Source of the DNA: Clostridia bacterium
Lineage (GTDB): Bacteria > Bacillota > Clostridia > Lutisporales > Lutisporaceae
NCBI GenBank assembly: GCA_035628995.1
Contig: DASPIR010000029.1
Span: 62,001-126,000, forward strand
Direction: 5' to 3'
Length of the DNA stretch: 64,000 nucleotides
This document shows positions 1 to 64,000 of the stretch, piece after piece. How positions within the stretch are numbered: position 1 is the stretch's first letter; each line of letters begins with the position of its first letter. The notes beneath the pieces were generated by a model, which worked only from the letters and a program-made list of their open reading frames with translations, was not told the DNA's origin and ran no database searches. The position numbers and the translations under genes were made by a program.

Positions 1-746
1 ATTCCTGGTAAATCGAGCTTAATCTCATTATATCTTTTGATATCAATTTCTGTTATACCCTCAAACAAATTCCTGTATTTAAGGGGCAGGTCACTTATAA
101 GTATCATGGCAGCAGCCTTCTTGCCACCTCTTCTGCATGCCGTGAATACCGCAGATACCTCCATCTCTACCGCATCACAGCCCTTTTCCTGCATATAGTC
201 GAAGGTATCCTTCCTCTCACCTAGTATAGAGTCTATTGAGAATATCCTGCCTTCATGACTGTTAATCCCATATCTGTTTTCTTTTTTTCTGATTGTCTCC
301 ATAAGTTTTTGTGCAACCACTTTGTCTCCTGAAACCAAATCTCCAAAACAGTCCTTTTTTATATTCTCACCATGATATCTGGAAAAACCCTCTCCGATAA
401 CCGCCTCACTCACAGCCAACAGGTCACCGATATTGTAATGTTGATTGATTGCCCCGGCAGAGCCAGAGAATATGACATTCTCACAATCGGTATATCCTAA
501 GGCCAGAGCACAGTCCCCGGACATGGGAGATCCTATTCCGCTGCTTATCACTGTTATCCTTTTGCCATCAAAAGTAAGGGTTACACCTTTATACCAGCCC
601 ATAAACTCCGTCAATACAGTATCCGCCTTACTCTTAAAGCCTTCCAGATTCCATATGGGAGTGAGGATTATTGTCTTTGCCATATCCTCGATTTTACAGC
701 CAAAATGGGTTTTGACCATTGTCTCTTTTGTAATTTTATCATACAT
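1..746 (-). CDS. Nucleoside phosphorylase (uridine/purine type), 3' end outside window
   Basis: This is the N-terminal 248 residues of a nucleoside phosphorylase, which splits a nucleoside with phosphate into base and ribose-1-phosphate in salvage. The translation begins MYDKITKETMVKTHFG. It has the family's glycine-rich segment (SSGIGSPMSG), the FSGSAGAI region, and the ribose-binding EMEVSA motif followed by a hydrophobic strand and SDLP. The ATG at 746 has GAGGTG upstream. The reading frame runs off the left edge, so the C-terminus is missing. It lies 24 bp downstream of the lipoprotein gene on the same strand and may share its transcript. Base specificity (uridine or purine) cannot be told from this fragment. 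Confidence 0.85.
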   Translation of the reverse strand, partial: MYDKITKETMVKTHFGCKIEDMAKTIILTPIWNLEGFKSKADTVLTEFMGWYKGVTLTFDGKRITVISSGIGSPMSGDCALALGYTDCENVIFSGSAGAINQHYNIGDLLAVSEAVIGEGFSRYHGENIKKDCFGDLVSGDKVVAQKLMETIRKKENRYGINSHEGRIFSIDSILGERKDTFDYMQEKGCDAVEMEVSAVFTACRRGGKKAAAMILISDLPLKYRNLFEGITEIDIKRYNEIKLDLPG

Positions 747-770
747 ATGAACACCTCGCTCTACACAATT

Positions 771-2147
771 CTACTCCCCGATATACCTTACAGTATGCAC
801 ATTATCCTGCAGCTCAAAAACCAGCATTCCCTTTTCATCCTTGGATAAGTAGAAATCGTCCAGTTTTGTTTTTGATGTATATTTAATATTATCCTGCAGG
901 TTTTCATCTATTCGTATTATTGAATTATCCCTGCAAAAATAAATTGTGTCTTTTCCTGCTGATATTAAATAATTCTCACCGTCAATCCAGTGAAGATATT
1001 CGACATTTTCAAAGGTTTTCGCCTCAAGTGTTTCTGTATTCACTATGTGCAGGCTGCTTTCTTCATAGTTTCCTACTGTAAAACTGAGTAAATTCCCCTG
1101 GTTCGAAAACTTGAGATTTCCAAGCTCGATCATAGTCCCATCGCTTGCATCTACATTTGTCTCCAGCCTTTTACTCTTCTTGCTTTCCAGCTCAACAATA
1201 TACACCGAGCTGTAATTAAGCTTCATATACCAGTCCGGCTGGCTCATATCCTTCACACTTATTCCTGCGAAAGCCAGCCTGCTGTCTTTTCCGCCCCAGG
1301 CAATACCTCCTAAAATAAACTCGTCTCCATCGATCTTGAAGACCTCATCATAGCTTCCCTTAGAAATATCATATATACACACTTTCTTTCCCGGATAGGC
1401 AAAAAAGTCCGTCGTAGGAAGCCATTGCTGCGATTCATCCTCCAGTAGAAACGCAATTTTCGAACCGGCAGGCGACCACTGTGAATATGCGGACTTAAGC
1501 TCACCCCTTTGTGAACCGCTGCGTGTATCGTATATATACTTGTCCTGTATTATAACATTGTTCTCATCCGGGGACCAGTTAATAAGATAGTTAAAACCTT
1601 CTATAAGTCCATCACTCTTGATATCCATCAGCTTGATATTCTTTGAAGCATCCATATCATAAATATAGATGCCATACACATCACTGCCCTCCAGAAGTGA
1701 TGTGTAAATAACCTTGCTGGCCTTCGGGGATATTGAAATATTTATTGCGTCAGCTGACCCGATATCCTCTGCTATAACCTTTTCTACTTTATCTCTGCCT
1801 ATGAATTTTAATGTGTTTTTGTAATCCAGCTCTTCCACCACAACAAAACCCCTATTTCCTATAGGCTCATAGTAAATGTATTTGCCGGCCATCTCTGTCA
1901 ATTCACTGTCTGTTACTTGTGTGGAGCTTAAATCTATGTCATAGTACTTAAACTCCTCGCCTTCCTCGGCACTAAGCATCAAGCTATCGTCAGCCCTGTG
2001 AAATATATTCACAGTACTCATAAACTCTTTAACAAGCCTTTCATTCTTGATATTTATGTCACCTGTTGCTGCTGCTGCTTTGGCATCCGCGCTGCAGCCC
2101 GAAAGCACAAGCATAATGGATACCAGTATAGTAAATATCTTTTTCAT
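771..2147 (-). CDS. Lipoprotein with WD40/TolB-like beta-propeller repeats
   Basis: This is a 458-residue exported protein. It starts with a lipoprotein signal (MKKIFTILVSIMLVLSGC; lipobox LSGC), so it is probably anchored on the outer face of the membrane. The body has repeated strands of the type 'I.ISPKASKVIYTS', 'INWSPDENNVII' and 'SQWSPAGSKIAF', typical of WD40-like/TolB/DPP6 N-terminal propeller blades. No enzymatic motif is seen. The ATG at 2147 has GGATGG upstream. The molecular role is unknown; binding of a ligand or partner is an inference from the fold only. Confidence 0.75.
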   Translation of the reverse strand: MKKIFTILVSIMLVLSGCSADAKAAAATGDINIKNERLVKEFMSTVNIFHRADDSLMLSAEEGEEFKYYDIDLSSTQVTDSELTEMAGKYIYYEPIGNRGFVVVEELDYKNTLKFIGRDKVEKVIAEDIGSADAINISISPKASKVIYTSLLEGSDVYGIYIYDMDASKNIKLMDIKSDGLIEGFNYLINWSPDENNVIIQDKYIYDTRSGSQRGELKSAYSQWSPAGSKIAFLLEDESQQWLPTTDFFAYPGKKVCIYDISKGSYDEVFKIDGDEFILGGIAWGGKDSRLAFAGISVKDMSQPDWYMKLNYSSVYIVELESKKSKRLETNVDASDGTMIELGNLKFSNQGNLLSFTVGNYEESSLHIVNTETLEAKTFENVEYLHWIDGENYLISAGKDTIYFCRDNSIIRIDENLQDNIKYTSKTKLDDFYLSKDEKGMLVFELQDNVHTVRYIGE

Positions 2148-2218
2148 TCCAAACCATCCTTATATTAAAAGTTCAAATCAAACAATATCATTATAACAGA
2201 AAATGCAAATTGTCCCAA

Positions 2219-2248
2219 ACAAAAATCTCCACCCTTGCGAGTGGAGAC
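2219..2248 (-). terminator. Rho-independent terminator after thiT
   Basis: On the minus strand a stem of TCTCCAC / GTGGAGA with a short loop is followed by TTTTTGTTT. It sits just past the thiT stop codon and separates thiT from the lipoprotein gene. Confidence 0.8.
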
Positions 2249-2258
2249 GTTTTCTTTA

Positions 2259-2792
2259 CTATACTCTCTGTCCTATATTGCTTATTAAAGGCTTATACAG
2301 TATTCCAACTATAACTAAGGTTATTATAAGCTCCGGTAAAAGATAGGAGCCATTGTATAATACCGAATAAATCAATGCATTCATACCTTCAGGCGCATAG
2401 GAAGCCCATACAACCACCCCTGAAATTACATGACATATAAACCTTCCCAGCAAGCCAAGACATGTTCCCATAAATACACCCTTTATGCTGCTGCGGAATA
2501 GCCCCGCTAGACCAAGCAGCCCAAAAGCTACTACATAGTCAAACAATATTGACACTATATGGTATGAGTAAATTGCACCACCGAGGAAGAACTGCAGTAT
2601 GCCATAAGCAGTGCCTGCGAGCAGTCCCGATTTTACTCCCCACCTTAGGGAAAACAGAATAATGGGTATCATACTTCCAGCAGTTACTGACCCTCCGTAC
2701 GGAGCCTCGAATATTTTCACGTAGCTCAGTATCTGGGCAGCCGCAATCATAATCCCCGCTTCAGTAAGCATTCTTGTAGATGTCTTTTTCAT
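2259..2792 (-). CDS. thiT: Thiamine-specific ECF transporter S component
   Basis: This is a 177-residue, very hydrophobic protein with about six predicted membrane segments, the size and pattern of ThiT (YuaJ), the thiamine-binding S component of energy-coupling-factor importers. It has the family features near residue 35-55 (GGSVTAGSMIPI followed by the RWG segment) and the aromatic C-terminal part (YNGSYLLPELI). ThiT needs the shared EcfA/EcfA'/EcfT energising module, which is not in this window. The assignment is supported by a TPP riboswitch and its terminator directly upstream. ATG 2792 has a GGAGGT ribosome site. Confidence 0.93.
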   Translation of the reverse strand: MKKTSTRMLTEAGIMIAAAQILSYVKIFEAPYGGSVTAGSMIPIILFSLRWGVKSGLLAGTAYGILQFFLGGAIYSYHIVSILFDYVVAFGLLGLAGLFRSSIKGVFMGTCLGLLGRFICHVISGVVVWASYAPEGMNALIYSVLYNGSYLLPELIITLVIVGILYKPLISNIGQRV

Positions 2793-2879
2793 ACTAATAC
2801 CTCCAAATAAATATTTTTGCCACTGTCTAAGAAATTGGGTTCATCACTTCTTTCAAATTGTCCGGAGGTATTATTCAAA

Positions 2880-2908
2880 CAAAAAGACCGTAAACAAAAG
2901 TTACGGTC
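2880..2908 (-). terminator. Terminator acting as TPP riboswitch expression platform
   Basis: A perfect 8-bp stem (GACCGTAA / TTACGGTC on the minus strand) is followed by TTTTTGTTTG. It lies between the TPP aptamer and the thiT ribosome site, as expected for transcriptional attenuation when TPP is bound. Confidence 0.85.
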
Positions 2909-2924
2909 AGATTATTTATTAATC

Positions 2925-3025
2925 ACAACCGCTTCCCTCCGTTAGAATTAACCAGACAGGTTCAAAGGGTCAGCACATCTGCATTTTAAGTGCACCGTGC
3001 TATCTCAGCATAAAGCCCCCCTAGC
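2925..3025 (-). promoter_or_regulatory. TPP riboswitch (THI element)
   Basis: On the minus strand the conserved THI-box parts appear in order: a 5' GGGGGCTTTATGCTGAGA segment, a variable arm, CCCTTTGAACCTG, then GGTTAAT and a GGAGGGAAGCGG 3' strand. These are the known core sequences of thiamine-pyrophosphate aptamers. With the terminator at 2880-2908 and thiT downstream it should switch thiamine uptake off when TPP is plentiful. Confidence 0.95.
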
Positions 3026-3084
3026 GGACAATTTCTATTAAGTTAATGTTGTATGTGAAAAGAGTTTTTCTTACATACAATATT

Positions 3085-3113
3085 ATCATAGACCCAGAAT
3101 CCAATCGTGTCAA
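3085..3113 (-). promoter_or_regulatory. Sigma-A promoter of the TPP-riboswitch/thiT transcript
   Basis: TTGACA (3108-3113) and TATGAT (3085-3090) are separated by exactly 17 bp on the minus strand. An inverted repeat (TTGTATGT / ACATACAA, 3045-3080) lies between this promoter and the aptamer. Confidence 0.75.
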
Positions 3114-3141
3114 TTATTTTCTCCCATTCTTTTGGGAAGTG

Positions 3142-4110
3142 CTATATACCAAGCATTAAGAGAAAATCATATAGATATCCGAGTATTATAGCAAACACCA
3201 GAAGGTAAGCAACATATAATCCGATTGCCCTTTTTTTCATGATTGTCACCAAACCTGCAAGTACGCCGGCACTTGTGCCAGGCCCCGTTATCATAAAGGC
3301 CAGCAGCGCTCCTTGGCTGGCTCCGCCTATCATAAGAGCATTTATTATTGGAATGGCAGATGAACCGCTTACATACAATGGCAATCCAATAAGAGCTAAT
3401 AAAGGCACTGCAAATATGTTGCCTGACCCCAAATATTTCATTATGATTTCCGCAGGTATGAATTTGTTTATTAGAAAGCCTATAGCAGCAAATACAGCAA
3501 AGTATATCAGAACACGCTTTACCCCTACTTCATAGAACACTTTAAAAAGCTCTTTTAGTTTGTACTTTTCTGCAAAGCCCTGGGCTTTTGAGTTTGCAGT
3601 ATTTTGAGAGCAACAGCTTGCTTCCGCTGCTGCATTGCTGCCGCAGCAAGTTGCATTGCCTGAAAATCTTGCTTGGTTTTCTAACAAACTTGTATTTTTC
3701 TCAATAAAATGAGTGATATAACCCGAGCCAACACCTATTATCAGTGAGGCAGCAGTAAGAGCTGCGGCAAACTTAATGCTTATGATTCCTGAGTATAATA
3801 TGAATTCATCCGGACTCATCAAAGGTGATGATGTAAGAAATGCCATTATTGGCCCCCAGGGCAGAGCAGTCGTCATCATCGATACAATAACTGCCATAGT
3901 CCCGCAAGCGCAGAACGGAGTGAATGCACCGAAGGCAACACTTCCGGCTATTGATACTCCAGACCTTTTCATTAGTGCCTGCCTTAGTTTCTCCGGATCT
4001 ACATATACGGTTATTGCAGCAGCTACGAGTATACCAAAAGCGAGAATCGGTGCATTATGGATCAATGTGCCAATTACATAAGTTATGGTTTCTTTTAAAA
4101 GGTTTATCAT
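3142..4110 (-). CDS. Permease of the DUF318/ArsP-type family with a cysteine-rich loop
   Basis: This is a 322-residue membrane protein with about eight to ten hydrophobic segments of the DUF318 (UPF0718) permease family, which includes the organoarsenic exporter ArsP and related metal permeases. The family motif around residue 65 (FTPFCACGTMA) is present. A central hydrophilic loop near residues 150-170 carries two Cys-Cys pairs (TCCGS and ASCCSQ), which suggests binding of a soft metal or metalloid. It lies downstream of an arsR-type regulator with an operator-like dyad in between. AAGGAGG precedes ATG 4110. The substrate is not proven: arsenical, Cu, Zn and similar ions remain possible. Confidence 0.8.
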   Translation of the reverse strand: MINLLKETITYVIGTLIHNAPILAFGILVAAAITVYVDPEKLRQALMKRSGVSIAGSVAFGAFTPFCACGTMAVIVSMMTTALPWGPIMAFLTSSPLMSPDEFILYSGIISIKFAAALTAASLIIGVGSGYITHFIEKNTSLLENQARFSGNATCCGSNAAAEASCCSQNTANSKAQGFAEKYKLKELFKVFYEVGVKRVLIYFAVFAAIGFLINKFIPAEIIMKYLGSGNIFAVPLLALIGLPLYVSGSSAIPIINALMIGGASQGALLAFMITGPGTSAGVLAGLVTIMKKRAIGLYVAYLLVFAIILGYLYDFLLMLGI

Positions 4111-4130
4111 TATACTTCCTCCTTAAATTA

Positions 4131-4146
4131 ATCGCAATATTACGAT
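4131..4146. promoter_or_regulatory. Operator-like dyad between arsR and permease
   Basis: ATCGCAATATTACGAT is an imperfect palindrome sharing the ATCG(C/T)A arm with the two palindromes upstream of arsR. It lies 20 bp before the permease start and may allow separate ArsR control of the permease, or it could be chance. Confidence 0.4.
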
Positions 4147-4177
4147 ATATATGTATAAAAAATTTTATACTGCTATG

Positions 4178-4501
4178 TTATTTGCAGTCACAGTTGGCCT
4201 GAATTAAGTCATCAGAAAGGCCTTTAACAAATTCATCGATTATTTCCTTGTTCAAGAAAAAACAAGTCCACTGTCCCCTTTTCTCCTTATAAATGATTCC
4301 GGCTTCCAAGAGTACTTTTATATGCTGTGATACTGTTGACTGCGCAAGCCCTGTAGCGTTCACCACATCACCGACGCTTATGCCGTTTTCATAGTATTCA
4401 ATCCTGTTGCAGCAGGTGGCAATTGATCTATTTTTGAGTGATTTGACTATCTGGTACCTGACTTCATTACCTAAAGCATCGCAGATTTTTGATATGTTCA
4501 T
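4178..4501 (-). CDS. arsR: ArsR/SmtB-family metal-sensing repressor
   Basis: This 107-residue winged-helix regulator has the ArsR recognition helix (GLAQSTVSQHIKVLLEAGII) in its middle and a beta-wing (KRGQWTCFFL). Cysteines that could bind metal or metalloid occur at ATCCNR (about residues 29-30), in the wing, and at the extreme C-terminus (NCDCK). In this family metal binding releases DNA and derepresses the neighbouring export gene. The gene is upstream of the DUF318 permease on the same strand. Two palindromes sit directly upstream of its start, consistent with autorepression. Confidence 0.9.
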   Translation of the reverse strand: MNISKICDALGNEVRYQIVKSLKNRSIATCCNRIEYYENGISVGDVVNATGLAQSTVSQHIKVLLEAGIIYKEKRGQWTCFFLNKEIIDEFVKGLSDDLIQANCDCK

Positions 4502-4518
4502 TTGTATTCACTCCTTGT

Positions 4519-4560
4519 ATCGTATTTATACGATTTATATTATCGCAAATTTGCGATAAT
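4519..4560. promoter_or_regulatory. Two tandem ArsR operator palindromes
   Basis: 4519-4534 is ATCGTAT-TT-ATACGAT. 4539-4560 is a perfect 22-bp palindrome whose half is ATTATCGCAAA. Both have the ATCG-x-A arm seen in ArsR-family operators and they lie 18-59 bp upstream of arsR. Confidence 0.7.
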
Positions 4561-4656
4561 GTCAATACTATTTAAATTTGTTTTTATGCCTTATAATAAT
4601 CCTATGGCAATTGATAACATGTGATTTACGAAATAAACTTAGGGGGTTTTGAATAT

Positions 4657-5586
4657 ATGCTTTTTAAGAATGAAGAATCGAAAGTAATCGCTGCATACAT
4701 TGCAGTTTGCATATTATGGGGCTCTACATATCTTGCAATAAGAATCGGTGTCAGCACATTCCCTCCAGTGCTTTTTGCAGGGATAAGATTTTTGATAGCA
4801 GGTGCACTGATGTTGCTTTTTGCCCGTCTTAGGGGTTTGGAGTTCCCGACCAATCTAAAAAGCGTCAGGGATCAGTCCATAGTAGGATTGTTCCTGCTAT
4901 TGGGAGGCAATGGCCTGGTAGTGTGGGCAGAGCAGTATGTACACTCTGGAATCGCAGCCTTGCTGGTTGCCACGATACCTCTTTTCATGGCTGTAATCGA
5001 GCTTCTCATACCCGGAAGACCAAGAATAGATTTTAAAGGCTGGCTGGGTCTGCTTGTTGGATTCTCAGGAGTTGCAATGCTTGTACTTTCAAACTCAGGA
5101 GCAGGCAGTGTGGAAATCAAGGGTGCTGTGGCACTTCTAATTGCAGCCTTTTTATGGGCAATCGGCTCTGTATATTCAAAAGGCTTTATACCAACAGGCT
5201 CAGTAATTACGAATATAGCCATCCAGATGCTGGCCGGTGGAATCGGTTTGGTAATTATCGGAATAGTCCTCGGAGAGCTTCCTCATGTGAACCTCTCAAC
5301 AAAGGGAATTGGTGCGTTGCTTTACCTGATTGTCTTCGGTTCTTGGTTTGGGTATTCCTCCTACATTTATGTATTGCAAAAATGGCCTGCTGCGAAAGCC
5401 GGCACCTATGCCTATGTGAATCCCCCCGTAGCCGTCTTGCTGGGGGCGCTGATACTGGGTGAACCCTTTACCCTTACTGTACTGTTTTCAACAGTTGTCA
5501 TACTTGCCGGAGTGCTGCTTGTGCAGCTCTCCAAGACCAAAAGCATAGTTAAGATAGAAGCAAAGGAAGAAGGCCCTTCAATGTAG
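4657..5586 (+). CDS. EamA/DMT-superfamily exporter
   Basis: This 309-residue membrane protein has ten predicted hydrophobic segments arranged as two EamA halves. The signature WGSTYLAIRIG lies in the first helix and the second half carries GxxxxYxxxPVAxLLGALILGEP, typical of drug/metabolite exporters such as YdcZ/RhaT-like permeases. ATG 4657 is chosen because AGGGGG lies 10 bp upstream; a GTG further upstream in frame lacks a site. It is divergent from arsR and shares the palindrome region upstream. The substrate is unknown. Confidence 0.85.
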   Translation: MLFKNEESKVIAAYIAVCILWGSTYLAIRIGVSTFPPVLFAGIRFLIAGALMLLFARLRGLEFPTNLKSVRDQSIVGLFLLLGGNGLVVWAEQYVHSGIAALLVATIPLFMAVIELLIPGRPRIDFKGWLGLLVGFSGVAMLVLSNSGAGSVEIKGAVALLIAAFLWAIGSVYSKGFIPTGSVITNIAIQMLAGGIGLVIIGIVLGELPHVNLSTKGIGALLYLIVFGSWFGYSSYIYVLQKWPAAKAGTYAYVNPPVAVLLGALILGEPFTLTVLFSTVVILAGVLLVQLSKTKSIVKIEAKEEGPSM

Positions 5587-5599
5587 GAGCCTTCTTCCT

Positions 5600-6313
5600 C
5601 TATTTAAATTCATATCTTTTCAGCTTTGATGTAATCAGATCCCCCACATCAGTTCTGTACTCAGACTGCACCATGCCTATTCCCCTTTTGTAGTAAAATA
5701 TCATATTTGAAGTCTGATCCTTAAAGGTAGCCTTTACCGCAATGCAGTCCTTGAATTCTCCCGCAGGTACAGTAACATCAGCCGCAATATCTACAATCTC
5801 GTAGTGATTTTCCTCGCTTATCCAAAAGTTTCCCTTTTCAAGCGGGGTTTGCAGAAGTATTATGTTCAAATTACTGGGCTTACCCAGTAAGTTCACATCA
5901 GTGTAAGCCTCTCCTGATCTATAGGTATTCACTATGCTGTCCTTTCTTACTTCCAACACATTCGCCATCACCGTACCCCCATTGTCATTAGTAACCTGAT
6001 GCCTGTTTCCTGAACTGTAAACTACCTTCTGTATAAATGAGGCATACTCCATGCCTTCACCCTCATACTCCCACATATTTCCTGTCTTAAGAGGATAGAA
6101 ATCAATCAGAGACTCTTCCACAGGAGTAGGTGTAGCTGTCGGTGTCGGTGTGAGAACCGGTGTCGGAGTAGGTGTCAGAGTCGCTTGTGGTGTGGGCTCG
6201 TTTGCACCGGGACTCTGAGGGCTCGGAGCACAAAAGGTCAATCCTGCACCTATGCTCATGACGCAGATTATTATCAGCACTTTGCCCAATATGCCATTAT
6301 GATAGTTCTTCAT
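5600..6313 (-). CDS. Lipoprotein with Thr-Pro linker and unknown C-terminal domain
   Basis: This is a 237-residue exported protein. The N-terminus has a hydrophobic segment ending in LTFC (probable lipobox). It is followed by a low-complexity Thr-Pro-rich linker (TPTPTP units, about residues 38-67) that would hold the rest away from the membrane or within the wall. The remaining 170 residues contain 'FYPLKTGNMWEYEG' and a DITVPAGEF-like turn seen in uncharacterised clostridial surface proteins. No catalytic motif is recognised. ATG 6313 follows GGAGTGA. Role unknown. Confidence 0.7.
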   Translation of the reverse strand: MKNYHNGILGKVLIIICVMSIGAGLTFCAPSPQSPGANEPTPQATLTPTPTPVLTPTPTATPTPVEESLIDFYPLKTGNMWEYEGEGMEYASFIQKVVYSSGNRHQVTNDNGGTVMANVLEVRKDSIVNTYRSGEAYTDVNLLGKPSNLNIILLQTPLEKGNFWISEENHYEIVDIAADVTVPAGEFKDCIAVKATFKDQTSNMIFYYKRGIGMVQSEYRTDVGDLITSKLKRYEFK

Positions 6314-6673
6314 CTATATCACTCCATCCTTTGCATTTTACTTAAAATAGCACTTATTACAACGGCTGCAAATCAAGCTTTGATATATTGTTTTATGCTT
6401 TCATTATCACTATAATACTTAGTATAATAAAGTTTATCAATAAAATTCATATTTGCCCGCTAAAAGACTTTATAAGCACTTTCCGATTTTCCTAAAAATA
6501 CAGTAAGAACGCAAAGGTGCAAAGTATTATTTCAAATTTTTTATAAAAGTGGCATATTGGAGTTACAAAATACAAAAAATTGTGTACTGGATGTGTTTTT
6601 TTGATATAATAAATGGTAGGAATATGCTAATGTGTTACTTTCATTTTTAACAACATCATCAGGAGGTACATAT

Positions 6674-6856
6674 ATGGATAAAACCACGAAAAATTCGCTC
6701 GTTTGGGGTTGCGTCCTTCTTATTGAAGCAGTAATACTCAAGCTCATTAAGAAGTCAGATGTATGGTTCTATATCACACTGCCCATAATTGCAGGTTTTG
6801 TAATCACTGAGCTTGTAATTCCAATGCCCAAAAAAACGAAAAGAAATCTAAAATAG
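6674..6856 (+). CDS. Small two-helix membrane protein, unknown function
   Basis: This 60-residue protein starts at an ATG preceded by AGGAGG with 7-bp spacing. It has two hydrophobic stretches (about residues 8-22 and 28-46) and a basic tail (MPKKTKRNLK), so an integral membrane protein with its C-terminus in the cytoplasm is likely. It is immediately upstream of tRNA-Thr. It does not match a family I recognise. Confidence 0.6.
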   Translation: MDKTTKNSLVWGCVLLIEAVILKLIKKSDVWFYITLPIIAGFVITELVIPMPKKTKRNLK

Positions 6857-6875
6857 CGGGCAATCATAGATAAAT

Positions 6876-6951
6876 GCTGGAGTAGCTCAGTTGGTAGAGC
6901 AGAGCATTCGTAATGCTCAGGTCGAGGGTTCGAATCCCCTCTCCAGCTCCA
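6876..6951 (+). tRNA. tRNA-Thr (anticodon CGT)
   Basis: A full cloverleaf can be drawn: acceptor GCTGGAG/CTCCAGC, D-arm GCTCAGTTGGTAGAGC, anticodon stem GAGCA/TGCTC with loop TTCGTAA (anticodon CGT, codon ACG), T-arm GAGGG TTCGAAT CCCTC, discriminator T and encoded CCA. Confidence 0.96.
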
Positions 6952-6960
6952 AATGAAAGA

Positions 6961-6985
6961 AACCTTGAATTATCAAGGTTTTTTG
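6961..6985 (+). terminator. Terminator after tRNA-Thr
   Basis: AACCTTGA-ATTA-TCAAGGTT followed by TTTTG, directly after the tRNA. The stem overlaps the last codons of the convergent acetyltransferase gene. Confidence 0.8.
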
Positions 6986-7884
6986 TTATTTATCAGATCA
7001 TATTTATAGCATACAACAGCTTCGACCTGTTTGAAGCCCTCCTGAATATACAAGGCTTTTGCCCTCTCATTCTCAGCGTTCACGCAGAGTATCGTCCTTT
7101 TGTACGCCATTTCCTTTGCAAATTTGAGTGATGCCCTGAGCAAACTTCTTCCCAAGCCTTTACCCTGGTATTCCGGTATTATGGCAAGAGGTCCGATATT
7201 CATTATGGGTGAGTCTTCATATTCATCCTTAGCTCCTCGTATTACACCCACAGGTCTTTCGTTGTGATAGAGTATCATTGAGCCTCCTTCGATATTGTCT
7301 TCGCCCGCAATCATCTTTGCAACCATTTCCGGCGTTATAGGTGTATCACTCCCCTTGAGCTTGGCAAAACCTGCATTTCGTACTTCACACCATGAATTCT
7401 CATCACAGCCTGATTCAAAGGTCTTAATTTCATATCCTTCCGGAAAACTGAACTCAGGGACTTCCAAGTTTTCCCTTACGAGTAGGTATGAGTATCTATC
7501 CACATTGAATTTTAAACCTTCAATGTATTCCAGCATTTTTCCGTTTACAATCGGCACATATACAAAGAGCTTATCTAAGCCGTCGATGTGCTTTAGAATT
7601 GACTGAAACAACAAATTGTAACAATCAAAATCCTCAATTTCAGAATGAAATATCCTAAAGCGTCCCTTTTTCCCTCTCCTATTATAATCATCAATTATAA
7701 GAGAAGCTGCGGCTGCCAATTCACCTTGTCGACCTATAATTATATAAGTTGGATTATCTACATAGGGTTCAAAGCTTTTCAAATCCTCTTCATATAGGAA
7801 TGAATCATCAACCTCCGGTCTATGTTTCCTGCAGTACTCCTTAAAATCTTCAACCCTCTCTTTTCTCAAAGCTTCAACCTTCAT
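6973..7884 (-). CDS. GNAT-family N-acetyltransferase, copy 1 of tandem pair
   Basis: This 303-residue protein has a C-terminal GNAT fold. The acetyl-CoA pyrophosphate loop is IIPEYQGKGLGRSLL near residue 240, followed by a LCVNAENERAKALYIQEGF strand typical of motif B. The N-terminal half resembles a second, degenerate GNAT-like domain. It is strongly similar along its whole length to the gene at 7949-8845 (same MKVE.LRKER.EDFKEYCRKH start), so this is a recent tandem duplication. The substrate is unknown. ATG 7884 follows GGAGATAG. Its 3' end overlaps the tRNA-Thr terminator. Confidence 0.85.
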   Translation of the reverse strand: MKVEALRKERVEDFKEYCRKHRPEVDDSFLYEEDLKSFEPYVDNPTYIIIGRQGELAAAASLIIDDYNRRGKKGRFRIFHSEIEDFDCYNLLFQSILKHIDGLDKLFVYVPIVNGKMLEYIEGLKFNVDRYSYLLVRENLEVPEFSFPEGYEIKTFESGCDENSWCEVRNAGFAKLKGSDTPITPEMVAKMIAGEDNIEGGSMILYHNERPVGVIRGAKDEYEDSPIMNIGPLAIIPEYQGKGLGRSLLRASLKFAKEMAYKRTILCVNAENERAKALYIQEGFKQVEAVVCYKYDLINNKKP

Positions 7885-7948
7885 ATGCTATCTCCATCCT
7901 TTATAAAAGTTATCGTTAAAATTTCTCTATCGTTATTCAAATAGTATT

Positions 7949-8845
7949 TTAAAGATCATATTTATAGCATACAGAAGCTTCCACCTGTTTGAAGCCCTCT
8001 TGGATATATAAGGCTTTTGCCCTTTCATTCTCCGCATTTACACTGAGCAATGTCCTTTTGTATGACTTTTCCTTGGCAAAGCGCAGTGATGCTCTGAGCA
8101 AGCTTCTTCCCAAGCCTTTGCCCTGGTATTCCGGTATTATGGCAAGTGGTTCGATAACCATTATCGGAGAACCTTCATAATCGTCCTTCACACCTCTGAC
8201 CACTCCTACGGGTCCTTCCCTATGATATAGTATCATTACGCCGCCTTCTATGTGGTCTACGCCTGACATCATCTTTGCTACCATTTCCGGCGTACGGGGT
8301 GTCTCACTTCCCATTAGTTTTGCAAAACTTGAATTTCTAATCTCACAAAAGGCTTCTTCATCACTTCCCAATATGAATGATCTGACTTCATAGTCCTCCG
8401 GAAAATTGGACTCCGGTACCTCTATGTCCTCTCTAAGGAGTAGGTAGGAATACCTTTCAACATTAAAATCCAAACCTTCAATAAACCCAATCAGTTTTTT
8501 GTTAACAATCGGTATATGCAAAAAAATCTTGTCCAAACCCTCTGTATGCTTTAGAATAGCTTGGAGCAGCATTTTATAGCAATTAACATCTTCCATTTCA
8601 GAATGAAATATTCTAAAGCGCCCTTTTTTCCCTTTCCTAAAATAATCATCAATTATTAGTGAAGCTGTTGCTATTATTTGTTCTTGTTGGTTGGTGATAA
8701 TGTAGGTAGGATTTTCTTCGTTTGGTTCAAAGTCTTTGAAGTCTTCATCCTCATGCAGGAAGGTATCGTCGACTTCCAGCTTATGCTTCCTGCAATACTC
8801 TTTAAAATCTTCGATTCTCTCTTTTCTCAATTCTTCAACCTTCAT
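7949..8845 (-). CDS. GNAT-family N-acetyltransferase, copy 2 of tandem pair
   Basis: This 298-residue protein is a paralogue of the preceding gene, with the same acetyl-CoA loop (EYQGKGLGRSLLRASL) and C-terminal AENERAKALYIQEGF segment. Differences concentrate in the N-terminal half and around the middle, where substrate would bind, so the pair may have diverged in substrate. The 64-bp gap contains no obvious terminator, so both may be read together. ATG 8845 is preceded by GGATGGGGATGAC. Confidence 0.85.
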   Translation of the reverse strand: MKVEELRKERIEDFKEYCRKHKLEVDDTFLHEDEDFKDFEPNEENPTYIITNQQEQIIATASLIIDDYFRKGKKGRFRIFHSEMEDVNCYKMLLQAILKHTEGLDKIFLHIPIVNKKLIGFIEGLDFNVERYSYLLLREDIEVPESNFPEDYEVRSFILGSDEEAFCEIRNSSFAKLMGSETPRTPEMVAKMMSGVDHIEGGVMILYHREGPVGVVRGVKDDYEGSPIMVIEPLAIIPEYQGKGLGRSLLRASLRFAKEKSYKRTLLSVNAENERAKALYIQEGFKQVEASVCYKYDL

Positions 8846-9040
8846 ATGTCATCCCCATCCTTTTCAAATAATAATTGTAAATGTCGTTAAAGCCATCTTG
8901 CGTATTTCTATAAGCACAGTTAATAAACCTCATTTACTTCACCCCACTCTTATATAAATTCAAATTGTACTATACATTATTTTACTATCATCATGAACTA
9001 TAATAAAAGGTAAAGAATATTTCTGTATTGTTCTATACAC

Positions 9041-9072
9041 AAAAAGCTGCCACTTTTTCTGAAAGTGACAGC
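9041..9072 (-). terminator. Terminator after the CD3324-family gene
   Basis: On the minus strand GCTGTCACTTTC...AAAGTGGCAGC forms a stem and is followed by TTTTTGTGT. Confidence 0.75.
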
Positions 9073-9078
9073 ATAGAT

Positions 9079-9345
9079 CTATTTATTCGTATATATAATT
9101 TTCTTAATACTATCAATAGAAAGAAAGAATTCTTCAGCTAAATTGGCAATAGCATATCCGTTATTGTACTTGCTGCGTATATCTTCGTTCCTATTTTTCA
9201 TATACTCTCTATTCCCCGAGTTTTCACCCCATTTTTTTCTTTTCTCAGGTTGAGAAGGAATATATAAATATTCACCTTGTATATACTTTTGAATTTCTCT
9301 AACCAGATTATCCGGTAAAATCACTTCTGCTTTTACATATCTCAC
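9079..9345 (-). CDS. CD3324-family helix-turn-helix protein
   Basis: This 88-residue protein matches the pattern I know as the CD3324 family of small clostridial proteins: an N-terminal MRYVKAEVILPDNLV helix, then IQKYIQGEYLYIP, a charged KRKKWGE segment, and a C-terminal helix-turn-helix-like part (NGYAIANLAEEFFLSIDSIKK). It is probably a DNA-binding regulator, but no target is known. A ribosome site (GGAGCT) precedes ATG 9345 and a terminator follows. Confidence 0.7.
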   Translation of the reverse strand: MRYVKAEVILPDNLVREIQKYIQGEYLYIPSQPEKRKKWGENSGNREYMKNRNEDIRSKYNNGYAIANLAEEFFLSIDSIKKIIYTNK

Positions 9346-9409
9346 AAAGCTCAGCTCCTTAAATTTATAATTTAAATTAAGGAAACAAAGCCTGTTATGG
9401 TATGAATCA

Positions 9410-9523
9410 TTAAATAAGGCGACTGAAGCATTTACCTCTGTACAAATTGTCGCCGTAAGCCATACCTACAGACTTTGTACAGAGTACATCGAGCTGTTCC
9501 TGATCTCTGAGATTGTATCGCAT
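9410..9523 (-). CDS. Possible 37-residue peptide, unrecognised
   Basis: A short frame starts at ATG 9523 behind GGAGTG and ends at a TAA at 9410. It would encode a hydrophilic peptide starting MRYNLRDQEQLD with two cysteines. It has no family I recognise. The same bases hold strong interlocking inverted repeats (9418-9484), so coding may be secondary to a nucleic-acid structure, or the peptide may be the N-terminal stump of a decayed gene. Confidence 0.3.
   Translation of the reverse strand: MRYNLRDQEQLDVLCTKSVGMAYGDNLYRGKCFSRLI
9418..9484. repeat. Interlocking inverted repeats (possible pseudoknot)
   Basis: Two perfect dyads cross each other. GGCGAC (9418-9423) pairs with GTCGCC (9449-9454), and CTCTGTACAAA (9436-9446) pairs with TTTGTACAGAG (9474-9484). 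Order a-b-a'-b' is an H-type pseudoknot topology if transcribed. Confidence 0.5.
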
Positions 9524-9716
9524 ATTATCACACTCCAAACATGAAACTTATAAACAAATAATATCATAGCTTCCCTAAATTGTAAATTTATTCTAATCGA
9601 GTCTGATTTATAAAGTACCCTGATTTTTCTTTCCATACCTATTTTGTCTCACTGTGGAAAACTCTTTTTCGTATGCACCGCCATAATATTTGCAAACTAG
9701 ATATAGGAGGTGTAAT

Positions 9717-11276
9717 ATGAAAAGATATAAATTTATGGCAATAGTGCTTTCTCTTATACTCATTGCAGCGACTGGCTTGACTGGGTGCAATGCAACAGAT
9801 AAGCTGGAGCTTGTAAACGCCTTGGAGAAATCCGCAAAGATGACATCCTGGGAAAGCCAAAGTAAAATCAATTTAAAAAATGTGAATTTTGACACCAATA
9901 TTGAAGATTTGCTTGTGTTTCAACTTTTTATCCCGTTATTAGATAATATGAGCTTTGAAGTTAATCAGAAGGTCAATCAAAACAGCCAAGGAACCAAATC
10001 AGTTATGCAAACAGATACCAAAGCGGTTACCTCCGATATTACAGAACAAACCACCCTTTGGGCATCCTATGACTTTGAGCAGCAGCCTCCGGTAATACGG
10101 CAGATAATGAAGCTGCCCGACACCTTGACTGCCAGCCTGCCGGAAGATTTGGCAGGGAAAGAGTACTTTGTTATGGATCAAAAGGACCTACCTGGAGAAG
10201 AGCAGCTGAACCCTCAGGAATATGCCGAAATGGTGCAATCGTTAAATGATTTCCAATCAAACCTGATTGAGCTCTTAAAGGAGCATGCACTACATATAGA
10301 CCCTAACTTTGTAGTGATAAACCAATTGGAAGATAAGGTTGTGGATGGCGAAAGACTGTCTGTATACCAGCTAAAGCTTGATAATAAGTCCCTTAAAACT
10401 ATTATGAAGTATGTATTGTCTGAGCTGTCTGAGAATGAGCAGGCAAAAGATATCATTAAAGAGTTAATATTAGCTTCAAGTGCTATTGCGGAAGGTACTG
10501 AGGCCAGCCAGGACTTGGATATGGCACTTGACACGCTTACGAATGGAGACAAAAGTCTCAAAGATGAACTGGACCGTATAATGACTGCCTTGGAGGATGT
10601 CACTATGCTGGGCAGCCGGGGAATAGAAATAAACTTCCAAATAAACAAGGATGGCTATATTGTCAACCAGAATGGAGTGTTTGACTTCTATATGGATTCT
10701 CAAGAGGTTGAAGATGCTTTTGAGAAGCTTGCCGGAGAAACAGAGTATGATGGAAAGGAAACATATAAATTTACCTTTGGTCTTGCTATGGAATTCAATA
10801 CTGATATCAATAATATCAACCAAGAAGTAAAAATTGACTTTCCTGTGGTTACCAAAGAAAATTCCTTCGATTTTAATGATTTCGTGGGTATCGCCCCCAG
10901 CTTCAGCCGCAAGCTTGTAAAGCAGGGCAGCAATGCTGTAAGGCTTGACTTCAGCAATACCTCAAGTGAAAAGGTACTTCCTGTGAAGCTGGGCAATAAA
11001 ACCTTTATTCCATTAGCCCCAATCAGTCAAACCCTTGGATTGAAGTATGAATTGCAAAAAAACGGTGAGTTTGCTCTGAATACTGATAAGGGTAAAATCA
11101 AAGGAAAAGCCGGCAGCACAGAGGTCATGATAGATGATAAGAAACAGTATCTGCCCTTGCCTGTAATGAAAATTGAAAACCAGATTTTTGTTCCCGACCA
11201 GTTTTTCAAGCAGTGTCTGGGCGCTGGAATGTACTACAATGAAAAAACCAGGGAGTTAATGATGCAAAAAAGATAA
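9717..11276 (+). CDS. Lipoprotein with C-terminal copper-amine-oxidase-like stalk domain
   Basis: This 519-residue protein begins with a lipoprotein signal (lipobox LTGC). The central region (about residues 40-400) is a large, helix-rich extracellular domain I do not recognise. The C-terminal 110 residues match the copper amine oxidase N-terminal-like 'stalk' domain common in clostridial surface proteins (KLGNKTFIPLAPISQTLGL, then QIFVPDQFFKQCLGA). The stalk has no oxidase activity and probably mediates wall association or oligomerisation. ATG 9717 is chosen for the AGGAGG 7 bp upstream. Monocistronic, ending at a bidirectional terminator. Confidence 0.8.
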   Translation: MKRYKFMAIVLSLILIAATGLTGCNATDKLELVNALEKSAKMTSWESQSKINLKNVNFDTNIEDLLVFQLFIPLLDNMSFEVNQKVNQNSQGTKSVMQTDTKAVTSDITEQTTLWASYDFEQQPPVIRQIMKLPDTLTASLPEDLAGKEYFVMDQKDLPGEEQLNPQEYAEMVQSLNDFQSNLIELLKEHALHIDPNFVVINQLEDKVVDGERLSVYQLKLDNKSLKTIMKYVLSELSENEQAKDIIKELILASSAIAEGTEASQDLDMALDTLTNGDKSLKDELDRIMTALEDVTMLGSRGIEINFQINKDGYIVNQNGVFDFYMDSQEVEDAFEKLAGETEYDGKETYKFTFGLAMEFNTDINNINQEVKIDFPVVTKENSFDFNDFVGIAPSFSRKLVKQGSNAVRLDFSNTSSEKVLPVKLGNKTFIPLAPISQTLGLKYELQKNGEFALNTDKGKIKGKAGSTEVMIDDKKQYLPLPVMKIENQIFVPDQFFKQCLGAGMYYNEKTRELMMQKR

Positions 11277-11284
11277 TATATAAA

Positions 11285-11317
11285 AATAGAATGGTTCAAA
11301 GTGAACCGTTCTATTTC
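11285..11317. terminator. Bidirectional terminator between convergent lipoprotein genes
   Basis: The stem AATAGAA(T/C)GGTTCA pairs with TGAACCGTTCTATT. A T-rich tail follows on the plus strand and an A-rich flank gives a U-rich tail on the minus strand. It overlaps the last bases of the minus-strand gene. Confidence 0.65.
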
Positions 11318-11874
11318 TTTTCAGCCTTTACCAGGTCAGCTGTATTCCATATCTCAGTATGTGCATATTTTATACTATAGTTCTTTATTGTTACTGTTGC
11401 CTTACCCTCTGTGCCTGCAACTCCTAATGCCTTTTCTGCTTCATCGTGATTCATGAACATGAACCACACATTTCTCCTGTCATGCGCTAGCATTGGAAGC
11501 AAAGCAGCCGATTCCTCATCAACATTAAATGTTATTTCATTATCTAAGAATTCGTCGTTCAGATTATGTTTGAAGGTACCGCTTACTGTCACTTCGCCCT
11601 CAAAATCCACATAAGCATCATAATCGTCATCCGCAGCATTATGTACTTCAACCTTAGTTACCCTTAGCCCCGCCACTTGGTCTCCTGACTTCACCTTCCT
11701 GGCATCGAACAGGTTGCTTTCCTTTTCCACTTCAGCAGGTGGATTTGCGACTTCCATATTCTGCTCCACCGCAGACTTGTTTGGCTCCACAACTGGCTTC
11801 TCCACCTGTTTGGACTTCTGTGAACATCCAGCTAGCAGCATTACTATTAAAAATACTGATAATATTCTTTTCAT
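11311..11874 (-). CDS. Small lipoprotein, unknown function
   Basis: This 187-residue protein has a clear lipoprotein signal (MKRILSVFLIVMLLAGC). A lysine/glutamate-rich linker (about residues 20-50) is followed by a beta-rich domain with 'FDARKVKSGDQVAGLRVTKVE' and 'YDAYVDFEGEVTVSGTF', resembling a small OB or Ig-like surface module. No catalytic residues are evident. GAGGTGAAATA precedes ATG 11874. Role unknown. Confidence 0.7.
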   Translation of the reverse strand: MKRILSVFLIVMLLAGCSQKSKQVEKPVVEPNKSAVEQNMEVANPPAEVEKESNLFDARKVKSGDQVAGLRVTKVEVHNAADDDYDAYVDFEGEVTVSGTFKHNLNDEFLDNEITFNVDEESAALLPMLAHDRRNVWFMFMNHDEAEKALGVAGTEGKATVTIKNYSIKYAHTEIWNTADLVKAEKK

Positions 11875-11934
11875 TATTTCACCTCATAATATTATGACGA
11901 TAATAACAGGAAAAAGTTTCAAATCGGGCTATTA

Positions 11935-11968
11935 AACAGGGACTGAATAGAATTATTCAGTCCCTGTT
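11935..11968 (-). terminator. Terminator after the stalk-domain gene at 12000
   Basis: CAGGGACTGAAT and ATTCAGTCCCTG are perfect 12-base arms with a short loop. The minus-strand tail is GTTTAAT, so termination strength is moderate. Confidence 0.65.
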
Positions 11969-11999
11969 GATAGTAAGTATTTCAATTTGATATTATGTG

Positions 12000-12845
12000 T
12001 TAGTTCCCTGTTGTAGTACCTGTTGTTGTGTCTGTTGTTGTATCATCATCCTCATCTTCGATCTCTATTGTTCCATCTTCTGGATCCACTTCTGCCTTAA
12101 GTCCGAGCTTCTCTGCCAGGAATCCAACAGGCATTACGGTCTTTCCATTTATCCCCTTAACCGGTAACCCTATGTCGGTTGCAACGCCGTTTACATATAC
12201 TGTACTGCTGTCTGTCATAAGTACAATTTCAACACCGTCTTTGATTATTGTTATGGTGTGTTCTTCCGCATTCCAATTTACTTCTGCTCCATAAGCCTGG
12301 GAGAAAGCCCTTATCGGCACTAATACTTTTCCGTCTTTTACTACAGGAGGCATATCCAGCTTCAAGCTTTTGCCTTTCGCTACAATTGTATCTATTGGTA
12401 ATACTTCCAATGTAGGATCTGCGGTTTCTATGGTTACTGCTGCTTGCTCAAGCTGTGCTAATTCTTCTTCTGTATAGCTGTCTTTTACCATTTGCTTTAG
12501 CTGTTCCTTATATTCTTTTACCTGAGTCAAAAGCAGTGCGGCAGCTTCCAAATTTCCTGATTTCCTTGCTTCTATAAGCTGCTTCATCAGAACCTTCTTC
12601 TGCTCCATAACCTTGTCTTTTTCCTTCACAGCCTTCTCTTCCTCAGCCACTGCTGTGCTATCTTCTTCTGCTCCCTTTACCTTGCTCTTGTCTTCAACAG
12701 TTGGAGTATTGACTTTATCATTGCCCTTTACCTTTTCTATATCCTTTCCATTGTCAGCACCTGCAAAAACTGCTGAGGACATCACTAGTGTAAACATAAA
12801 CACCAGTACAAAAACCATTGCTATAATTCTCTTGGTATTTTTCAT
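12000..12845 (-). CDS. Secreted stalk-domain protein under c-di-GMP riboswitch control
   Basis: This 281-residue exported protein has a cleavable signal (MKNTKRIIAMVFVLV... ending AVFAGA). A highly charged Lys/Glu/Val helical region with coiled-coil character spans about residues 35-135. The C-terminal copper-amine-oxidase-like stalk domain (VLVPIRAFSQAYGAEVNW...GKTVMPVGFLAEKLGL) spans about 150-260, and the tail is Asp/Thr rich. ATG 12845 is chosen because GGAGG lies 6 bp upstream; an in-frame extension to 12911 lacks a site. A c-di-GMP-I riboswitch sits upstream, linking expression to the surface-attachment second messenger. Confidence 0.8.
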   Translation of the reverse strand: MKNTKRIIAMVFVLVFMFTLVMSSAVFAGADNGKDIEKVKGNDKVNTPTVEDKSKVKGAEEDSTAVAEEEKAVKEKDKVMEQKKVLMKQLIEARKSGNLEAAALLLTQVKEYKEQLKQMVKDSYTEEELAQLEQAAVTIETADPTLEVLPIDTIVAKGKSLKLDMPPVVKDGKVLVPIRAFSQAYGAEVNWNAEEHTITIIKDGVEIVLMTDSSTVYVNGVATDIGLPVKGINGKTVMPVGFLAEKLGLKAEVDPEDGTIEIEDEDDDTTTDTTTGTTTGN

Positions 12846-12913
12846 ATTTATTCCTCCATTTTTATATTTATTTGCAGATATTAATCTCCTACATTTATTG
12901 ATCTGGTTCATAA

Positions 12914-12998
12914 TATCTTCGGCAGCCCGGCCGCCATAGCTTCCCTTAGGCCCGTAGCTTTGCGTCCCTGGTTTTCAACAGGTTTGCCTTTTCGGAGA
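12914..12998 (-). promoter_or_regulatory. Cyclic-di-GMP-I (GEMM-I) riboswitch
   Basis: On the minus strand the GEMM-I core is readable: AAAGGCAAACC, a P2 hairpin with GAAA tetraloop-like turn (TGTTGAAAACCAG), GGGACGCAAAGC, CTACGGGCCTAAGG, then a second hairpin ending in GGCCGGGCTGCCG. The 'GGCAAACC' and 'GACGCAAAGC' blocks are diagnostic of this class. It lies 69 nt upstream of the stalk-protein start. Confidence 0.92.
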
Positions 12999-13060
12999 TT
13001 ATGCTATCTACTTTTGTAATATAAATTCGCAAATTGTTCCATATTTTCGGGGTAGAAAGT

Positions 13061-13096
13061 AAAAATGGGACTAGAGTACTACTAGTCCCATTTTAT
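13061..13096 (-). terminator. Terminator after the SLH-GH18 gene
   Basis: AAATGGGACTAG / CTAGTCCCATTTT arms form a strong stem followed by T on either strand; it lies immediately downstream of the stop codon at 13099. Confidence 0.8.
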
Positions 13097-13098
13097 TT

Positions 13099-14871
13099 CT
13101 ATTTCAATTGTTCCTTAATTGTCTGCCATATATCCAGATTCATTCCGCTGCCCTCTGACTCCTCGAAGTCAGGGATATTACCCAACCTCCAGAGAGATAC
13201 TCCATTTATTCCAAACATTTTTGCGAGTGCAATCTTTGACAGGATGCTTCCGCTGTCCTCATACCAGATGATATTATCTGTGCCGTCACTGTCATTATAA
13301 TATGTCAACCATGGACTCTGAAGCTTTTCAGAGTAGTTCATTTTTAACTCCGAACCGGGTTCATTTTTCAACATGCGATCTCTAAGTTGAGAATACGAGG
13401 GTCGGAAGGCACTCTGATTCACAATCTTTCCCTCAATCTTTTTCCACTGTGCAGTATCAAAGGATATCTGAAGCCATACCTTGCTCAAATCAGCTACTCC
13501 AGTGTTCTTATCAGCAATTGCCTTCAGCGCATAGTATATTTCATTTATAGGAGCAAGAGGCGTATCATTGTAACCCGCAGCCATTTCGCTTTCTGTAAGG
13601 TTTACAGCGTTATAATCATGGGCCATAAGTATGATTCTGTCCGCTATTTCACCGATGATTCTGTAGTCATATCCGTCATAATATGCCTCCCCATTGCCCC
13701 GCTTAGGATGTACCGCCACATAAAGCTTCTTGTTATATTTCACGAGTTCCGCTTTCAGCTTAGACAGGAATTCATTGTAAAGCTTGCTGTTGGTATCTCC
13801 TCTTAGAATCTCGAAATCAACAACTATGCCATCAAAGGAAATTGCATCATTTCCTACCTGGGTACTGTTTAACAGCTGTATAACCTGCCCTATGACCTCA
13901 GACTGAGCATCAGCATCAGTAAGCAGTCGTTCTACTATCCCCAGTCTTTCCCCGGTAGTGGGATTTAGAACTTTCATTTCATTGGAAGCAAAAAGATTGA
14001 GCTGCACAGGTTTGTTGTATTGCTTCGCTATATTTATGGGCTCTCCATATCCCTCCGGGATAAAAAAGTCACTGTTTCCGCTATTGGAAACTGCTACAGA
14101 AAGCTTATTACTGCTGGCATCGTATTCGAGTCTGCTCCAGCCAAAGCTTACGGAGTTCAAATCCTGTATCATGCCTGCCTGGTCATAGGATTTTATAGCA
14201 TAGAAGGCATGCAGTTCTTTGATATTGGAGTTCAATCTTTGATACATTCTGGTAAGCATTGCCACAGCTTCTTCTTTCTTTGCTGTGCTGTCCGGCAGGA
14301 AGCTGGTTCCACCATTTCCATTGGAAATCCCAAAATCCTTAACAATGTTCGTATATTCCGCACCTTCTGCAACATCTGCAAACTGACTTGGAAGATATTT
14401 AAGCTGCTTTGCCAGCTCTTCATATCCCAATCCACGCACTATCGCTTCTGCAATTTCAAGTCTGGTTATCTGATTATCGGGGTTGAAGCTGTCTGTTTCC
14501 TTCAATATAGCTCCATGGGCTACTGCAGTCTCAACATATGGTTGATACCATTTATCTTTGCTTACATCAGAAAAGCTGCTGTTTTCTGTTGATACCAGCT
14601 CCCAGCCCATGACCCTTACAAGCATTGTAATGAATTCGCTTTTCTTCACTGACTGCCCTAAACCGAACTTGTTGCCGCCATTCCCCTCGGTAAAATTCAA
14701 ATATCTAAAATAGTGCACCGCTTCGTATGCCCAATGAGCCTCCGGCACATCAGAAAACTTTTCAACTTCAAAAGGCAGCTTTGTCGCGGCGGCTTCTACT
14801 TCAAAAACGCCTGCCAGTCCTGAAGTTATTATCAAAACTGCTGTAAATAATGCTATGTATCTTTTCAACAC
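13099..14871 (-). CDS. S-layer-anchored glycoside hydrolase family 18 protein
   Basis: This 590-residue protein has a signal peptide and three SLH repeats (about residues 38-215; FSDVPEAHWAYEAVHYF, FSDVSKDKWYQPYVETA, FADVAEGAEYTNIV). SLH repeats anchor proteins to pyruvylated wall polymer. The GH18 barrel follows from about residue 225 and its catalytic strand DGIVVDFE ends in the proton-donor glutamate. It resembles spore/wall GH18 enzymes that cut N-acetylglucosaminyl links in peptidoglycan or chitin. GTG 14871 (or TTG 14868) follows AGGAGG. The leader at 14883-14984 holds conserved hairpins shared with threonine aldolase. Confidence 0.88.
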   Translation of the reverse strand: MLKRYIALFTAVLIITSGLAGVFEVEAAATKLPFEVEKFSDVPEAHWAYEAVHYFRYLNFTEGNGGNKFGLGQSVKKSEFITMLVRVMGWELVSTENSSFSDVSKDKWYQPYVETAVAHGAILKETDSFNPDNQITRLEIAEAIVRGLGYEELAKQLKYLPSQFADVAEGAEYTNIVKDFGISNGNGGTSFLPDSTAKKEEAVAMLTRMYQRLNSNIKELHAFYAIKSYDQAGMIQDLNSVSFGWSRLEYDASSNKLSVAVSNSGNSDFFIPEGYGEPINIAKQYNKPVQLNLFASNEMKVLNPTTGERLGIVERLLTDADAQSEVIGQVIQLLNSTQVGNDAISFDGIVVDFEILRGDTNSKLYNEFLSKLKAELVKYNKKLYVAVHPKRGNGEAYYDGYDYRIIGEIADRIILMAHDYNAVNLTESEMAAGYNDTPLAPINEIYYALKAIADKNTGVADLSKVWLQISFDTAQWKKIEGKIVNQSAFRPSYSQLRDRMLKNEPGSELKMNYSEKLQSPWLTYYNDSDGTDNIIWYEDSGSILSKIALAKMFGINGVSLWRLGNIPDFEESEGSGMNLDIWQTIKEQLK

Positions 14872-14882
14872 AAATACCTCCT

Positions 14883-14984
14883 AGTGCTTATTAACATCAC
14901 AGCTTTCCAATCAATCAAAATGTTAATAATGCACATCCTTAATGTTGTGTCCTGCTGCTATATACGAATACTGCTACAGGACAC
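14883..14984 (-). ncRNA. Module A structured leader, copy 1 (SLH-GH18 gene)
   Basis: On the minus strand hairpin P1 (14947-14984) has arms GTGTCCTG/CAGGACAC. It is followed by ACATTAA and hairpin P4 (14883-14934) with arms GTGC-A-TTATTAACAT / ATGTTAATAAGCAC. P4 abuts the AGGAGG ribosome site. Both hairpins recur upstream of threonine aldolase with near-identical sequence and a compensatory T-A to C-G change in P1. Confidence 0.6.
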
Positions 14985-15050
14985 GATTGCTTATGTAGCC
15001 ATTATACCATAGGCATGTCCCAATTGAAGGGACTTCCATATATTTCATGT

Positions 15051-15077
15051 AAAAAAAAAGGGACTCAAAGAGTCCCT
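15051..15077 (-). terminator. Terminator after degV-family gene
   Basis: GGGACTC-TTTG-AGTCCC followed by a run of nine T on the minus strand. Confidence 0.9.
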
Positions 15078-15086
15078 TAAAATGTC

Positions 15087-15923
15087 TTAGAATGCTACTA
15101 TAATGCCTCCCTGGTTTGCATATACACTGCTGAGCCCTGCTGTCTCAACAATTATTATATCCTTGAACTTATATCTTTTCATAAGCTCACTCTTAAACTC
15201 CTCCGCCCTCTCAAGGCAGTTGCAGTGTGCTATTCCTATAACCTTTTCCTCCAGCTTCTCTCCTTGCTCACCTATAATCTCAACAAAGCGCATAAATGCT
15301 CTCCGATAGCCTCTTACGCTTTCAACCAGCTTTATATCTCCAACTTCATTGGCTCCCATTACAGGCTTTATATTGAGAAGAGAAGCAATTGTGCCTTTAA
15401 CCTTGCCCAGCCTTCCATTTTTCATGAGGTTTTCCAAGGATTCAAGCAGGAATAAGGTTTTCATGCTACTTATATATTCATTGACCTTCTCCACTATCTG
15501 AAGATTGTCATAGCTCTTCTTTGCCAATTCAAAAATCTTGATGCTTATCAGAGTTTCAGCTATAGAAGCGCTAAACGAATCAAATACATGTACAAATTTG
15601 TCTTCCGTGTTTTCCAAAAGCATCTTCTTAGCCAGCATTGCGCTTTCGTATGTACCGCTCAGTGCAGAGCTTAAAGTCACTACAAAAACGCTCTCAGGGC
15701 CTTCATAAGCTTTGATAAAATCATTAGGTGAAGGACATGCAGTTTTGGGTGAAGTAGGACACTCCGCCATTTTCTTAAGCATAGCTTTAACATCCAGACT
15801 CTCATCGTCCCTATAATTGATTTCACCGATTTGAAGTGTGAGAGGCACAAGCGTTACCCCCAGCTCCCTTTTCAAATCTTCATTCAGGTCACAGCTGCTG
15901 TCCGCAACTATCTTTATACTCAT
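15087..15923 (-). CDS. DegV-family fatty-acid-binding protein
   Basis: This 278-residue protein has the DegV fold: IKIVADSSCDL at the N-terminus, TSPKTACPSPNDFIKAYE near residue 60, and TLSSALSGTYESA near 90. DegV proteins bind a single fatty acid; clostridial FakB relatives hand it to the kinase FakA for phospholipid synthesis. The conserved serines of the carboxylate pocket appear present (TACPSP, SSALSGT). ATG 15923 has AGGAGG 8 bp upstream; a TTG two codons earlier is too close. Monocistronic with its own terminator. Confidence 0.9.
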   Translation of the reverse strand: MSIKIVADSSCDLNEDLKRELGVTLVPLTLQIGEINYRDDESLDVKAMLKKMAECPTSPKTACPSPNDFIKAYEGPESVFVVTLSSALSGTYESAMLAKKMLLENTEDKFVHVFDSFSASIAETLISIKIFELAKKSYDNLQIVEKVNEYISSMKTLFLLESLENLMKNGRLGKVKGTIASLLNIKPVMGANEVGDIKLVESVRGYRRAFMRFVEIIGEQGEKLEEKVIGIAHCNCLERAEEFKSELMKRYKFKDIIIVETAGLSSVYANQGGIIVAF

Positions 15924-16066
15924 TTGCAAATCCTCCTCGTTAGCTTCTATATATCAATTTTTACCACAAATAAGCAACCTTTACAACAGTAAAACTACAA
16001 AGCGTGGTATTCATATTGGTCTTAGATGGTATCGGAAACTATCAAATCTGAAAGACATCAACCCTT

Positions 16067-17428
16067 TTATAATTCTACCTGTTTTTCTTTAAAGCTGCCG
16101 AATACTACTGCCATTAATGGTGCTATGTAGCAAAGCACTGCATAAGGAGCATATTGCAATGTAGAAACTCCGGTAATGGCCAGGATGATTATAGAATTTA
16201 TATTCCAAGGTATAAGAGGTGCTATAGTCGTTCCTGTATCCGATATTGTCCTGGCTAGTTTGACCTTATTTACCCCCAGGTCCTCAAATCTTTTCTTTAA
16301 AAGTCTTCCCAGCAGTATGATGCCTGCGGTTTGGTCACAGGTGACAATTGTAAGCAGACTACTGAAAGCTGCTGTCCTTGCTATTAATGATATTTTGGTT
16401 TTTGCCCTGTCCATAACACTTGCAATTATAGGATTGATTATATTTGTGCCTTCAAGCAGACTGCTCAGTGCAATAGCTCCAGCTACAATCAAAAGCACTT
16501 CAATCATCGGCTGGATTCCCCCGCCTCTCAGTATACTATCAAGCTCTGCAATACCTGTAGTTGACTTATAACCTGAAAATATGTACTGAAAGACTTCAAA
16601 TACAGTCTTTTTTTGGAGAAATATACTTATAAGTGATCCCCCAGCAACCCCAATACTCATATTTATTATAGGCTTAACCCCGCACACCGCCATTGTTATA
16701 ACAATAATCGGAAGCAACAGCAGAATTGGTGTAATTACAAAAGCGCTGTTTATATTTCCTTGGAATATGGCTATCTTTGCCGGATCAGTCACAGACATAT
16801 AGTCCTTACCAATAAAATAATATGCTGCTGCAGCAATGACTAATGAAGGTGCCAGGGTATTCAGCATGCTTTTTACATAATCCCTGTATTTTAGATCCGT
16901 TGTTTTCAGCATAAGGTTTACAAGTCCTGATATTGGTGAAATCCTGTCAGCAATAAAAGCTCCCGAAACTACAGCGCCTAAAAGCATCTGGTCTGGTATT
17001 GCAAAGCCTTTGCCTATTCCTATTAATGCTATACCAATGGTACTTACAGTACCTACCGCAGTGCCCATAACCACTGAAACCACTGCTGTTACCAAGAAAC
17101 ATGCAAGAACGTAATTTATGTGCTTGATATATTCGAACCCATAGTACATAAGCGTGGGAACAATGCCTGATGACAGCCAAATCGATACAGTAGCTCCTGT
17201 GAGTATGATAATAATCATCAGCTTTGAACAATCCTTAATGCCAATGAGCATCATATTATTCAGAGTCTTGAGTTCATGACCTTTTCTCACAAGCACCGCA
17301 GTAGAAAAAACAACTGCCCCGGCAAACCCGCAGTACAGCGGTATATTTAATAATATGCATATCCCGATAAGACTCAAGCTAACTATAAATATCAGGTAAG
17401 CGCTCAGATCCACCTTGTTTTCCACCAT
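16067..17428 (-). CDS. nhaC: NhaC-family Na+/H+ antiporter
   Basis: This 453-residue membrane protein has about eleven to twelve hydrophobic segments. It has NhaC-family features: SIWLSSGIVPTLMYYG in the first half, then GTAVGTVSTIGIALIGIG and the SGAFIADRISPISG motif near residue 155. C-terminally TCDQTAGIILLGRLL and SDTGTTIAPLIPWN match the family's substrate region. It exchanges cytoplasmic sodium for external protons (or a dicarboxylate pair, as in some relatives such as the malate/lactate antiporter). GGAGGATTT precedes ATG 17428. Confidence 0.88.
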   Translation of the reverse strand: MVENKVDLSAYLIFIVSLSLIGICILLNIPLYCGFAGAVVFSTAVLVRKGHELKTLNNMMLIGIKDCSKLMIIIILTGATVSIWLSSGIVPTLMYYGFEYIKHINYVLACFLVTAVVSVVMGTAVGTVSTIGIALIGIGKGFAIPDQMLLGAVVSGAFIADRISPISGLVNLMLKTTDLKYRDYVKSMLNTLAPSLVIAAAAYYFIGKDYMSVTDPAKIAIFQGNINSAFVITPILLLLPIIVITMAVCGVKPIINMSIGVAGGSLISIFLQKKTVFEVFQYIFSGYKSTTGIAELDSILRGGGIQPMIEVLLIVAGAIALSSLLEGTNIINPIIASVMDRAKTKISLIARTAAFSSLLTIVTCDQTAGIILLGRLLKKRFEDLGVNKVKLARTISDTGTTIAPLIPWNINSIIILAITGVSTLQYAPYAVLCYIAPLMAVVFGSFKEKQVEL

Positions 17429-17539
17429 AAATCCTCCAAAATAATAAATTCTATTATTTCAACTCCAACCGCTTAATAAATGTCAGAAGTCCACTGTATA
17501 TCCCATAGGCAGTCTGCTGAATCTCTGAGTTCCTTCCCA

Positions 17540-18028
17540 CTATGCAAATTGCAGCTTAAGCGTCGCACCGTTTTCCTTCAACCATGCAACAGCCTTTTTA
17601 TACTCAGGAACGTATACAGCCACTGTATCCCAAAAATCCTTGGAATGATTCATATGCTTAAGATGTGATAGCTCATGCACAACCACATAATCAAGAACCC
17701 ACTCCGGTGCCATAACTAGCCGCCAGTTGAAATTAAGGTTTCCCTTGCTTGAGCAGCTTCCCCACCTTGTCTTCTGGGCTTTTATACAGAATCTGTGGTA
17801 TTTTACGTCAATTATCCCACAGTAATGTTTAAGCCTTTCACCAAATATATCTTCAGCCTTTTTATTAAACCATCCGCGTAAAGCTTCATCTATTGCTTCC
17901 ATTCCACTTTCAAAATCAGCAGTATTATTTATATATATTTCAAAACATTCATTTCTAAAAAACACTCTTGGATTTTTTCCCGGATATTTCTTAGCAACAA
18001 CCTGATAGTTAATACCTTGCAGTAAAAT
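17540..18028 (-). CDS. YgjP-like (DUF45) zinc metallopeptidase, apparent ATT start
   Basis: The protein carries the DUF45/YgjP signature: TRWGSCSSKGNLNFNWRL, then the zinc site HELSHLKHMNHSKDFW, and a C-terminal helix. The frame stays open upstream of the GTG at 17965, adding LLQGINYQVVAKKYPGKNP, which fits the strand-rich N-terminus of this family, until a TAG 18 bp above the proposed start. In that extension the only codon with good spacing is ATT at 18028, seven bases after AGGGAGGGGG. I therefore take ATT (162 residues); the GTG at 17965 has no ribosome site. A minor alternative is CTG at 18022. Confidence 0.75.
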   Translation of the reverse strand: MLLQGINYQVVAKKYPGKNPRVFFRNECFEIYINNTADFESGMEAIDEALRGWFNKKAEDIFGERLKHYCGIIDVKYHRFCIKAQKTRWGSCSSKGNLNFNWRLVMAPEWVLDYVVVHELSHLKHMNHSKDFWDTVAVYVPEYKKAVAWLKENGATLKLQFA

Positions 18029-18142
18029 AGTCCTACCCCCTCCCTAACTTCTCTACGGCTTCTACAGAAATATTATATCATGTACTCATTATCTTTTCAT
18101 CCATTGCTAAATTGCAATATAATTCTACATTTTTCGACACAA

Positions 18143-18176
18143 AATAAAAAACCTACTGCTCTAAGAGCAATAGGTT
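18143..18176 (-). terminator. Terminator after small gene at 18190
   Basis: AACCTATTGCTCT / AGAGCAGTAGGTT stem followed by TTTTTTAT on the minus strand. Confidence 0.85.
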
Positions 18177-18189
18177 GTTAACTACTTAA

Positions 18190-18387
18190 TTACCAAGCCA
18201 TTGACGGGATGTCAACTTTTATATAACCTCTTTCAAACATTTCTACAAGATATGTATACGGCATTTGTCTGTAAGATCCGTCTTCCTCAAAGATTTTTAC
18301 AACATTGTTGTCCACCTTTGATATTTTCCATATCTTAGTCATGTTATCTACAGCAAAAACCAGGGTATCTCCACTGTGTATATCCAT
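18190..18387 (-). CDS. Small beta-rich protein, unknown function
   Basis: This 65-residue protein starts MDIHSGDTLVFAV and has strand-like segments with aromatic residues (KIWKISKVDNNVVKIF). It has no membrane segment and no cysteine. It could be a small SH3/KOW-like barrel; no family is recognised. The ATG is preceded by GAGGTGG and a good terminator follows, so it is very likely expressed on its own. Confidence 0.6.
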   Translation of the reverse strand: MDIHSGDTLVFAVDNMTKIWKISKVDNNVVKIFEEDGSYRQMPYTYLVEMFERGYIKVDIPSMAW

Positions 18388-18765
18388 TCAATCCACCTCA
18401 ATATCTTATATTTAAGGAATTTATAAATCTATTTCGTAGCAAGTGCCATTCTATTAAAGGCAGCTGCGCTTATAGAATATATCACAGAATATGCTGATTT
18501 TCTAGTTATGACCGCGATGTATATTAAGGAAGCAAAAGTGTGAAAATTTTTCACATTTTGCATACATGCTGGAAAATGTTGTCGTTTTTCTGTTGTTTAT
18601 AGATTATTATATACTAAAACCTGGTCCTATTCTATAGTCATTTAGTATTATATTTTTATAAAATAATTAGTACTTTTAATGCATTTACATGCTCGATTTT
18701 CAGAGGAATTTTAGCTTTAGGTGAAGAATAGAAAACAAATAAATAATTCAGGGGGTAATAAAAGT
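18388..18765. promoter_or_regulatory. Intergenic region with a 17-bp palindrome
   Basis: This AT-rich divergent region between the small gene and the amidase holds one clear element: TGTGAAAA-T-TTTTCACA at 18539-18555, a perfect dyad suited to a dimeric repressor. The rest shows TATAAT-like runs only, no gene. Confidence 0.4.
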
Positions 18766-20223
18766 ATGTCTCAAATAAAGAAGTTTATAGTTGAAGAGGC
18801 GACAATCGCGGATATGCAGGAGGCTATCAATGCCAAGGCAGTGAGTTCAAGAGAATTGGTGCTTATGTACCTTGATAGAATCGCAAAATTCGATAAGTCC
18901 GGCTTATCCATTAATTCAGTTGCAGAAATAAATCCTGACGCTATCCATATTGCTGAAGCCCTTGACAGGCATATGGAGTTAAATGGACCCATCGGCCCCT
19001 TGCATGGAATCCCCATACTTATAAAGGACAACATAAATACAGGTGACAAAATGCACACTACAGCAGGATCCCTGTCACTATCAGATAATTATGCACCTGA
19101 GGACGCATTTGTCGTAAAAAAACTAAGAGCAGCAGGTGCTGTAATTCTTGGGAAGACAAACCTTACAGAGTTCGCTAATTTCATGACTGAAAATATGCCT
19201 AATGGATACAGTTCAAGAGGAGGTCAAGTGTTGAATCCTTACGGACCTGGAAAATTTGATGTTGGAGGCTCCAGCTCGGGTTCAGGTGCTTCAGTTGCTT
19301 GCAGCTTCTGTGCCGGAGCTATAGGCACTGAGACCTCCGGATCGATATTGAGTCCCGCATGCCGTAATTCAGTTGTAGGCATCAAACCCACAGTGGGACT
19401 TGTAGGCCGCAGTGGCATCGTCCCGATAGCTCATAGTCAGGATACAGCAGGTCCCATAGCCAGGACTGTCGCCGATGCTGCTTTGCTGCTTGGTGCAATA
19501 ACAGGCGAAGACAGTGAAGACCCTGTCACACTTGCCAGCTGTCGAAGATCTTTCATGGATTATACAAGATTTTTGGATAAAGCCGGGCTTGAAGGGGTAA
19601 GAATTGGTATACCTAGAGATTACTTTTACGATGAGCTTTCCATGGAACAGATTATGCTAGCAGAAGCTGCTGTTAAATTATTAAAAGAGCTTGGCGCTGT
19701 AATCGTTGAACCGGCAGACATACCCTCAGCCAAGGAATTCAAGGAATACGAAGTGCTTCTGTATGAGTTCAAGAGTGATATGAATTCATATCTTGCACGT
19801 TACGGAGGCAGCAGAACAATGCATACCCTTAAGGATATAATAGACTTCAATAACTCCAAACCGGAAGAGGCTCTGAAATATGGTCAGACTATACTGGTAA
19901 AATCCCAGGAAACAAAAGGGACTCTTGCGGAATCCGAATATATACTCGAGAGGCTTAAGGATCTGCGCCTTTCGCAAACTGAAGGCATAGATATGGTCCT
20001 GAACAAATATAACCTTGATGCTGTTGTCTTTCCCAGCTATTTAGGCTGTGACATAGCGGCCAGGGCAGGCTACCCTTCAGTAATAGTACCCGCAGGCTAT
20101 ACCAATGAAGGAGAGCCCTTCGGCATTACATTCACATCAAGAGCTTATACAGAACCACAGCTCATCAAGTATGCCTATGCTTACGAGCAAGCAGCAAAAA
20201 AACGAAAACCTCCGATACTGTAA
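18766..20223 (+). CDS. Amidase-signature-family amidohydrolase
   Basis: This 485-residue enzyme of the amidase signature family hydrolyses amide bonds. The Ser-cisSer-Lys triad is visible: the lysine in ILIKDNI (about residue 87), the cis-serine in the [12 protein letters not shown] loop (about 170), and the nucleophile serine in [10 protein letters not shown] (about 190). Length is typical. GatA-type glutamyl-tRNA amidotransferases share the fold, but no gatB/gatC is nearby, so a stand-alone amidase (peptide or small amides) is more likely. ATG 18766 follows AGGGGG; an earlier GTG lacks a site. A perfect terminator follows. Confidence 0.88.
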
Positions 20224-20245
20224 AAGTTTCTTCCCTCTATCATAC

Positions 20246-20271
20246 AAAAAGCCGGCATATGCCGGCTTTTT
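20246..20271 (+). terminator. Terminator after amidase gene
   Basis: AAAAAGCCGGCATATGCCGG followed by CTTTTT; a perfect GC-rich stem with A and T tracts on either side, so it can act on both strands. Confidence 0.9.
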
Positions 20272-20436
20272 CTACTGATCATCTTCTATTTCGCTTATAG
20301 GATATCTCTCTTCGGTGGTGTTTCTTCCGCCAAATTGATCAATATCATGCTTATATACCAATGGGTAGTCAATTTCCACATCTGTCAACGCCTCTAGAGA
20401 ATCTATGCTGGCTTTCTTTTCTTTCTTCTTATCCAT
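20272..20436 (-). CDS. Small acidic protein, unknown, next to cyanophycin genes
   Basis: This is a 54-residue frame: ATG 20436 after a GGATGG site, stop at 20272. The protein has a lysine-rich start (MDKKKEKKASIDS) and an acidic end (EIEDDQ). It contains no membrane segment. It follows cphA by 29 bp on the same strand, so it may be co-transcribed; its terminator is the reverse face of the hairpin at 20246. I do not recognise a family. Confidence 0.55.
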   Translation of the reverse strand: MDKKKEKKASIDSLEALTDVEIDYPLVYKHDIDQFGGRNTTEERYPISEIEDDQ

Positions 20437-20465
20437 TTTCAGTACCATCCTTATATTTGGTGGAG

Positions 20466-23093
20466 CTATGCAATAATTTGCTGTACCTTTGACAAATCCA
20501 CAGTCATCCTTTCAATTACATCCAACATAAGCTGGTATTCTTCGAAGAAAACTATGACTATGTCACCTGGCACTGCATCTGAGATAGCTTTTTCTAAAGC
20601 CTTATCCTCCGCCAGCTCTATCAGTACCTCTGAGGGTTTGATACTTGCCATCCTGCAGCCCTTTTCAAGCAAGGCTGCGACTTCTCCAGGCTCTCGCCCT
20701 CTCCTGTCTCTGTCTTCCTTGATATAAATCCTATCAAAGCAATCCCCGCACATTTTTCCTATTATTATATTACTAGAATCTGTCCTGTCTCCAGGTGTCC
20801 CTATAACTCCTATAAGGCGGCCGGTTTTCATTTGCTTCAACGAATCTATAACCACACGATAAGCGTCGATATTATGTCCATAATCCAATACCACCCTTAT
20901 GCCATTAACATCATGTAAATTAAATCTCCCCGGATTGCTGGCAGTATCGCTCCTAAAGGTTGACAGGCCTGTTATTATGCTTTCTACGGGGATTCCCATC
21001 CCTATTGCGCCAGCAATTGCAGCCATGCTGTTGCTTATATTATGCCTCAATACTCCATTCATTGTAACAGGGATAGCCTTTGCTTCAATAAATGGCAGCT
21101 CTACTCCGCCTTTATTTACAAAAATGGTGCTGCCATTGCTATAAATGGCTATTCCCCCATCAAGAACGTGGCTTTTTATGGCCTCATTCTCGGTTGACAG
21201 AGAAAATAAAATAACATTTGCTTTTATCCTTTCCCTCATACTGAGACAATATTGGTCATCTGCATTCAATACTGCATAACCATCTTTCTTAACCGCTTCT
21301 GCAACTAAAGACTTCACATGGGCCAAGTCCTCCAGAGTATTAATGTCATCAATCCCCAGATGATCCTCCGTAATATTGGTTATAATGCCTACATCTGCTT
21401 CATCATAGCCCAGCCCACGATTAACTATTCCGCCCCTGGCGGTCTCCAGTACAGCATACTCAACCCTTCTGTCCATAAGTACTGTCCTAGCGCTTATAGG
21501 GCCTGTGTTGTCTCCATACTTGATCAGCTCATCGTTCACATATATTCCGCTTGTGGTAGTCATCCCTACAATAAAGCCCATCTGCTTTATAATATGCGCT
21601 ATCATTCTGGAGGTAGTTGTCTTTCCATTCGTCCCTGTCACTGACACAATAGGTACTCTGCCTGTGCTGCCTTCAGGGAATAGCATATCGACTATATGCT
21701 TTGCCACATTTCTTGGGGTGCCTTTATAGGGGTAATGATGCATTCTGATTCCCGGTGCTGCATTTATTTCTATAATGGCCCCTCCTGTTTCAGTAATAGG
21801 CTTTGAGATATCTGCAGTGCTTATATCAACACCAGCTACATCCAGACCAATAATTCTGGCTGCTTGAGCTATTAACTTCTTGTTTTGCTCGTGCAATTCA
21901 TCAGTAACATCGATTGCAACTCCACCTGTACTCAGGTTGTCATTTTCACGCAGGTATACTATTTCTCCATCATTGGGCACATACTCAAGAGTCAAATTTT
22001 GTTTCCTAAGATATTGTTCTGCCACTTTATCAATATTTATCTTGGTCAATGGCTTTTCATGCCCTTCACCTCTTAGGGGGCTGCTGTTCTCTTTATGAAT
22101 AAGCTCTCTTACCGTCCTTGCTCCGTCACCTGTAACGTGAGCAGAGATTCTATGGGAAGCTGCTACCACCTGGTCTCCTACGACCAATACCCTATAGTAG
22201 CTGCCTTTTATATATTTTTCTACTAGGATCGTATCCTCGTATTCATTTGCTATCCTATATGCCTCCAATACTTCCTGAGGACTCTTAAGGTTTATGGATA
22301 CACCTTTTCCATGGCTTCCATAATTGGGCTTCACTACAACAGGATAGCCTAGCTTTTCACTATATTCCAAAGCCTCCTGCTCGCTCTTTACTATCTTTCC
22401 AGCCGGAACAGGTATTCCATATTCGCTGAGTATACTCTTTGTAAGCTCCTTATTGCATGCAATATCAACCGCTATGCAGCATGAATTCTCAGTAAGCGTT
22501 GCTTCTATTCTTTTCTGACTTTTTCCATATCCCAACTGCAAAATGCTTCCATCACCCAAGCGTATTATTGGGATATTCCGTTCTTTTGCTTCCTTTGTGA
22601 TTGCAGCGGTGCTTGCTCCAAAATCCGTTGCAATGCATACCTTCTTAATGTCTTGCAGCCTTTTATTTATATCCGGCAGTTCTCCTGCCAGTATTCCTTC
22701 CATGATTTCCACTGCCAGCCTGCCTGATTCCAAGCCAGCGTGCTCGTTCTCGTATCCATATATTATATTGTAAATTCCTTCTTTTCCTGTAACCCTTGTC
22801 TTGCCGAATTTGATATCATAACCCAGCATGGCTTGCAGTTCAATTGCTATGTGCTCCATTACATGTGCAAAATATGTTCCCTCCTGAAGCCTTTCAATAA
22901 AGCCTCCTTCATACCCTCTGCAACAAAAGTGCTTTTTCAATCCCGGCAGAAGCCCTTGAAGAGCTTCATTAAAGCCTTCAATGTCCTTTGTCGGAGTGTC
23001 GGCATATCTGCCTAAGTCAACTACCAGTTTCACCACGGGTTTGTAGCTGTAAATGCTTTTTCCTTGATAAGCATGACTGCTTACAGTAATCAC
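20466..23093 (-). CDS. cphA: Cyanophycin synthetase
   Basis: This 875-residue enzyme builds cyanophycin, a poly-aspartate backbone with arginine side chains, using ATP. Three regions are visible: an N-terminal cyanophycin-specific domain (1-160), an ATP-grasp domain (about 210-470; PVVVKPNYGSHGKGVSI) and a C-terminal Mur-ligase domain with P-loop VTGTNGKTTTSRMI (about 490) and the ITEDHLG region. Length matches the family. GTG 23093 follows AAGGAGG at 8 bp. The cyanophycinase gene lies 42 bp upstream on the same strand, so one operon makes and degrades the polymer. Confidence 0.96.
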   Translation of the reverse strand: MITVSSHAYQGKSIYSYKPVVKLVVDLGRYADTPTKDIEGFNEALQGLLPGLKKHFCCRGYEGGFIERLQEGTYFAHVMEHIAIELQAMLGYDIKFGKTRVTGKEGIYNIIYGYENEHAGLESGRLAVEIMEGILAGELPDINKRLQDIKKVCIATDFGASTAAITKEAKERNIPIIRLGDGSILQLGYGKSQKRIEATLTENSCCIAVDIACNKELTKSILSEYGIPVPAGKIVKSEQEALEYSEKLGYPVVVKPNYGSHGKGVSINLKSPQEVLEAYRIANEYEDTILVEKYIKGSYYRVLVVGDQVVAASHRISAHVTGDGARTVRELIHKENSSPLRGEGHEKPLTKINIDKVAEQYLRKQNLTLEYVPNDGEIVYLRENDNLSTGGVAIDVTDELHEQNKKLIAQAARIIGLDVAGVDISTADISKPITETGGAIIEINAAPGIRMHHYPYKGTPRNVAKHIVDMLFPEGSTGRVPIVSVTGTNGKTTTSRMIAHIIKQMGFIVGMTTTSGIYVNDELIKYGDNTGPISARTVLMDRRVEYAVLETARGGIVNRGLGYDEADVGIITNITEDHLGIDDINTLEDLAHVKSLVAEAVKKDGYAVLNADDQYCLSMRERIKANVILFSLSTENEAIKSHVLDGGIAIYSNGSTIFVNKGGVELPFIEAKAIPVTMNGVLRHNISNSMAAIAGAIGMGIPVESIITGLSTFRSDTASNPGRFNLHDVNGIRVVLDYGHNIDAYRVVIDSLKQMKTGRLIGVIGTPGDRTDSSNIIIGKMCGDCFDRIYIKEDRDRRGREPGEVAALLEKGCRMASIKPSEVLIELAEDKALEKAISDAVPGDIVIVFFEEYQLMLDVIERMTVDLSKVQQIIA

Positions 23094-23135
23094 AATGCTT
23101 CCTCCTTATGTTTTTGAGAAAAATGTTTTATATTT

Positions 23136-23951
23136 TTAATCTTGCTTTTTTAGTATTTCCTGTTTTTTTACTAAATTAAACCCATACCCTTTTGGTAAAA
23201 TGTGTATTCTTACATTAGTTATTGCCAAAGGATCATCAGGATGCTGTTCTGAAATATTAGTATAGGAAATATCTCTGCCGTCCACAACTGTAACTACTCC
23301 AGAGCCTCCGACAGTAAACTCCAGATCCTTGTTTACAATCATCGCAGTATCTTCATCTATGCCAATTCCTAAAACATTTGGGTTTTGTGCCACAGCCGCC
23401 AGCAATCTTCCAATTCTTCCCCTTTGATTAAAATGCTGGTCTATTATTACACCCGCTAAGAGATCCATTCCCGGAGCCATCTTTAGTGTACATTTCCTTG
23501 GTGCTTCCTCATCTTTCCCTTCCACAACCATTATCTCACTCATCATCGAAGCTCCTGCGCTGGTTCCAGCAATTACCCTGCCTTCTTCATATTGTTTTCT
23601 TAATATCCGGTGTACTTCAGTGCCACCCAATATGCTTGATATTCTCAGCTGGTCACCACCTACAAAAAAAATACAGGTAGCATCATGAAGAACCTTCAAA
23701 CCTTCAATATTATTTGCAGATTCCCTATCTGTGATATTTATTGATACAACGCTTCTTGCTCCCAACTCACTAAAAAGTCTTTTATATTCCAAACCCGCTT
23801 CTACAGGGCTGTTGGTTGCAGTGGTGATTAGAGCTATGGACGCACCTTCACCGCCTGCAAGCTTTATTACTTCTTTAAGGATAGCTTTATCTGCTCTTTT
23901 ATCCTCTGCCCCTCCGATTATTACAAGGCTTCCCCTTTCAGTTTCAGGCAT
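23136..23951 (-). CDS. cphB: Cyanophycinase
   Basis: This 271-residue serine exopeptidase of family S51 releases beta-Asp-Arg dipeptides from cyanophycin. Motifs seen are LVIIGGAEDK at the start, FFVGGDQLRI, and the nucleophile elbow GTSAGAS near residue 133, all standard. The ATG at 23951 is preferred because the AGAGGG site is 8 bp upstream; a TTG 18 bp upstream overlaps it. It is the first gene of the cphB-cphA pair. A downstream dipeptidase to finish breakdown is not in the window. Confidence 0.95.
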   Translation of the reverse strand: MPETERGSLVIIGGAEDKRADKAILKEVIKLAGGEGASIALITTATNSPVEAGLEYKRLFSELGARSVVSINITDRESANNIEGLKVLHDATCIFFVGGDQLRISSILGGTEVHRILRKQYEEGRVIAGTSAGASMMSEIMVVEGKDEEAPRKCTLKMAPGMDLLAGVIIDQHFNQRGRIGRLLAAVAQNPNVLGIGIDEDTAMIVNKDLEFTVGGSGVVTVVDGRDISYTNISEQHPDDPLAITNVRIHILPKGYGFNLVKKQEILKKQD

Positions 23952-24129
23952 TGTTGCATCCCTCTCCAATCCTATTTTTTTTGCTGCTTAATATAATATT
24001 CCAAAAACAGTATTTAAAAATGTATTGTATATTTTACAAAAAAGGAGTATTATTCCAACAAATGTTTGTGATATTTTTTCGGATTAATTGTCATTCACAA
24101 AAGCATAATAATAAAAAGGAGATGATTTA

Positions 24130-24327
24130 ATGGACATAAACAGAGCAGAAGAAATTATTAATTCCAAAGGAATTATTGAGGTAACCTATAAGGATTCACC
24201 AATATGGATTGAGAGCGTTATTAGAGATAATGCTACAGCACATGTAAAACTTCTGTCGGACAATCAGAGCATGAATATACCTATTGAAGACTTGATGGAG
24301 AAGAATCCCAATAACAATAATCGATAA
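24130..24327 (+). CDS. sspH: Small acid-soluble spore protein, H family
   Basis: This 65-residue protein has the SspH pattern: MDINRAEEIINSKGIIEVTYKDSPIWIE, with the conserved E-V-Y...PVWIE-like core and an Asn-rich tail. H-type SASPs are packed in the forespore core and are normally made under sigma-G or sigma-F. The ribosome site is AAGGAG at 7 bp. Its position next to the cyanophycin operon, divergently, marks the organism as a spore former. Confidence 0.88.
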   Translation: MDINRAEEIINSKGIIEVTYKDSPIWIESVIRDNATAHVKLLSDNQSMNIPIEDLMEKNPNNNNR

Positions 24328-24415
24328 TTTTAGTATTCATTGGCATGTTTCTACATTTGGTATAATAATTAGGCCTGTTCATATAAAATCTATTGAAGCG
24401 CTTCCGATATGTATA

Positions 24416-24443
24416 TAGAATTAAGCTATAAGCTTAAGTTCTA
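24416..24443. promoter_or_regulatory. Inverted repeat upstream of agrB
   Basis: TAGAATTAAGCT / AGCTTAAGTTCTA with a 3-bp centre; one extra base in one arm. It lies 25-52 bp before agrB. A TATAAT hexamer (24361-24366) with TTGGCA 15 bp above lies upstream. Target of AgrA-like LytTR binding is possible but the repeat is inverted, not the direct repeat typical of LytTR proteins. Confidence 0.35.
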
Positions 24444-24467
24444 TTAATTTGCAGAAGGAATGATTTT

Positions 24468-25085
24468 ATGGAATTTCCCGAAAGATTAAGTGAAAAGCTA
24501 ACTGCAGTTATTTCAGAAAACTTGGAGGATTTGTCAGAACGAAAGCTTGCTGAGATTAATTATGGAATAGCGGTCTTTATCACAAACTCATACAAAATGC
24601 TGCTTATTTTCTTCTTAGCAATCTTACTGAATATATTCAAGGATTTTCTTATTGCTTTTATAAGCTTCGGCGCCTTACGCACATTTGCGTCAGGCGTTCA
24701 TGCAAAGGGAGAGTGGACATGCCTTCCCGCAAGTGCGTTATTTTTCTTTGGTATTGTATATTCGGGAATGGTTATCGACTTAAATATATATGTTGTAAGT
24801 ATTATATTTGCGCTATGCTTCTCTGCAGTATTAAGATATGCGCCTGCCGACACTGAAGAGCGGCCTATAGCAAGCAGGAAGCTTCGAAAAAAATTAAAAG
24901 TGCTGTCTTGTTTTGCAGTCATAGCTCTTTACTTGGCTTCAGCATACAACTTGGGCACTTCAATTTCTTCAATAATAGCATTTGCTGTTTTAGTTGAAAC
25001 AATATTGATACTACCCATAACTTACAAGCTGGCAGGCAGCATGTACGGTGTGGGTATAAGTATAAACAATAAAAGGGAGGTATAG
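24468..25085 (+). CDS. agrB: AgrB-family autoinducer-processing membrane peptidase
   Basis: This 205-residue protein has about five hydrophobic segments and the AgrB catalytic pattern: ASGVHAKGEWTC, containing the histidine of the His-Cys pair (H about residue 77) and cysteine (about 84). AgrB cuts the C-terminal tail off AgrD and cyclises it. The AgrD-like peptide gene starts 2 bp after its stop. The ATG has a GAAGGA site upstream. Confidence 0.93.
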   Translation: MEFPERLSEKLTAVISENLEDLSERKLAEINYGIAVFITNSYKMLLIFFLAILLNIFKDFLIAFISFGALRTFASGVHAKGEWTCLPASALFFFGIVYSGMVIDLNIYVVSIIFALCFSAVLRYAPADTEERPIASRKLRKKLKVLSCFAVIALYLASAYNLGTSISSIIAFAVLVETILILPITYKLAGSMYGVGISINNKREV

Positions 25086-25087
25086 AA

Positions 25088-25225
25088 ATGAAAAGATTCT
25101 TGAAACCACTATTGGTCCTTATCAGTACCTTAGCTTTGTTTATAGCAAGTACTTCAACAACAGCTTGTTACTTCTGGTCGTTAAGGGAACCTAAGATGCC
25201 GGAATCGTTAATTAAGAGAGACTAA
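25088..25225 (+). CDS. agrD: AgrD-type cyclic-lactone autoinducer prepeptide
   Basis: This 45-residue prepeptide has an amphipathic N-terminal helix (MKRFLKPLLVLISTLALFIA), a central STTACYFWSL with the cysteine at residue 27, and a charged tail with the common PKMPESL motif. AgrD peptides form a thiolactone between the Cys and the C-terminal residue after tail cleavage; here the ring is probably Cys27 to Ser31 or Leu32, making an autoinducer around ACYFWS. GGGAGG precedes the ATG. Too short for routine gene calling. Confidence 0.9.
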   Translation: MKRFLKPLLVLISTLALFIASTSTTACYFWSLREPKMPESLIKRD

Positions 25226-25232
25226 TAAAAAA

Positions 25233-25265
25233 AATAAGAGCACATATCGTGCTCTTATTTTTTTA
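25233..25265. terminator. Bidirectional terminator between agrD and agrC
   Basis: AATAAGAGCAC-ATAT-CGTGCTCTTATT with T tracts on both sides. The agrC stop codon lies inside the stem. Confidence 0.9.
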
Positions 25266-26550
25266 TTATAAGCTCCTGCTTAAATATTCCTTCTTCAATA
25301 AATGTGTTATGCAATATATTGGCATACTTGGATAATACCTGATTGGTTATTGCTAGACCAAATCCTCTGTTGTTTCCCTTTGTAGAATACCCTTTTTTCT
25401 GTATCTCATCCACGTCGACAGTGCCCTCGTAGGTATTTTCAACACTTATTGTCAGATAACCTTCACCATCAGTCAGAATAATGTTCATTTTTTTAATATC
25501 CGAAACCGCTGCTGCATCAATTGCGTTGTCAAGGTAGTTTCCCAGCACTTCACATAGATCGGTAAGCTTCATGCTAACTTGATGCACTTCATTTATGACC
25601 TGCACTCCCACCTCTATTCCCCTGCTCTCAGCTTCATTAATCTTATTCCACAGCAGTCCGAATATTGCATATACCTTTATTCTCTGCAAAGCCAGAAGCA
25701 AATTGCTGTCCATTTTTTTTGTTTCATCCATTACCTCGGAATAGTAGGTTTTCAAACCCTGTATATCATTCTCCTGAATATATCCATAAAAGCTATATAT
25801 GGTATTGGCATAGCTATGCTTCAGTCTTCTGAAGTCATTTATAAGGCTGTCTATCGTTTTTATATAGTCCTGCTGTTGGTCATACTGCTGCTCCTTCAAA
25901 GTCAATGCACTGTTGGTAAAATTGATGTACAGGCTTAGTATAAGATACATCCACATGATAGCTACATTTACCAGTATTACGCTTTGATCTACCACCCCAA
26001 TAAACTTTATATATACTGAATAGTTAACCGCAATTACAATAAAGGTAGCAAACATGTATATTGATGACTTTATACTTATGCTGCGCTTGTATTTGTCTGT
26101 CATTTCTTGAGTCTGTCTTATGAGCCTTATAAGAAAAATTATTATTATTACAGTTCCGTATATTATTAAATCAGCGGTTAAGGATAGCAAAATATGGGAT
26201 TTAATCTTTTCATGAGTATACCCATATATCTTGACCAAAATGAACACCGCAGATATATCCCCAACTGCAAGGGCGATGGCATTTGTGATATTAACAACAA
26301 TTGACTGAATCAAGCCGAGCTTCAACAAGAAATATGACATAAGCATCATAAACGGCAGCATTATCAGAGCACGCAATCCCATTCCAATGTATTGGTCCAA
26401 ATATACAAGTAAATTAGTGCCTAAAGCTGTGATAATGACAAACCTCAGTAATACTTTCTGTTCTCTTTGAAAGCTGTACAATGCCTGCGCCAAATATGTA
26501 AAAATAACTATTGCCATTGTATTGATAAATATCCTATATAGTACTATCAT
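25255..26550 (-). CDS. agrC: AgrC-like sensor histidine kinase
   Basis: This 431-residue kinase has an N-terminal sensor of about six membrane segments (residues 1-210), then a dimerisation helix with the GHKL acceptor pattern FRRLKHSYANT (His about 245), and a C-terminal ATPase (LCEVLGNYLDNAIDAA as the N box; KGNNRGFGLAI as the G box). It reads the cyclic peptide outside the cell and phosphorylates AgrA. Its start overlaps the agrA end by 17 bp, so the two are translated together. It is convergent with agrBD. Confidence 0.9.
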   Translation of the reverse strand: MIVLYRIFINTMAIVIFTYLAQALYSFQREQKVLLRFVIITALGTNLLVYLDQYIGMGLRALIMLPFMMLMSYFLLKLGLIQSIVVNITNAIALAVGDISAVFILVKIYGYTHEKIKSHILLSLTADLIIYGTVIIIIFLIRLIRQTQEMTDKYKRSISIKSSIYMFATFIVIAVNYSVYIKFIGVVDQSVILVNVAIMWMYLILSLYINFTNSALTLKEQQYDQQQDYIKTIDSLINDFRRLKHSYANTIYSFYGYIQENDIQGLKTYYSEVMDETKKMDSNLLLALQRIKVYAIFGLLWNKINEAESRGIEVGVQVINEVHQVSMKLTDLCEVLGNYLDNAIDAAAVSDIKKMNIILTDGEGYLTISVENTYEGTVDVDEIQKKGYSTKGNNRGFGLAITNQVLSKYANILHNTFIEEGIFKQELIIKK

Positions 26551-27310
26551 TCTCTTGAACCATCCTATCCAATACTACCTTTATTTCACTTTTCTGCTGC
26601 CTCGACATAAAGCACTTTTCGTCATTGGACATTATTATGTACGAATCCTTATAGTTGACTTCCTTTACATGGTTAATGTTGATAATGTATGAGCGATGAC
26701 AGCGGCAGAAATTCTCTCCGCTTTTATTAAGTTCATTGATTATATCCTTTAGATAACCGAAAAATTCTATGTTTCGGCTCTTTGTATGTACTACAAGCTT
26801 TTGATTTATTGATTCCACGAATATGATATTATGGAGTTCTATGTTGTAATCGCAGTTTCCTGACCTGATTTTAATTATTGCATTCTTATTATGCTTTTGG
26901 TAGTTCAGATAGTTGCTATAGTGCTTATTTATGGAAAGTACGCACTCCTCAAGTGCCTGATAAGATACCGGTTTTATAAGATATTCAAAGGCTTCAATAT
27001 GATATTTGAACACCGTCATGCACAATTCCGGATGACCTGTGACAAAGGTTATATAACAATACGGATCAAAGCTCCTGATCTGCTTGGCCAACTCCAATCC
27101 ATTCATATTAGTCCCAAGGTTTATGTCAAGAAAGTACGCATTAATACCCTGCGCATATTGCTTTGCATATTCGATTACCCTCTTGGGATTATCTGTTGTA
27201 AAGCATACCTTTGCGTCTATGCCATTCTGCCTAATAACCTTTTCTAAGCTTGTCCTGATATTGTTCAATATAACCTGCTTGTCCTCACATAACACCATAT
27301 TTATAGACAT
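26534..27310 (-). CDS. agrA: AgrA-like LytTR response regulator
   Basis: This 258-residue regulator has a receiver domain (phosphoacceptor Asp in FLDINLG, about residue 62; conserved lysine in YLIKPVS about 111) and a C-terminal LytTR DNA-binding domain (FVESINQKLVVHT...FCRCHRSYIININHVKEV). It is first in the agrA-agrC operon. ATG 27310 is chosen for GGAGG 8 bp upstream; a TTG 15 bp earlier overlaps that site. Its targets probably include agrBD, but clear LytTR direct repeats are not seen. Confidence 0.92.
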   Translation of the reverse strand: MSINMVLCEDKQVILNNIRTSLEKVIRQNGIDAKVCFTTDNPKRVIEYAKQYAQGINAYFLDINLGTNMNGLELAKQIRSFDPYCYITFVTGHPELCMTVFKYHIEAFEYLIKPVSYQALEECVLSINKHYSNYLNYQKHNKNAIIKIRSGNCDYNIELHNIIFVESINQKLVVHTKSRNIEFFGYLKDIINELNKSGENFCRCHRSYIININHVKEVNYKDSYIIMSNDEKCFMSRQQKSEIKVVLDRMVQENDSTI

Positions 27311-27453
27311 GTCCAACACCTCCAAAAATGCTTAGGTTTACACACATAGACGGCATAATATAACCAATAGAATTGATTCGACAAAAATTCGCTTTTTCCT
27401 TTAAAAAATAATTGAATTGCATGTTTTATTATATGAATGATGTTGCTATTTAT

Positions 27454-28053
27454 CTATTTTTTGATATTCATGGTATGTATTATTCTGTCAAACAGAACTT
27501 TATAATAGTTCTTCCATTCTTTTTCTGGCACAAAAAAGCTTATCCTGTATACTTTATTAGAGTACCCCTCAATAAAAGCTTCGTATGCCCTATTATACTC
27601 CCCCTCAGGGTTTGCCCTGCTGTAATCGATCAAATAGCCTTTTTTGTTGTCTGCCATAATCTCCTTGATATCAAAGTGTTTAAAGTCAACTACGCCTACA
27701 GCTGACTCTTTTGACTCTTCAATAAACTGCTTCAGAGGCTTGGAAAGCTTCCACACCTGTACAAAGCCATTTATCCTTTTATCCTGGGAGATAAAATTCA
27801 TGTGATATAGTATTTCCCCCCCTGCAAAGGATACTTCCTGCGTATGCCACGAATCAGGCAGTTCAAAATGAAATGTGTTATCCATAACGTTATAAGCTTC
27901 AAAAAGCTGCTTTGAAGCCTTTTCTCCCTCAATATTCTCCGTAAAGGCAGTAAAAGCTGACGGAAGCCTTCCTGTATAAATTAAAGCTGCGCACAAGACA
28001 ATAATCGCTATAAATGAAAGAGTAAATGTAAGCTTTAGCCTATTCCTCAACAC
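27454..28053 (-). CDS. Membrane-anchored protein, unknown function
   Basis: This 199-residue protein has one N-terminal hydrophobic helix (about residues 8-26, SFIAIIVLCAALIYT) and then an extracellular domain. The domain contains FELPDSWHTQEVSFAGGEILYHM and is rich in aromatic residues, reminiscent of PsbP-like folds but without a sure match. GTG 28053 follows AAGGAGTG. It lies upstream of agrA on the same strand, separated by 143 bp; a functional link is not shown. Confidence 0.6.
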   Translation of the reverse strand: MLRNRLKLTFTLSFIAIIVLCAALIYTGRLPSAFTAFTENIEGEKASKQLFEAYNVMDNTFHFELPDSWHTQEVSFAGGEILYHMNFISQDKRINGFVQVWKLSKPLKQFIEESKESAVGVVDFKHFDIKEIMADNKKGYLIDYSRANPEGEYNRAYEAFIEGYSNKVYRISFFVPEKEWKNYYKVLFDRIIHTMNIKK

Positions 28054-28185
28054 TATATATCACTCCTTAGATGGTTTAAATTTGAAACATTGATTGACTA
28101 TAATAAATGATATTAGGCTTTGCTTTCATACAGAACAAAGGTAAGCTTTACATGAAAAATTTTTCTATTTCCACAATAAGCACTT

Positions 28186-28402
28186 GTGCCCTGTAATAGA
28201 ATTCGTTCGTAGAAGCAGGGCACTACATTAATATTGAACGCACAATAGTATTCGCATTGGGTAAAGTGCGAATTCAATAACAGCTAAGGAAACATTTACG
28301 CGAAATTTGAATAAAGCATGTAATATGTATTTCGCGAAATGTATTGGAAGTGCATTATTAACATTTTGAATTGTTTGAAAATCTGTGATGTTAATAAGCA
28401 CT
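28186..28402 (+). ncRNA. Composite structured leader of threonine aldolase (modules A and B)
   Basis: Hairpin P1 (28186-28223; GTGCCCTG/CAGGGCAC), ACATTAA, module B (28231-28347), and hairpin P4 (28349-28402; AGTGC-A-TTATTAACAT / ATGTTAATAAGCACT). P1 and P4 match the leader at 14883-14984; module B matches 46217-46333. Module B itself has stems TTGAACGCAC/GTGCG-AA-TTCAA and CGCGAAA/TTTCGCG. The coding start is 48 nt downstream. Confidence 0.6.
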
Positions 28403-28449
28403 TATTATTGTATAATAGTAATGAATTAATAATAATGGAGGTTTTAGTG

Positions 28450-29475
28450 TTGAAATACATAGATTTGCGAAGCGATACTGTCACACAGCCCACTGATGAG
28501 ATGCGCGAGGCTATGGCAAAAGCAATTGTCGGGGATGATGTCTATGGAGACGACCCTACTATGTGTCTCTTAGAAAAAAAAGCTGCAGAGTACGTCGGTA
28601 AGGAGGCTGCACTTTTTGTGCCAAGCGGCACCATGGGAAATCAGCTGGCAGTCATGACACATACAAGAAGAGGACATGAGATAATAGCAGAAGAGAATTG
28701 TCATATAGTCCAGCATGAGGTAGGAGCCATTGCGGTATTATCAGGTGTACAGCTCAGAACCATCAAAGGGCACAAGGGTATCATGGAACCACAATCCGTT
28801 GAGAAGACTATAAGAGAAGATGACATACACTTTCCTGAGACAGGACTCATTTGTATGGAGAATGCATTGTCAAACGGCACAGTTGTACCGCTTGACAGAA
28901 TGAAGGAAATATATGATATAGCCAAGAAACATGACTTGCCTGTTCATCTTGACGGAGCAAGGCTTTTCAACGCTGCAGCGTCTCTTGGCGTAGATGCGTC
29001 ACAGATTACGCAGTATACCGACTCCGTAATGTTTTGCCTTTCCAAGGGCTTATGCGCTCCGGTCGGCTCCATGCTTGCAGGCAGCAAGCAGTTCATAGAT
29101 AAGGCAAGGAAGAATCGAAAGCTCTTGGGCGGCGGAATGCGCCAAACAGGTATACTTGCTGCCGCCGGACTTATAGCACTGGAGAAAATGTCGAAGCGTC
29201 TCCATGTCGATCATGATAATGCAAAGTATATGGCAAAACGCCTGGTGGAAATACCTGGAATCAAGCTTACCCATGAGGATGTACATATAAATATGGTTTT
29301 CTTTGATATGGAGGAAACGGGAGTGAGCTCAGAAAAGCTTGTAACCCAATTACTTGAGAAAGGCATCAAGATAAATGGCATAGAAGGCGGACTCATGAGG
29401 TATGTCACAAACAATGATGTCAGCAAGGAAGATATTGATTATACCATCCAATGTATGAAGGATATAATGAAATAA
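28450..29475 (+). CDS. Low-specificity L-threonine aldolase
   Basis: This 341-residue PLP enzyme of fold type I cleaves L-threonine (and allo-threonine) to glycine and acetaldehyde. Motifs: YIDLRSDTVTQPT at the start, FVPSGTMGNQLA, HLDGARLFNAAASLG, and the PLP lysine in MFCLSKGLCAPVGS (about residue 199). TTG 28450 is chosen because GGAGG lies 8 bp upstream and it gives the usual N-terminus; a GTG at 28447 or ATG at 28435 are less well spaced. A long structured leader precedes it. Confidence 0.93.
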   Translation: MKYIDLRSDTVTQPTDEMREAMAKAIVGDDVYGDDPTMCLLEKKAAEYVGKEAALFVPSGTMGNQLAVMTHTRRGHEIIAEENCHIVQHEVGAIAVLSGVQLRTIKGHKGIMEPQSVEKTIREDDIHFPETGLICMENALSNGTVVPLDRMKEIYDIAKKHDLPVHLDGARLFNAAASLGVDASQITQYTDSVMFCLSKGLCAPVGSMLAGSKQFIDKARKNRKLLGGGMRQTGILAAAGLIALEKMSKRLHVDHDNAKYMAKRLVEIPGIKLTHEDVHINMVFFDMEETGVSSEKLVTQLLEKGIKINGIEGGLMRYVTNNDVSKEDIDYTIQCMKDIMK

Positions 29476-29481
29476 ACAAAA

Positions 29482-29588
29482 GTTACGTGTAACACTGAAG
29501 ACACTGAAATCCACTGAATACACGGCGGGAAAGAATAATTAGCCGTGTAATTCAGTGAAACATCCGTGTCTTCCGTGTTATCCGTAAC
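29482..29588. repeat. Long imperfect inverted repeat (hairpin element)
   Basis: A 107-bp dyad with nested arms: GTTACG, TAACAC, GAAGACAC, CACTGAAT, CACGGC pair with GCCGTG, ATTCAGTG, GTGTCTTC, GTGTTA, CGTAAC. It lies after the threonine aldolase stop; could act as terminator, but has no U tract. Looks like a miniature palindromic repeat. Confidence 0.7.
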
Positions 29589-29620
29589 CATGCTATTAGA
29601 ATGCTTCGACAGAAGCTTCG

Positions 29621-30631
29621 TTATCTTTCTGTATAGTTTCTTACATTCTTAAGTATGATATCTATTGTGCCGTCACCATTCCTCTTAATCTGAAATTTAT
29701 CCTTATCGTTATAAACTTCATTGTCTATATAAAGCTCAATGGACTTGTCCACTTTCAACCGCTTCCTCTTAAGCTTCTTTTCCGCCCATTCTCTGTCTAT
29801 CGGCACATCATTTTCAGTAATTCCCTCATTAACCATTACAGCCTTGAACTCATTCTTGACCATCATGTCACTGAAATTATCCTCAGCAACCTTTTGCACA
29901 TCAAAGCTGTCTTGGTTCCTCAAGTGGTCGGATAACCTTGTTCTAAAGCGCTCTGCTTCCTGAGCATTATCCTTGAAGGCTTTTCTGGCAAACTGCTCCG
30001 ATACTCGGTTGATTATCTTGGTATTCTCCCGCCTGTCCCTTACAAATGTGCATTTGAGGAAGGAGTTTATAAATATACCCTCCTTGTCCCTATCCAATAC
30101 CAGCATATTGTATTCGCCATCATCCTTTAGCTCCCTTATCACAACAGCCTTGGATACCTTCTGGCTCAGCCCCGGAAGCCCTGTACGATTAACACCCACC
30201 GTTACTACCGGATTGCCTTCGCTATCCTTGATATAATGGCAGTAGGAATTTGTAAAATTTAGCTTAAGAAGTGCAAGGTACTTTCCTTCCTGAGTTTCAA
30301 AATGGCAGACAGCCATATCTCCGGAGGATTCTTTTTCATCTGTGCCAATGCACCTGAACAAATACTGCGACAGCTTGTTGCTGTTATCCACGAACTGCTC
30401 CTCATCCTCGAATATTTCCTTGCACAGGTCCCTGACTATATTCTTTTCCTCACCAAAGAAGGCCGGCTTGGCTTCTTCATCCTTAAGGATCTTTAACAGA
30501 TGGCTTTCAAAATACTCATACACCTCTTCTGTCAACTCCAGTGCCTTCTCCGTCAATACTGTAGTGTTGTTCTCCCTGTCAAGCACGTTCAATGCAACCT
30601 TGTTTACTATGATTTCTTCTATATTCCTCAA
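29621..30631 (-). CDS. Nucleoid-associated protein, NdpA/YejK-like
   Basis: This 336-residue protein matches the 37-kDa nucleoid-associated family: conserved FRCIGTDEKESSGDMAVCHFE near residue 95, LALLKLNFTNSYCHYI, and RTGLPGLSQKVSKAVVIRE in the middle. In this family it binds DNA or recruits partners to the nucleoid; in phage-defence contexts it is related to anti-conflict modules, but no defence partner is seen here. TTG 30631 follows GGAGGTAG. Confidence 0.8.
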   Translation of the reverse strand: MRNIEEIIVNKVALNVLDRENNTTVLTEKALELTEEVYEYFESHLLKILKDEEAKPAFFGEEKNIVRDLCKEIFEDEEQFVDNSNKLSQYLFRCIGTDEKESSGDMAVCHFETQEGKYLALLKLNFTNSYCHYIKDSEGNPVVTVGVNRTGLPGLSQKVSKAVVIRELKDDGEYNMLVLDRDKEGIFINSFLKCTFVRDRRENTKIINRVSEQFARKAFKDNAQEAERFRTRLSDHLRNQDSFDVQKVAEDNFSDMMVKNEFKAVMVNEGITENDVPIDREWAEKKLKRKRLKVDKSIELYIDNEVYNDKDKFQIKRNGDGTIDIILKNVRNYTER

Positions 30632-30691
30632 AAAAACTACCTCCGAAATAACTTGGTATTTCTATATATAAAGATAATATCACAAAAAACA

Positions 30692-30717
30692 ACGGACGAC
30701 CACTGGTCGTCCCTACA
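30692..30717. repeat. REP-like palindrome, copy 1
   Basis: ACGGACGACC-AGT-GGTCGTCC-type palindrome with CTACA tail; on the minus strand it reads TGTAGGGACGACC...GGTCGTCCGT. The same frame of bases (GTAGGG-R-CGA...TCG-Y-CC-GT) occurs at 33048-33072. Lies between ndpA-like gene and ABC permease. Confidence 0.6.
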
Positions 30718-30752
30718 CCTCGAAACCTCGCACCTCGCACCTCGAACCCCGT
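30715..30752. repeat. Short tandem repeats of ACCTCGC/ACCTCGAA
   Basis: Five consecutive units ACCTCGAA, ACCTCGC, ACCTCGC, ACCTCGAA, CCCCGT directly abutting REP copy 1; no coding role. Confidence 0.6.
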
Positions 30753-30754
30753 AC

Positions 30755-31759
30755 CTACTTCACTTTCTGCCTTCGCAGGAGGAATATGAAAAACGGCCCT
30801 CCCATTATCGAAGTCATTACCCCTACTGGTATTTCCACCGGTTGTATGAGCACCCTGCCCACAGTATCAGATAACAAAAGCAGTATCGCTCCCAGAAGTG
30901 CCGAGTAAGGTATCACCCTTTTATTGTCAGAGCCTATTACCAGTCTAATAATATGAGGAGCTACCAATCCCAGAAAAGCGATTGTCCCTCCTGTAGAAAC
31001 CACAATGCCTACTATCAGAGAGCAGGTTATAAGCAATATGTTCTTCAAAGCCGCTGTGTTGATGCCGAGATGATGGGCTGCTTCCTCTCCCATTACGAGT
31101 ATGTTAAGCTCCCTGGTATAATATAGCAGCACCGCCAATGCCGGTACAATGAATATCGACGCTATGTAAAACTCATTCCAGGTTGCCATGGATAGGCTTC
31201 CCATAGTCCAGAACACAATGTGCTCTATTTTATCATGATTCATCATCATCAGGAAGGATATAACAGATGCCAGAAAATAGCTTACGGCCACCCCTGCGAG
31301 CAGAAGTGAGTTGACTGACATCCTATTTTTTGTATAAGCAAGACTATATACGAAAAATAACGTGCATACAGCACCAATGAATGCGAATATTCCTGTAGAC
31401 TCTATTCCCATGATGCTAATGTTAAAGCCGGTAATAATAGATATCACCGCCCCAAGGGCTGCCCCCGAAGACATTCCCAAGGTATAGGAATCTACCAGCG
31501 GATTTTTAAATATTGCCTGCATTACTCCACCTACAGCAGCAAGACCAGCTCCTATAACCGCCGCCAGCAATACCCTTGGAAGCCTTATATCTATAAGGAT
31601 AGAGGCATTAACTGTATCAGCACCCCTGGTCAATATCTCGATTATTTCCCTTGTACTGATTTTTACAGCTCCTGTAACTGCTGCAAGCAGCAGTGATGCT
31701 ATAAAAAGCACAATGAGTATTATAAGTACCAGCCAACTCTTCTTATTATTTCTCTCCAT
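30755..31759 (-). CDS. btuC: ABC importer permease, FecCD/BtuC family (probable B12)
   Basis: This 334-residue membrane protein has about ten segments of the FecCD/BtuC family, which forms the channel for cobalamin, siderophores or heme. Family motifs: RLPRVLLAAVIGAGLAAVGGVMQ, NPLVDSYTLGMSSGAALGA, and GGTIAFLGLVAPHIIRLV with PVGVMTSIMGGPFF at the end. ATG 31759 is chosen over the TTG at 31768. Its start overlaps the ATPase gene end, so it is translationally coupled. The upstream cobalamin riboswitch points to a corrinoid substrate. Confidence 0.9.
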   Translation of the reverse strand: MERNNKKSWLVLIILIVLFIASLLLAAVTGAVKISTREIIEILTRGADTVNASILIDIRLPRVLLAAVIGAGLAAVGGVMQAIFKNPLVDSYTLGMSSGAALGAVISIITGFNISIMGIESTGIFAFIGAVCTLFFVYSLAYTKNRMSVNSLLLAGVAVSYFLASVISFLMMMNHDKIEHIVFWTMGSLSMATWNEFYIASIFIVPALAVLLYYTRELNILVMGEEAAHHLGINTAALKNILLITCSLIVGIVVSTGGTIAFLGLVAPHIIRLVIGSDNKRVIPYSALLGAILLLLSDTVGRVLIQPVEIPVGVMTSIMGGPFFIFLLRRQKVK

Positions 31760-33017
31760 GGGTTCCAACCGCCTTCAAAATTTCATCGTTCAAGGTCTTG
31801 CTATCTACAAGAATTGCATTGTCCCGGCCTTTTATGCTTTCATAAAGCTGCAGGGCAGCGCCTCCTGTGTAATCCCTCTCTGCAAAGCTCTCGTCCCCAA
31901 GTATGAATAGAGGCTTACCTTCCAGTTCCTTTTCAAGCAGGAGCTCCAGGTTTCTTTTATTGGACTTGCCGAAGTACAATCCAGTGAGCACTATGGCATC
32001 AGCCTCAACAGCCAAGTCCTTGTTCTTCAAATATGCTTCCTCTGATATGCCTGCAAAAGGCACTTCTTCCGAAATTTGCACATCGTTCTCCTTGGAGATT
32101 TTCCAGTCTAGGTCACCAATGGCAAGTACTCCACTGCTAAGGTCAAAGCCTTCAGAATGAAGCCTTCGTATTATATCGCTTCCGCTTCCTCCACCGCATA
32201 TCACATGTATTCGTATATCCTTTTTTACTATGTTAGGTCTTGTAAGGGCATATATATATGGCTTATTTCCTACCGGACTGACTGAAACATAGACGTCAGT
32301 ACTGAATATATCCTTGATGTTGGAAGCAGTCAAGGTCTCAAACGGAGTACCCTGCTGCTTCACTTCACCATCCTTCATCATAACAATATAGTCGCTGTAT
32401 GCAGAAGCCATGTTGAGGTCATGAAGAACTGTAATTGCTGTCAGCTTCTTATCAACACACATTTTTTTTATTAGGTTCAATATTTCAACTTGATGCTGGA
32501 GGTCCAAATGAGATACCGGTTCATCAAGAATAAGTATAGCTGGCTCCTGTGCCAATGCCTGTGCCAGAATTACCCTCTGACGTTCTCCCCCGGAAAGCTC
32601 CATGAAGCTTCTGTCTCTCAAGTGAGTCGTGTTGGTATATTGCATGGCTTTATCTGCAACCTCCAAATCTTCACGCGTCTCCCCCCTGAGCTTGTTCACA
32701 TATGGATACCTGCCCATAAGCACAACATCAGAAACCTTGAAGTCAAATTCAAGCGAGGTGTTCTGAGGAACAAAAGAAAGCAGCTTAGCAATGGACCGTT
32801 GCTTCATATGCTTGATATTTCTGTTCTCCAGGTACACAACACCCTTCTGGGGCTTAAGTGCAGTTGAAATAAGCTTGAGAAGGGTGCTTTTGCCTGACCC
32901 GTTAGGACCTACTATGCAAAAAAAACTCCCCTTCTTAATACTCATGTCGACCTGCTCCAGAACTTTTTTGAAATCATAGCTGAAGCTCAGCTTTTCAACC
33001 TGTATCTGATAATCCAT
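31746..33017 (-). CDS. btuD: ABC importer ATPase with extra C-terminal domain (BtuD-like)
   Basis: This 423-residue protein has an N-terminal ATPase of FecE/BtuD type (1-260): Walker A GPNGSGKSTLLK, signature LSGGERQRVILAQALA, Walker B AILILDEP and the H-loop LHDLNMAS. Most BtuD proteins stop there; this one continues for about 160 residues with IHVICGGGSGSDIIRRLH, a Rossmann-like start, and ADAIVLTGLYFGKSN. The extra domain's role is unknown; a corrinoid or nucleotide sensor is possible. AGAGGGG precedes ATG 33017. Confidence 0.88.
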   Translation of the reverse strand: MDYQIQVEKLSFSYDFKKVLEQVDMSIKKGSFFCIVGPNGSGKSTLLKLISTALKPQKGVVYLENRNIKHMKQRSIAKLLSFVPQNTSLEFDFKVSDVVLMGRYPYVNKLRGETREDLEVADKAMQYTNTTHLRDRSFMELSGGERQRVILAQALAQEPAILILDEPVSHLDLQHQVEILNLIKKMCVDKKLTAITVLHDLNMASAYSDYIVMMKDGEVKQQGTPFETLTASNIKDIFSTDVYVSVSPVGNKPYIYALTRPNIVKKDIRIHVICGGGSGSDIIRRLHSEGFDLSSGVLAIGDLDWKISKENDVQISEEVPFAGISEEAYLKNKDLAVEADAIVLTGLYFGKSNKRNLELLLEKELEGKPLFILGDESFAERDYTGGAALQLYESIKGRDNAILVDSKTLNDEILKAVGTHGEK

Positions 33018-33047
33018 TTATTTTTCCCCTCTTTATGCCTATGCTGT

Positions 33048-33072
33048 ACGGGCGAACAGTGTTCGCCCCTAC
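33048..33072. repeat. REP-like palindrome, copy 2
   Basis: ACGGGCGAACAGTGTTCGCC with CCTAC tail, in the 58-bp gap between btuF and btuD. Resembles copy 1 at 30692-30717 in arm layout and flanks, with compensating changes. Confidence 0.6.
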
Positions 33073-33075
33073 CTT

Positions 33076-34008
33076 TTATTCTCCGAAGAACACTCTGTGC
33101 AACTCTTCAACCGCTTGGACAATTCTTGGTCCCGGCCTTGATATTACATTGTCATCAGACATTACATATACTTTTCCCTGTTTAACACATTCAAGCTTGC
33201 CAAACACCTGATTCTTAGATAAATCTTCCTTATTCATACCTTTATCTGTAGAATGCAAAGCTGCCACAAGCATTTCAGGATTATCCTTTACAAGCTCTTC
33301 TGCACTGTATTTTGCCCAGCTCTGAACCTTTTCAGCGACATTGATTCCTCCGGCAGCTTTTATTACATCATTGATAAAAGTCTTTGATCCAGCAGTAGTA
33401 AGCGGATCAGCCCATACCACATAGAATACTGTGGGTTTTTTCTTATCCTTTGTCTTAGCTTCTATCTCTGCAATTTTACTTTTCATGCCGGCTACAATTT
33501 CTACAGCCTTAGCATCAGTCCCCGTAATCTTGCCAATAATACCTATGCTTTGGTAAATTGCTTCAAAGCTCTCTGCTTCCGTTACAATTACAGTAATGCC
33601 CATGGCTTCAAGGGCTTTGACGGATTCCTCCTGAATATATCCAGCCAGCACAACATCAGGCTGAACCTTCTTTATAAGCTCCATATTCGGACCTTCAAAG
33701 GTCCCAACCTGCTCAATCTTCTTAGCCTCCTCAGGATAATCGCAGTAGCTGGTAACTCCGACAACCCTGTCTCCTGCCCCAAGAGCAAAAAGTATCTCGG
33801 TATTGGATGGTGAAAGGGATACTATTCTTTGAGGAACCTTATCCAGTACTATGTTCCTGCCTTTAAAATCTGTCACTTCGATTTTTTCTGTGCCGGCAGT
33901 CTCCGCATTCAGTGCTGGTGCTGGCTCCTGCGGTGCCACAGGCTTAGCGCAGGCTGTGAGGTTTAGTATCATTATCATTGCAATTGCAATTATCAATAGC
34001 TTCTTCAT
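33076..34008 (-). CDS. btuF: Corrinoid ABC transporter substrate-binding lipoprotein
   Basis: This 310-residue class III solute-binding lipoprotein has lipobox LTAC at residue 20 and a BtuF/FhuD-type two-lobe fold joined by a long helix. Motifs: VPQRIVSLSPSNTEILFALGAGDRVVGVT, CDYPEEA, and the lobe-linking region GKITGTDAKAVE. It delivers substrate to the BtuCD-like genes just downstream. The cobalamin riboswitch directly upstream supports vitamin B12 or precursors as the ligand. Confidence 0.9.
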   Translation of the reverse strand: MKKLLIIAIAMIMILNLTACAKPVAPQEPAPALNAETAGTEKIEVTDFKGRNIVLDKVPQRIVSLSPSNTEILFALGAGDRVVGVTSYCDYPEEAKKIEQVGTFEGPNMELIKKVQPDVVLAGYIQEESVKALEAMGITVIVTEAESFEAIYQSIGIIGKITGTDAKAVEIVAGMKSKIAEIEAKTKDKKKPTVFYVVWADPLTTAGSKTFINDVIKAAGGINVAEKVQSWAKYSAEELVKDNPEMLVAALHSTDKGMNKEDLSKNQVFGKLECVKQGKVYVMSDDNVISRPGPRIVQAVEELHRVFFGE

Positions 34009-34079
34009 TTAATTACTACACTCCTTCAAAGATAAATTTTAATATTCCTTTACTGCATAATCTACACCCCTGTGCAAAC

Positions 34080-34107
34080 AAAAAATTCCTTCTACTAATA
34101 GAAGGAA
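34080..34107 (-). terminator. Terminator of the cobalamin riboswitch
   Basis: TTCCTTCTATTAGTAGAAGGAA followed by TTTTTTG on the minus strand, between the aptamer and btuF; probable expression platform. Confidence 0.8.
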
Positions 34108-34149
34108 CAAAAATGCTGTACTAAGCACCTCCCTATCTCTCGTAGGTAA

Positions 34150-34335
34150 GCTTCAAACTCAGGCAGGTCTCCTGGCTTAGGTTCATCGTATTCCTACACC
34201 TTCCCAGAGCATTGGCTCCAGTGGACACATAGGATACTCACCGTTACAGTGGCGGGACCGCATGGGGTTTTCACCCATTTCCCATTTAAGCTGACCGGAG
34301 GAATTGCCTCCGGCTAAGCACCTGAACTATTTCGC
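34150..34335 (-). promoter_or_regulatory. Cobalamin (B12) riboswitch
   Basis: On the minus strand: 5' GGTGCTTAGCCGGAGGCAAT, GGGAAATGGGTGAAAACC, GCGGTCCCGCCACTGTAAC (B12-box-like core), GAGTATCC, AGCCAATGCTCTGGGAAGG and AAGCCAGGAGACCTGCCTGAG (the 3' B12 box). This matches the known cobalamin aptamer layout. It should repress btuFDC when B12 is abundant. Confidence 0.95.
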
Positions 34336-34384
34336 TATTTAATTCATATTGATTCTAACATAATGCTTCACACTTTACAACAGC

Positions 34385-35530
34385 TTAAAAAGTAATATCC
34401 TTACCCTCAAATATATAACGAAGCACTAATTTCATATCTTCTATGGAAACCAATACAGGGTTTACTTTTGTTGACCCCTTCAAGGAGTTGGTTACCAGAA
34501 TATCAAAGCTTTGCTCAAAGTCCTCCGACCTTATACCCATTGACCCGAAGGAACTTGGAATCGAAAGTCTCTTGTTCAATTCTTTAATTGCTCCTATAAA
34601 ACTGCCGGTTCCCACTCTCGAAGCAAGATATTGAAGCTTTTCCTGTACAAGCATATCCTTTGAATTGTATTGCAGCACATAGGGAAGCACTACTGCATTC
34701 AACAGCCCATGCCCATAATTGAACCGTCCCCCTATTGCATGAGAAATCCCATGTGCCATCCCCAGCCCTACATTTGCGAAGGCACTACCGGCAATACACT
34801 GGTAATTATGTACCTTTTCACGGTATTCAATTGTTCCCTTTTCATAGGAGAGCGGCAGATACTTGAATAAACCTTCCACAGCACCGGAAGCCAAACATTC
34901 GGTATAATCGTCCCGATTTGTGTTTATATAACTTTCAACAGCATGAGTCATTGCATCCATGCCCGTTTCTGCAACCACATTCTTCGGCATTGATAGTGTA
35001 AGATTTGCGTCAAGTATGGCAACATCCGGTATAAAAGCGTTGGATTTCAGTCCTATCTTTATATCGCTATCCTTATATGTTATCACTGCAGCTTTGGTTA
35101 CCTCTGTTCCAGTACCTGAAGTAGTAGGTATCGCAATAAGCTTCAGATTTTTCCTTGAATCAGGCAGTTGTTCATTCATCGCTGCATCAAAGGAAAGCCC
35201 CGGATATTCATAGAAAAGTGTCATGGCCTTAGCAGCATCAATGGCTGAACCGCCCCCCACAGCTATTATAGTATCGGGGACAAAGCTTCTCATTTCTGCA
35301 GTACCTTCTAATACCTCATCAGTTGTCGGGTTTTTCTTAATTCCTGAGTACACGTAATACACACAGCTCTTTCTCTCCAATAATTCCTTGATTGAATCTA
35401 TAGTACCATTTCTGAAGGTTGACCCTTCTCCGGTTATAACAAATACTCTGCTGCACTGTACATCTTCAAGATATCTCAAGCTTCCAACACCCGTTACTAT
35501 AAGCTCTCCATGCAATCTCAACTCTTTCAT
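34385..35530 (-). CDS. Iron-containing alcohol dehydrogenase
   Basis: This 381-residue NAD(P)-dependent, group III alcohol dehydrogenase has the cofactor loop AVGGGSAIDAAKAM (about residue 90) and metal-binding residues in ILDANL (Asp), AMTHAVESY (His), GMAHGISHAIGG (His) and NYGHG (His). Usual substrates are short alcohols, diols or phosphonoacetaldehyde-like compounds; which one cannot be told. ATG 35530 follows GAGGTG. It lies upstream of the B12 riboswitch but is not controlled by it. Confidence 0.92.
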   Translation of the reverse strand: MKELRLHGELIVTGVGSLRYLEDVQCSRVFVITGEGSTFRNGTIDSIKELLERKSCVYYVYSGIKKNPTTDEVLEGTAEMRSFVPDTIIAVGGGSAIDAAKAMTLFYEYPGLSFDAAMNEQLPDSRKNLKLIAIPTTSGTGTEVTKAAVITYKDSDIKIGLKSNAFIPDVAILDANLTLSMPKNVVAETGMDAMTHAVESYINTNRDDYTECLASGAVEGLFKYLPLSYEKGTIEYREKVHNYQCIAGSAFANVGLGMAHGISHAIGGRFNYGHGLLNAVVLPYVLQYNSKDMLVQEKLQYLASRVGTGSFIGAIKELNKRLSIPSSFGSMGIRSEDFEQSFDILVTNSLKGSTKVNPVLVSIEDMKLVLRYIFEGKDITF

Positions 35531-35775
35531 TAAACACACCTCTTATTCCAATATTATTTCCCCGGCAATTGTTGAATCCAGTCATTTTTTTAATACTTTC
35601 CCACAAGTTTTAAACCTTTGCAGTTATGATGCCCCATATATCTATTCGCTAAAGTATCATTTTTACCTTTCAATGCCATAACAAAATAATAAGTTAAAAG
35701 ATTGATGTATCCTTAAATCATCAATTTTGATATACTTTTGTTGGTATGTAAGATTTGCAAAGGGAGTGAAATATC

Positions 35776-35958
35776 TTGGATAAAGAAAAGCGAAACATGA
35801 TAAAGAGAGACTTTGATTATGAAGAGGATGACTATGACCGGCTGAAGCTTGCCAGCAGCAGTAACAATCCATATAGAGGATTTACAAATAAGGCGACCAG
35901 GAAAAAACGTGAGTTTGATTATGAAGAAGACGCCTACGAGCCGGAAAAAAGCAAATAA
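35776..35958 (+). CDS. Small charged protein with internal repeat
   Basis: This is a 60-residue, highly charged cytoplasmic protein. Two copies of an RDFDYEED/REFDYEED motif occur at residues 11-18 and 45-52, separated by a Ser/Asn-rich middle. TTG 35776 is preceded by AGGGAGTGA. No family is recognised; the acidic-aromatic repeats could contact a basic partner. Confidence 0.65.
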   Translation: MDKEKRNMIKRDFDYEEDDYDRLKLASSSNNPYRGFTNKATRKKREFDYEEDAYEPEKSK

Positions 35959-36004
35959 AATACTAAGTAGGTTCTCACCTGCTTAGCTTTAACTTGTTAA
36001 AAGC

Positions 36005-36037
36005 AAAAAACTACTTCTCCCGAAGTAGTCAAAAAAA
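36005..36037. terminator. Bidirectional terminator
   Basis: ACTACTTC-TCC-CGAAGTAGT flanked by A6 and A7, so it yields U tracts for both convergent genes. Confidence 0.8.
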
Positions 36038-36064
36038 CATTTTTCATATTGTATGCTAATAAAT

Positions 36065-36460
36065 TTATAGGCTATTCTCGTCAGACTCACAGGCTTCTCC
36101 GATAGCTTCAACATTTTCTATATCATCTTCTGAAGCTTCCGCAGTCTCATTGCAAACCTCAACTTTTGTTAATAACGCCAAACTTTTTGAAACTTTTTGA
36201 TTAATCATACCTGCCGCATATAAAAGAGCTGCTATGCCACCGTAAAGAGCAACGGATTCAAATATTTCCGGCAGCAATTGTGTTGGTACCAATTGCTTCA
36301 TGATCTCAGCCACCGGATACCCCTCAGCCGCATATTGGTTAAGAACATTTTTAAACAATAAAATACTATTAGTCAATGATGCAACCGCTATGAGTGCCAC
36401 AGCCAAAGCAGCAAAATACAGAACAATTGTACCCACTGGTTTCTTTTCTTTATGTATCAT
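36065..36460 (-). CDS. Two-helix membrane protein, unknown
   Basis: This 131-residue protein has two strong hydrophobic segments (about residues 12-33 and 62-82) and an acidic, cytoplasmic-type tail (ASEDDIENVEAIGEACESDEN). GGAGATG precedes ATG 36460. It shows no catalytic motif and no family I recognise. Confidence 0.6.
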   Translation of the reverse strand: MIHKEKKPVGTIVLYFAALAVALIAVASLTNSILLFKNVLNQYAAEGYPVAEIMKQLVPTQLLPEIFESVALYGGIAALLYAAGMINQKVSKSLALLTKVEVCNETAEASEDDIENVEAIGEACESDENSL

Positions 36461-36602
36461 AATAATGCATCTCCATTCCTGTCTTTAAGACTAGGTTTTA
36501 TTTCTTGATTTTTTTGAATACTAGAATGTTAACGTATAATGAAAAATGCTTTTAAAAAAACAAAAGCTTCAAGATTTAACTTTGAAGCTTAATCATTCGT
36601 TA

Positions 36603-36686
36603 TGGTGCGAGAGACGGGACTTGAACCCGTACGATGGAATCACACGCCCCTCAAACGTGCGCGTCTGCCAATTCCGCCACTCTCGC
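36603..36686 (-). tRNA. tRNA-Leu (anticodon GAG)
   Basis: Cloverleaf with long variable arm: acceptor GCGAGAG/CTCTCGC, D-arm with GGCGGAATTGGCAGACGC, anticodon stem CACGT/GCGTG with loop TTGAGGG (GAG, codon CTC), variable arm TGATTCCATCGT, T-arm ACGGG TTCAAGT CCCGT, encoded CCA. Confidence 0.95.
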
Positions 36687-36767
36687 ATTTTTGGTTGTTA
36701 AAATTTTTTCTTGAGGGTTCTATTTTTTGTTGTTTAAACTTGTCTGTAGCCACCTGCCACATTGACT

Positions 36768-36796
36768 ATTATATAATCTAAAAGCCTTTATGTCAA
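36768..36796 (-). promoter_or_regulatory. Consensus sigma-A promoter of tRNA-Leu(GAG)
   Basis: Exact TTGACA (36791-36796) and TATAAT (36768-36773) with a 17-bp spacer, pointing to the tRNA about 80 nt downstream. Confidence 0.85.
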
Positions 36797-36846
36797 TAGG
36801 AATCTATATGACATCGCAGTAATTTTTTTCCGCTGTACAGCTCCAC

Positions 36847-38445
36847 TTATCGCTTGCTTTCAGGTATGAACCATTGATGTATGCTTCTATATGGATTCAC
36901 TACATCCGGCTTTATGTCTCCTATTATCTTATTCCTCACAACCACCGCTGCATCTCTGAAGAAAAGGCTTATGCACGGCACTTCTTCCCTAAAGTCTTTC
37001 TGCAAATTTTTATATACATTTTTTCTCTCGTCATCGTTCATTGTAGTGTATGATTGCTGCAGCAGAGCATCGATATCAGTATTGGAATAGGACATGAAGT
37101 TCTTGCCGCTTTCTATCTGCGTACTGTGAAAAGCAAAAGACAAATCCTGCGTATTCGATAGATTATAGCCTGTAAGCACTGCATCGAAATTTTTAGTTTC
37201 AATAGCTGTTTTCAGGTCTGCGAAAGCAATAAAGCTTATTTCAACCCTAAATCCTGCCTCTTCCAAGTCTTTCTTTATATTCTCTGCAGCTTTTCTTCTG
37301 AATTCATTCTCATCATTTGTCAGCAGCGTGAACTTAAGCTCCTGCTTGACTCCGTCAACGTCTCTTTCTAGAATTCCATCATTGTTAGAATCCACAAAGC
37401 CTGCTGCTTTTAGCAGATTCTGAGCTTCCAACTTGCTATACCCATATTTTGTGCCTTCACCATCATTCAGCCAGGAAACCGGGTTTATTGGCACATCAGT
37501 TACTGCAGCGTTTCCAAGCAAGTATTTATCCACAATTGATTTTCGATTTATACCTTGGATCATTGCTTTTCTAACTGCTTTGTCCTGAAAAATCGGATTT
37601 TTGTAATTCAAGCCAATAAAGTCATAATTCATTGTTGCATATTTGTAAGCATTTACATCCTTCATTTCGCTGTACTTTTCCCAGTCATAGGAGGTCGTAT
37701 TTAAAATATCCAGTTCCTTGGACTGAAAAGCTGTGGAAAATGCATCAGTATCATTTATAAAGGTTACCTTAATTTTTTCAATATATGGCTTTTCTGTGCC
37801 CTTCCACTTGTCATTGTATACCAGCTCCATGGATTTGAGCTTGTTATACTGTGCCACCTTGAACATACCAGTGCCAACCGGCACTGCATTTATATCAGCT
37901 TTGTAAATATGTTCAGGAATTATTGGAAAATCCAACATATCAATCGCATTTGCAAATGGCTGGTCAAAGACTACTTCTATTGTTGAGTTATCTCTGACTT
38001 TATATGAAAAGATATGCTCTAAATTGCTCTTATAAATAGAATCCACCGATGCTTTAATTGTATCCATAGAAAACTTTACATCAGCAGCAGTTAAGCTTTC
38101 TCCGTCACTCCATAGCAAATTGTCCTTCAGCTTCACTACGCACTTTGAGTAGCCGTCCTCGAAGCTCCAGCTTTGTGCAAGTACAGGAGTTATTTTTAGC
38201 TTTTCATCATAGTCTACAAGACTCTGAAAAATCAGCTTGGAAATGTCGTTGTATGTCTTGCTTTTGCTTAGCAGAGGATTCAAAGAACCTGACTCCACCG
38301 AGCTCATATTTATTGTTCCTCCTGCAACAGGCTTTTCATCTTCTATGGCGATTTCCGTTTTGTCCGGCGCAATCACCTTATCACAGGATATCAGCACCAG
38401 CGAAATAATCAGTACGAATACCAGCAAAAACTTCCTATCCTTCAT
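36847..38445 (-). CDS. Oligopeptide-type ABC substrate-binding lipoprotein
   Basis: This 532-residue SBP_bac_5 (DppA/OppA/NikA) protein has a lipoprotein signal (VLISC) and the family motifs LLWSDGESLTAADVKFS (about residue 105), PVGTGMFKVAQ and IQGINRKSIVDKYL. It binds peptides or similar ligands outside the cell. Usual partner permease and ATPase genes are absent next to it, so it may use a distant transporter or act as a sensor. ATG 38445 has GGAG 9 bp upstream; an earlier in-frame ATG lacks a site. It is downstream of the lytic transglycosylase gene. Confidence 0.88.
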   Translation of the reverse strand: MKDRKFLLVFVLIISLVLISCDKVIAPDKTEIAIEDEKPVAGGTINMSSVESGSLNPLLSKSKTYNDISKLIFQSLVDYDEKLKITPVLAQSWSFEDGYSKCVVKLKDNLLWSDGESLTAADVKFSMDTIKASVDSIYKSNLEHIFSYKVRDNSTIEVVFDQPFANAIDMLDFPIIPEHIYKADINAVPVGTGMFKVAQYNKLKSMELVYNDKWKGTEKPYIEKIKVTFINDTDAFSTAFQSKELDILNTTSYDWEKYSEMKDVNAYKYATMNYDFIGLNYKNPIFQDKAVRKAMIQGINRKSIVDKYLLGNAAVTDVPINPVSWLNDGEGTKYGYSKLEAQNLLKAAGFVDSNNDGILERDVDGVKQELKFTLLTNDENEFRRKAAENIKKDLEEAGFRVEISFIAFADLKTAIETKNFDAVLTGYNLSNTQDLSFAFHSTQIESGKNFMSYSNTDIDALLQQSYTTMNDDERKNVYKNLQKDFREEVPCISLFFRDAAVVVRNKIIGDIKPDVVNPYRSIHQWFIPESKR

Positions 38446-38508
38446 TATAAGTTCTCCATCCTTCGTTATACCGTAAAATTTATATATCATTATGTAAGAA
38501 GCACTATC

Positions 38509-39072
38509 TTACCACTTATATATACTTTTATATACATTGTAGTTCTTTCTTAGCTTTTTCACGAAATTTTCTGTTTCAGAAAAGGGAATCTCATCCAGAG
38601 TTCTGCCATCTCTGCTCAGACTTTTGTCTTTCAGCCACTTGTCCACATTCCCCCGACCTCCATTATAGGCGGCAAAAACCAGTTCGAAGCTGTCATTGTA
38701 GTAATTGGTCAGATGCTCTATATACCAACTGCCCAGCTTGATATTGATTTCCGGGTCAAAAAGCATGCTTTCTTCAAAGTCTTTTATTCCCATAGTCTCA
38801 GCTATCCACTCTCCCGTGGAAGGTGTGATCTGCATCAAGCCCTTCGCGCCTTTCCTTGATTCCGCATAATCCTCAAAGTTGCTTTCTGTCTTTATCAGTG
38901 CAGCCAGCAGCGGTGGGTCGATTTTGTGCATTTGTCCATATTTAATTATTGCCTCTTTATGCTCTAACGGATATAAAAGCTTTAAGAGGTTTGGTATGTT
39001 AAGCATTGCTGCATATATAAGCAATATGGCTGTTAAAAGCCCTAAATATTTAAACCTTCTACCCTTAGCCAA
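38509..39072 (-). CDS. Lytic transglycosylase (SLT domain)
   Basis: This 187-residue enzyme has one N-terminal membrane anchor (residues 9-28) and an SLT/goose-lysozyme-like domain. The catalytic glutamate is in ALIKTESNF (about residue 64), followed by GLMQITPSTG and the FAAYNGGRGNV motif. It cleaves peptidoglycan glycan strands at the outer face of the membrane. TTG 39072 uses a ribosome site lying inside the end of coaE (AGGGGAG), indicating coupled translation. Same operon as polA-coaE, an order common in clostridia. Confidence 0.9.
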   Translation of the reverse strand: MAKGRRFKYLGLLTAILLIYAAMLNIPNLLKLLYPLEHKEAIIKYGQMHKIDPPLLAALIKTESNFEDYAESRKGAKGLMQITPSTGEWIAETMGIKDFEESMLFDPEINIKLGSWYIEHLTNYYNDSFELVFAAYNGGRGNVDKWLKDKSLSRDGRTLDEIPFSETENFVKKLRKNYNVYKSIYKW

Positions 39073-39075
39073 ATA

Positions 39076-39675
39076 CTATTCTCCCCTAGAAATAATATTA
39101 TTCCATAAATCTTCCAGCTTCTTCCCGACTTCCTCAATCGGTTTATTATTATCTATAATGACATCTGCGTATTTTTTTCTTACCTCATTTGTAAACTGCG
39201 ATTTAATCCTGTTTTCCGAATCCTTATAATCAAATTTATCACGTTCTATAAGTCTCTTTATCTGAGTTTCCTTTTCTACTATCACAACCCACACGCTATC
39301 AACATATTTATGCAGTCCCATCTCTATAAGTATAGCCGCGTCAACGACTATGACTTTATTTCCGGCGACCTTCAGTTCTTGGATTTCAGCCTTCACTCTG
39401 CTAATGATTTCAGGATGGGTTATGCTGTTTAGCAATGCCAGCTTTTCTTTATCTGAGAAAACAACACTCCCCAGCCTTTTTCTGTTGATTTCTCCGCTAG
39501 GCAGCAGTATATTCTCACCAAAGCACTGAACTATTCTATTATATGCTATTTCACCTTTGCTTACAACACCTCTTGCCAGTATATCCACATCAATAATAGC
39601 CGCTCCCAGCTCTTTAAGCTTTGCTGAAACGGTACTCTTGCCGCTTGCTATTCCCCCCGTCAAACCAATAACCAT
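39076..39675 (-). CDS. coaE: Dephospho-CoA kinase
   Basis: This 199-residue enzyme does the last step of CoA synthesis, phosphorylating the 3'-OH of dephospho-CoA. The P-loop GLTGGIASGKSTV is at the N-terminus, followed by DVDILARG and VVDAAILIE motifs with the LID arginine region QIKRLIERDK. ATG 39675 follows AAGGTGGG; a GTG just before is possible. It is 20 bp downstream of polA and 3 bp upstream of the transglycosylase. Confidence 0.95.
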   Translation of the reverse strand: MVIGLTGGIASGKSTVSAKLKELGAAIIDVDILARGVVSKGEIAYNRIVQCFGENILLPSGEINRKRLGSVVFSDKEKLALLNSITHPEIISRVKAEIQELKVAGNKVIVVDAAILIEMGLHKYVDSVWVVIVEKETQIKRLIERDKFDYKDSENRIKSQFTNEVRKKYADVIIDNNKPIEEVGKKLEDLWNNIISRGE

Positions 39676-39695
39676 CACAAATCCCACCTTATTTT

Positions 39696-42305
39696 CTATT
39701 TGGCATCATACCAGCAATCTCCGCTGCTGATATCAGCAACCACAGGCACTTTCAAATCAATGGCCTTTTCCATGCTTTCCTTAACCAGCTGCTTTACCTC
39801 TTCCAGCTCACTCCTGTGAGTTTCCACAATGAGTTCGTCGTGAACCTGCAATATAAGCCTGGACTTTAGGTTTCGCTTTTTCAATTCTTGATGAACCTTA
39901 ACCATAGCCATTTTTATAAGATCGGCAGCGCTGCCTTGTATTGGAGTATTCATAGCCATTCTCTCCCCAAAGTTCCTATTCACTGCATTTCTTGAAGCTA
40001 TCTCAGGGATGTACCTTCTTCTATTCATTATGGTTTTGACATATCCATCAGCTTTGGCTGCTTCAACAATATCAATCATGTACTGCTTTACCATAGGATA
40101 CCTTGCAAAATAATTTTCTATATACTTTTTAGCTTCTTTTCTCGATATTTTAAGATCCTGCGACAATCCATAATCGCTTATGCCATATACTATTCCGAAA
40201 TTAACGGCTTTAGCCCTTCCCCTCATAAGGGACGTGACCTCACTAAGCTCCACTCCGAATACCTCAGAAGCTGTCCTTGTATGGATATCCTCTTTTCTTA
40301 CAAAGGTATCCATAAGCCCCTGGTCTCCGGATATGTGTGCAAGTACTCTAAGCTCAATCTGTGAATAATCGGCATCCACTAAAGTATAGTCCTTGTTCAT
40401 CGGTACAAAAACCTTTCTTATCTTCCTCCCATTTTCAGTTTTTATAGGTATGTTCTGCAAATTCGGCTCTGTGCTGCTAAGCCTTCCTGTAGCTGTAACC
40501 GTCTGGTTCAGCTTGGTATGTATTTTCCCGGTGTCGGGATCTATTATGCCAATAAGACCATCTACATAAGTGGACTTAAGCTTCACAAGCTGCCTGTACT
40601 CAAGCAGCTTCTCAATTATAGGATGCTTGTCGGAAAGCTGCTCCAACACTTCTACATCCGTGGAGTATCCGGTCTTGGTCTTTTTCATCGCCGGCAGTCC
40701 CAGCCTATCAAACAGAATCACTCCGAGCTGCTTGGTTGAATTAATATTGAACTCCTCACCGGCCAGTTTGTATATATCTGCCGTAAGAACTTCTATCTGC
40801 TTGGCAAACTCAGCAGACAGCACCTCCAGCATGTCTTTGTCCACACTGAAGCCATCATGCTCCATATCAGCAAGAACCTTTACCAGAGGCAGTTCAATGC
40901 TGTAATACAGCTCATCCATACCAGTCTCCACGAGCTTGTTCGTGAGCAGCGGCTGCAGCTCTGACACCATCTTCACGGTAGCTCCGTACTTTTGTATCTG
41001 ATCTGCGCCTTTGGCATCATAGCCGTCCATGCCTGCCCCGGAATACTCCTGACTCAGATCTCTGATCTTATAGGAACCCTTTGAAGGATTGAGCAGATAT
41101 GCAGCTATCATGGTATCAAAGCCTATCGGATTCACATCAATATCAAACTTCCTTAAAAGCAGTATGTCCTGCTTTATATCGTGTCCCAGCTTCATAACCT
41201 TCGGGTCTTCCATTACCTGTCTTATAAGCTCGATACTGCTGTCATTCACGGGAAAGCGATATTGCCGCCCTTCCACACTCAGATATATAGTCCTGAGCAT
41301 GTCTCCCATCTCGTCATCTATCTTGAAAGCAAGACTTCCCTTCTTTCCTGCTTTCTCAAATACTTCCTTCAGCTTGTCTATGCTGCTTATTTCCTCTACT
41401 ATTATCTCTATAGCTTCCACTACTGCGGCAGTTGGAAGGCTGCTGCACATTTTTTCAATCAGTCCCTTGAACTCCAGCTCGCTTAAGAGCTTGTAAAGCT
41501 TTTCCTTGTCAGCCTCCTTCAAAGAGTAGTCATCAAGGCTGAATTCTATAGGAACATCACGAACTATAGTAGCCAGCTTTTTTGAAAAAAGCGCCTGCTC
41601 CATATTGTTGGATACATTCTCTCTTACTTTGTTCTTCTTGATTTCAGATACATTCTGAAGTACATTCTCTACTGTCCCAAACTGGTGTATAAGCTCCAAA
41701 GCTGTCTTTTCCCCGACTCCCGGCACTCCCGGGATGTTGTCCGAAGCATCTCCCATAAGACCTTTAAGGTCGGTTATCTGCGCTGGAGCGATTCCATACG
41801 TCTCTTTAAGCTTTGCAATATCATATTCTTCAATTTCGCTGATTCCTTTTTTGGTCATCAATGTATGTACATTATCACTTATAAGCTGGAAGGCATCTTT
41901 ATCACCCGTCACTATAAGTGCGGGCAAGCCATTTTCATCGCACTTGGCAGCAACTGTTCCGATTATATCGTCTGCCTCGAAACCGTCTATCTCAGCCTGC
42001 TTGATATTCATAGCCGCCAAGACCTCCTTGAGGACGGGAATCTGCTCCGCCATCTCTTCTGCCATCTTATGTCTTCCTGCTTTGTATTCAGCATATTCCA
42101 AATGTCTGAAGGTCGGTGCCTTTCTGTCAAAGGCAATGCCTATGTACTGTGGTTTATATTCTTCAATTATCTTATTTATCATATTCACAAAGCCATATAT
42201 TACGCTCGTGTGAAAGCCTTTGGAATTGGTGAGGTTCGGCAACGCGTAGAAAGCCCTGTGCATTAAGCTGTTGCCATCGATTATTATGAATCTGCCTTTT
42301 TCCAT
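39696..42305 (-). CDS. polA: DNA polymerase I
   Basis: This 869-residue protein has the 5'-3' exonuclease domain (1-290; FIIIDGNSLMHRAFYALPNL, GFEADDIIGTVA, GDASDNIPGVPGVGEKTA). The 3'-5' exonuclease region (about 300-470) has lost the catalytic acidic pair (FKIDDE-like instead of DTETD), so proofreading is probably absent, as in Bacillus and Taq enzymes. The polymerase domain is intact (VDADYSQIELRVLAHIS, RGRAKAVNFGIVYG, QVHDELIVE). ATG 42305 follows GGAGG. It leads the polA-coaE-slt operon. Confidence 0.97.
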   Translation of the reverse strand: MEKGRFIIIDGNSLMHRAFYALPNLTNSKGFHTSVIYGFVNMINKIIEEYKPQYIGIAFDRKAPTFRHLEYAEYKAGRHKMAEEMAEQIPVLKEVLAAMNIKQAEIDGFEADDIIGTVAAKCDENGLPALIVTGDKDAFQLISDNVHTLMTKKGISEIEEYDIAKLKETYGIAPAQITDLKGLMGDASDNIPGVPGVGEKTALELIHQFGTVENVLQNVSEIKKNKVRENVSNNMEQALFSKKLATIVRDVPIEFSLDDYSLKEADKEKLYKLLSELEFKGLIEKMCSSLPTAAVVEAIEIIVEEISSIDKLKEVFEKAGKKGSLAFKIDDEMGDMLRTIYLSVEGRQYRFPVNDSSIELIRQVMEDPKVMKLGHDIKQDILLLRKFDIDVNPIGFDTMIAAYLLNPSKGSYKIRDLSQEYSGAGMDGYDAKGADQIQKYGATVKMVSELQPLLTNKLVETGMDELYYSIELPLVKVLADMEHDGFSVDKDMLEVLSAEFAKQIEVLTADIYKLAGEEFNINSTKQLGVILFDRLGLPAMKKTKTGYSTDVEVLEQLSDKHPIIEKLLEYRQLVKLKSTYVDGLIGIIDPDTGKIHTKLNQTVTATGRLSSTEPNLQNIPIKTENGRKIRKVFVPMNKDYTLVDADYSQIELRVLAHISGDQGLMDTFVRKEDIHTRTASEVFGVELSEVTSLMRGRAKAVNFGIVYGISDYGLSQDLKISRKEAKKYIENYFARYPMVKQYMIDIVEAAKADGYVKTIMNRRRYIPEIASRNAVNRNFGERMAMNTPIQGSAADLIKMAMVKVHQELKKRNLKSRLILQVHDELIVETHRSELEEVKQLVKESMEKAIDLKVPVVADISSGDCWYDAK

Positions 42306-42503
42306 CCCCTGTATCCTCCGCATTTTTCGCTTTTGTATAACATATTATTTCCACTAAAAAAGTAAAAACCCTTTTAAAATATAAAAAAAGCCCCTATTAA
42401 AGCATTCTAACGACTAAGGAAGTTTTTTAAGAAACTCATTTACGGAAAGTGGTACACTAGGGAAATTTATACTTTCCTATTCGTTATAAAATTTTTAAAT
42501 GCT

Positions 42504-42531
42504 AAAAAACAGGCGGGGTCACCGCCTGTTT
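42504..42531 (-). terminator. Terminator after the anti-sigma gene
   Basis: AACAGGCGG-TGAC-CCGCCTGTT followed by TTTTAGC on the minus strand. Confidence 0.85.
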
Positions 42532-42533
42532 GA

Positions 42534-43871
42534 TTATTGCTTCTTCTTTAATTTTATTTTTCTTGCCGTGAACAGCCCAACCACTGAAAGCACTCCGATT
42601 ACAATCAGATACGGTATTGCGGTTACCAATACTATAAAGGTCTTCTCAAGCCCAACGACTATATTATTTATAGCCTTTATGAAGCCCTGATATGCCTTCC
42701 CCCACATTCCCGGAACATCTACGCTCTTAAGCTCTTCCGGCTTAAGCTCCTTGAGGTATATATTGATGGTAGAAAGCTGAACCAAGTTATCCCAGCGTTT
42801 GAGGTCTCCGGAATAAATGTCTATATCAGTTCTTACCCTGTTAAGCTCAGTCTCAATCTTCAGTATTTCATCTACATTCTTGGCCTTGGTCATAATCTGC
42901 TGCAGGCTTTGCTCCTGTATCTTCAGGTTATCCACCCTGGCCGTCGTATCCCTGTATTGTGCTGTTATGTCATTACCGTTCATGTTCTCGTTGACCAGCT
43001 TACCCATGCCTTTTATATTATTGAATATGCTCTCAAACTTATCTTCAGGTACCCTCAAAGTCATGTTTGCATACTTCTCTGTAATTTCCTTGACCGCAGT
43101 GTTCCCATCAACGTCTTGAACCTGTGGTACTGTGATATTTTCTATCTGAGAGTTCTCTACATACCCTCCACTGCTTTCAGTCAGCTGCCTTATGTCAGCG
43201 GCCGCTTTATCTACACTGGCTACATTGACGGACATATTGCCTGTTCTGATCACCATTCTGCCCGACCTTGAGCTATCAACAGCCTCGCTGGGCACCACTC
43301 TATCGGCCAGAATGCTTTCACTAAACTGCATACTAATAGAATTTTTTGCAAGTCCTGTGCCTTCAACCGAGGTTATTTGAGGCTGTTCCGCCGCAGCTGC
43401 TCCGATTTTCTGCTTTTCGTCTTCTCGCATTGTAAAGTTAAAATCCGCATCACTAGCTGGAGCAGCGGGTGCTGTCGCTCCGCCATAACCAGGAGCAGAA
43501 TCCGTTGACTGGGACATTTTCATATTATTATTAAAAAGCAGTGATGAGCTTCCTATTCCTATTGCAATTACCAACGCTGCAGCAACAAGCCCTGTAGCCA
43601 TTTTCATATTCTTGTTCCTCAGGATGCTGCCAAAGAAATTCTTTTTCTTCTTCTCCTCAACCAGCCTTTGGTGAAGTTCCGTCCTGAAGCTCTGAGGCAG
43701 TTCAATTTCTTCGAAATTGCCGCATATAGCTATTATATCGAGCATTCTCTCGTATTCTTCTCTGCATTGCTCGCACTCTGTAAGGTGTTTCTCCAATTCG
43801 GTTTTTTCTATATCATTTAAGTCCTTATCTATATATGAGGATATCATATTCCTTATCGTTTCGCACTTCAT
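42534..43871 (-). CDS. Zinc-finger anti-sigma factor with DUF4349 domain
   Basis: This 445-residue protein has an N-terminal zf-HC2 zinc finger (MKCETIRNMI...HLTECEQCREEY, the H-x3-C-x2-C pattern) that should hold the ECF sigma factor. One membrane helix follows at about residue 92-112, then an extracytoplasmic DUF4349 domain (TGNMSVNVASVDKAAADIRQL, coiled coil 300-350) and a second C-terminal helix. It lies 24 bp downstream of the sigma gene. The outer DUF4349 part probably senses envelope state, and proteolysis would release the sigma factor. Confidence 0.9.
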   Translation of the reverse strand: MKCETIRNMISSYIDKDLNDIEKTELEKHLTECEQCREEYERMLDIIAICGNFEEIELPQSFRTELHQRLVEEKKKKNFFGSILRNKNMKMATGLVAAALVIAIGIGSSSLLFNNNMKMSQSTDSAPGYGGATAPAAPASDADFNFTMREDEKQKIGAAAAEQPQITSVEGTGLAKNSISMQFSESILADRVVPSEAVDSSRSGRMVIRTGNMSVNVASVDKAAADIRQLTESSGGYVENSQIENITVPQVQDVDGNTAVKEITEKYANMTLRVPEDKFESIFNNIKGMGKLVNENMNGNDITAQYRDTTARVDNLKIQEQSLQQIMTKAKNVDEILKIETELNRVRTDIDIYSGDLKRWDNLVQLSTINIYLKELKPEELKSVDVPGMWGKAYQGFIKAINNIVVGLEKTFIVLVTAIPYLIVIGVLSVVGLFTARKIKLKKKQ

Positions 43872-43895
43872 AACCTTCTACCTCCCTTCACCAAA

Positions 43896-44489
43896 TTAGA
43901 CTCTATTTTCACGGGAAAGTTCCATGTCTGATTTCAGCTTTTCCCTCAGCATATTTCTTGCTCTGTTGATTCTTGATTTTACCGTGCCCAGGGAGCAATC
44001 CAGCATGTTGGATATTTCCTCATAGCTGAAGCCTTGTATATCTCTTAACACTATGACGCTTTTATAATCCTCATTCAACTCGCTTATTGCGCGCTTTATG
44101 AGTTCCCTCTGCTCAACCCTTTCATAAACAATCTCAGGGGTTTCCTTATCCGAGCACAGCTCCATATGCAGCTCACCGCTGTCTGTTTGTATGGTACTAT
44201 CCATGGATACATACTTTTCGTTCTTCCTGCGCCTTAACTCATCCAGGCACACATTTGTTACGATCCTGTACAGCCATGTAGAAAAAGATGATTGCCCTTT
44301 AAAATCTTTTATAGATTTGAATACCCTTAGCAGTGCCTCTTGAGCCATGTCCTTCGCATCTTCCTCATTCCCCATGACGCGATAAGCAATATTGTATGCT
44401 CTTTTATCATAGGAGCTTATCAGGAGTTCGAAAGATTCAACATCTCCAGACTGACTCTTTTTCACTAATAGCTTTTCCATATCACTCAC
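43896..44489 (-). CDS. ECF RNA polymerase sigma factor
   Basis: This 197-residue sigma-70-family group IV factor has region 2 (YNIAYRVMGNEEDAKDMAQEALLRVFKSI, then FSTWLYRIVTNVCLDELRRRK) and region 4 (ISELNEDYKSVIVLRDIQGFSYEEISNMLDCSLGTVKSRINRAR). GTG 44489 lies 7 bp after GGGGG and gives the normal length; a longer frame to 44555 adds an unlikely Cys-rich leader. A matching promoter (GGAACTT...GTCTAA) upstream suggests autoregulation. Forms an operon with the DUF4349 anti-sigma gene. Confidence 0.92.
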   Translation of the reverse strand: MSDMEKLLVKKSQSGDVESFELLISSYDKRAYNIAYRVMGNEEDAKDMAQEALLRVFKSIKDFKGQSSFSTWLYRIVTNVCLDELRRRKNEKYVSMDSTIQTDSGELHMELCSDKETPEIVYERVEQRELIKRAISELNEDYKSVIVLRDIQGFSYEEISNMLDCSLGTVKSRINRARNMLREKLKSDMELSRENRV

Positions 44490-44623
44490 AGCATTTCCCC
44501 CTTCCACTTCTTCAATAAATCTATCACCCAATATACATTCGCATATATAAACCAAATTTTGGTGTCCTTCGGTAAATTATACCATATGTTTTAGAGCAAG
44601 GCATCAAAATATGCCTGCGCATG

Positions 44624-44651
44624 TTAGACGAGACTTTTGAAATAAAGTTCC
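44624..44651 (-). promoter_or_regulatory. ECF-type promoter of the sigma gene
   Basis: On the minus strand GGAACTT (44645-44651), 15-bp spacer, GTCTAA (44624-44629). This is the classic sigma-E/W-like bipartite pattern and lies 135 bp before the sigma start, consistent with autoregulation. Confidence 0.65.
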
Positions 44652-44677
44652 AAATATTTAGCAGAAATTTTTTGCTC

Positions 44678-44709
44678 ACAAAAAACAGTAGTATTCTTTA
44701 CTACTGTTA
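44678..44709 (-). terminator. Terminator after the L,D-transpeptidase gene
   Basis: AACAGTAGTA...TACTACTGTT stem with TTTTTTGTG tail on the minus strand. Confidence 0.85.
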
Positions 44710-44741
44710 AAATCTCTATATTATTAAATTCTATGAAACAA

Positions 44742-46124
44742 TCAGTTTTCCTTCACGCTTATATCAACTACAGTATTAAAAGTATTGGAAGTATAGTCAT
44801 AGTCTTCCAAAAACGTTTCTAAATCGATAGTTTCAACTAACTTCTCACCTTGTACCGAAAAAGCTTCCACATCCCAGCCGGTTTTCTCATGAATGCTGTA
44901 AGCAGCTTCCATACTGAGCACCTGCCTTCCGTCAATATTGTCGGTCTTGAAATACTCATCATCAAATTTTAAGAAAGTCGGCAGCTTCAAATCCACAACT
45001 CCATATCTGGAGTTTATATTTTTATGACCGCCCAAGGCTGCAGTGATATTATCCACATTCGCACTCCAGACGTTCTTCCTTTTAAGCTTCATTATCCCTT
45101 CATCAAATATCCTCAAATCAACAGAGTCTTCGGAATACTTATACCCAAGCTGTTTGATGCTGTCCACTGCTATGAGGTCTACTTTGTCGTAATCTCCATA
45201 GTTCATACCCGCAAAAACTCCATTAACCTTGATGATTTTCATATTTATATATGCATTGCCGCTGGACTTGTCATAGCTCATACTACCGCCAAACTTCTTT
45301 ACTGTTTGTGTAAGGTTGACATATATGGTTCCTTCCTGCTCCTTTATTTCAATATCAAATAGTCCTGCTATCTCTGAAGTCACTCCCAACACATCTTCCG
45401 CTGCCTTATAGTTCACATATATTGTGCCTTGCTGTTCCAGAGCATCACAGGTTATCAAGCTGTTGTTCAAAAACACTCCAATACCCTGAGATATTGCAAT
45501 AGGCTTGCTATAAGGCTTTTTTAAAACCACCTGAGCTTTTTTCATTAATTCTTCAGGAATCTCCATCTGATTTAACTTCTCCATCACCAGCTTATCGCTT
45601 TTTGCACCTGCTTTATAACCATCCGGATAAAGAACCGCAACTTCCTTACCAGAATATTTATCATCAAATGCTTTTACCCTGTCATATTTAATTGTAACAG
45701 GCGTATTCACAGGCACCAAGGTATACACTTCCATTACATCCCTGTTATACATCCTGATGCAGCCGGCAGATGCATAGGTACCTATAGATTCAGGCTTGTT
45801 GTTGCCATGAATACCTATGCTTTTTGTAATCCCTATCCAGCTTACACCCAAAGGATTCAGAGGCCCCGGAGGCACTATATCCTCTTTGTTTATCCAGTAA
45901 GGGTTGACAGTCTTATATACCACCCAATAGTCCCCTTGAGGAGTAGGAGTAGATTGTTTCCCAACGCATACCGGGTATTCCTTCAGCAGAACGCCATCTT
46001 TATAAAGACTTAAGATACGAGAAGGCAGATTAATTTCTATGCTTGTTTTACCTGATGTACTGTCCGCCGACACCTGATTGAAACAAATAAGAATAATAAG
46101 TGCAACTAAAAAAGACCTTTTCAA
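44742..46124 (-). CDS. L,D-transpeptidase (YkuD) with stalk-type domain
   Basis: This 460-residue secreted protein has a signal peptide (MKRSFLVALIILICFNQVSA), a YkuD domain (about 25-150) with the active-site pattern SIGIHGN...TYASAGCIRM (Cys nucleophile), then copper-amine-oxidase-like stalk repeats. YkuD enzymes make 3-3 peptide cross-links in peptidoglycan. TTG 46124 is preferred because GGAGG lies 8 bp upstream; the TTG two codons earlier is too close. The long leader carries module B. Confidence 0.9.
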   Translation of the reverse strand: MKRSFLVALIILICFNQVSADSTSGKTSIEINLPSRILSLYKDGVLLKEYPVCVGKQSTPTPQGDYWVVYKTVNPYWINKEDIVPPGPLNPLGVSWIGITKSIGIHGNNKPESIGTYASAGCIRMYNRDVMEVYTLVPVNTPVTIKYDRVKAFDDKYSGKEVAVLYPDGYKAGAKSDKLVMEKLNQMEIPEELMKKAQVVLKKPYSKPIAISQGIGVFLNNSLITCDALEQQGTIYVNYKAAEDVLGVTSEIAGLFDIEIKEQEGTIYVNLTQTVKKFGGSMSYDKSSGNAYINMKIIKVNGVFAGMNYGDYDKVDLIAVDSIKQLGYKYSEDSVDLRIFDEGIMKLKRKNVWSANVDNITAALGGHKNINSRYGVVDLKLPTFLKFDDEYFKTDNIDGRQVLSMEAAYSIHEKTGWDVEAFSVQGEKLVETIDLETFLEDYDYTSNTFNTVVDISVKEN

Positions 46125-46177
46125 AGCCAATTCCTCCTTTTATGTAGCTACCTCATGGTGCAGAATGCTATACCACC

Positions 46178-46333
46178 AGTATTCAGATTATTGACAACCA
46201 ATAAAATACTTATTCACCTATATATTTCGCGAAAAACATTTCACATTACTATTCAAGTTTCGCGTAAATGTTTCCTTAATTTTCATTGAATTCGCACTAT
46301 ACTCCAACGTAATAACATAAGTGCGTTCAATAT
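46178..46333 (-). ncRNA. Module B structured leader, second copy, plus 3' hairpin
   Basis: 46217-46333 (minus) is 117 nt and aligns along its whole length with 28231-28347. It shares ATATTGAACGCAC, AGTGCGAATTCAAT, AAGGAAACATTTACGCGAAA and TTTCGCGAAAT blocks. A third hairpin (AAGTATT...AATACT, 46178-46212) follows, in the P4 position. The L,D-transpeptidase start is about 55 nt on. Confidence 0.6.
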
Positions 46334-46399
46334 AAAACTGCGCACAATTTATATGTATTATCCATACAGCACAATTATTCGGACTTTCCTGGATTGGCC

Positions 46400-46436
46400 C
46401 AAAAAAAAAGCCCTGAAAGTCATAGACTTTTCCAAG
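46400..46436 (-). terminator. Terminator after the DUF457 gene
   Basis: AAGC..GGAAAAGTC-TAT-GACTTTC..GCTT followed by nine T on the minus strand. Confidence 0.75.
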
Positions 46437-46451
46437 CTTTAGTTTTTATAT

Positions 46452-47393
46452 TTACACTTCTACATTCCTGCTCTTGGCATATGGGTGAAACAATGATGTC
46501 ACAACGTCCAGGTCTCTATTCATAACTGCTGTTGCATGGTGCAGATAATCTCTTGCTATATAGTATCTAAGATCAATGAATTTGAAGACATAATTATCTT
46601 CTTTCTTTTCGCAGTCAACATGGAATATTGGAGTGAACTGGCTGAAAAATCTTGCTATAGGAGTATCTATCGCAAGCTTGTACAGGTCTTTTTCTATATT
46701 CTTCTTGACGTCTATTATTTTGAATCTTCTTGGGAATATATTCACTTCCCCAATTACCTTTTCCATTCCCGTGCTTAAGATAAAATGCCATTTAATAAGG
46801 CCTATCATAGAAGGCATTATTCTAAAGCGCAATGGTTCGTATTCGCCTCCAAGGCTTTTAAAAACAATGTCCTTCGCTTGCTTTTTCATCAACTGCCGTA
46901 GTATTAAATAGCCGATAAATATGAAAACCGCAATGTATGGAGGAATAATGCTTCTTGTGTAAGGCAGAATAATAGTCAAACATAAAATTATCAGCATTGG
47001 ATCATAAATCAAAAGAAGGTCTAGCGTAATACGTTTTTTGTTCAAAGGCCAAAATACTTGTGCCCCATACGAATTGGTAATATCCAAAGCAATATGAGAA
47101 AAGCATCCAATCAATGTAACCTGGAAAACCTTCCAAAGCTCTATATTGGTGAAAAGCATCCATATTAGGCCTGTCAACACTCCTGCATATACAAACATCA
47201 TTGGTATAGAATGAGATATACCTCTATGATTTTTTAAATATACATAATCGCCTTTAAGCTGCATTATAATATCTCCATCCGGAATAATCGCACCTGCCAC
47301 ACAGCCTATTATTGCAGGATTTGAAAGCGCTAAAGGTTCACCTGTCAAAACAGCTATGCTCAATCCCACAACTGCGTGTGTAATTGGATCCAT
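46452..47393 (-). CDS. YdjM-like (DUF457) membrane-bound metal-dependent hydrolase
   Basis: This 313-residue protein begins MDPITHAVVGLSIA, has about four hydrophobic segments, and has the family motifs IIPDGDII and HRGISHSIPM, with FSHIALDITNSYG further on. The conserved His and Asp residues form a metal site, as in YdjM/YbcI (LexA-induced in E. coli). The C-terminal 120 residues are soluble and unusual in length for the family. GGAGG precedes ATG 47393. The substrate is unknown. Confidence 0.85.
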   Translation of the reverse strand: MDPITHAVVGLSIAVLTGEPLALSNPAIIGCVAGAIIPDGDIIMQLKGDYVYLKNHRGISHSIPMMFVYAGVLTGLIWMLFTNIELWKVFQVTLIGCFSHIALDITNSYGAQVFWPLNKKRITLDLLLIYDPMLIILCLTIILPYTRSIIPPYIAVFIFIGYLILRQLMKKQAKDIVFKSLGGEYEPLRFRIMPSMIGLIKWHFILSTGMEKVIGEVNIFPRRFKIIDVKKNIEKDLYKLAIDTPIARFFSQFTPIFHVDCEKKEDNYVFKFIDLRYYIARDYLHHATAVMNRDLDVVTSLFHPYAKSRNVEV

Positions 47394-47567
47394 CTAAATA
47401 TCAACCTCCATTCAACTTTAGTTTACATAAAATTATACCATAAAAAATATGTTTTATTAATTGTAATATTTGCAAGTACTCGAGACCATAGTTCAATATA
47501 TGTGTGGTCACAATTTATGTATACAAGACTGGAAAGTTTTATCCACAGGCAGCGGTAAATATTTGTA

Positions 47568-47596
47568 TTGATTTTTAAGTATTTATATGCTAATAT
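47568..47596 (+). promoter_or_regulatory. Promoter of tRNA-Leu(CAA)
   Basis: TTGATT (47568-47573), 17-bp spacer, TAATAT (47591-47596), 17 bp before the tRNA 5' end. Confidence 0.65.
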
Positions 47597-47613
47597 ATTG
47601 TACGTGGCTAAAA

Positions 47614-47695
47614 GCCGGAGTGGCGGAATGGCAGACGCACATGACTCAAAATCATGCGGGAAACCGTGCGGGTTCGACTCCCGCCTCCGGCACCA
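47614..47695 (+). tRNA. tRNA-Leu (anticodon CAA)
   Basis: Acceptor GCCGGAG/CTCCGGC, anticodon stem CATGA/TCATG with loop CTCAAAA (CAA, codon TTG), variable arm CGGGAAACCGT, T-arm GCGGG TTCGACT CCCGC, discriminator A and encoded CCA. Confidence 0.95.
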
Positions 47696-47803
47696 TATGA
47701 AACTGCAATATTAAAGAGCTTCACTAAAAGTGAAACTCTTATTTTTTTCATCTGTGGTAACATCGTGGTAACATGACACTTTTTTTGCCATAGCAATTGT
47801 AAA

Positions 47804-47858
47804 CGCGCTTGAATGGGGTTCAAGAGGTCGCAGGTTCAATTCCTGTCACCCAGACCAT
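47804..47858 (+). repeat. tRNA-Pro(GGG) 3' fragment, copy 1 (att-like)
   Basis: Fifty-five bases from the 3' D-arm to CCA of a tRNA-Pro: anticodon stem-loop CTTGA ATGGGGT TCAAG (GGG), T-arm around GGTTCAATTCC, and CACCCAGACCA end. No 5' acceptor or full D-arm, so not a working tRNA. Identical to 50256-50310. A terminator follows at 47871-47892. Confidence 0.85.
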
Positions 47859-47870
47859 CTAAGTAATCAG

Positions 47871-47892
47871 AGTGCTTTAAGCACTTTTTTTT
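47871..47892 (+). terminator. Terminator behind tRNA-Pro fragment 1
   Basis: AGTGCTT-TAAGCACT stem followed by eight T. Probably inherited from a tRNA operon or useful for the convergent glycosyltransferase gene. Confidence 0.7.
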
Positions 47893-47979
47893 ATGCAAAA
47901 AAATCAAGAAGTAGTATGACTACCTCTACACTCCTTCTTACAGCCTGAATTATTTTTGAACCTTGAACAGTGCTTTTTC

Positions 47980-48921
47980 TCATAGCTTCAAATAATTATA
48001 AAATGTACCACTATTATTTTTACCTGATAAAAAAAGCGATATGTCTGTTTCATATTTTTTTACTTGGTTTATTGCGTTTTTAATAGCTTGAACATAAGGA
48101 ATAAAAATCAACTGCATCGCACTATTTTCTAATTTGGGGCATATACATTCCCAAAGTTCAAATTCATTTTCATTAATAATAAAAAAAATGCAAAAGTGGA
48201 AAAATATAAGGATATCGTTGTTAATATAAACCTTATTATCCAATTTCTTTATATCACAGTATTCTATGTTCCACATCGCTGCGTTTCCACCAACAGATTC
48301 TATAACTGCTGTTTTCGAATGTTTATTTTTTATTGTTTCCAAGTATTTTTGATCGCCAAACCTATTTGGTTGAATTTCATTATAACACCATTCTATACAT
48401 CTATTCTCCCACCAATTAAGGATTCGCAGTGCATTTCTAGAATTTTTGAAACCAACTATGCCAGCATTATAAAGCCCTTTTTGTCTTGTTGAATAATCTA
48501 CTACGCTAGTAAAATTATGACTTGTAAGTAACACATCGTTTTTCTTTAAGCTATCAAAAAATGAATCAGGATTTGAATACATAAAAGTGTCTGAATCCAA
48601 ATAAAGAATGGAGTCAATATAATTATGTTGCTTTAATATTAGTTTTACGAGGCTTGCCTTTATTGTCCAGCAATACTCGTTTACGTACCGATTATTTTTA
48701 GCCTCTAAGAGACTTTCACTTTCTAATGCTCCCACTTCAATTATAGACGCGTGGTGCAGATTTAGTTTTATCAATAAATCATAGGCAAGCTCATCAATTG
48801 TACAAATCCATATATGAAAATTGTTATCCGTATGTATGCACATTGATTCATAAAGAGCCAATGCCTTTAACAGATAACTGTTGGTTGTGATAGTACAAAA
48901 GTAATTTATATGGTTAGTCAT
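47980..48921 (-). CDS. Glycosyltransferase, A-type paralogue 1
   Basis: This 313-residue, GT-A-fold glycosyltransferase-like protein begins with the FCTITTNSYLLKALALYES motif. Its DXD-like sugar-nucleotide/metal site is LYLDSDTFMY (about residue 105), followed by WWENRCIEWCYNE and RFGDQKYL, which recur in all seven domains of the island. It resembles family-8-like nucleotide-sugar transferases. ATG 48921 overlaps the preceding gene by 8 bp (B-A pair). A long region around 235-250 is more AT-rich and hydrophobic than in the other copies, so this copy may be drifting. Confidence 0.8.
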   Translation of the reverse strand: MTNHINYFCTITTNSYLLKALALYESMCIHTDNNFHIWICTIDELAYDLLIKLNLHHASIIEVGALESESLLEAKNNRYVNEYCWTIKASLVKLILKQHNYIDSILYLDSDTFMYSNPDSFFDSLKKNDVLLTSHNFTSVVDYSTRQKGLYNAGIVGFKNSRNALRILNWWENRCIEWCYNEIQPNRFGDQKYLETIKNKHSKTAVIESVGGNAAMWNIEYCDIKKLDNKVYINNDILIFFHFCIFFIINENEFELWECICPKLENSAMQLIFIPYVQAIKNAINQVKKYETDISLFLSGKNNSGTFYNYLKL

Positions 48922-49858
48922 TTGTTCCTTCGCCTCCTAACGAGTAATAATTGAGATACTTATGTTCCTTATAATTTAATCCATTATAGAAACTATCAAT
49001 GAACCCATCTACATAATTAATTATATTTTGATACTTCTCTATATAGGGCTTATATATCAATTCCTTTACATCCTCCGGCAAATCAATATAGGAACACAAA
49101 TCAAATTCACTGTAATTCATAAACTTAAGACCGCTATAGTGGTAAAACACCAATCTTTCTCCATTAATATAAATATCTTTATCCACCTTGCTTACGTCTG
49201 CACCTTGAATGTTCCATGCAGTTACATTTACTCCTATGTCTTTCATTATTCTAACTTCATCAAACATCACCGGCCAATTGTTTACGTACATTTGATCACT
49301 CCATTTTCCTGGCTCTACCCTATCGTAGCACCATTCAATACATTTACTCCTAAACCACTCGATACAATTTATTGCATTGACATTCTTTTCAAAACCCATC
49401 AGCCCGGTATTAAATATGCCGTAAATGTCATTCAACCCACTATCTAGTTCAACAAATCTTTCTTCTGTTAACAGTATTGAACATTTCCTTAATTCACCAA
49501 AAATCGGTTCAGGGTCAGAGTAAAATTCTATATCACCGTCCAGCCATACTATGTGGTTAAGCTCAGAATAATTACGGAATAAGTATAAAAAGACTGAACC
49601 TTTCGAAGACCATATATACTCTTTATCGTTGCACGTAGATTTGATAGCAGCAAGCTCTGGGTCTTGGGCTTCAATTTGCTTCATATTTAAAAGAATTGCC
49701 CTATCTAGTGTCATCCTTTCAAGAAGTAAATTCACTTCATCATCCATACAGATAAAAAAGAAGTGAAAATCTTGGTCATATTTTTTTAAAGAGTTATACA
49801 AAATAAGCCCTCTGTGTATATAGCCTTTACTTAGTACTGTACAATAATAATGAGTCAT
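48914..49858 (-). CDS. Glycosyltransferase, B-type paralogue 1
   Basis: This 314-residue GT-A-fold protein is of the same family but a distinct subgroup: YYCTVLSKGYIHRGLILYNSL at the start, VWLDGDIEFYSDPEPIF as the DXD strand (about 95), and FNTGLMGF, WFRSKCIEWCYDRVEPGKWSDQMYVNNW in the middle. The donor sugar is unknown. ATG 49858 is chosen because GGGGGGAG lies 6 bp upstream; a longer in-frame start lacks a site. Its stop overlaps the next gene's start, giving coupled translation with paralogue A1. Confidence 0.82.
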   Translation of the reverse strand: MTHYYCTVLSKGYIHRGLILYNSLKKYDQDFHFFFICMDDEVNLLLERMTLDRAILLNMKQIEAQDPELAAIKSTCNDKEYIWSSKGSVFLYLFRNYSELNHIVWLDGDIEFYSDPEPIFGELRKCSILLTEERFVELDSGLNDIYGIFNTGLMGFEKNVNAINCIEWFRSKCIEWCYDRVEPGKWSDQMYVNNWPVMFDEVRIMKDIGVNVTAWNIQGADVSKVDKDIYINGERLVFYHYSGLKFMNYSEFDLCSYIDLPEDVKELIYKPYIEKYQNIINYVDGFIDSFYNGLNYKEHKYLNYYSLGGEGTND

Positions 49859-50255
49859 CCAGCTCCCCCCAACTTCCAAGATAGTTTATTTTAAGCATGT
49901 ACTCTATATACAATATGATTTAACCCCAAAGGAGTTACCAGTTATCATAGGACAATATGTTGCAGTGCACTTCTCCAGTAAAAACAGAACTGATTCAAAT
50001 AAAATACATGAATAATAAAATAAACGTTCACAAGATTACACATGCAAATCAGACCTTTCTGAAAATAAAATTCCATAATCACAATGACGAAGGTTTCCCA
50101 GACATCGCATTTTCACACTTATTGAAGCATATTTTGTTGATGCCGGTAGAATTATTCTACGACTACTTTATAGCGGTTAGAATTAGCTAAAATATTCTTG
50201 TAGTCATTATTTTAGAGTTACTGTAATTCCTTGCATTAACTCTATTACAGTGTAG
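49859..50255. other. Intergenic stretch without a recognised gene
   Basis: About 400 AT-rich bases upstream of glycosyltransferase B1 and before tRNA-Pro fragment 2. A 77-codon plus-strand frame (49957-50190) exists but has no ribosome site or family. I see no repeat other than the tRNA fragment that follows. Confidence 0.6.
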
Positions 50256-50310
50256 CGCGCTTGAATGGGGTTCAAGAGGTCGCAGGTTCAATTCCTGTCA
50301 CCCAGACCAT
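50256..50310 (+). repeat. tRNA-Pro(GGG) 3' fragment, copy 2 (att-like)
   Basis: Identical 55-bp 3' part of tRNA-Pro with CCA as at 47804-47858. Here the match to a tRNA extends a few bases further 5' (TGTAGCGCGC, part of the D-arm), but the acceptor 5' strand is still absent. Confidence 0.85.
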
Positions 50311-50322
50311 GATTGAAAGCTG

Positions 50323-50358
50323 AAAGCCAGAAATCCTTTGGATTTCTGGCTTTATTTT
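50323..50358 (+). terminator. Terminator behind tRNA-Pro fragment 2
   Basis: AAAGCCAGAAATCC / GGATTTCTGGCTTT stem followed by ATTTTTTAT on the plus strand; typical tRNA-gene terminator, still in place. The reverse strand could serve ugd. Confidence 0.8.
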
Positions 50359-50379
50359 TTATATTATTAAATCAAATTT

Positions 50380-51741
50380 TTACTTTTTGTTTAATCCGAT
50401 GCCAACATATCTTACTCCGTAACTTTCTGCATCCAATTTGCTCAATACTCTGCAGCCGTCTACAATCAGCGGATTTTTCATAAGCTCAGCATAACGATTT
50501 AATGGTATGTTTACGATACTCTGCCAATCCGTCATGATTACTGCTGCATCTGCTCCTTTAAGTGCCTCTTCATAATTATCAGTCATCAAAACTGCAGGGT
50601 TGTTCTGTAATTCCTTTTTCGCATTTTCTATAGCAATCGGATCATGACATTTTATTCTGGCATGTTCTCGTATCAGCTCTTTTACAAGCTTTATGGATTG
50701 AGACTCCCTCACGTCATCTGTATTGGCCTTGAAAGCAAGGCCAAGAACAGCTATATTTTTATCCTTGAGTTCTAAAAGCTCTCTTTTAAGGATGCCCAAC
50801 ATTCTCATGGCTTGCAATTCGTTTACTTCAATTGCAGATTTAAGTATTTTGGGGGTATAGCCACAATCCTCTGAAAATGCTATAATCGCTTTCACGTCTT
50901 TTGGAAAGCAGCTTCCTCCGAAACCCCGACTTGACTTTATATATCTGGTTATACCCGGCTTGATCAGATTTCTATTGATCCTGGGAGAAATGCGCTTATC
51001 CAGATTCACGCACTCAAGTACTTCTGCAGAATCAATGTTGCCAACTTCCTCAGATATGGCGGCGATTTCGTTTGAGAAAGATATTAGGGTTGCAAGCAAG
51101 GAGTTTGAAGCATACTTTATCATTTCAGCCGTCCTTGGATTTACTTTAATGATTGGTGCATCAAAACAGTTCTCATATACTTTCTTAAATGTTTCAAAGC
51201 TCTTTTCATCAAAAGCCCCGATTACGATCCTGTCAGGTTTCAAAAAATCCTCCAAGGCTTCTCCTTCCTTTAGGAACTCAGGATTCATCACCAATCCGAA
51301 CTCCCCTGCCTTTTTGCCTGATGACTGCTCCAGTACTTTTCGTACAATAGAATCTGTTGTAGTTGGCACCACTGTACTTTTGACACAAACTACGTGGTAT
51401 TCTTTTTTGTTTCTAAGCACTGCTCCGATTTCTGCAGCTGCCTCTTTTATATATGTCAGGTCTATACTATCGCCAACATAAGGCGTTCCAACTGCAATTA
51501 TTGATACCTCGGAATTACTGACTGCATACGCCATGTCCATTGTCGCAATCAGCTTCTTGCCAGTGACAGTTTCTTTAAGCAGCGGTTCCAGACCTTCCTC
51601 ATAGATGGGAGGTTCACCTTTATTTATTTTTGCGACTATACTATCCAATTTGTCTACACAAATCACATCATGGCCTTTCGATGCCAGACAAACTCCGGAA
51701 ACCAAACCTACATAACCTGTTCCTATAATTGATATCCTCAT
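50380..51741 (-). CDS. ugd: UDP-glucose 6-dehydrogenase family
   Basis: This 453-residue NAD-dependent enzyme oxidises UDP-glucose twice to UDP-glucuronate (or a related NDP-hexose). Motifs: IGTGYVGLVSGVCLA (Rossmann), VMNPEFLKEGEALEDF, the catalytic-lysine region EMIKYASNS, and the active-site cysteine in GFGGSCFPKD (about residue 260). GGAGTATG precedes ATG 51741. It stands just downstream of glycosyltransferase A2 and feeds the glycan island; the SDR at 53782 may use its product. Confidence 0.93.
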   Translation of the reverse strand: MRISIIGTGYVGLVSGVCLASKGHDVICVDKLDSIVAKINKGEPPIYEEGLEPLLKETVTGKKLIATMDMAYAVSNSEVSIIAVGTPYVGDSIDLTYIKEAAAEIGAVLRNKKEYHVVCVKSTVVPTTTDSIVRKVLEQSSGKKAGEFGLVMNPEFLKEGEALEDFLKPDRIVIGAFDEKSFETFKKVYENCFDAPIIKVNPRTAEMIKYASNSLLATLISFSNEIAAISEEVGNIDSAEVLECVNLDKRISPRINRNLIKPGITRYIKSSRGFGGSCFPKDVKAIIAFSEDCGYTPKILKSAIEVNELQAMRMLGILKRELLELKDKNIAVLGLAFKANTDDVRESQSIKLVKELIREHARIKCHDPIAIENAKKELQNNPAVLMTDNYEEALKGADAAVIMTDWQSIVNIPLNRYAELMKNPLIVDGCRVLSKLDAESYGVRYVGIGLNKK

Positions 51742-51764
51742 AAATCATACTCCTTTTCAAATCC

Positions 51765-52607
51765 CTAAAAGAAATTTTTTGAGAAACCCGGAGACAGTGT
51801 TTCAATAACATCGATTTTTTTTCTTAGTACATCAATATACGGTTCATAAATGTAATTTATCGGTGTTACATTAAACCCTATCCAGTAATCCCATTTATTA
51901 AACATTCTTAAGCAACTGAAGTGAAAAAATATCAGCCCGGTTCCATCAACATATATCTTTCCATCCCTGTATTCAAACTTTAGTAAATGCTGGTTCCATG
52001 GAGCCACATTCACACCGGGCAGCTCCGAACAATGTATTTTACTATACATTTGTTTAAAACTATTTATGTAACCTTGGTCTCCAAGATTACCATGCTCATC
52101 ATAATATGCACTGCACCACTTTGTGCATTGTTCCTTCCACCATTCAAGTGCAGAAAGGCCTGTGCGGTCCCTCTTGAAGCAGACAAAACCCCCATTCGCC
52201 AAATCATTAACTTTGTGCGTCGTATATAGCACTGACCATTCAGGTGCGTTTTCGAAAATTGTTTCCGGATCTCTGTAAAAATAAATATCTGTATCTACAT
52301 AGACTACTCGGTGAATATTGTCAAATTCATTGAAAATATGAAGTATCGCGTAAGGCTTCAAAGTCCAACAATATTGGCTCAATTCTCTTTCCTTCTTAGC
52401 TTCTATGAGCCTCTCATCATTAATGTTTGAATAGTTAATAACGGTCGTCCTATTCAAAGTCATTCTACTGAGCAACTCATATGCTTCATCATCCACACAG
52501 AATAAATAAAACCAATAGGATGAATTATAGTTCATTATTGACTCATGCATTGCCAGTGCTTGATGTAGTCTCGTTTTGGAAATTATCGCACAGATTGCTG
52601 TATTCAA
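51765..52607 (-). CDS. Glycosyltransferase, A-type paralogue 2
   Basis: This 280-residue member of the same GT-A family has AICAIISKTRLHQALAMHES at the start, a DTDIYFYRDPETIF DXD strand (about 97), then WWKEQCTKWCS and GDQGYINSF. It is shorter than the other A copies and has no adjacent B partner. TTG 52607 lies 9 bp after AGGA; the earlier TTG at 52616 overlaps that site. It sits 23 bp upstream of ugd and 19 bp downstream of rfbF. Confidence 0.8.
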   Translation of the reverse strand: MNTAICAIISKTRLHQALAMHESIMNYNSSYWFYLFCVDDEAYELLSRMTLNRTTVINYSNINDERLIEAKKERELSQYCWTLKPYAILHIFNEFDNIHRVVYVDTDIYFYRDPETIFENAPEWSVLYTTHKVNDLANGGFVCFKRDRTGLSALEWWKEQCTKWCSAYYDEHGNLGDQGYINSFKQMYSKIHCSELPGVNVAPWNQHLLKFEYRDGKIYVDGTGLIFFHFSCLRMFNKWDYWIGFNVTPINYIYEPYIDVLRKKIDVIETLSPGFSKNFF

Positions 52608-52626
52608 GCTAATCAATCCTTTTCTA

Positions 52627-53394
52627 TTAATATAGCTTCTTTCTGATTACCTCCCAGTTATCATTGAGTGTCGAATAGTCCTTGTAAGTATCTATCGACA
52701 TCCAAAACTCTTTATGCAGGTAAACCGATAACTGTCCTGCAGCAACAAGCTTTGCCAAAGGCTCTTGCTCAAAGATGCATCTGCCATTGTCATCATCAAT
52801 ATAATTGAATACTTCTTTATTCAGCACAAAATACCCGCCGTTAATGATCTGATCTGTTTGAGGCTTTTCTACGAATTCATACACAATATCGTCTTTCACC
52901 TTAAGTATTCCATATTGACTTTTGGGCATTATGCCTGTCAGTGTGGCAATTTTACCTTTGTTTCTATGGAATTCTACCAGTTCGCAGATATTTATATCAG
53001 CTAAACCGTCACCATATGTCAGCATGAATTCATTTTCATCAATATAAGGTTCAATCAATTTAATTCGGCTTCCTGTCATGGTGGCTTCACCTGTATCGAT
53101 TAATGTTATCTTCCACTTCTCCGTACTTTGAAGCGGCTTTATGCTGATGTCATCAGATGTATTTTCGATTATGCAATCACTATTTCTCCACAAGCTACCA
53201 GCAAAGTATTCCTTTATTTTTTCCCCCTTATATCCAATCGGTAGTATAAAATCATTAAATCCATACTTGCTGTATATTTTCATGATATGCCAGATAATCG
53301 GTTTGCCGCCTACTCTAATTAAAGGCTTTGGTATATCTTCAGTAATTTCTTTAATCCTAGTGCCCATTCCCCCACAAAGTAATACTACTTTCAA
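52627..53394 (-). CDS. rfbF: Glucose-1-phosphate cytidylyltransferase
   Basis: This 255-residue nucleotidyltransferase has the start motif VVLLCGGMGTRIKEITEDIPKPLI, then GGKPIIWHIMKIY, TYGDGLADINI (metal Asp), and INGGYFVLNKEVFNYI. It joins CTP to glucose-1-phosphate to make CDP-glucose, the entry to CDP-linked dideoxyhexoses. TTG 53394 has GGGAGG 8 bp upstream; a GTG 9 bp earlier is too close to that site. The classical partner CDP-glucose 4,6-dehydratase (rfbG) is not obvious in the window. Confidence 0.92.
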   Translation of the reverse strand: MKVVLLCGGMGTRIKEITEDIPKPLIRVGGKPIIWHIMKIYSKYGFNDFILPIGYKGEKIKEYFAGSLWRNSDCIIENTSDDISIKPLQSTEKWKITLIDTGEATMTGSRIKLIEPYIDENEFMLTYGDGLADINICELVEFHRNKGKIATLTGIMPKSQYGILKVKDDIVYEFVEKPQTDQIINGGYFVLNKEVFNYIDDDNGRCIFEQEPLAKLVAAGQLSVYLHKEFWMSIDTYKDYSTLNDNWEVIRKKLY

Positions 53395-53469
53395 ACCACG
53401 CACCTCCCGATGCTCATTTTCTAATTTAAAATATGCTTATCCACTTAGGATAGTTACTAATTCTAATAA

Positions 53470-53697
53470 TTATTGGACAAGAAATTTAAATTTTATAGTT
53501 TTAATAATTGAAGCCATGGTTTTATCCATGACTTCCCCTAATGTAAGTAATTCAAATTGATATGTGTCAGCATTCAGCGGTTCATATTCTTTCGATGCAA
53601 TTGCCAGCATTATCAATCCTTCATCGTATGCATTCTTAAACACTTCTCCTACTTCCATACCAGTATCCAATAAACTCTTCTTTATGATCTTTTTCAA
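53470..53697 (-). CDS. Small protein, unknown, within the glycan island
   Basis: This 75-residue frame has an AAGGGAA site 5 bp before a TTG and lies in the 387-bp gap between rfbF and the SDR gene on the same strand. It contains a lysine-rich start, a LLDTGMEVGEVFKNAYDEGLI helix and a hydrophobic end. No family is recognised. It may be an uncharacterised small protein or chance; without it the gap holds nothing else. Confidence 0.35.
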   Translation of the reverse strand: MKKIIKKSLLDTGMEVGEVFKNAYDEGLIMLAIASKEYEPLNADTYQFELLTLGEVMDKTMASIIKTIKFKFLVQ

Positions 53698-53781
53698 GCA
53701 TTCCCTTGAATCTTGATATGGATTAACCGTATGAACTCAATGAACTTATTTATAGAATCTTCCTTTACAATGAATTAGGTT

Positions 53782-54846
53782 TCAAATATTATAAGTGTGC
53801 CTATACCAATCTTTTAATTTTTTTAATCCTTCATCCAGAGATATGTGCGGCTTATAACCGATCAGTCTTTTTGCTTTGCTTAAATCAGGACACCTTCTTT
53901 GAGGATTATCTATAAGATATTCGCTTTCACTGCTTCTATTATATTCAACCGTTGTATTTCCGACGATATCGGCTACCATCTCCGCTAGATCAATCATAGA
54001 TATCTCAATTTCATCATTACCGATATTGAACGCCTCTCCATCGCAATCCGATAACAAAGCCCTCAGAAAACCGCTTACGGCATCGCTAATGTAACAGAAG
54101 CTTCTTGTAGGTGCTCCATCGCTTAAAATATTAATATTATTTGCCTGAAAGGCATCATGGAAAAAATCAGGTATTACTCTTTTATCGTCTATTCTAAGCC
54201 CTGGCCCATATACATTGAACGGTCTCACAATCTTTACAGGCAGTTTGTGCTGATTACAATAGTTGACGCACAGGGTTTCACCCAGTCTTTTTGATTCATC
54301 ATAGCATGCCCTTGGGCCTGTACAGGATACATTTCCGTTGTAGGTTTCCGGTGTAGGAATATATTCATTAGTGGGGTTCCCATAAATTTCACTGGTGGAA
54401 AAGAAAAGCATGCTTTTGATATTCTTGTTTTTAGCCAGCTCCAGTAGGTTCTTGAGACCCCAAACATTTGTTTCAATCGTTTCAATGGGATATTTACGGT
54501 AAAAAGTAGGGGAAGCGATACTGGCAGCATGAACGATATAGTCAATATCTGTGTCTATATCAAATGTTTTAGATATATCGATATTGATGAATCGGAAATT
54601 CTCATTGCTTTGCAAGTGCTTTATTCTATCCAATGTTCCTGTTTTGTAATTCTCAATGCAAATTACAGTAGCAGGTGTTTTAAAAACATTCTGGTTGCAA
54701 TAATCAATAAAATCTAGAAAGTACGCCCCTATGAACCCCCCACCGCCGCTTATCAACCATTTTGTACCTTCGATTTTATCTAACTTATCCATTAAATCAT
54801 GATATATGGTTTTCATATCGTCTAATATGATATTGTTGAAATACAT
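53782..54846 (-). CDS. NAD-dependent sugar-nucleotide SDR (UDP-xylose-synthase-like)
   Basis: This 354-residue extended SDR has the Rossmann loop ISGGGGFIGAYF (about residue 35) and the catalytic Tyr-Lys in ACYDESKRLGETL (about 175), with the GPRACYDESKR stretch typical of UDP-glucuronate decarboxylases (UXS) and close 4,6-dehydratases. VRPFNVYGPGLR and FCYISDAVSGFL follow. If it is a UXS, ugd plus this enzyme would make UDP-xylose. Other sugar-nucleotide epimerase roles remain possible. ATG 54846 follows GAGGTAG at 7 bp. Confidence 0.8.
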   Translation of the reverse strand: MYFNNIILDDMKTIYHDLMDKLDKIEGTKWLISGGGGFIGAYFLDFIDYCNQNVFKTPATVICIENYKTGTLDRIKHLQSNENFRFINIDISKTFDIDTDIDYIVHAASIASPTFYRKYPIETIETNVWGLKNLLELAKNKNIKSMLFFSTSEIYGNPTNEYIPTPETYNGNVSCTGPRACYDESKRLGETLCVNYCNQHKLPVKIVRPFNVYGPGLRIDDKRVIPDFFHDAFQANNINILSDGAPTRSFCYISDAVSGFLRALLSDCDGEAFNIGNDEIEISMIDLAEMVADIVGNTTVEYNRSSESEYLIDNPQRRCPDLSKAKRLIGYKPHISLDEGLKKLKDWYRHTYNI

Positions 54847-54848
54847 CT

Positions 54849-55817
54849 CTATCTACCTCTCATTTCGTATTTTTTATAATTGTTCAAGTACCAACTTATT
54901 GTTCTTCTTATACCCTCATCGATTTGAATAGCTGGATACCACCCCAGGATATTCTTTACTTTATCAACCTTAGGTAATGGATTCCATAAATCATTTTTTC
55001 TATATTCCAATATTCCGTAATTGGCTTTTACATTTGTATTCATTTCTTTGATGATCAAGTCCACATAATATTTTAACGGATGTGTCACTCCGCTTCCAAT
55101 ATTAAAGATCTCATTCTTTACATGCTTTGCTTTAGCTGCCATCAGGAATCCGTCAACAATGTTTTCTACATAGCAATAATCACGGCATTGCTCACACAAT
55201 GTCAAATCAACGTCCTTGCCGTTTAATACGGATAAGATGACCTGAGGGAAAAACTTATGGCTTCCTTCTTTTTCGCCAAATACACCAAAGGGTATTATTG
55301 TGACTATGTCTAGACCCATATTATCAGCAATCTGGTGACCCATAATCGTTGCTGTGGCTTTCGTACTACCATAAATATTCTTTGGCGTATAGCAAGTACT
55401 TTCGTCTATCATTCCTTCCTTATTTCCATACTGCATGCTTGTTCCTGTATTTATGAATTTTTCACAGCCTGTTTTTCCTAAAACATTCAGCAAATTAACA
55501 GTACCTAACAGATTTGAATTTATAGCCGTATAAAAATCATTTTGTCTTGAATCTACTCCATATGCTGCCATATGAAATACAACGTCTGGCTTTACAGTTT
55601 CGATGCATTTGCTTAGGGATTCAAGATTTCTAATGTCGGTTTTATAGATATTAAGAAATTTAAGTTCGTCTTCAATTCTCCAAAGGTCTGAATTCTCACG
55701 GACAATTATTGTGGTATCAGCATTCTGGGCGACCGTTCTTTTAACGATATGCGAGCCCAGAAAGCCGTTAGCCCCTGTAATCAATACTTTCTTATTGTTT
55801 AAACTAAGATCAACCAT
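54849..55817 (-). CDS. NAD-dependent sugar-nucleotide SDR (epimerase/reductase)
   Basis: This 322-residue extended SDR has ITGANGFLGSHIV at the N-terminus and the catalytic pair in IYGSTKATATIMG (about residue 150), then PFGVFGEKEGSHKFFPQV and RDYCYVENIVDGFLMAA. It resembles NDP-hexose reductases/epimerases of the RfbJ/GalE group, which in O-antigen clusters act after CDP-glucose formation. ATG 55817 follows GGAGG. It overlaps nothing but is 2 bp from the next SDR gene, so the two are one unit. Confidence 0.8.
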   Translation of the reverse strand: MVDLSLNNKKVLITGANGFLGSHIVKRTVAQNADTTIIVRENSDLWRIEDELKFLNIYKTDIRNLESLSKCIETVKPDVVFHMAAYGVDSRQNDFYTAINSNLLGTVNLLNVLGKTGCEKFINTGTSMQYGNKEGMIDESTCYTPKNIYGSTKATATIMGHQIADNMGLDIVTIIPFGVFGEKEGSHKFFPQVILSVLNGKDVDLTLCEQCRDYCYVENIVDGFLMAAKAKHVKNEIFNIGSGVTHPLKYYVDLIIKEMNTNVKANYGILEYRKNDLWNPLPKVDKVKNILGWYPAIQIDEGIRRTISWYLNNYKKYEMRGR

Positions 55818-55877
55818 ATTTACCTCCAATAAGCTGTACTATCAACGATTTTTTACTTTTGCAATAGCCGGTTTCTT

Positions 55878-56816
55878 TTAGCTTACGTATTTATAATAGT
55901 TCGCAACATTATCCCTATGAAGTTCGGATGAATAGAAATCATCTATTGTATGAACGACACTGTCTATTTTATTGATAGCATATCTGATATCTTTAACATA
56001 TGGCTCGTAAATCATCTCTACTGCTTTAACATCCAAGGCCAAGTTATACCATTTCCAGAGAGTAAACTCATTCTTGTTGATGATGTAGAAGCTGGTAAAA
56101 TGATACACTAAGAGCTTGTCATTGTTTATATAGACTTTTTCCCCTTTGTTATTTATGTCATAATACTTCTGATACCAGGCTGCTGCATCAATTCCCAGAC
56201 TTTTTACAACTACGACTCCTTCAAACAAATCATTCCAATTATTCATATACCGTTGGTCTCCCCATCGACCACGGTCGTCACAGGTGTCGTAGCACCATTC
56301 GATACACCTTTCACGCCACCAGTTCAAACATTCGAGCCCGCTTCTATCTTTTCTGAAGCCGATAAAACCCGCCTGGTATTTGCCGAAAATATTATCATTC
56401 CACCCGTCTTTCTGTTCGCAAAGAAGTATTGATCCATTACCCCATTCGCTATAGATTTGTTTTGCATTATCAAAAAAGTACATGTCGGCATCCAGATAAA
56501 GAATTGATTTAACTTCACTACAGTTTTCAAATATGTGTAGAATCAACGGTGCCTTCAGAGTCCAGCAATATTCCCGGATGCTTCTGTTGCCCTTTGCAAC
56601 CAACAATTCCTCATCTTCAATATCATCCATTTTGTATAAAGTAACATTGTCAAGATCTAATTTGCTTAAAACATTGTATACAACTTCATCAACACAGCAT
56701 ATCCATAAATGAAAATTCTTCATATTTTTTAATAGAGAATAATAGAGGGTCAATCCCTTAATGAGATATGCTTTTCCAACAATGGTACAAAAAAAATTGT
56801 TCTCCCTTTTATCCAT
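55878..56816 (-). CDS. Glycosyltransferase, A-type paralogue 3
   Basis: This 312-residue A-type GT has FFCTIVGKAYLIKGLTLYYSL at the start, DXD strand LYLDADMYFF (about 105), WWRERCIEWCYDTCDDRGRWGDQRYM, and DAAAWYQKYYDIN near 215. It is the closest match to the second half of the fused gene at 58118. Starts 3 bp after the B-type gene (adjacent B-A pair). The donor sugar is unknown, and the acceptor is inferred to be a surface glycan. Confidence 0.85.
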   Translation of the reverse strand: MDKRENNFFCTIVGKAYLIKGLTLYYSLLKNMKNFHLWICCVDEVVYNVLSKLDLDNVTLYKMDDIEDEELLVAKGNRSIREYCWTLKAPLILHIFENCSEVKSILYLDADMYFFDNAKQIYSEWGNGSILLCEQKDGWNDNIFGKYQAGFIGFRKDRSGLECLNWWRERCIEWCYDTCDDRGRWGDQRYMNNWNDLFEGVVVVKSLGIDAAAWYQKYYDINNKGEKVYINNDKLLVYHFTSFYIINKNEFTLWKWYNLALDVKAVEMIYEPYVKDIRYAINKIDSVVHTIDDFYSSELHRDNVANYYKYVS

Positions 56817-56819
56817 AAT

Positions 56820-57752
56820 CTATTCACCATCAATCTTATAATAGTTATATGACCAACCGATATACTTCTCCCTGTATGCAGTAGTATCATATTCATTTAC
56901 CAGTGCTATCATCTTTCTGTATTTTTGTGCATATGGAATATATACTAAATTGACAGCATCTTCAGGCAGCGTGATGTAGCCGCATAGCTCAAACTCCTTG
57001 TCATTGTAATAATAGAACCCGCTGTAATGAAAGAAAACCAATTTTTTATCATTTACATATAATTTATTTTCGAGCTTCCTTATTCTGCAATTCTGTATAT
57101 TCCAGCCAGTAGCATTTATACCTACATTTCTAATTATCCTTACTTTATTAAATCTTTTAACCCAATCATTTACGTACATCTGGTCACTCCACTTTCCGGG
57201 CACTACTGCATTGTAACACCATTCAATGCATTTTTCCTTGAAATATTTAATGCATTCCATCGCATTGTCGTCCCTTTTGAAACCCATTAAACCTGTATTG
57301 TAGATTCCAAAAATAGAATTCAATTTCTTGTTCTCTCCGATAAACCTTTCCATTGTCAAAAGTATAGAACATTCTTTCAACTCTGCGAAAATTGGCTCGG
57401 GGCTGGAGTAAAATACGATATCGCTGTCCAGCCATACTAAGTGCTCTAACTCGGGATAGTTTGCAAACAAATATAAGAATATTGAACCTTTTGATGTCCA
57501 TGCATATTCTTTTTCATTTCTTGTATACTTTACGGAAGCAAGCTCTTCGTATTGTCTCTCAACATCAGAAATCGGGATTAAGGTTGCCTTTTCCAATTGC
57601 ATTTTCTCTAGTAAAGACTTCGCATCCTCATTCATGCAAATAAAAAAGAATTGGAAATCCGGATCATGTTTTGCCAAAGAATCGTACAGCATCAACCCTT
57701 TGTGAACATAATCCTTACTTATCACTGAGCAATAATTGTGTTTCATTTTCAT
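56820..57752 (-). CDS. Glycosyltransferase, B-type paralogue 2
   Basis: This 310-residue B-type GT has NYCSVISKDYVHKGLMLYDSL at the start, VWLDSDIVFYSSPEPIF as the DXD strand (about 97), FKEKCIEWCYNAVVPGKWSDQMYVNDW and NATGWNIQ in the middle. It is very like the first half of the fused gene. ATG 57752 follows GGAGATC closely; the ATG 6 bp downstream has better spacing (9 bp) and may be the true start. Paired with paralogue A3. Confidence 0.85.
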   Translation of the reverse strand: MKMKHNYCSVISKDYVHKGLMLYDSLAKHDPDFQFFFICMNEDAKSLLEKMQLEKATLIPISDVERQYEELASVKYTRNEKEYAWTSKGSIFLYLFANYPELEHLVWLDSDIVFYSSPEPIFAELKECSILLTMERFIGENKKLNSIFGIYNTGLMGFKRDDNAMECIKYFKEKCIEWCYNAVVPGKWSDQMYVNDWVKRFNKVRIIRNVGINATGWNIQNCRIRKLENKLYVNDKKLVFFHYSGFYYYNDKEFELCGYITLPEDAVNLVYIPYAQKYRKMIALVNEYDTTAYREKYIGWSYNYYKIDGE

Positions 57753-58117
57753 GATCTCCTTTAAATATCTTTGTCCCTATTTTAGAATATGTAGCTTCAT
57801 CTTCCGAAGTTACAGTTTAAACTGTACTAGCTAGATTATTCGGTAATCAACAAAAATTAAAGGTCAGAAATTAATTCTAACCTTTTGAGCTGTCATTTAA
57901 CTTTTCATACAGTAAACAAGGTCTATTTTCTTTAGTTGAGCAGCCTGCTCAAGCGTCCGTAGCCCTGACTCTCCGCCTCAGCCTCAGACGAAAGATGTCA
58001 AGCCATAATAAGCAAGAATGAATGATAAAGCCAGCAATCCATCAGAATTGCTGGCTTCTTTGTATTTTACTTCAACATTTTTTTAATTTCGTGACTAAAC
58101 CAATATTTTGTATGCAT
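57753..58117. other. Intergenic region with GC-rich block and hairpin
   Basis: No gene. Contains TTGAGCAG-C-CTGCTCAA (57936-57952), a GC-rich block to about 57998 that contrasts with the AT-rich surroundings, and a hairpin AAGCCAGCAAT/ATTGCTGGCTT (58028-58056) that may end transcription of the fused glycosyltransferase gene. Probable remnant of other DNA. Confidence 0.5.
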
Positions 58118-59980
58118 TTACCAACTAACAAAATTAGCTATATCATCTCTGCGTAAATCCGAAGAATAAAACAAGCGTATGTCCTCCACAAAGGGTTTTA
58201 TCATCTGTATCGCTTCTTTCGCTGTCTTAATATAAGGCAAGTATATTAACCTGCTTACCTCATCGGTAATTTCTAAATTCCACCATTTCCATAGAGTAAA
58301 CTCATTTTCGTCCAAAACATAAAAGCTAGTAAAATGATATATATTCAATTTGTCTTTTTCGATATATATATCATTGTTTTCTTCATTAATATTATAGTAT
58401 TTAAGATACCATGCAGCTGTGTCTATTCCTAAGCTTCTTGCTACGACTACTCCTTCAAATAGTTTAGTCCAATCATTCATGTATTTCTGATCTCCCCATC
58501 GCAGCGGATCGTCGAATCTTTCATAACACCACTCGATGCACTTGCTGCGCCACCAATTCAAACATTTGACACCAGCTTCATCTTTTCTGAATCCAATCAC
58601 GCCAGCTTGATATATACCGAAGATTTCATCATTATATTGATCTCGTTGTTTGCACAAAAGTATAGCTTTGTTCCCCCATTCTTGATAAACCTCACTTAAA
58701 TCACTAAATATGAAAGTATCAGCATCTAGATAAATAATTGAATCCACTTGTGGAGAGGTATCAAAAATGCGAATTATCAATGGAGCTTTCATCGTCCAAC
58801 AATATTCTCTGAAGCTTCGGTTTTGTTTTGCAGACTTCAATTCATCATCTTCAATGTCATCCAAACTATACAATGTCACATTTTCCAGCTGCAATTCCTT
58901 CATTATTCTATAAACCACTTCATCCATACAGCAAACCCATAAATGAAACTTTTCTAAATTCTGTTTAAGGGACAAATATAGTGCTAATCCCTTAATGAGA
59001 TAACTTTGACCTATAATTGTACAAAAATGATTTGATCCATAAGTTATGTTGTCTTCATTATAAATACAATAATAGTTCTGAATATTAATAGTACTTATGC
59101 TTTTTTCTTTGTATATCGTTTTATCATAAGAATCCAGCAGTTCTAAAGTTCTCTGCCATTCAGCAATATACGGCTTATATATTTCACTTACTGCAGCTTC
59201 AGGTAGCTCTATATAATAGCAAAGGTCAAATTCTTTCTTATTGAAATAACTAAATCCATTGTAATGATAAAAAACAAGCTTCTCACCGTCCAGATAAATA
59301 TCATTGTCTACCTTATTTATTACACAACCTTGTATATTCCACGGAGTGGCATTGATTCCAATATTTTCTATAACTCTTACTCTAATAAATCTTTCTTCCC
59401 AATCATTAACATACATCTGGTCACTCCATTTCCCTGGTAGCACCAAGTTGTAACACCATTCAATGCATCTTTCTCTGAACCATTTTATACTCCTCAAAGC
59501 ATAAATATCCCTTTTAAAACCCATGAGCCCTGTATTAAAGACTCCATAGACATTGTTCAATTTTACATTATCACCTTTGAATAGCTCCTTAGTTAGCAGT
59601 ATTGAGCAGTTGTCCAATTCTCTAAAAATAGGCTCTGGGTTGGAAAAAAACACGATATCACTGTCTAACCACACAATATGTTCAAGTATAGGGTAATTAT
59701 TAAATAAATATAGAAATATTGATGCTTTTGAGGTCCATTCATATTCTTTTTCATTGCGACTAGCCTTCACTAAAGCAAGCATTGCATCCTGCCTTTCAAC
59801 ATCTTCTATCAGGATATATTCCGCATGCTCTGATATTATTGTGCTTAATATGTCCTTTACTCCTTCATTCATGCATATAAAGAACAGCCTAAATGAGGCA
59901 TCGTATTTTTTAAGCGAATTGTAAAGCATTAAACCTTTATGAAGGTATTCTTTGCTCACTATTGTACAGTAGTTGTGCAT
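58118..59980 (-). CDS. Fused double glycosyltransferase (B-A paralogue 4)
   Basis: This 620-residue single frame joins a B-type domain (about 1-310; NYCTIVSKEYLHKGLMLYNSL, VWLDSDIVFFSNPEPIF) and an A-type domain (about 320-620; HFCTIIGQSYLIKGLALYLSL, IYLDADTFIF, WWRSKCIEWCYERFDDPLRWGDQKYM). Both DXD sites are intact, so both halves are probably active and transfer two sugars. The junction is a short stretch without a stop where the pair at 55878-57752 has stop, 3 bp and start. ATG 59980 follows AAGGTGG; a longer start lacks a site. Confidence 0.9.
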   Translation of the reverse strand: MHNYCTIVSKEYLHKGLMLYNSLKKYDASFRLFFICMNEGVKDILSTIISEHAEYILIEDVERQDAMLALVKASRNEKEYEWTSKASIFLYLFNNYPILEHIVWLDSDIVFFSNPEPIFRELDNCSILLTKELFKGDNVKLNNVYGVFNTGLMGFKRDIYALRSIKWFRERCIEWCYNLVLPGKWSDQMYVNDWEERFIRVRVIENIGINATPWNIQGCVINKVDNDIYLDGEKLVFYHYNGFSYFNKKEFDLCYYIELPEAAVSEIYKPYIAEWQRTLELLDSYDKTIYKEKSISTINIQNYYCIYNEDNITYGSNHFCTIIGQSYLIKGLALYLSLKQNLEKFHLWVCCMDEVVYRIMKELQLENVTLYSLDDIEDDELKSAKQNRSFREYCWTMKAPLIIRIFDTSPQVDSIIYLDADTFIFSDLSEVYQEWGNKAILLCKQRDQYNDEIFGIYQAGVIGFRKDEAGVKCLNWWRSKCIEWCYERFDDPLRWGDQKYMNDWTKLFEGVVVARSLGIDTAAWYLKYYNINEENNDIYIEKDKLNIYHFTSFYVLDENEFTLWKWWNLEITDEVSRLIYLPYIKTAKEAIQMIKPFVEDIRLFYSSDLRRDDIANFVSW

Positions 59981-60077
59981 TATTCCACCTTCTCTCATAT
60001 AATTCAACAATTTGTAATGTATAGTCCAATATACAGTATGACAAGCTATTCGTAAAAGTTACAAATGGTATAATAAA

Positions 60078-60150
60078 GTGCCAGGTACAAAGGTTATTAG
60101 GTTAAGCCCTCGAATAGCATTAACAACCTAATTACCTACGTACCCGGCAC
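60078..60150. repeat. 73-bp inverted repeat (REP/MITE-like)
   Basis: Arms GTGCCAGGTAC + AGGTTATTAGGTT pair with AACCTAATTACCT + GTACCCGGCAC with two mismatches. It lies between the flavin reductase gene and the fused glycosyltransferase, at the edge of the glycan island; no T tract, so probably not a simple terminator. Confidence 0.7.
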
Positions 60151-60198
60151 TAATATGTTAATCATAAATATTACGAACTAGTTGCTCAACAGTGCTGT

Positions 60199-60768
60199 TT
60201 AGGACTTATTAATAAGATTCTTTCCTAAACTCCATGCTTTACCGATCTTTTCCCCAATACTCCAGTAAAAGAAGTCGTACATAGAGATGACAAGTGGTTT
60301 GATTTTTGTTATATCAGGGGTGTTATTAGTGATATAGTCGTTATGCGAATATGTTTCGATAATCTCTCCAATAAATATCTCATTGCTTCCTTCAAGCTCG
60401 ATGTTTTTTACAAGTTTACACTCAATATTAACAGGGCAATCCTCAATCATCGGAACATTCAGTAATCCATAAAAGTTTTTAAACTTTAATGATTTATCAG
60501 TGTCCCTTCCCGAAACAAGACCACAATAGTCAATTAATTCGACCATATCCGATGAAGGGATGTTTACGCTGAATTGACCAGATTCATGGATACCTATCCT
60601 AGAGTACTGTTCTTTACTTAATGATATTGCAAGCATAGCTGGGTTTTTGCTAACTACGGAGCAAAAAGATACTGTCAAATAGTTGGGTTTCCCATTTGTA
60701 TTAGTGCCAACTAGAACCACTGGCAGTGGGTATACAAGGTTACGCTTTCCAAGTTTAACTTTTTCCAT
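60199..60768 (-). CDS. Flavin reductase domain protein (FMN-binding split barrel)
   Basis: This 189-residue protein is of the flavoredoxin-like/flavin-reductase family. KRNLVYPLPVVLVGTNTNGKPNYLTVSFCSVVSKNP binds FMN, with SISL-like, SGQFSVNIPS and CGLVSGRDTDK segments following. It binds FMN and moves electrons from NAD(P)H or ferredoxin to an acceptor. Divergent from the HxlR regulator gene, 127 bp apart, which probably controls it. AAGGAGATA precedes ATG 60768. Confidence 0.88.
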   Translation of the reverse strand: MEKVKLGKRNLVYPLPVVLVGTNTNGKPNYLTVSFCSVVSKNPAMLAISLSKEQYSRIGIHESGQFSVNIPSSDMVELIDYCGLVSGRDTDKSLKFKNFYGLLNVPMIEDCPVNIECKLVKNIELEGSNEIFIGEIIETYSHNDYITNNTPDITKIKPLVISMYDFFYWSIGEKIGKAWSLGKNLINKS

Positions 60769-60828
60769 AAATATCTCCTTAATAAAAGTTAGCCGGCTCT
60801 AATTACATCGTATTTCTTTTATAGTTAT

Positions 60829-60871
60829 TTGACAAGTACCTACTTTATTGTGATATACTATCTAAATAGTA
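60829..60871 (+). promoter_or_regulatory. HxlR promoter and operator dyad
   Basis: TTGACA (60829-60834) with GATATA (60852-60857) at 17 bp, and a perfect dyad TACTAT-CTAA-ATAGTA (60856-60871) overlapping the -10. Position suits repression by the HxlR protein of its own gene and possibly the divergent flavin reductase. Confidence 0.6.
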
Positions 60872-60895
60872 AGTGTAGTGCTAAGGAGGTCTATT

Positions 60896-61231
60896 ATGGG
60901 AAAGGGAAATAAGATATATACGTGTCCTATTGATTTAACTATTGATGTAATCGGCGGAAAGTGGAGTATGTGGATTATCTGGTCACTGCTTGAAAAAGAG
61001 TTAAGGTTTGGTGAGCTTAAAAGATGTATTCCTAACATTACCGAAAAGATGCTGATACAGCAGCTCAGACTCCTAGAAAGCTTCCAGGTGATTAGTAGGA
61101 AAGTCTATACTCAAGTACCACCCAAAGTTGAATATTCATTAACGGATCGCGGGAAAAAGCTTAAACCTATACTCATGAGCATTAGAGAATGGGGAATAGA
61201 ACACTTGCACCAAATAAGTGCTAATGAATAA
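60896..61231 (+). CDS. HxlR-family transcriptional regulator
   Basis: This 111-residue winged-helix regulator has the HxlR pattern: TCPIDLTIDVIGGKWSMWIIWSLLEKELRFGELKRCIPNIT with the conserved N-terminal cysteine (redox/thiol or aldehyde sensing in the family), then MLIQQLRLLESFQVISRKVYTQVPPKVEYSLTDRG. ATG 60896 follows AAGGAGG. Its neighbour is the flavin reductase, so a redox or electrophile response is a fair guess. Confidence 0.92.
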   Translation: MGKGNKIYTCPIDLTIDVIGGKWSMWIIWSLLEKELRFGELKRCIPNITEKMLIQQLRLLESFQVISRKVYTQVPPKVEYSLTDRGKKLKPILMSIREWGIEHLHQISANE

Positions 61232-61479
61232 ATCTAGAGTTCTCCTGTAATCTTTATGTCTTCAATAAAGATGACATACCCAGTTGAACAGATTGGAATT
61301 GTGTAAACTAACGTATGGAAAGAATAGAGGGTAGATAATAAAATCTCTTCCCTGAATTGACTATCAGCCAAGGAGTAGAAAAAATCTGCATCTGTAATAA
61401 TTAAAATAAACTTGTTAGCGAATACATTGAAAATACTTGATTTGTTGAGCATTTCCGTGGTAACATGACGTAAAAAATT

Positions 61480-61512
61480 AAGGACTATGTAATTTTTACA
61501 TAGTCCTTTTTT
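61480..61512. terminator. Bidirectional terminator
   Basis: AAGGACTATGTA...TACATAGTCCTT stem with T tract on the plus side and A tract (T on minus) upstream; serves hxlR-side and symporter-side transcription. Confidence 0.8.
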
Positions 61513-61563
61513 AGTGTTTTTTCTAACACGCTAAAGCTCCTGCCTTTATTCCGTACTTTACAC

Positions 61564-62973
61564 TTAACTGTTTAATTCTTCCAACTGAGGAGCTGTTCTT
61601 CCCGGGAAGTTTTTCTCAATTAATACTGTAATTACAAAAGAGAGCAAGCCTATTGCCGTACCGAATACGATCGCAAGTATGCCGTATGGCTCCTTCAGTA
61701 TCTGCCAGTATATACCTGCCACACTACCGCAAATTATCGAAACAAGACCTGCCGACTTAGTGGCCTGTTTCCATGTTAATGCCAGTACAAATGCTGCGAA
61801 GGGTCCTGCTGCACGCAGCATAAATGCAAAGATGTTAAGGGTAATAATGTTGAGCTGGAACAGAGCGATACACATCGCGCCTATGCCTATTACAACATTG
61901 CCGACTCTTGTCATTGTAATCAGAGTTTTATCCTCAACCTTAGGGTTAATATATTTCTGATAAATATCCTTTGTAAATATTGTGGATGCACAAAGCATAT
62001 TTGAGTCCGCACTGGACATCGTTGAAGCAATGATAGCTGCACACACCAATCCCGCAATTAAACTAGGTGAAAACTTAAATACTACAGTCGCAAGAGCAAC
62101 GTTTGCCTTTACTTCAGGTACTGTCGCAAACGCAACTATACCAATGATTGCAGGTATAAATGCGAAAAGTCCCATGAAGATAGCAGACATGATAGTTGCT
62201 TTTCTGCCTTCTTTTTCATCCTTTGCTGAAAAGATACGGGATACCATTTCCGGACCGGACATGAAAGTAATGAAGTACTGAAATATTAAGCTTAAAACAG
62301 TAGCGAAGCCTATTCCGGTAAATGACATTTTTGCCGGCGGCACCTTGCTGATAACAGCTTCCCATCCGCCTGCACCGCTAATAATAAATGGTAAGCAAAT
62401 TAAAAGACCAAAGAATATGATAATCCACTGAAAGAGATCGGTAAATGCATCTGCCAGCAATCCACCCATAGCTGTATAGATTATCGTTATCACTCCTGCC
62501 AACAGAATTGCAAGATTAATATTCATTCCAACCAATACAGAAATGATGACTCCTGAAGCAAGCACCTGAGATGCTGTGAGGCAGAATAGTGAAACAATGT
62601 TCAAAACCGCGGTAATGAGGTGTGCCGATTTCCCAAATCGTCTTCCCACAACTTCAGGAATTGTGAATGCCAAGACCTTTCTGAGCTTAGGAGCAAAGAA
62701 AGCCATAGGAATAATTCCGATTGCTGCTGCAAGTACATACCAAACGGCAGACATGCCCCAGTTTCCAAATGCCTTGCCAGCGAGACCTACCGTACTCCCA
62801 CCGCCAATGTTGTTTGCTGACAAGCTGCATGCTACCATTATTGCACCCAGTGAACGTCCGGCCAGCATGTAATCTGTACTGTTTTTTATCATGTATTTGT
62901 TGGTATACCAGCCTACTCCCAACATACCGATAAGGTAAACAACGACAATAATTAGAGCTCCTGTGTTAATCAT
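61564..62973 (-). CDS. Sodium:solute symporter (SSS family)
   Basis: This 469-residue membrane protein has about thirteen helices of the SSS family (PutP/PanF type). DYMLAGRSLGAIMVACSLSANNIGGGSTVGLAGKAF contains the sodium-site residues, and the mid-protein GGLLADAFTDLFQW segment is typical. It imports a solute (amino acid, pantothenate, carboxylate) with Na+. The substrate is not determinable. AGGAGG precedes ATG 62973. An inverted repeat, AGAACCA/TGGTTCT (62997-63033), lies just upstream and may be an operator. Confidence 0.9.
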   Translation of the reverse strand: MINTGALIIVVVYLIGMLGVGWYTNKYMIKNSTDYMLAGRSLGAIMVACSLSANNIGGGSTVGLAGKAFGNWGMSAVWYVLAAAIGIIPMAFFAPKLRKVLAFTIPEVVGRRFGKSAHLITAVLNIVSLFCLTASQVLASGVIISVLVGMNINLAILLAGVITIIYTAMGGLLADAFTDLFQWIIIFFGLLICLPFIISGAGGWEAVISKVPPAKMSFTGIGFATVLSLIFQYFITFMSGPEMVSRIFSAKDEKEGRKATIMSAIFMGLFAFIPAIIGIVAFATVPEVKANVALATVVFKFSPSLIAGLVCAAIIASTMSSADSNMLCASTIFTKDIYQKYINPKVEDKTLITMTRVGNVVIGIGAMCIALFQLNIITLNIFAFMLRAAGPFAAFVLALTWKQATKSAGLVSIICGSVAGIYWQILKEPYGILAIVFGTAIGLLSFVITVLIEKNFPGRTAPQLEELNS

Positions 62974-62996
62974 ATTCTTCCTCCTTTTATTTTTTT

Positions 62997-63033
62997 AGAA
63001 CCACCTGGATTATTTATATAAATTTATGGTTCT
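62997..63033. promoter_or_regulatory. Possible operator upstream of the symporter
   Basis: AGAACCA and TGGTTCT, perfect 7-bp arms 23 bp apart, 24-60 bp before the symporter start. Confidence 0.3.
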
Positions 63034-63217
63034 CCTTTGATGCTTTTCCGATGTTGTTAAAAAAATACCGGAATAACAATACTTCAGCCACTTTTTTCAG
63101 TATTTCTGCGTCCGAACCCAAAAATCCTTCACCAAGCCTGCCCTTTTATTGAATTTTCGAAAAATTTTCTCAGTAGCTTGTCCCACTTTGTGCAGTCGTC
63201 TCCGGGGCGATAAATAT

Positions 63218-63239
63218 AGAGCCGCATCACTGCGGCTCT
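63218..63239 (-). terminator. Hairpin at the end of the CBS/CorC gene
   Basis: AGAGCCGCA-GTGA-TGCGGCTCT on the minus strand, followed by ATATTTATC. The stop codon TGA is in the loop. Termination is likely but the U tract is poor. Confidence 0.6.
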
Positions 63240-64000
63240 TCTGCTTTATTGGGATCTACTGCCCTTTTTTCAATTCTTATCTTCGAAATCCTCTTGTCAT
63301 CTACTTCTTCTATCCTGAAGTACAAATTGCCCATATCCACTTCATCGCCTACCTCCGGCATTTTGCCTGAGTGGCTGAGAAGCATTCCGCTTATTGTATC
63401 AAACTCCTCTTCAGGTATATTAGAGTCTAGTATGTCGTTTACATCGTCTATATCCAGCATACCGCTGACAATGTATGTGTTGTCGTCTATCTTTTCGTAA
63501 TCCAAGACAACGTCATCATACTCATCAAATATGTTACCAACTATTTCTTCAAGCAGGTCCTCTATTGTTATTAATCCCGCAGTACCGCCATATTCGTCTA
63601 TGACAACTGCGATGTGGTTTTTCGATTTCTGCATTTCCTTGAAAAGCTCATCGATTTTCTTATACTCTGGCACGAAATATACAGGTCTGATTATATTTTT
63701 AAGGGATACTTCCCATTCCATTTTCCTTTTTATCATGCTGAAAAGATCTTTTACATACAAGACTCCTATTATATTATCAATAGATTCTTCATATACCGGA
63801 ATCCTCGAGAAATTCTCCGCCACTATGATATCAAGAATCTCTTCAAGGGAGACTTCTGAGCCTATTGCTATAATATCAGTTCTTGGAGTCATTACTTCCT
63901 TTGCAACTGTATCATCAAACTCAAAGATACTGTTGATCATTTCGGTCTCAGTTTCCTGGAATATTCCCTTCTCTTCCCCGACATTTATCATTAGACGGAT
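63227..64000 (-). CDS. CNNM/hemolysin-type CBS-CorC protein, N-terminus outside window
   Basis: This is the last 257 residues of a CNNM/HlyC-CorC family protein. The frame is open to the window end: IRLMINVGEEKGIF precedes the linker EMINSIFEFDD. Two CBS domains (VMTPRTDIIAI...FSRIPVYEES; VYFVPEYKKIDELF...AVVIDEYGGTAGLITIEDLLEEIVG) and a C-terminal CorC/HlyC transporter-associated domain follow. The missing N-terminus would be the DUF21 membrane domain. Family members handle Mg2+ or other divalent cations. Confidence 0.9.
   Translation of the reverse strand: MRLMINVGEEKGIFQETETEMINSIFEFDDTVAKEVMTPRTDIIAIGSEVSLEEILDIIVAENFSRIPVYEESIDNIIGVLYVKDLFSMIKRKMEWEVSLKNIIRPVYFVPEYKKIDELFKEMQKSKNHIAVVIDEYGGTAGLITIEDLLEEIVGNIFDEYDDVVLDYEKIDDNTYIVSGMLDIDDVNDILDSNIPEEEFDTISGMLLSHSGKMPEVGDEVDMGNLYFRIEEVDDKRISKIRIEKRAVDPNKAEEPQ

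Follow-up and report, generated by a model that had tools for sequence, protein, structure and literature searches.

A structured leader before a threonine aldolase-type gene is very probably a small mobile element nested within another

The structured leader at positions 28186 to 28402 of the window (the whole stretch of 64,000 nucleotides analyzed here) is, with high probability, a tiny two-hairpin mobile DNA element nested in another such element. We are equally confident that both are small, non-autonomous elements similar to MITEs and REPINs; they probably belong to one superfamily, and in this genome they are found preferentially in the sense orientation, directly 5' of Shine-Dalgarno (SD)-like runs. 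Dispersal of the elements, their shared covarying structure, their presence or absence in relatives, their nesting and their positional bias were all observed directly. A sequence-only reading of this DNA had proposed either a new cis-regulatory RNA or the insertion of an RNA-forming mobile repeat into a different leader. Our data support the second proposal: module B is a mobile element in the linker of module A, and A is itself mobile.

RESULTS

The leader precedes a threonine aldolase-type gene (Beta_elim_lyase, PF01212; 28447..29475, + strand), and the four-part organization previously described for it (P1, a two-stem module B, and P4) could be located in full. P1 is the left hairpin of the A element (28186..28223, +; arms 28186-28193 and 28216-28223) and covaries across A copies. 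It is followed by the left part of the A linker (TACATTAA; 28224..28231, +), which is interrupted by B and which in uninterrupted A copies reads ...ACATCAAGGAAGTGC... Module B (28232..28345, +; boundary ±1 nt) is a complete second element inside A, as the earlier reading had it; its junctions were compared with those of uninterrupted A copies. It consists of hairpin 1 (TATTGAACGCAC ... GTGCGAATTCAATA; 28232..28279, +), a linker of a type conserved across subfamilies (ACAGCTAAGGAAAC; 28280..28293, +), and hairpin 2 (ATTTACGCGAAAT ... ATTTCGCGAAATGTATT; 28294..28345, +), and it was matched by model R2 at 28232-28347 (121 bits, E 2e-18). The right part of A (28346..28402, +) comprises the linker GGA and the P4 hairpin (28349-28402; arms 28349-28364 and 28388-28402). 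The 223-nt leader strand is predicted to fold at -60.1 kcal/mol (z = -3.8), and 0/200 shuffles were as good. Near this leader lies a TATAAT at 28411-28416; a match to the -35 element is absent, and A[B] may or may not be part of the transcript of the gene.

Two further leaders in the window carry these modules, as the earlier reading had noted. An A element alone (14881..14984, - strand; R3 match G000:C29:76881-76984) lies before an SLH-GH18 gene (PF00704, PF00395; 13099..14871, -). This leader is P1 plus P4, with P4 at the ribosome site: its terminal AAGCACT joins the AGGAGG of the gene without a gap. P4 does not lie at the ribosome site of the threonine aldolase gene, whose GGAGG (28437-28441) is ∼35 nt 3' of P4. 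The third leader has a lone B copy (46217..46332, -; R2 match of 111 bits, E 1e-16; the 3' end includes 1-2 nt of host sequence) before an L,D-transpeptidase (YkuD) gene (44742..46130, -).

How widespread are the modules? In the genome that contains the window (G000; 3.65 Mb, 35 contigs), BLAST returned 42 matches for the full leader, 41 for B alone and 27 for the A leader, while covariance models gave 76 B-type and 42 A-type matches (the latter about 40, composite halves being counted). Rather than being confined to three leaders, A and B are thus genome-wide repeats, and like MITEs they are short, non-coding, dispersed and multi-copy. Each element of ∼100-150 bp is built from hairpin 1, a GGAA-containing linker and hairpin 2, followed by the end, and two hairpins are found in every type. 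In most subfamilies the termini lie near CTATA...TATAG, which may represent short terminal inverted repeats; a longer match between left and right ends within a subfamily is modest (permutation p 0.015).

The search of related genomes that had been suggested did yield covarying homologues. The compensated change in P1 noted earlier (GTGTCCTG/CAGGACAC versus GTGCCCTG/CAGGGCAC) is real, and additional compensated P1 arms occur in the same genome (TGCTCTG/CAGAGCA and GTGCCTCT/AGAGGCAC) and in an A-type copy found with R2 in a genome of another family (GTGCCCCG/CGGGGCAC). A second genus of the same family, g2 (G006, G015, G019 and G012), and congeners have elements of the same plan with other stems (TATAAATCGCAC, TATAGGTTGCA, TATAGAATACGCC, TATATGTCGTG). 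Among 83 distinct rows, 94.8% of cells were paired and double-sided changes occurred at 22/23 pairs; because the alignment was fitted to the structure this count is flattered, but the stem swaps are nonetheless visible by eye. The covariation score was 0.46 versus 0.19 in shuffles, and pairing fell to ∼33% when partner columns were slid by one. Model R2 was trained almost only on B-like copies, nearly without A copies, and still its matches to A copies were in register, with E values of 1e-4 to 0.1. This detection makes it probable that A and B represent two subfamilies within a single superfamily. Stem-swapped subfamilies were found in two genera of the family; beyond it, a class-wide sample of 291 genomes added only the other family just mentioned, represented by one genome (G271) with eight matches (E up to 0.01). 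Rfam had no relevant family for the leader, either at the gathering score or at a relaxed E-value, in agreement with the earlier statement that no known riboswitch class was recognized. What is new is the superfamily itself, with no entry in Rfam and with stems swapped under covariation, together with its SD-adjacent, sense and nested pattern of insertion. In two chimeras (L126 in the same genome, L175 in G005), a short hairpin 1 (GTGAAGC..GCTTCAC) is combined with a B hairpin 2, showing that hairpins have been exchanged between subfamilies.

Comparison with relatives revealed sites with and without elements. In G002 and G004, an element occupies an intergenic region whose counterpart here is uninterrupted and element-free, and the A element found here before yabQ is missing from G005, where the immediate flanks align poorly. 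G005 also carries near-identical 150-bp copies at different sites (L220 and L224). No TSD of more than 2 bp was detected, and none was present at the junctions of nested copies. In one orthologous intergenic region, genomes of different genera hold different elements, a B element at L056 (G000) and a C element at L144 (G006), which suggests insertion hot spots. One A copy (L018; G000:C21:3988-4089) occupies the loop of what resembles a terminator hairpin (GCTGCTAACC ... GGTTAGCAGC TTTTTT).

Three loci, one of them in the window, carry a B element nested in A, each time between ...TCAA/TTAA and GGA (junction TCAA^GGAAG). In a tree of B copies, the three nested copies fall in separate places and the starred branches force three changes; a single ancestral B-in-A composite is rejected by this tree, which is built from few columns. 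By these sequence comparisons, B appears to have inserted into A on three separate occasions, always at the same nucleotide. Nesting was also found in genus g2. Several composites of ∼217 bp in G006 have a type F two-hairpin element between hairpin 1 and hairpin 2, while in G015 a type F element lies inside the hairpin 1 loop and a further site holds a tandem pair of elements. Type F elements (AAAAGGCTTC...GAAGCCTTTT, then GGAACAT...ATGTTCC) are nested in type C elements at L179-L185 and L193 in G006 and at L190 in G015. Since these composites recur at different sites, they probably move as a unit. Sites that differ in occupancy between relatives, copies that are nested or in tandem, and near-identical copies at different sites together show mobility of the MITE/REPIN kind rather than a ligand riboswitch.

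We then asked where the copies sit relative to genes, with gene starts taken from a simple ORF caller. Between genes on the same strand, 48 copies were sense and 16 antisense (binomial p 4e-5), and 25 copies lay at divergent sites versus 4 at convergent sites (binomial p 5e-5). Random orientation, which the sequence-only reading had counted against itself, was therefore not what we found; the orientation is biased toward sense, although not absolutely. An SD followed by an ORF abutted the 3' side in sense at 29/67 B copies, compared with 5/67 in antisense at the 5' side; the corresponding numbers for A were 8/21 and 1/21 on the opposite side. Relative to the element end, the SDs of B copies mostly begin between -3 and +5 nt. 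In genus g2, this adjacency was weak (4/28 versus 2/28). As read from the flanks, copies that have no SD mostly have no GG after the element either, and a strict GG target is therefore not a general rule. In a sample of 31 copies between same-strand genes, chosen to include antisense copies, 14 opposed both the genes and the leading strand as judged by GC skew; these opposing copies rule out the replication strand as the cause of orientation.

Two sources could produce this placement bias, the insertion machinery and selection. Nesting favors the machinery, because three insertions fell at one nucleotide of the AAGGAAG linker, a sequence that is SD-like and starts no gene. Our best guess is that the inserting enzyme chooses such targets, although selection may also contribute.

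The genes behind the elements are functionally unrelated and point to no single pathway. They include aspS, rplM, pth, rnr, glmU, xseA, NAD kinase, response regulators, permeases and other transporters, SLH-GH18 and L,D-transpeptidase (some names are based on N-terminal sequence only), and the proposed link to cell-envelope genes was not borne out. Occlusion of the SD by the hairpins was considered as well; predicted SD accessibility did not clearly change (0.49 with the element versus 0.44 without it). An element lies between prs and pth in G005 as well as here, and some changes in its hairpin 2 are compensated. The prs-pth element may be an old insertion retained for function, or the two may be separate insertions at one attractive site, given that L157 is no nearer to L064 than it is to two further B copies. 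A local function of the element is possible.

Which enzyme moves the elements? The genome of the window has two Y1 transposase genes, both flanked by unrelated repeats; they were rejected as the mover since their ends are other than those of A and B. No transposase with matching ends was found among these two genes, and no RAYT (Y1) gene flanked by an A or B repeat was found in this genome. A search for end pairs in G006 and G015 returned the ∼217 bp composites and no larger element or full-length parent with the same ends, and viral contigs had no B or C hairpins. The two Y1 genes, L065 (G000:C8:73673-74005) and L066 (G000:C30:165915-166199), have their own flanking palindromes (of the GGGACAGGTACC type and the GGGGCGAACATTGTTCGCCC type, respectively) and look like separate REP/RAYT systems.

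DISCUSSION

In the mechanism that we propose, an enzyme acting in trans would move the elements via both hairpins, perhaps with single-stranded DNA as its substrate, along the lines of IS200/IS605 and REPIN models. Insertion would leave no detectable TSD and would occur preferentially in sense, directly 5' of an SD-like purine run (GG or GGA), so that the inserted element would become the final structured part of the 5' leader. The AAGGAAG of the A linker would itself serve as a landing site, one that B appears to have used on three separate occasions, and the positional bias would reflect target choice as well as selection. Whatever the elements may do to mRNA stability or translation would be incidental. 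A single-strand mechanism for A and B is an analogy to REPIN and IS200 models (PMC3116915), drawn from the hairpin ends, the lack of a TSD and the modest left-right end match. More broadly, and at somewhat less than even confidence, we suggest a REPIN-like superfamily in Clostridia with several covarying stem subfamilies, whose machinery may home to SD-like sites in sense, install a two-hairpin leader before ribosome sites, and reuse the GGAA linker of relatives for landing.

Could the leader instead belong to a riboswitch-like class, a ligand- or protein-sensing cis-regulatory RNA that controls a regulon? Strong structural covariation, the sense bias before genes and the prs-pth site shared with compensated changes all speak for such an RNA. 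However, more than 100 near-repeat copies lie at unrelated genes, orthologous sites occur with or without the element and some are nearly empty, some copies are antisense, hairpins are shuffled between subfamilies, Rfam has no such class, and predicted SD accessibility is about equal with and without the element. We consider this explanation very improbable.

The two remaining alternatives concern how mobile elements came to be placed and moved. Insertion may be untargeted, with selection alone keeping the sense, SD-adjacent copies, for example because they stabilize the mRNA or insulate the ribosome site. This would account for the sense and SD bias, for the copies found elsewhere or in antisense, and for the common site at which hairpin 2 was retained, and we regard it as a serious possibility that we nevertheless lean against: three B-in-A insertions share one nucleotide, in a linker where no gene starts, and SD distances, rather than being spread over the leader, cluster between -3 and +5 nt. 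An IS200/IS605 or RAYT system (Y1, HUH) that moves REPIN-like doublets as single-stranded DNA would fit the terminal hairpins, the orientation-specific insertion without a TSD, and the modest agreement between the left and right ends of a subfamily. The genome has only two Y1 genes, though, with other repeats around both, no GTAG-type tag was seen, and orientation does not track the replication strand; a system of this kind is plausible but somewhat doubtful. The nest of two MITE/REPIN-like elements remains our preferred reading of the leader.

Miniature elements derived from IS200/IS605 (PATE-like) have hairpin ends, no TSD and an oriented insertion beside a short target. A and B share with them the hairpin ends, the lack of a TSD and the oriented insertion, but no related transposase was found here and insertion is not linked to the replication strand. 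With REPINs, or REP doublets, and their RAYTs, for which an alternative two-hairpin fold was proposed as the mobile form (PMC3116915), the elements have in common that they are non-autonomous extragenic hairpin doublets of ∼100 bp that form subfamilies. They differ in that no RAYT lies beside the copies, the end tags are not the same, the linker is conserved where REPINs have a variable spacer, placement is biased toward sense next to an SD, and nesting occurs at one nucleotide. Compared by description, the pneumococcal BOX, RUP and SPRITE repeats are likewise modular, structured, small and intergenic; they are transcribed and thought to be MITEs, and composites can alter expression (PMC3049150). 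The modularity of BOX comes from tandem boxB units (PMC3049150), whereas here a complete element lies inside another and stems are swapped with covariation. Prokaryotic MITEs such as ERIC, Correia and Nezha are also short, AT-rich, base-paired and non-autonomous with short inverted ends (PMC10969869), but for A and B neither a TSD nor a parent IS was found. Ribosome sites or Shine-Dalgarno targets are unmentioned in that review (PMC10969869), and a search of the open-access literature for SD-targeting repeats gave no match.

If the bias reflects target choice, these would be mobile elements that land just before translation start signals, sparing the gene while it gains a new structured leader. 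This would offer parasitic DNA a simple route to seed cis-regulatory RNAs genome-wide. It also calls for caution, in that structured, covarying leaders that recur before genes of unrelated function can be mobile repeats rather than riboswitches. Riboswitches of known classes identified in the window with Rfam are cobalamin (34145-34340, -), c-di-GMP-I-GGC (12917-12997, -) and TPP (2917-3032, -).
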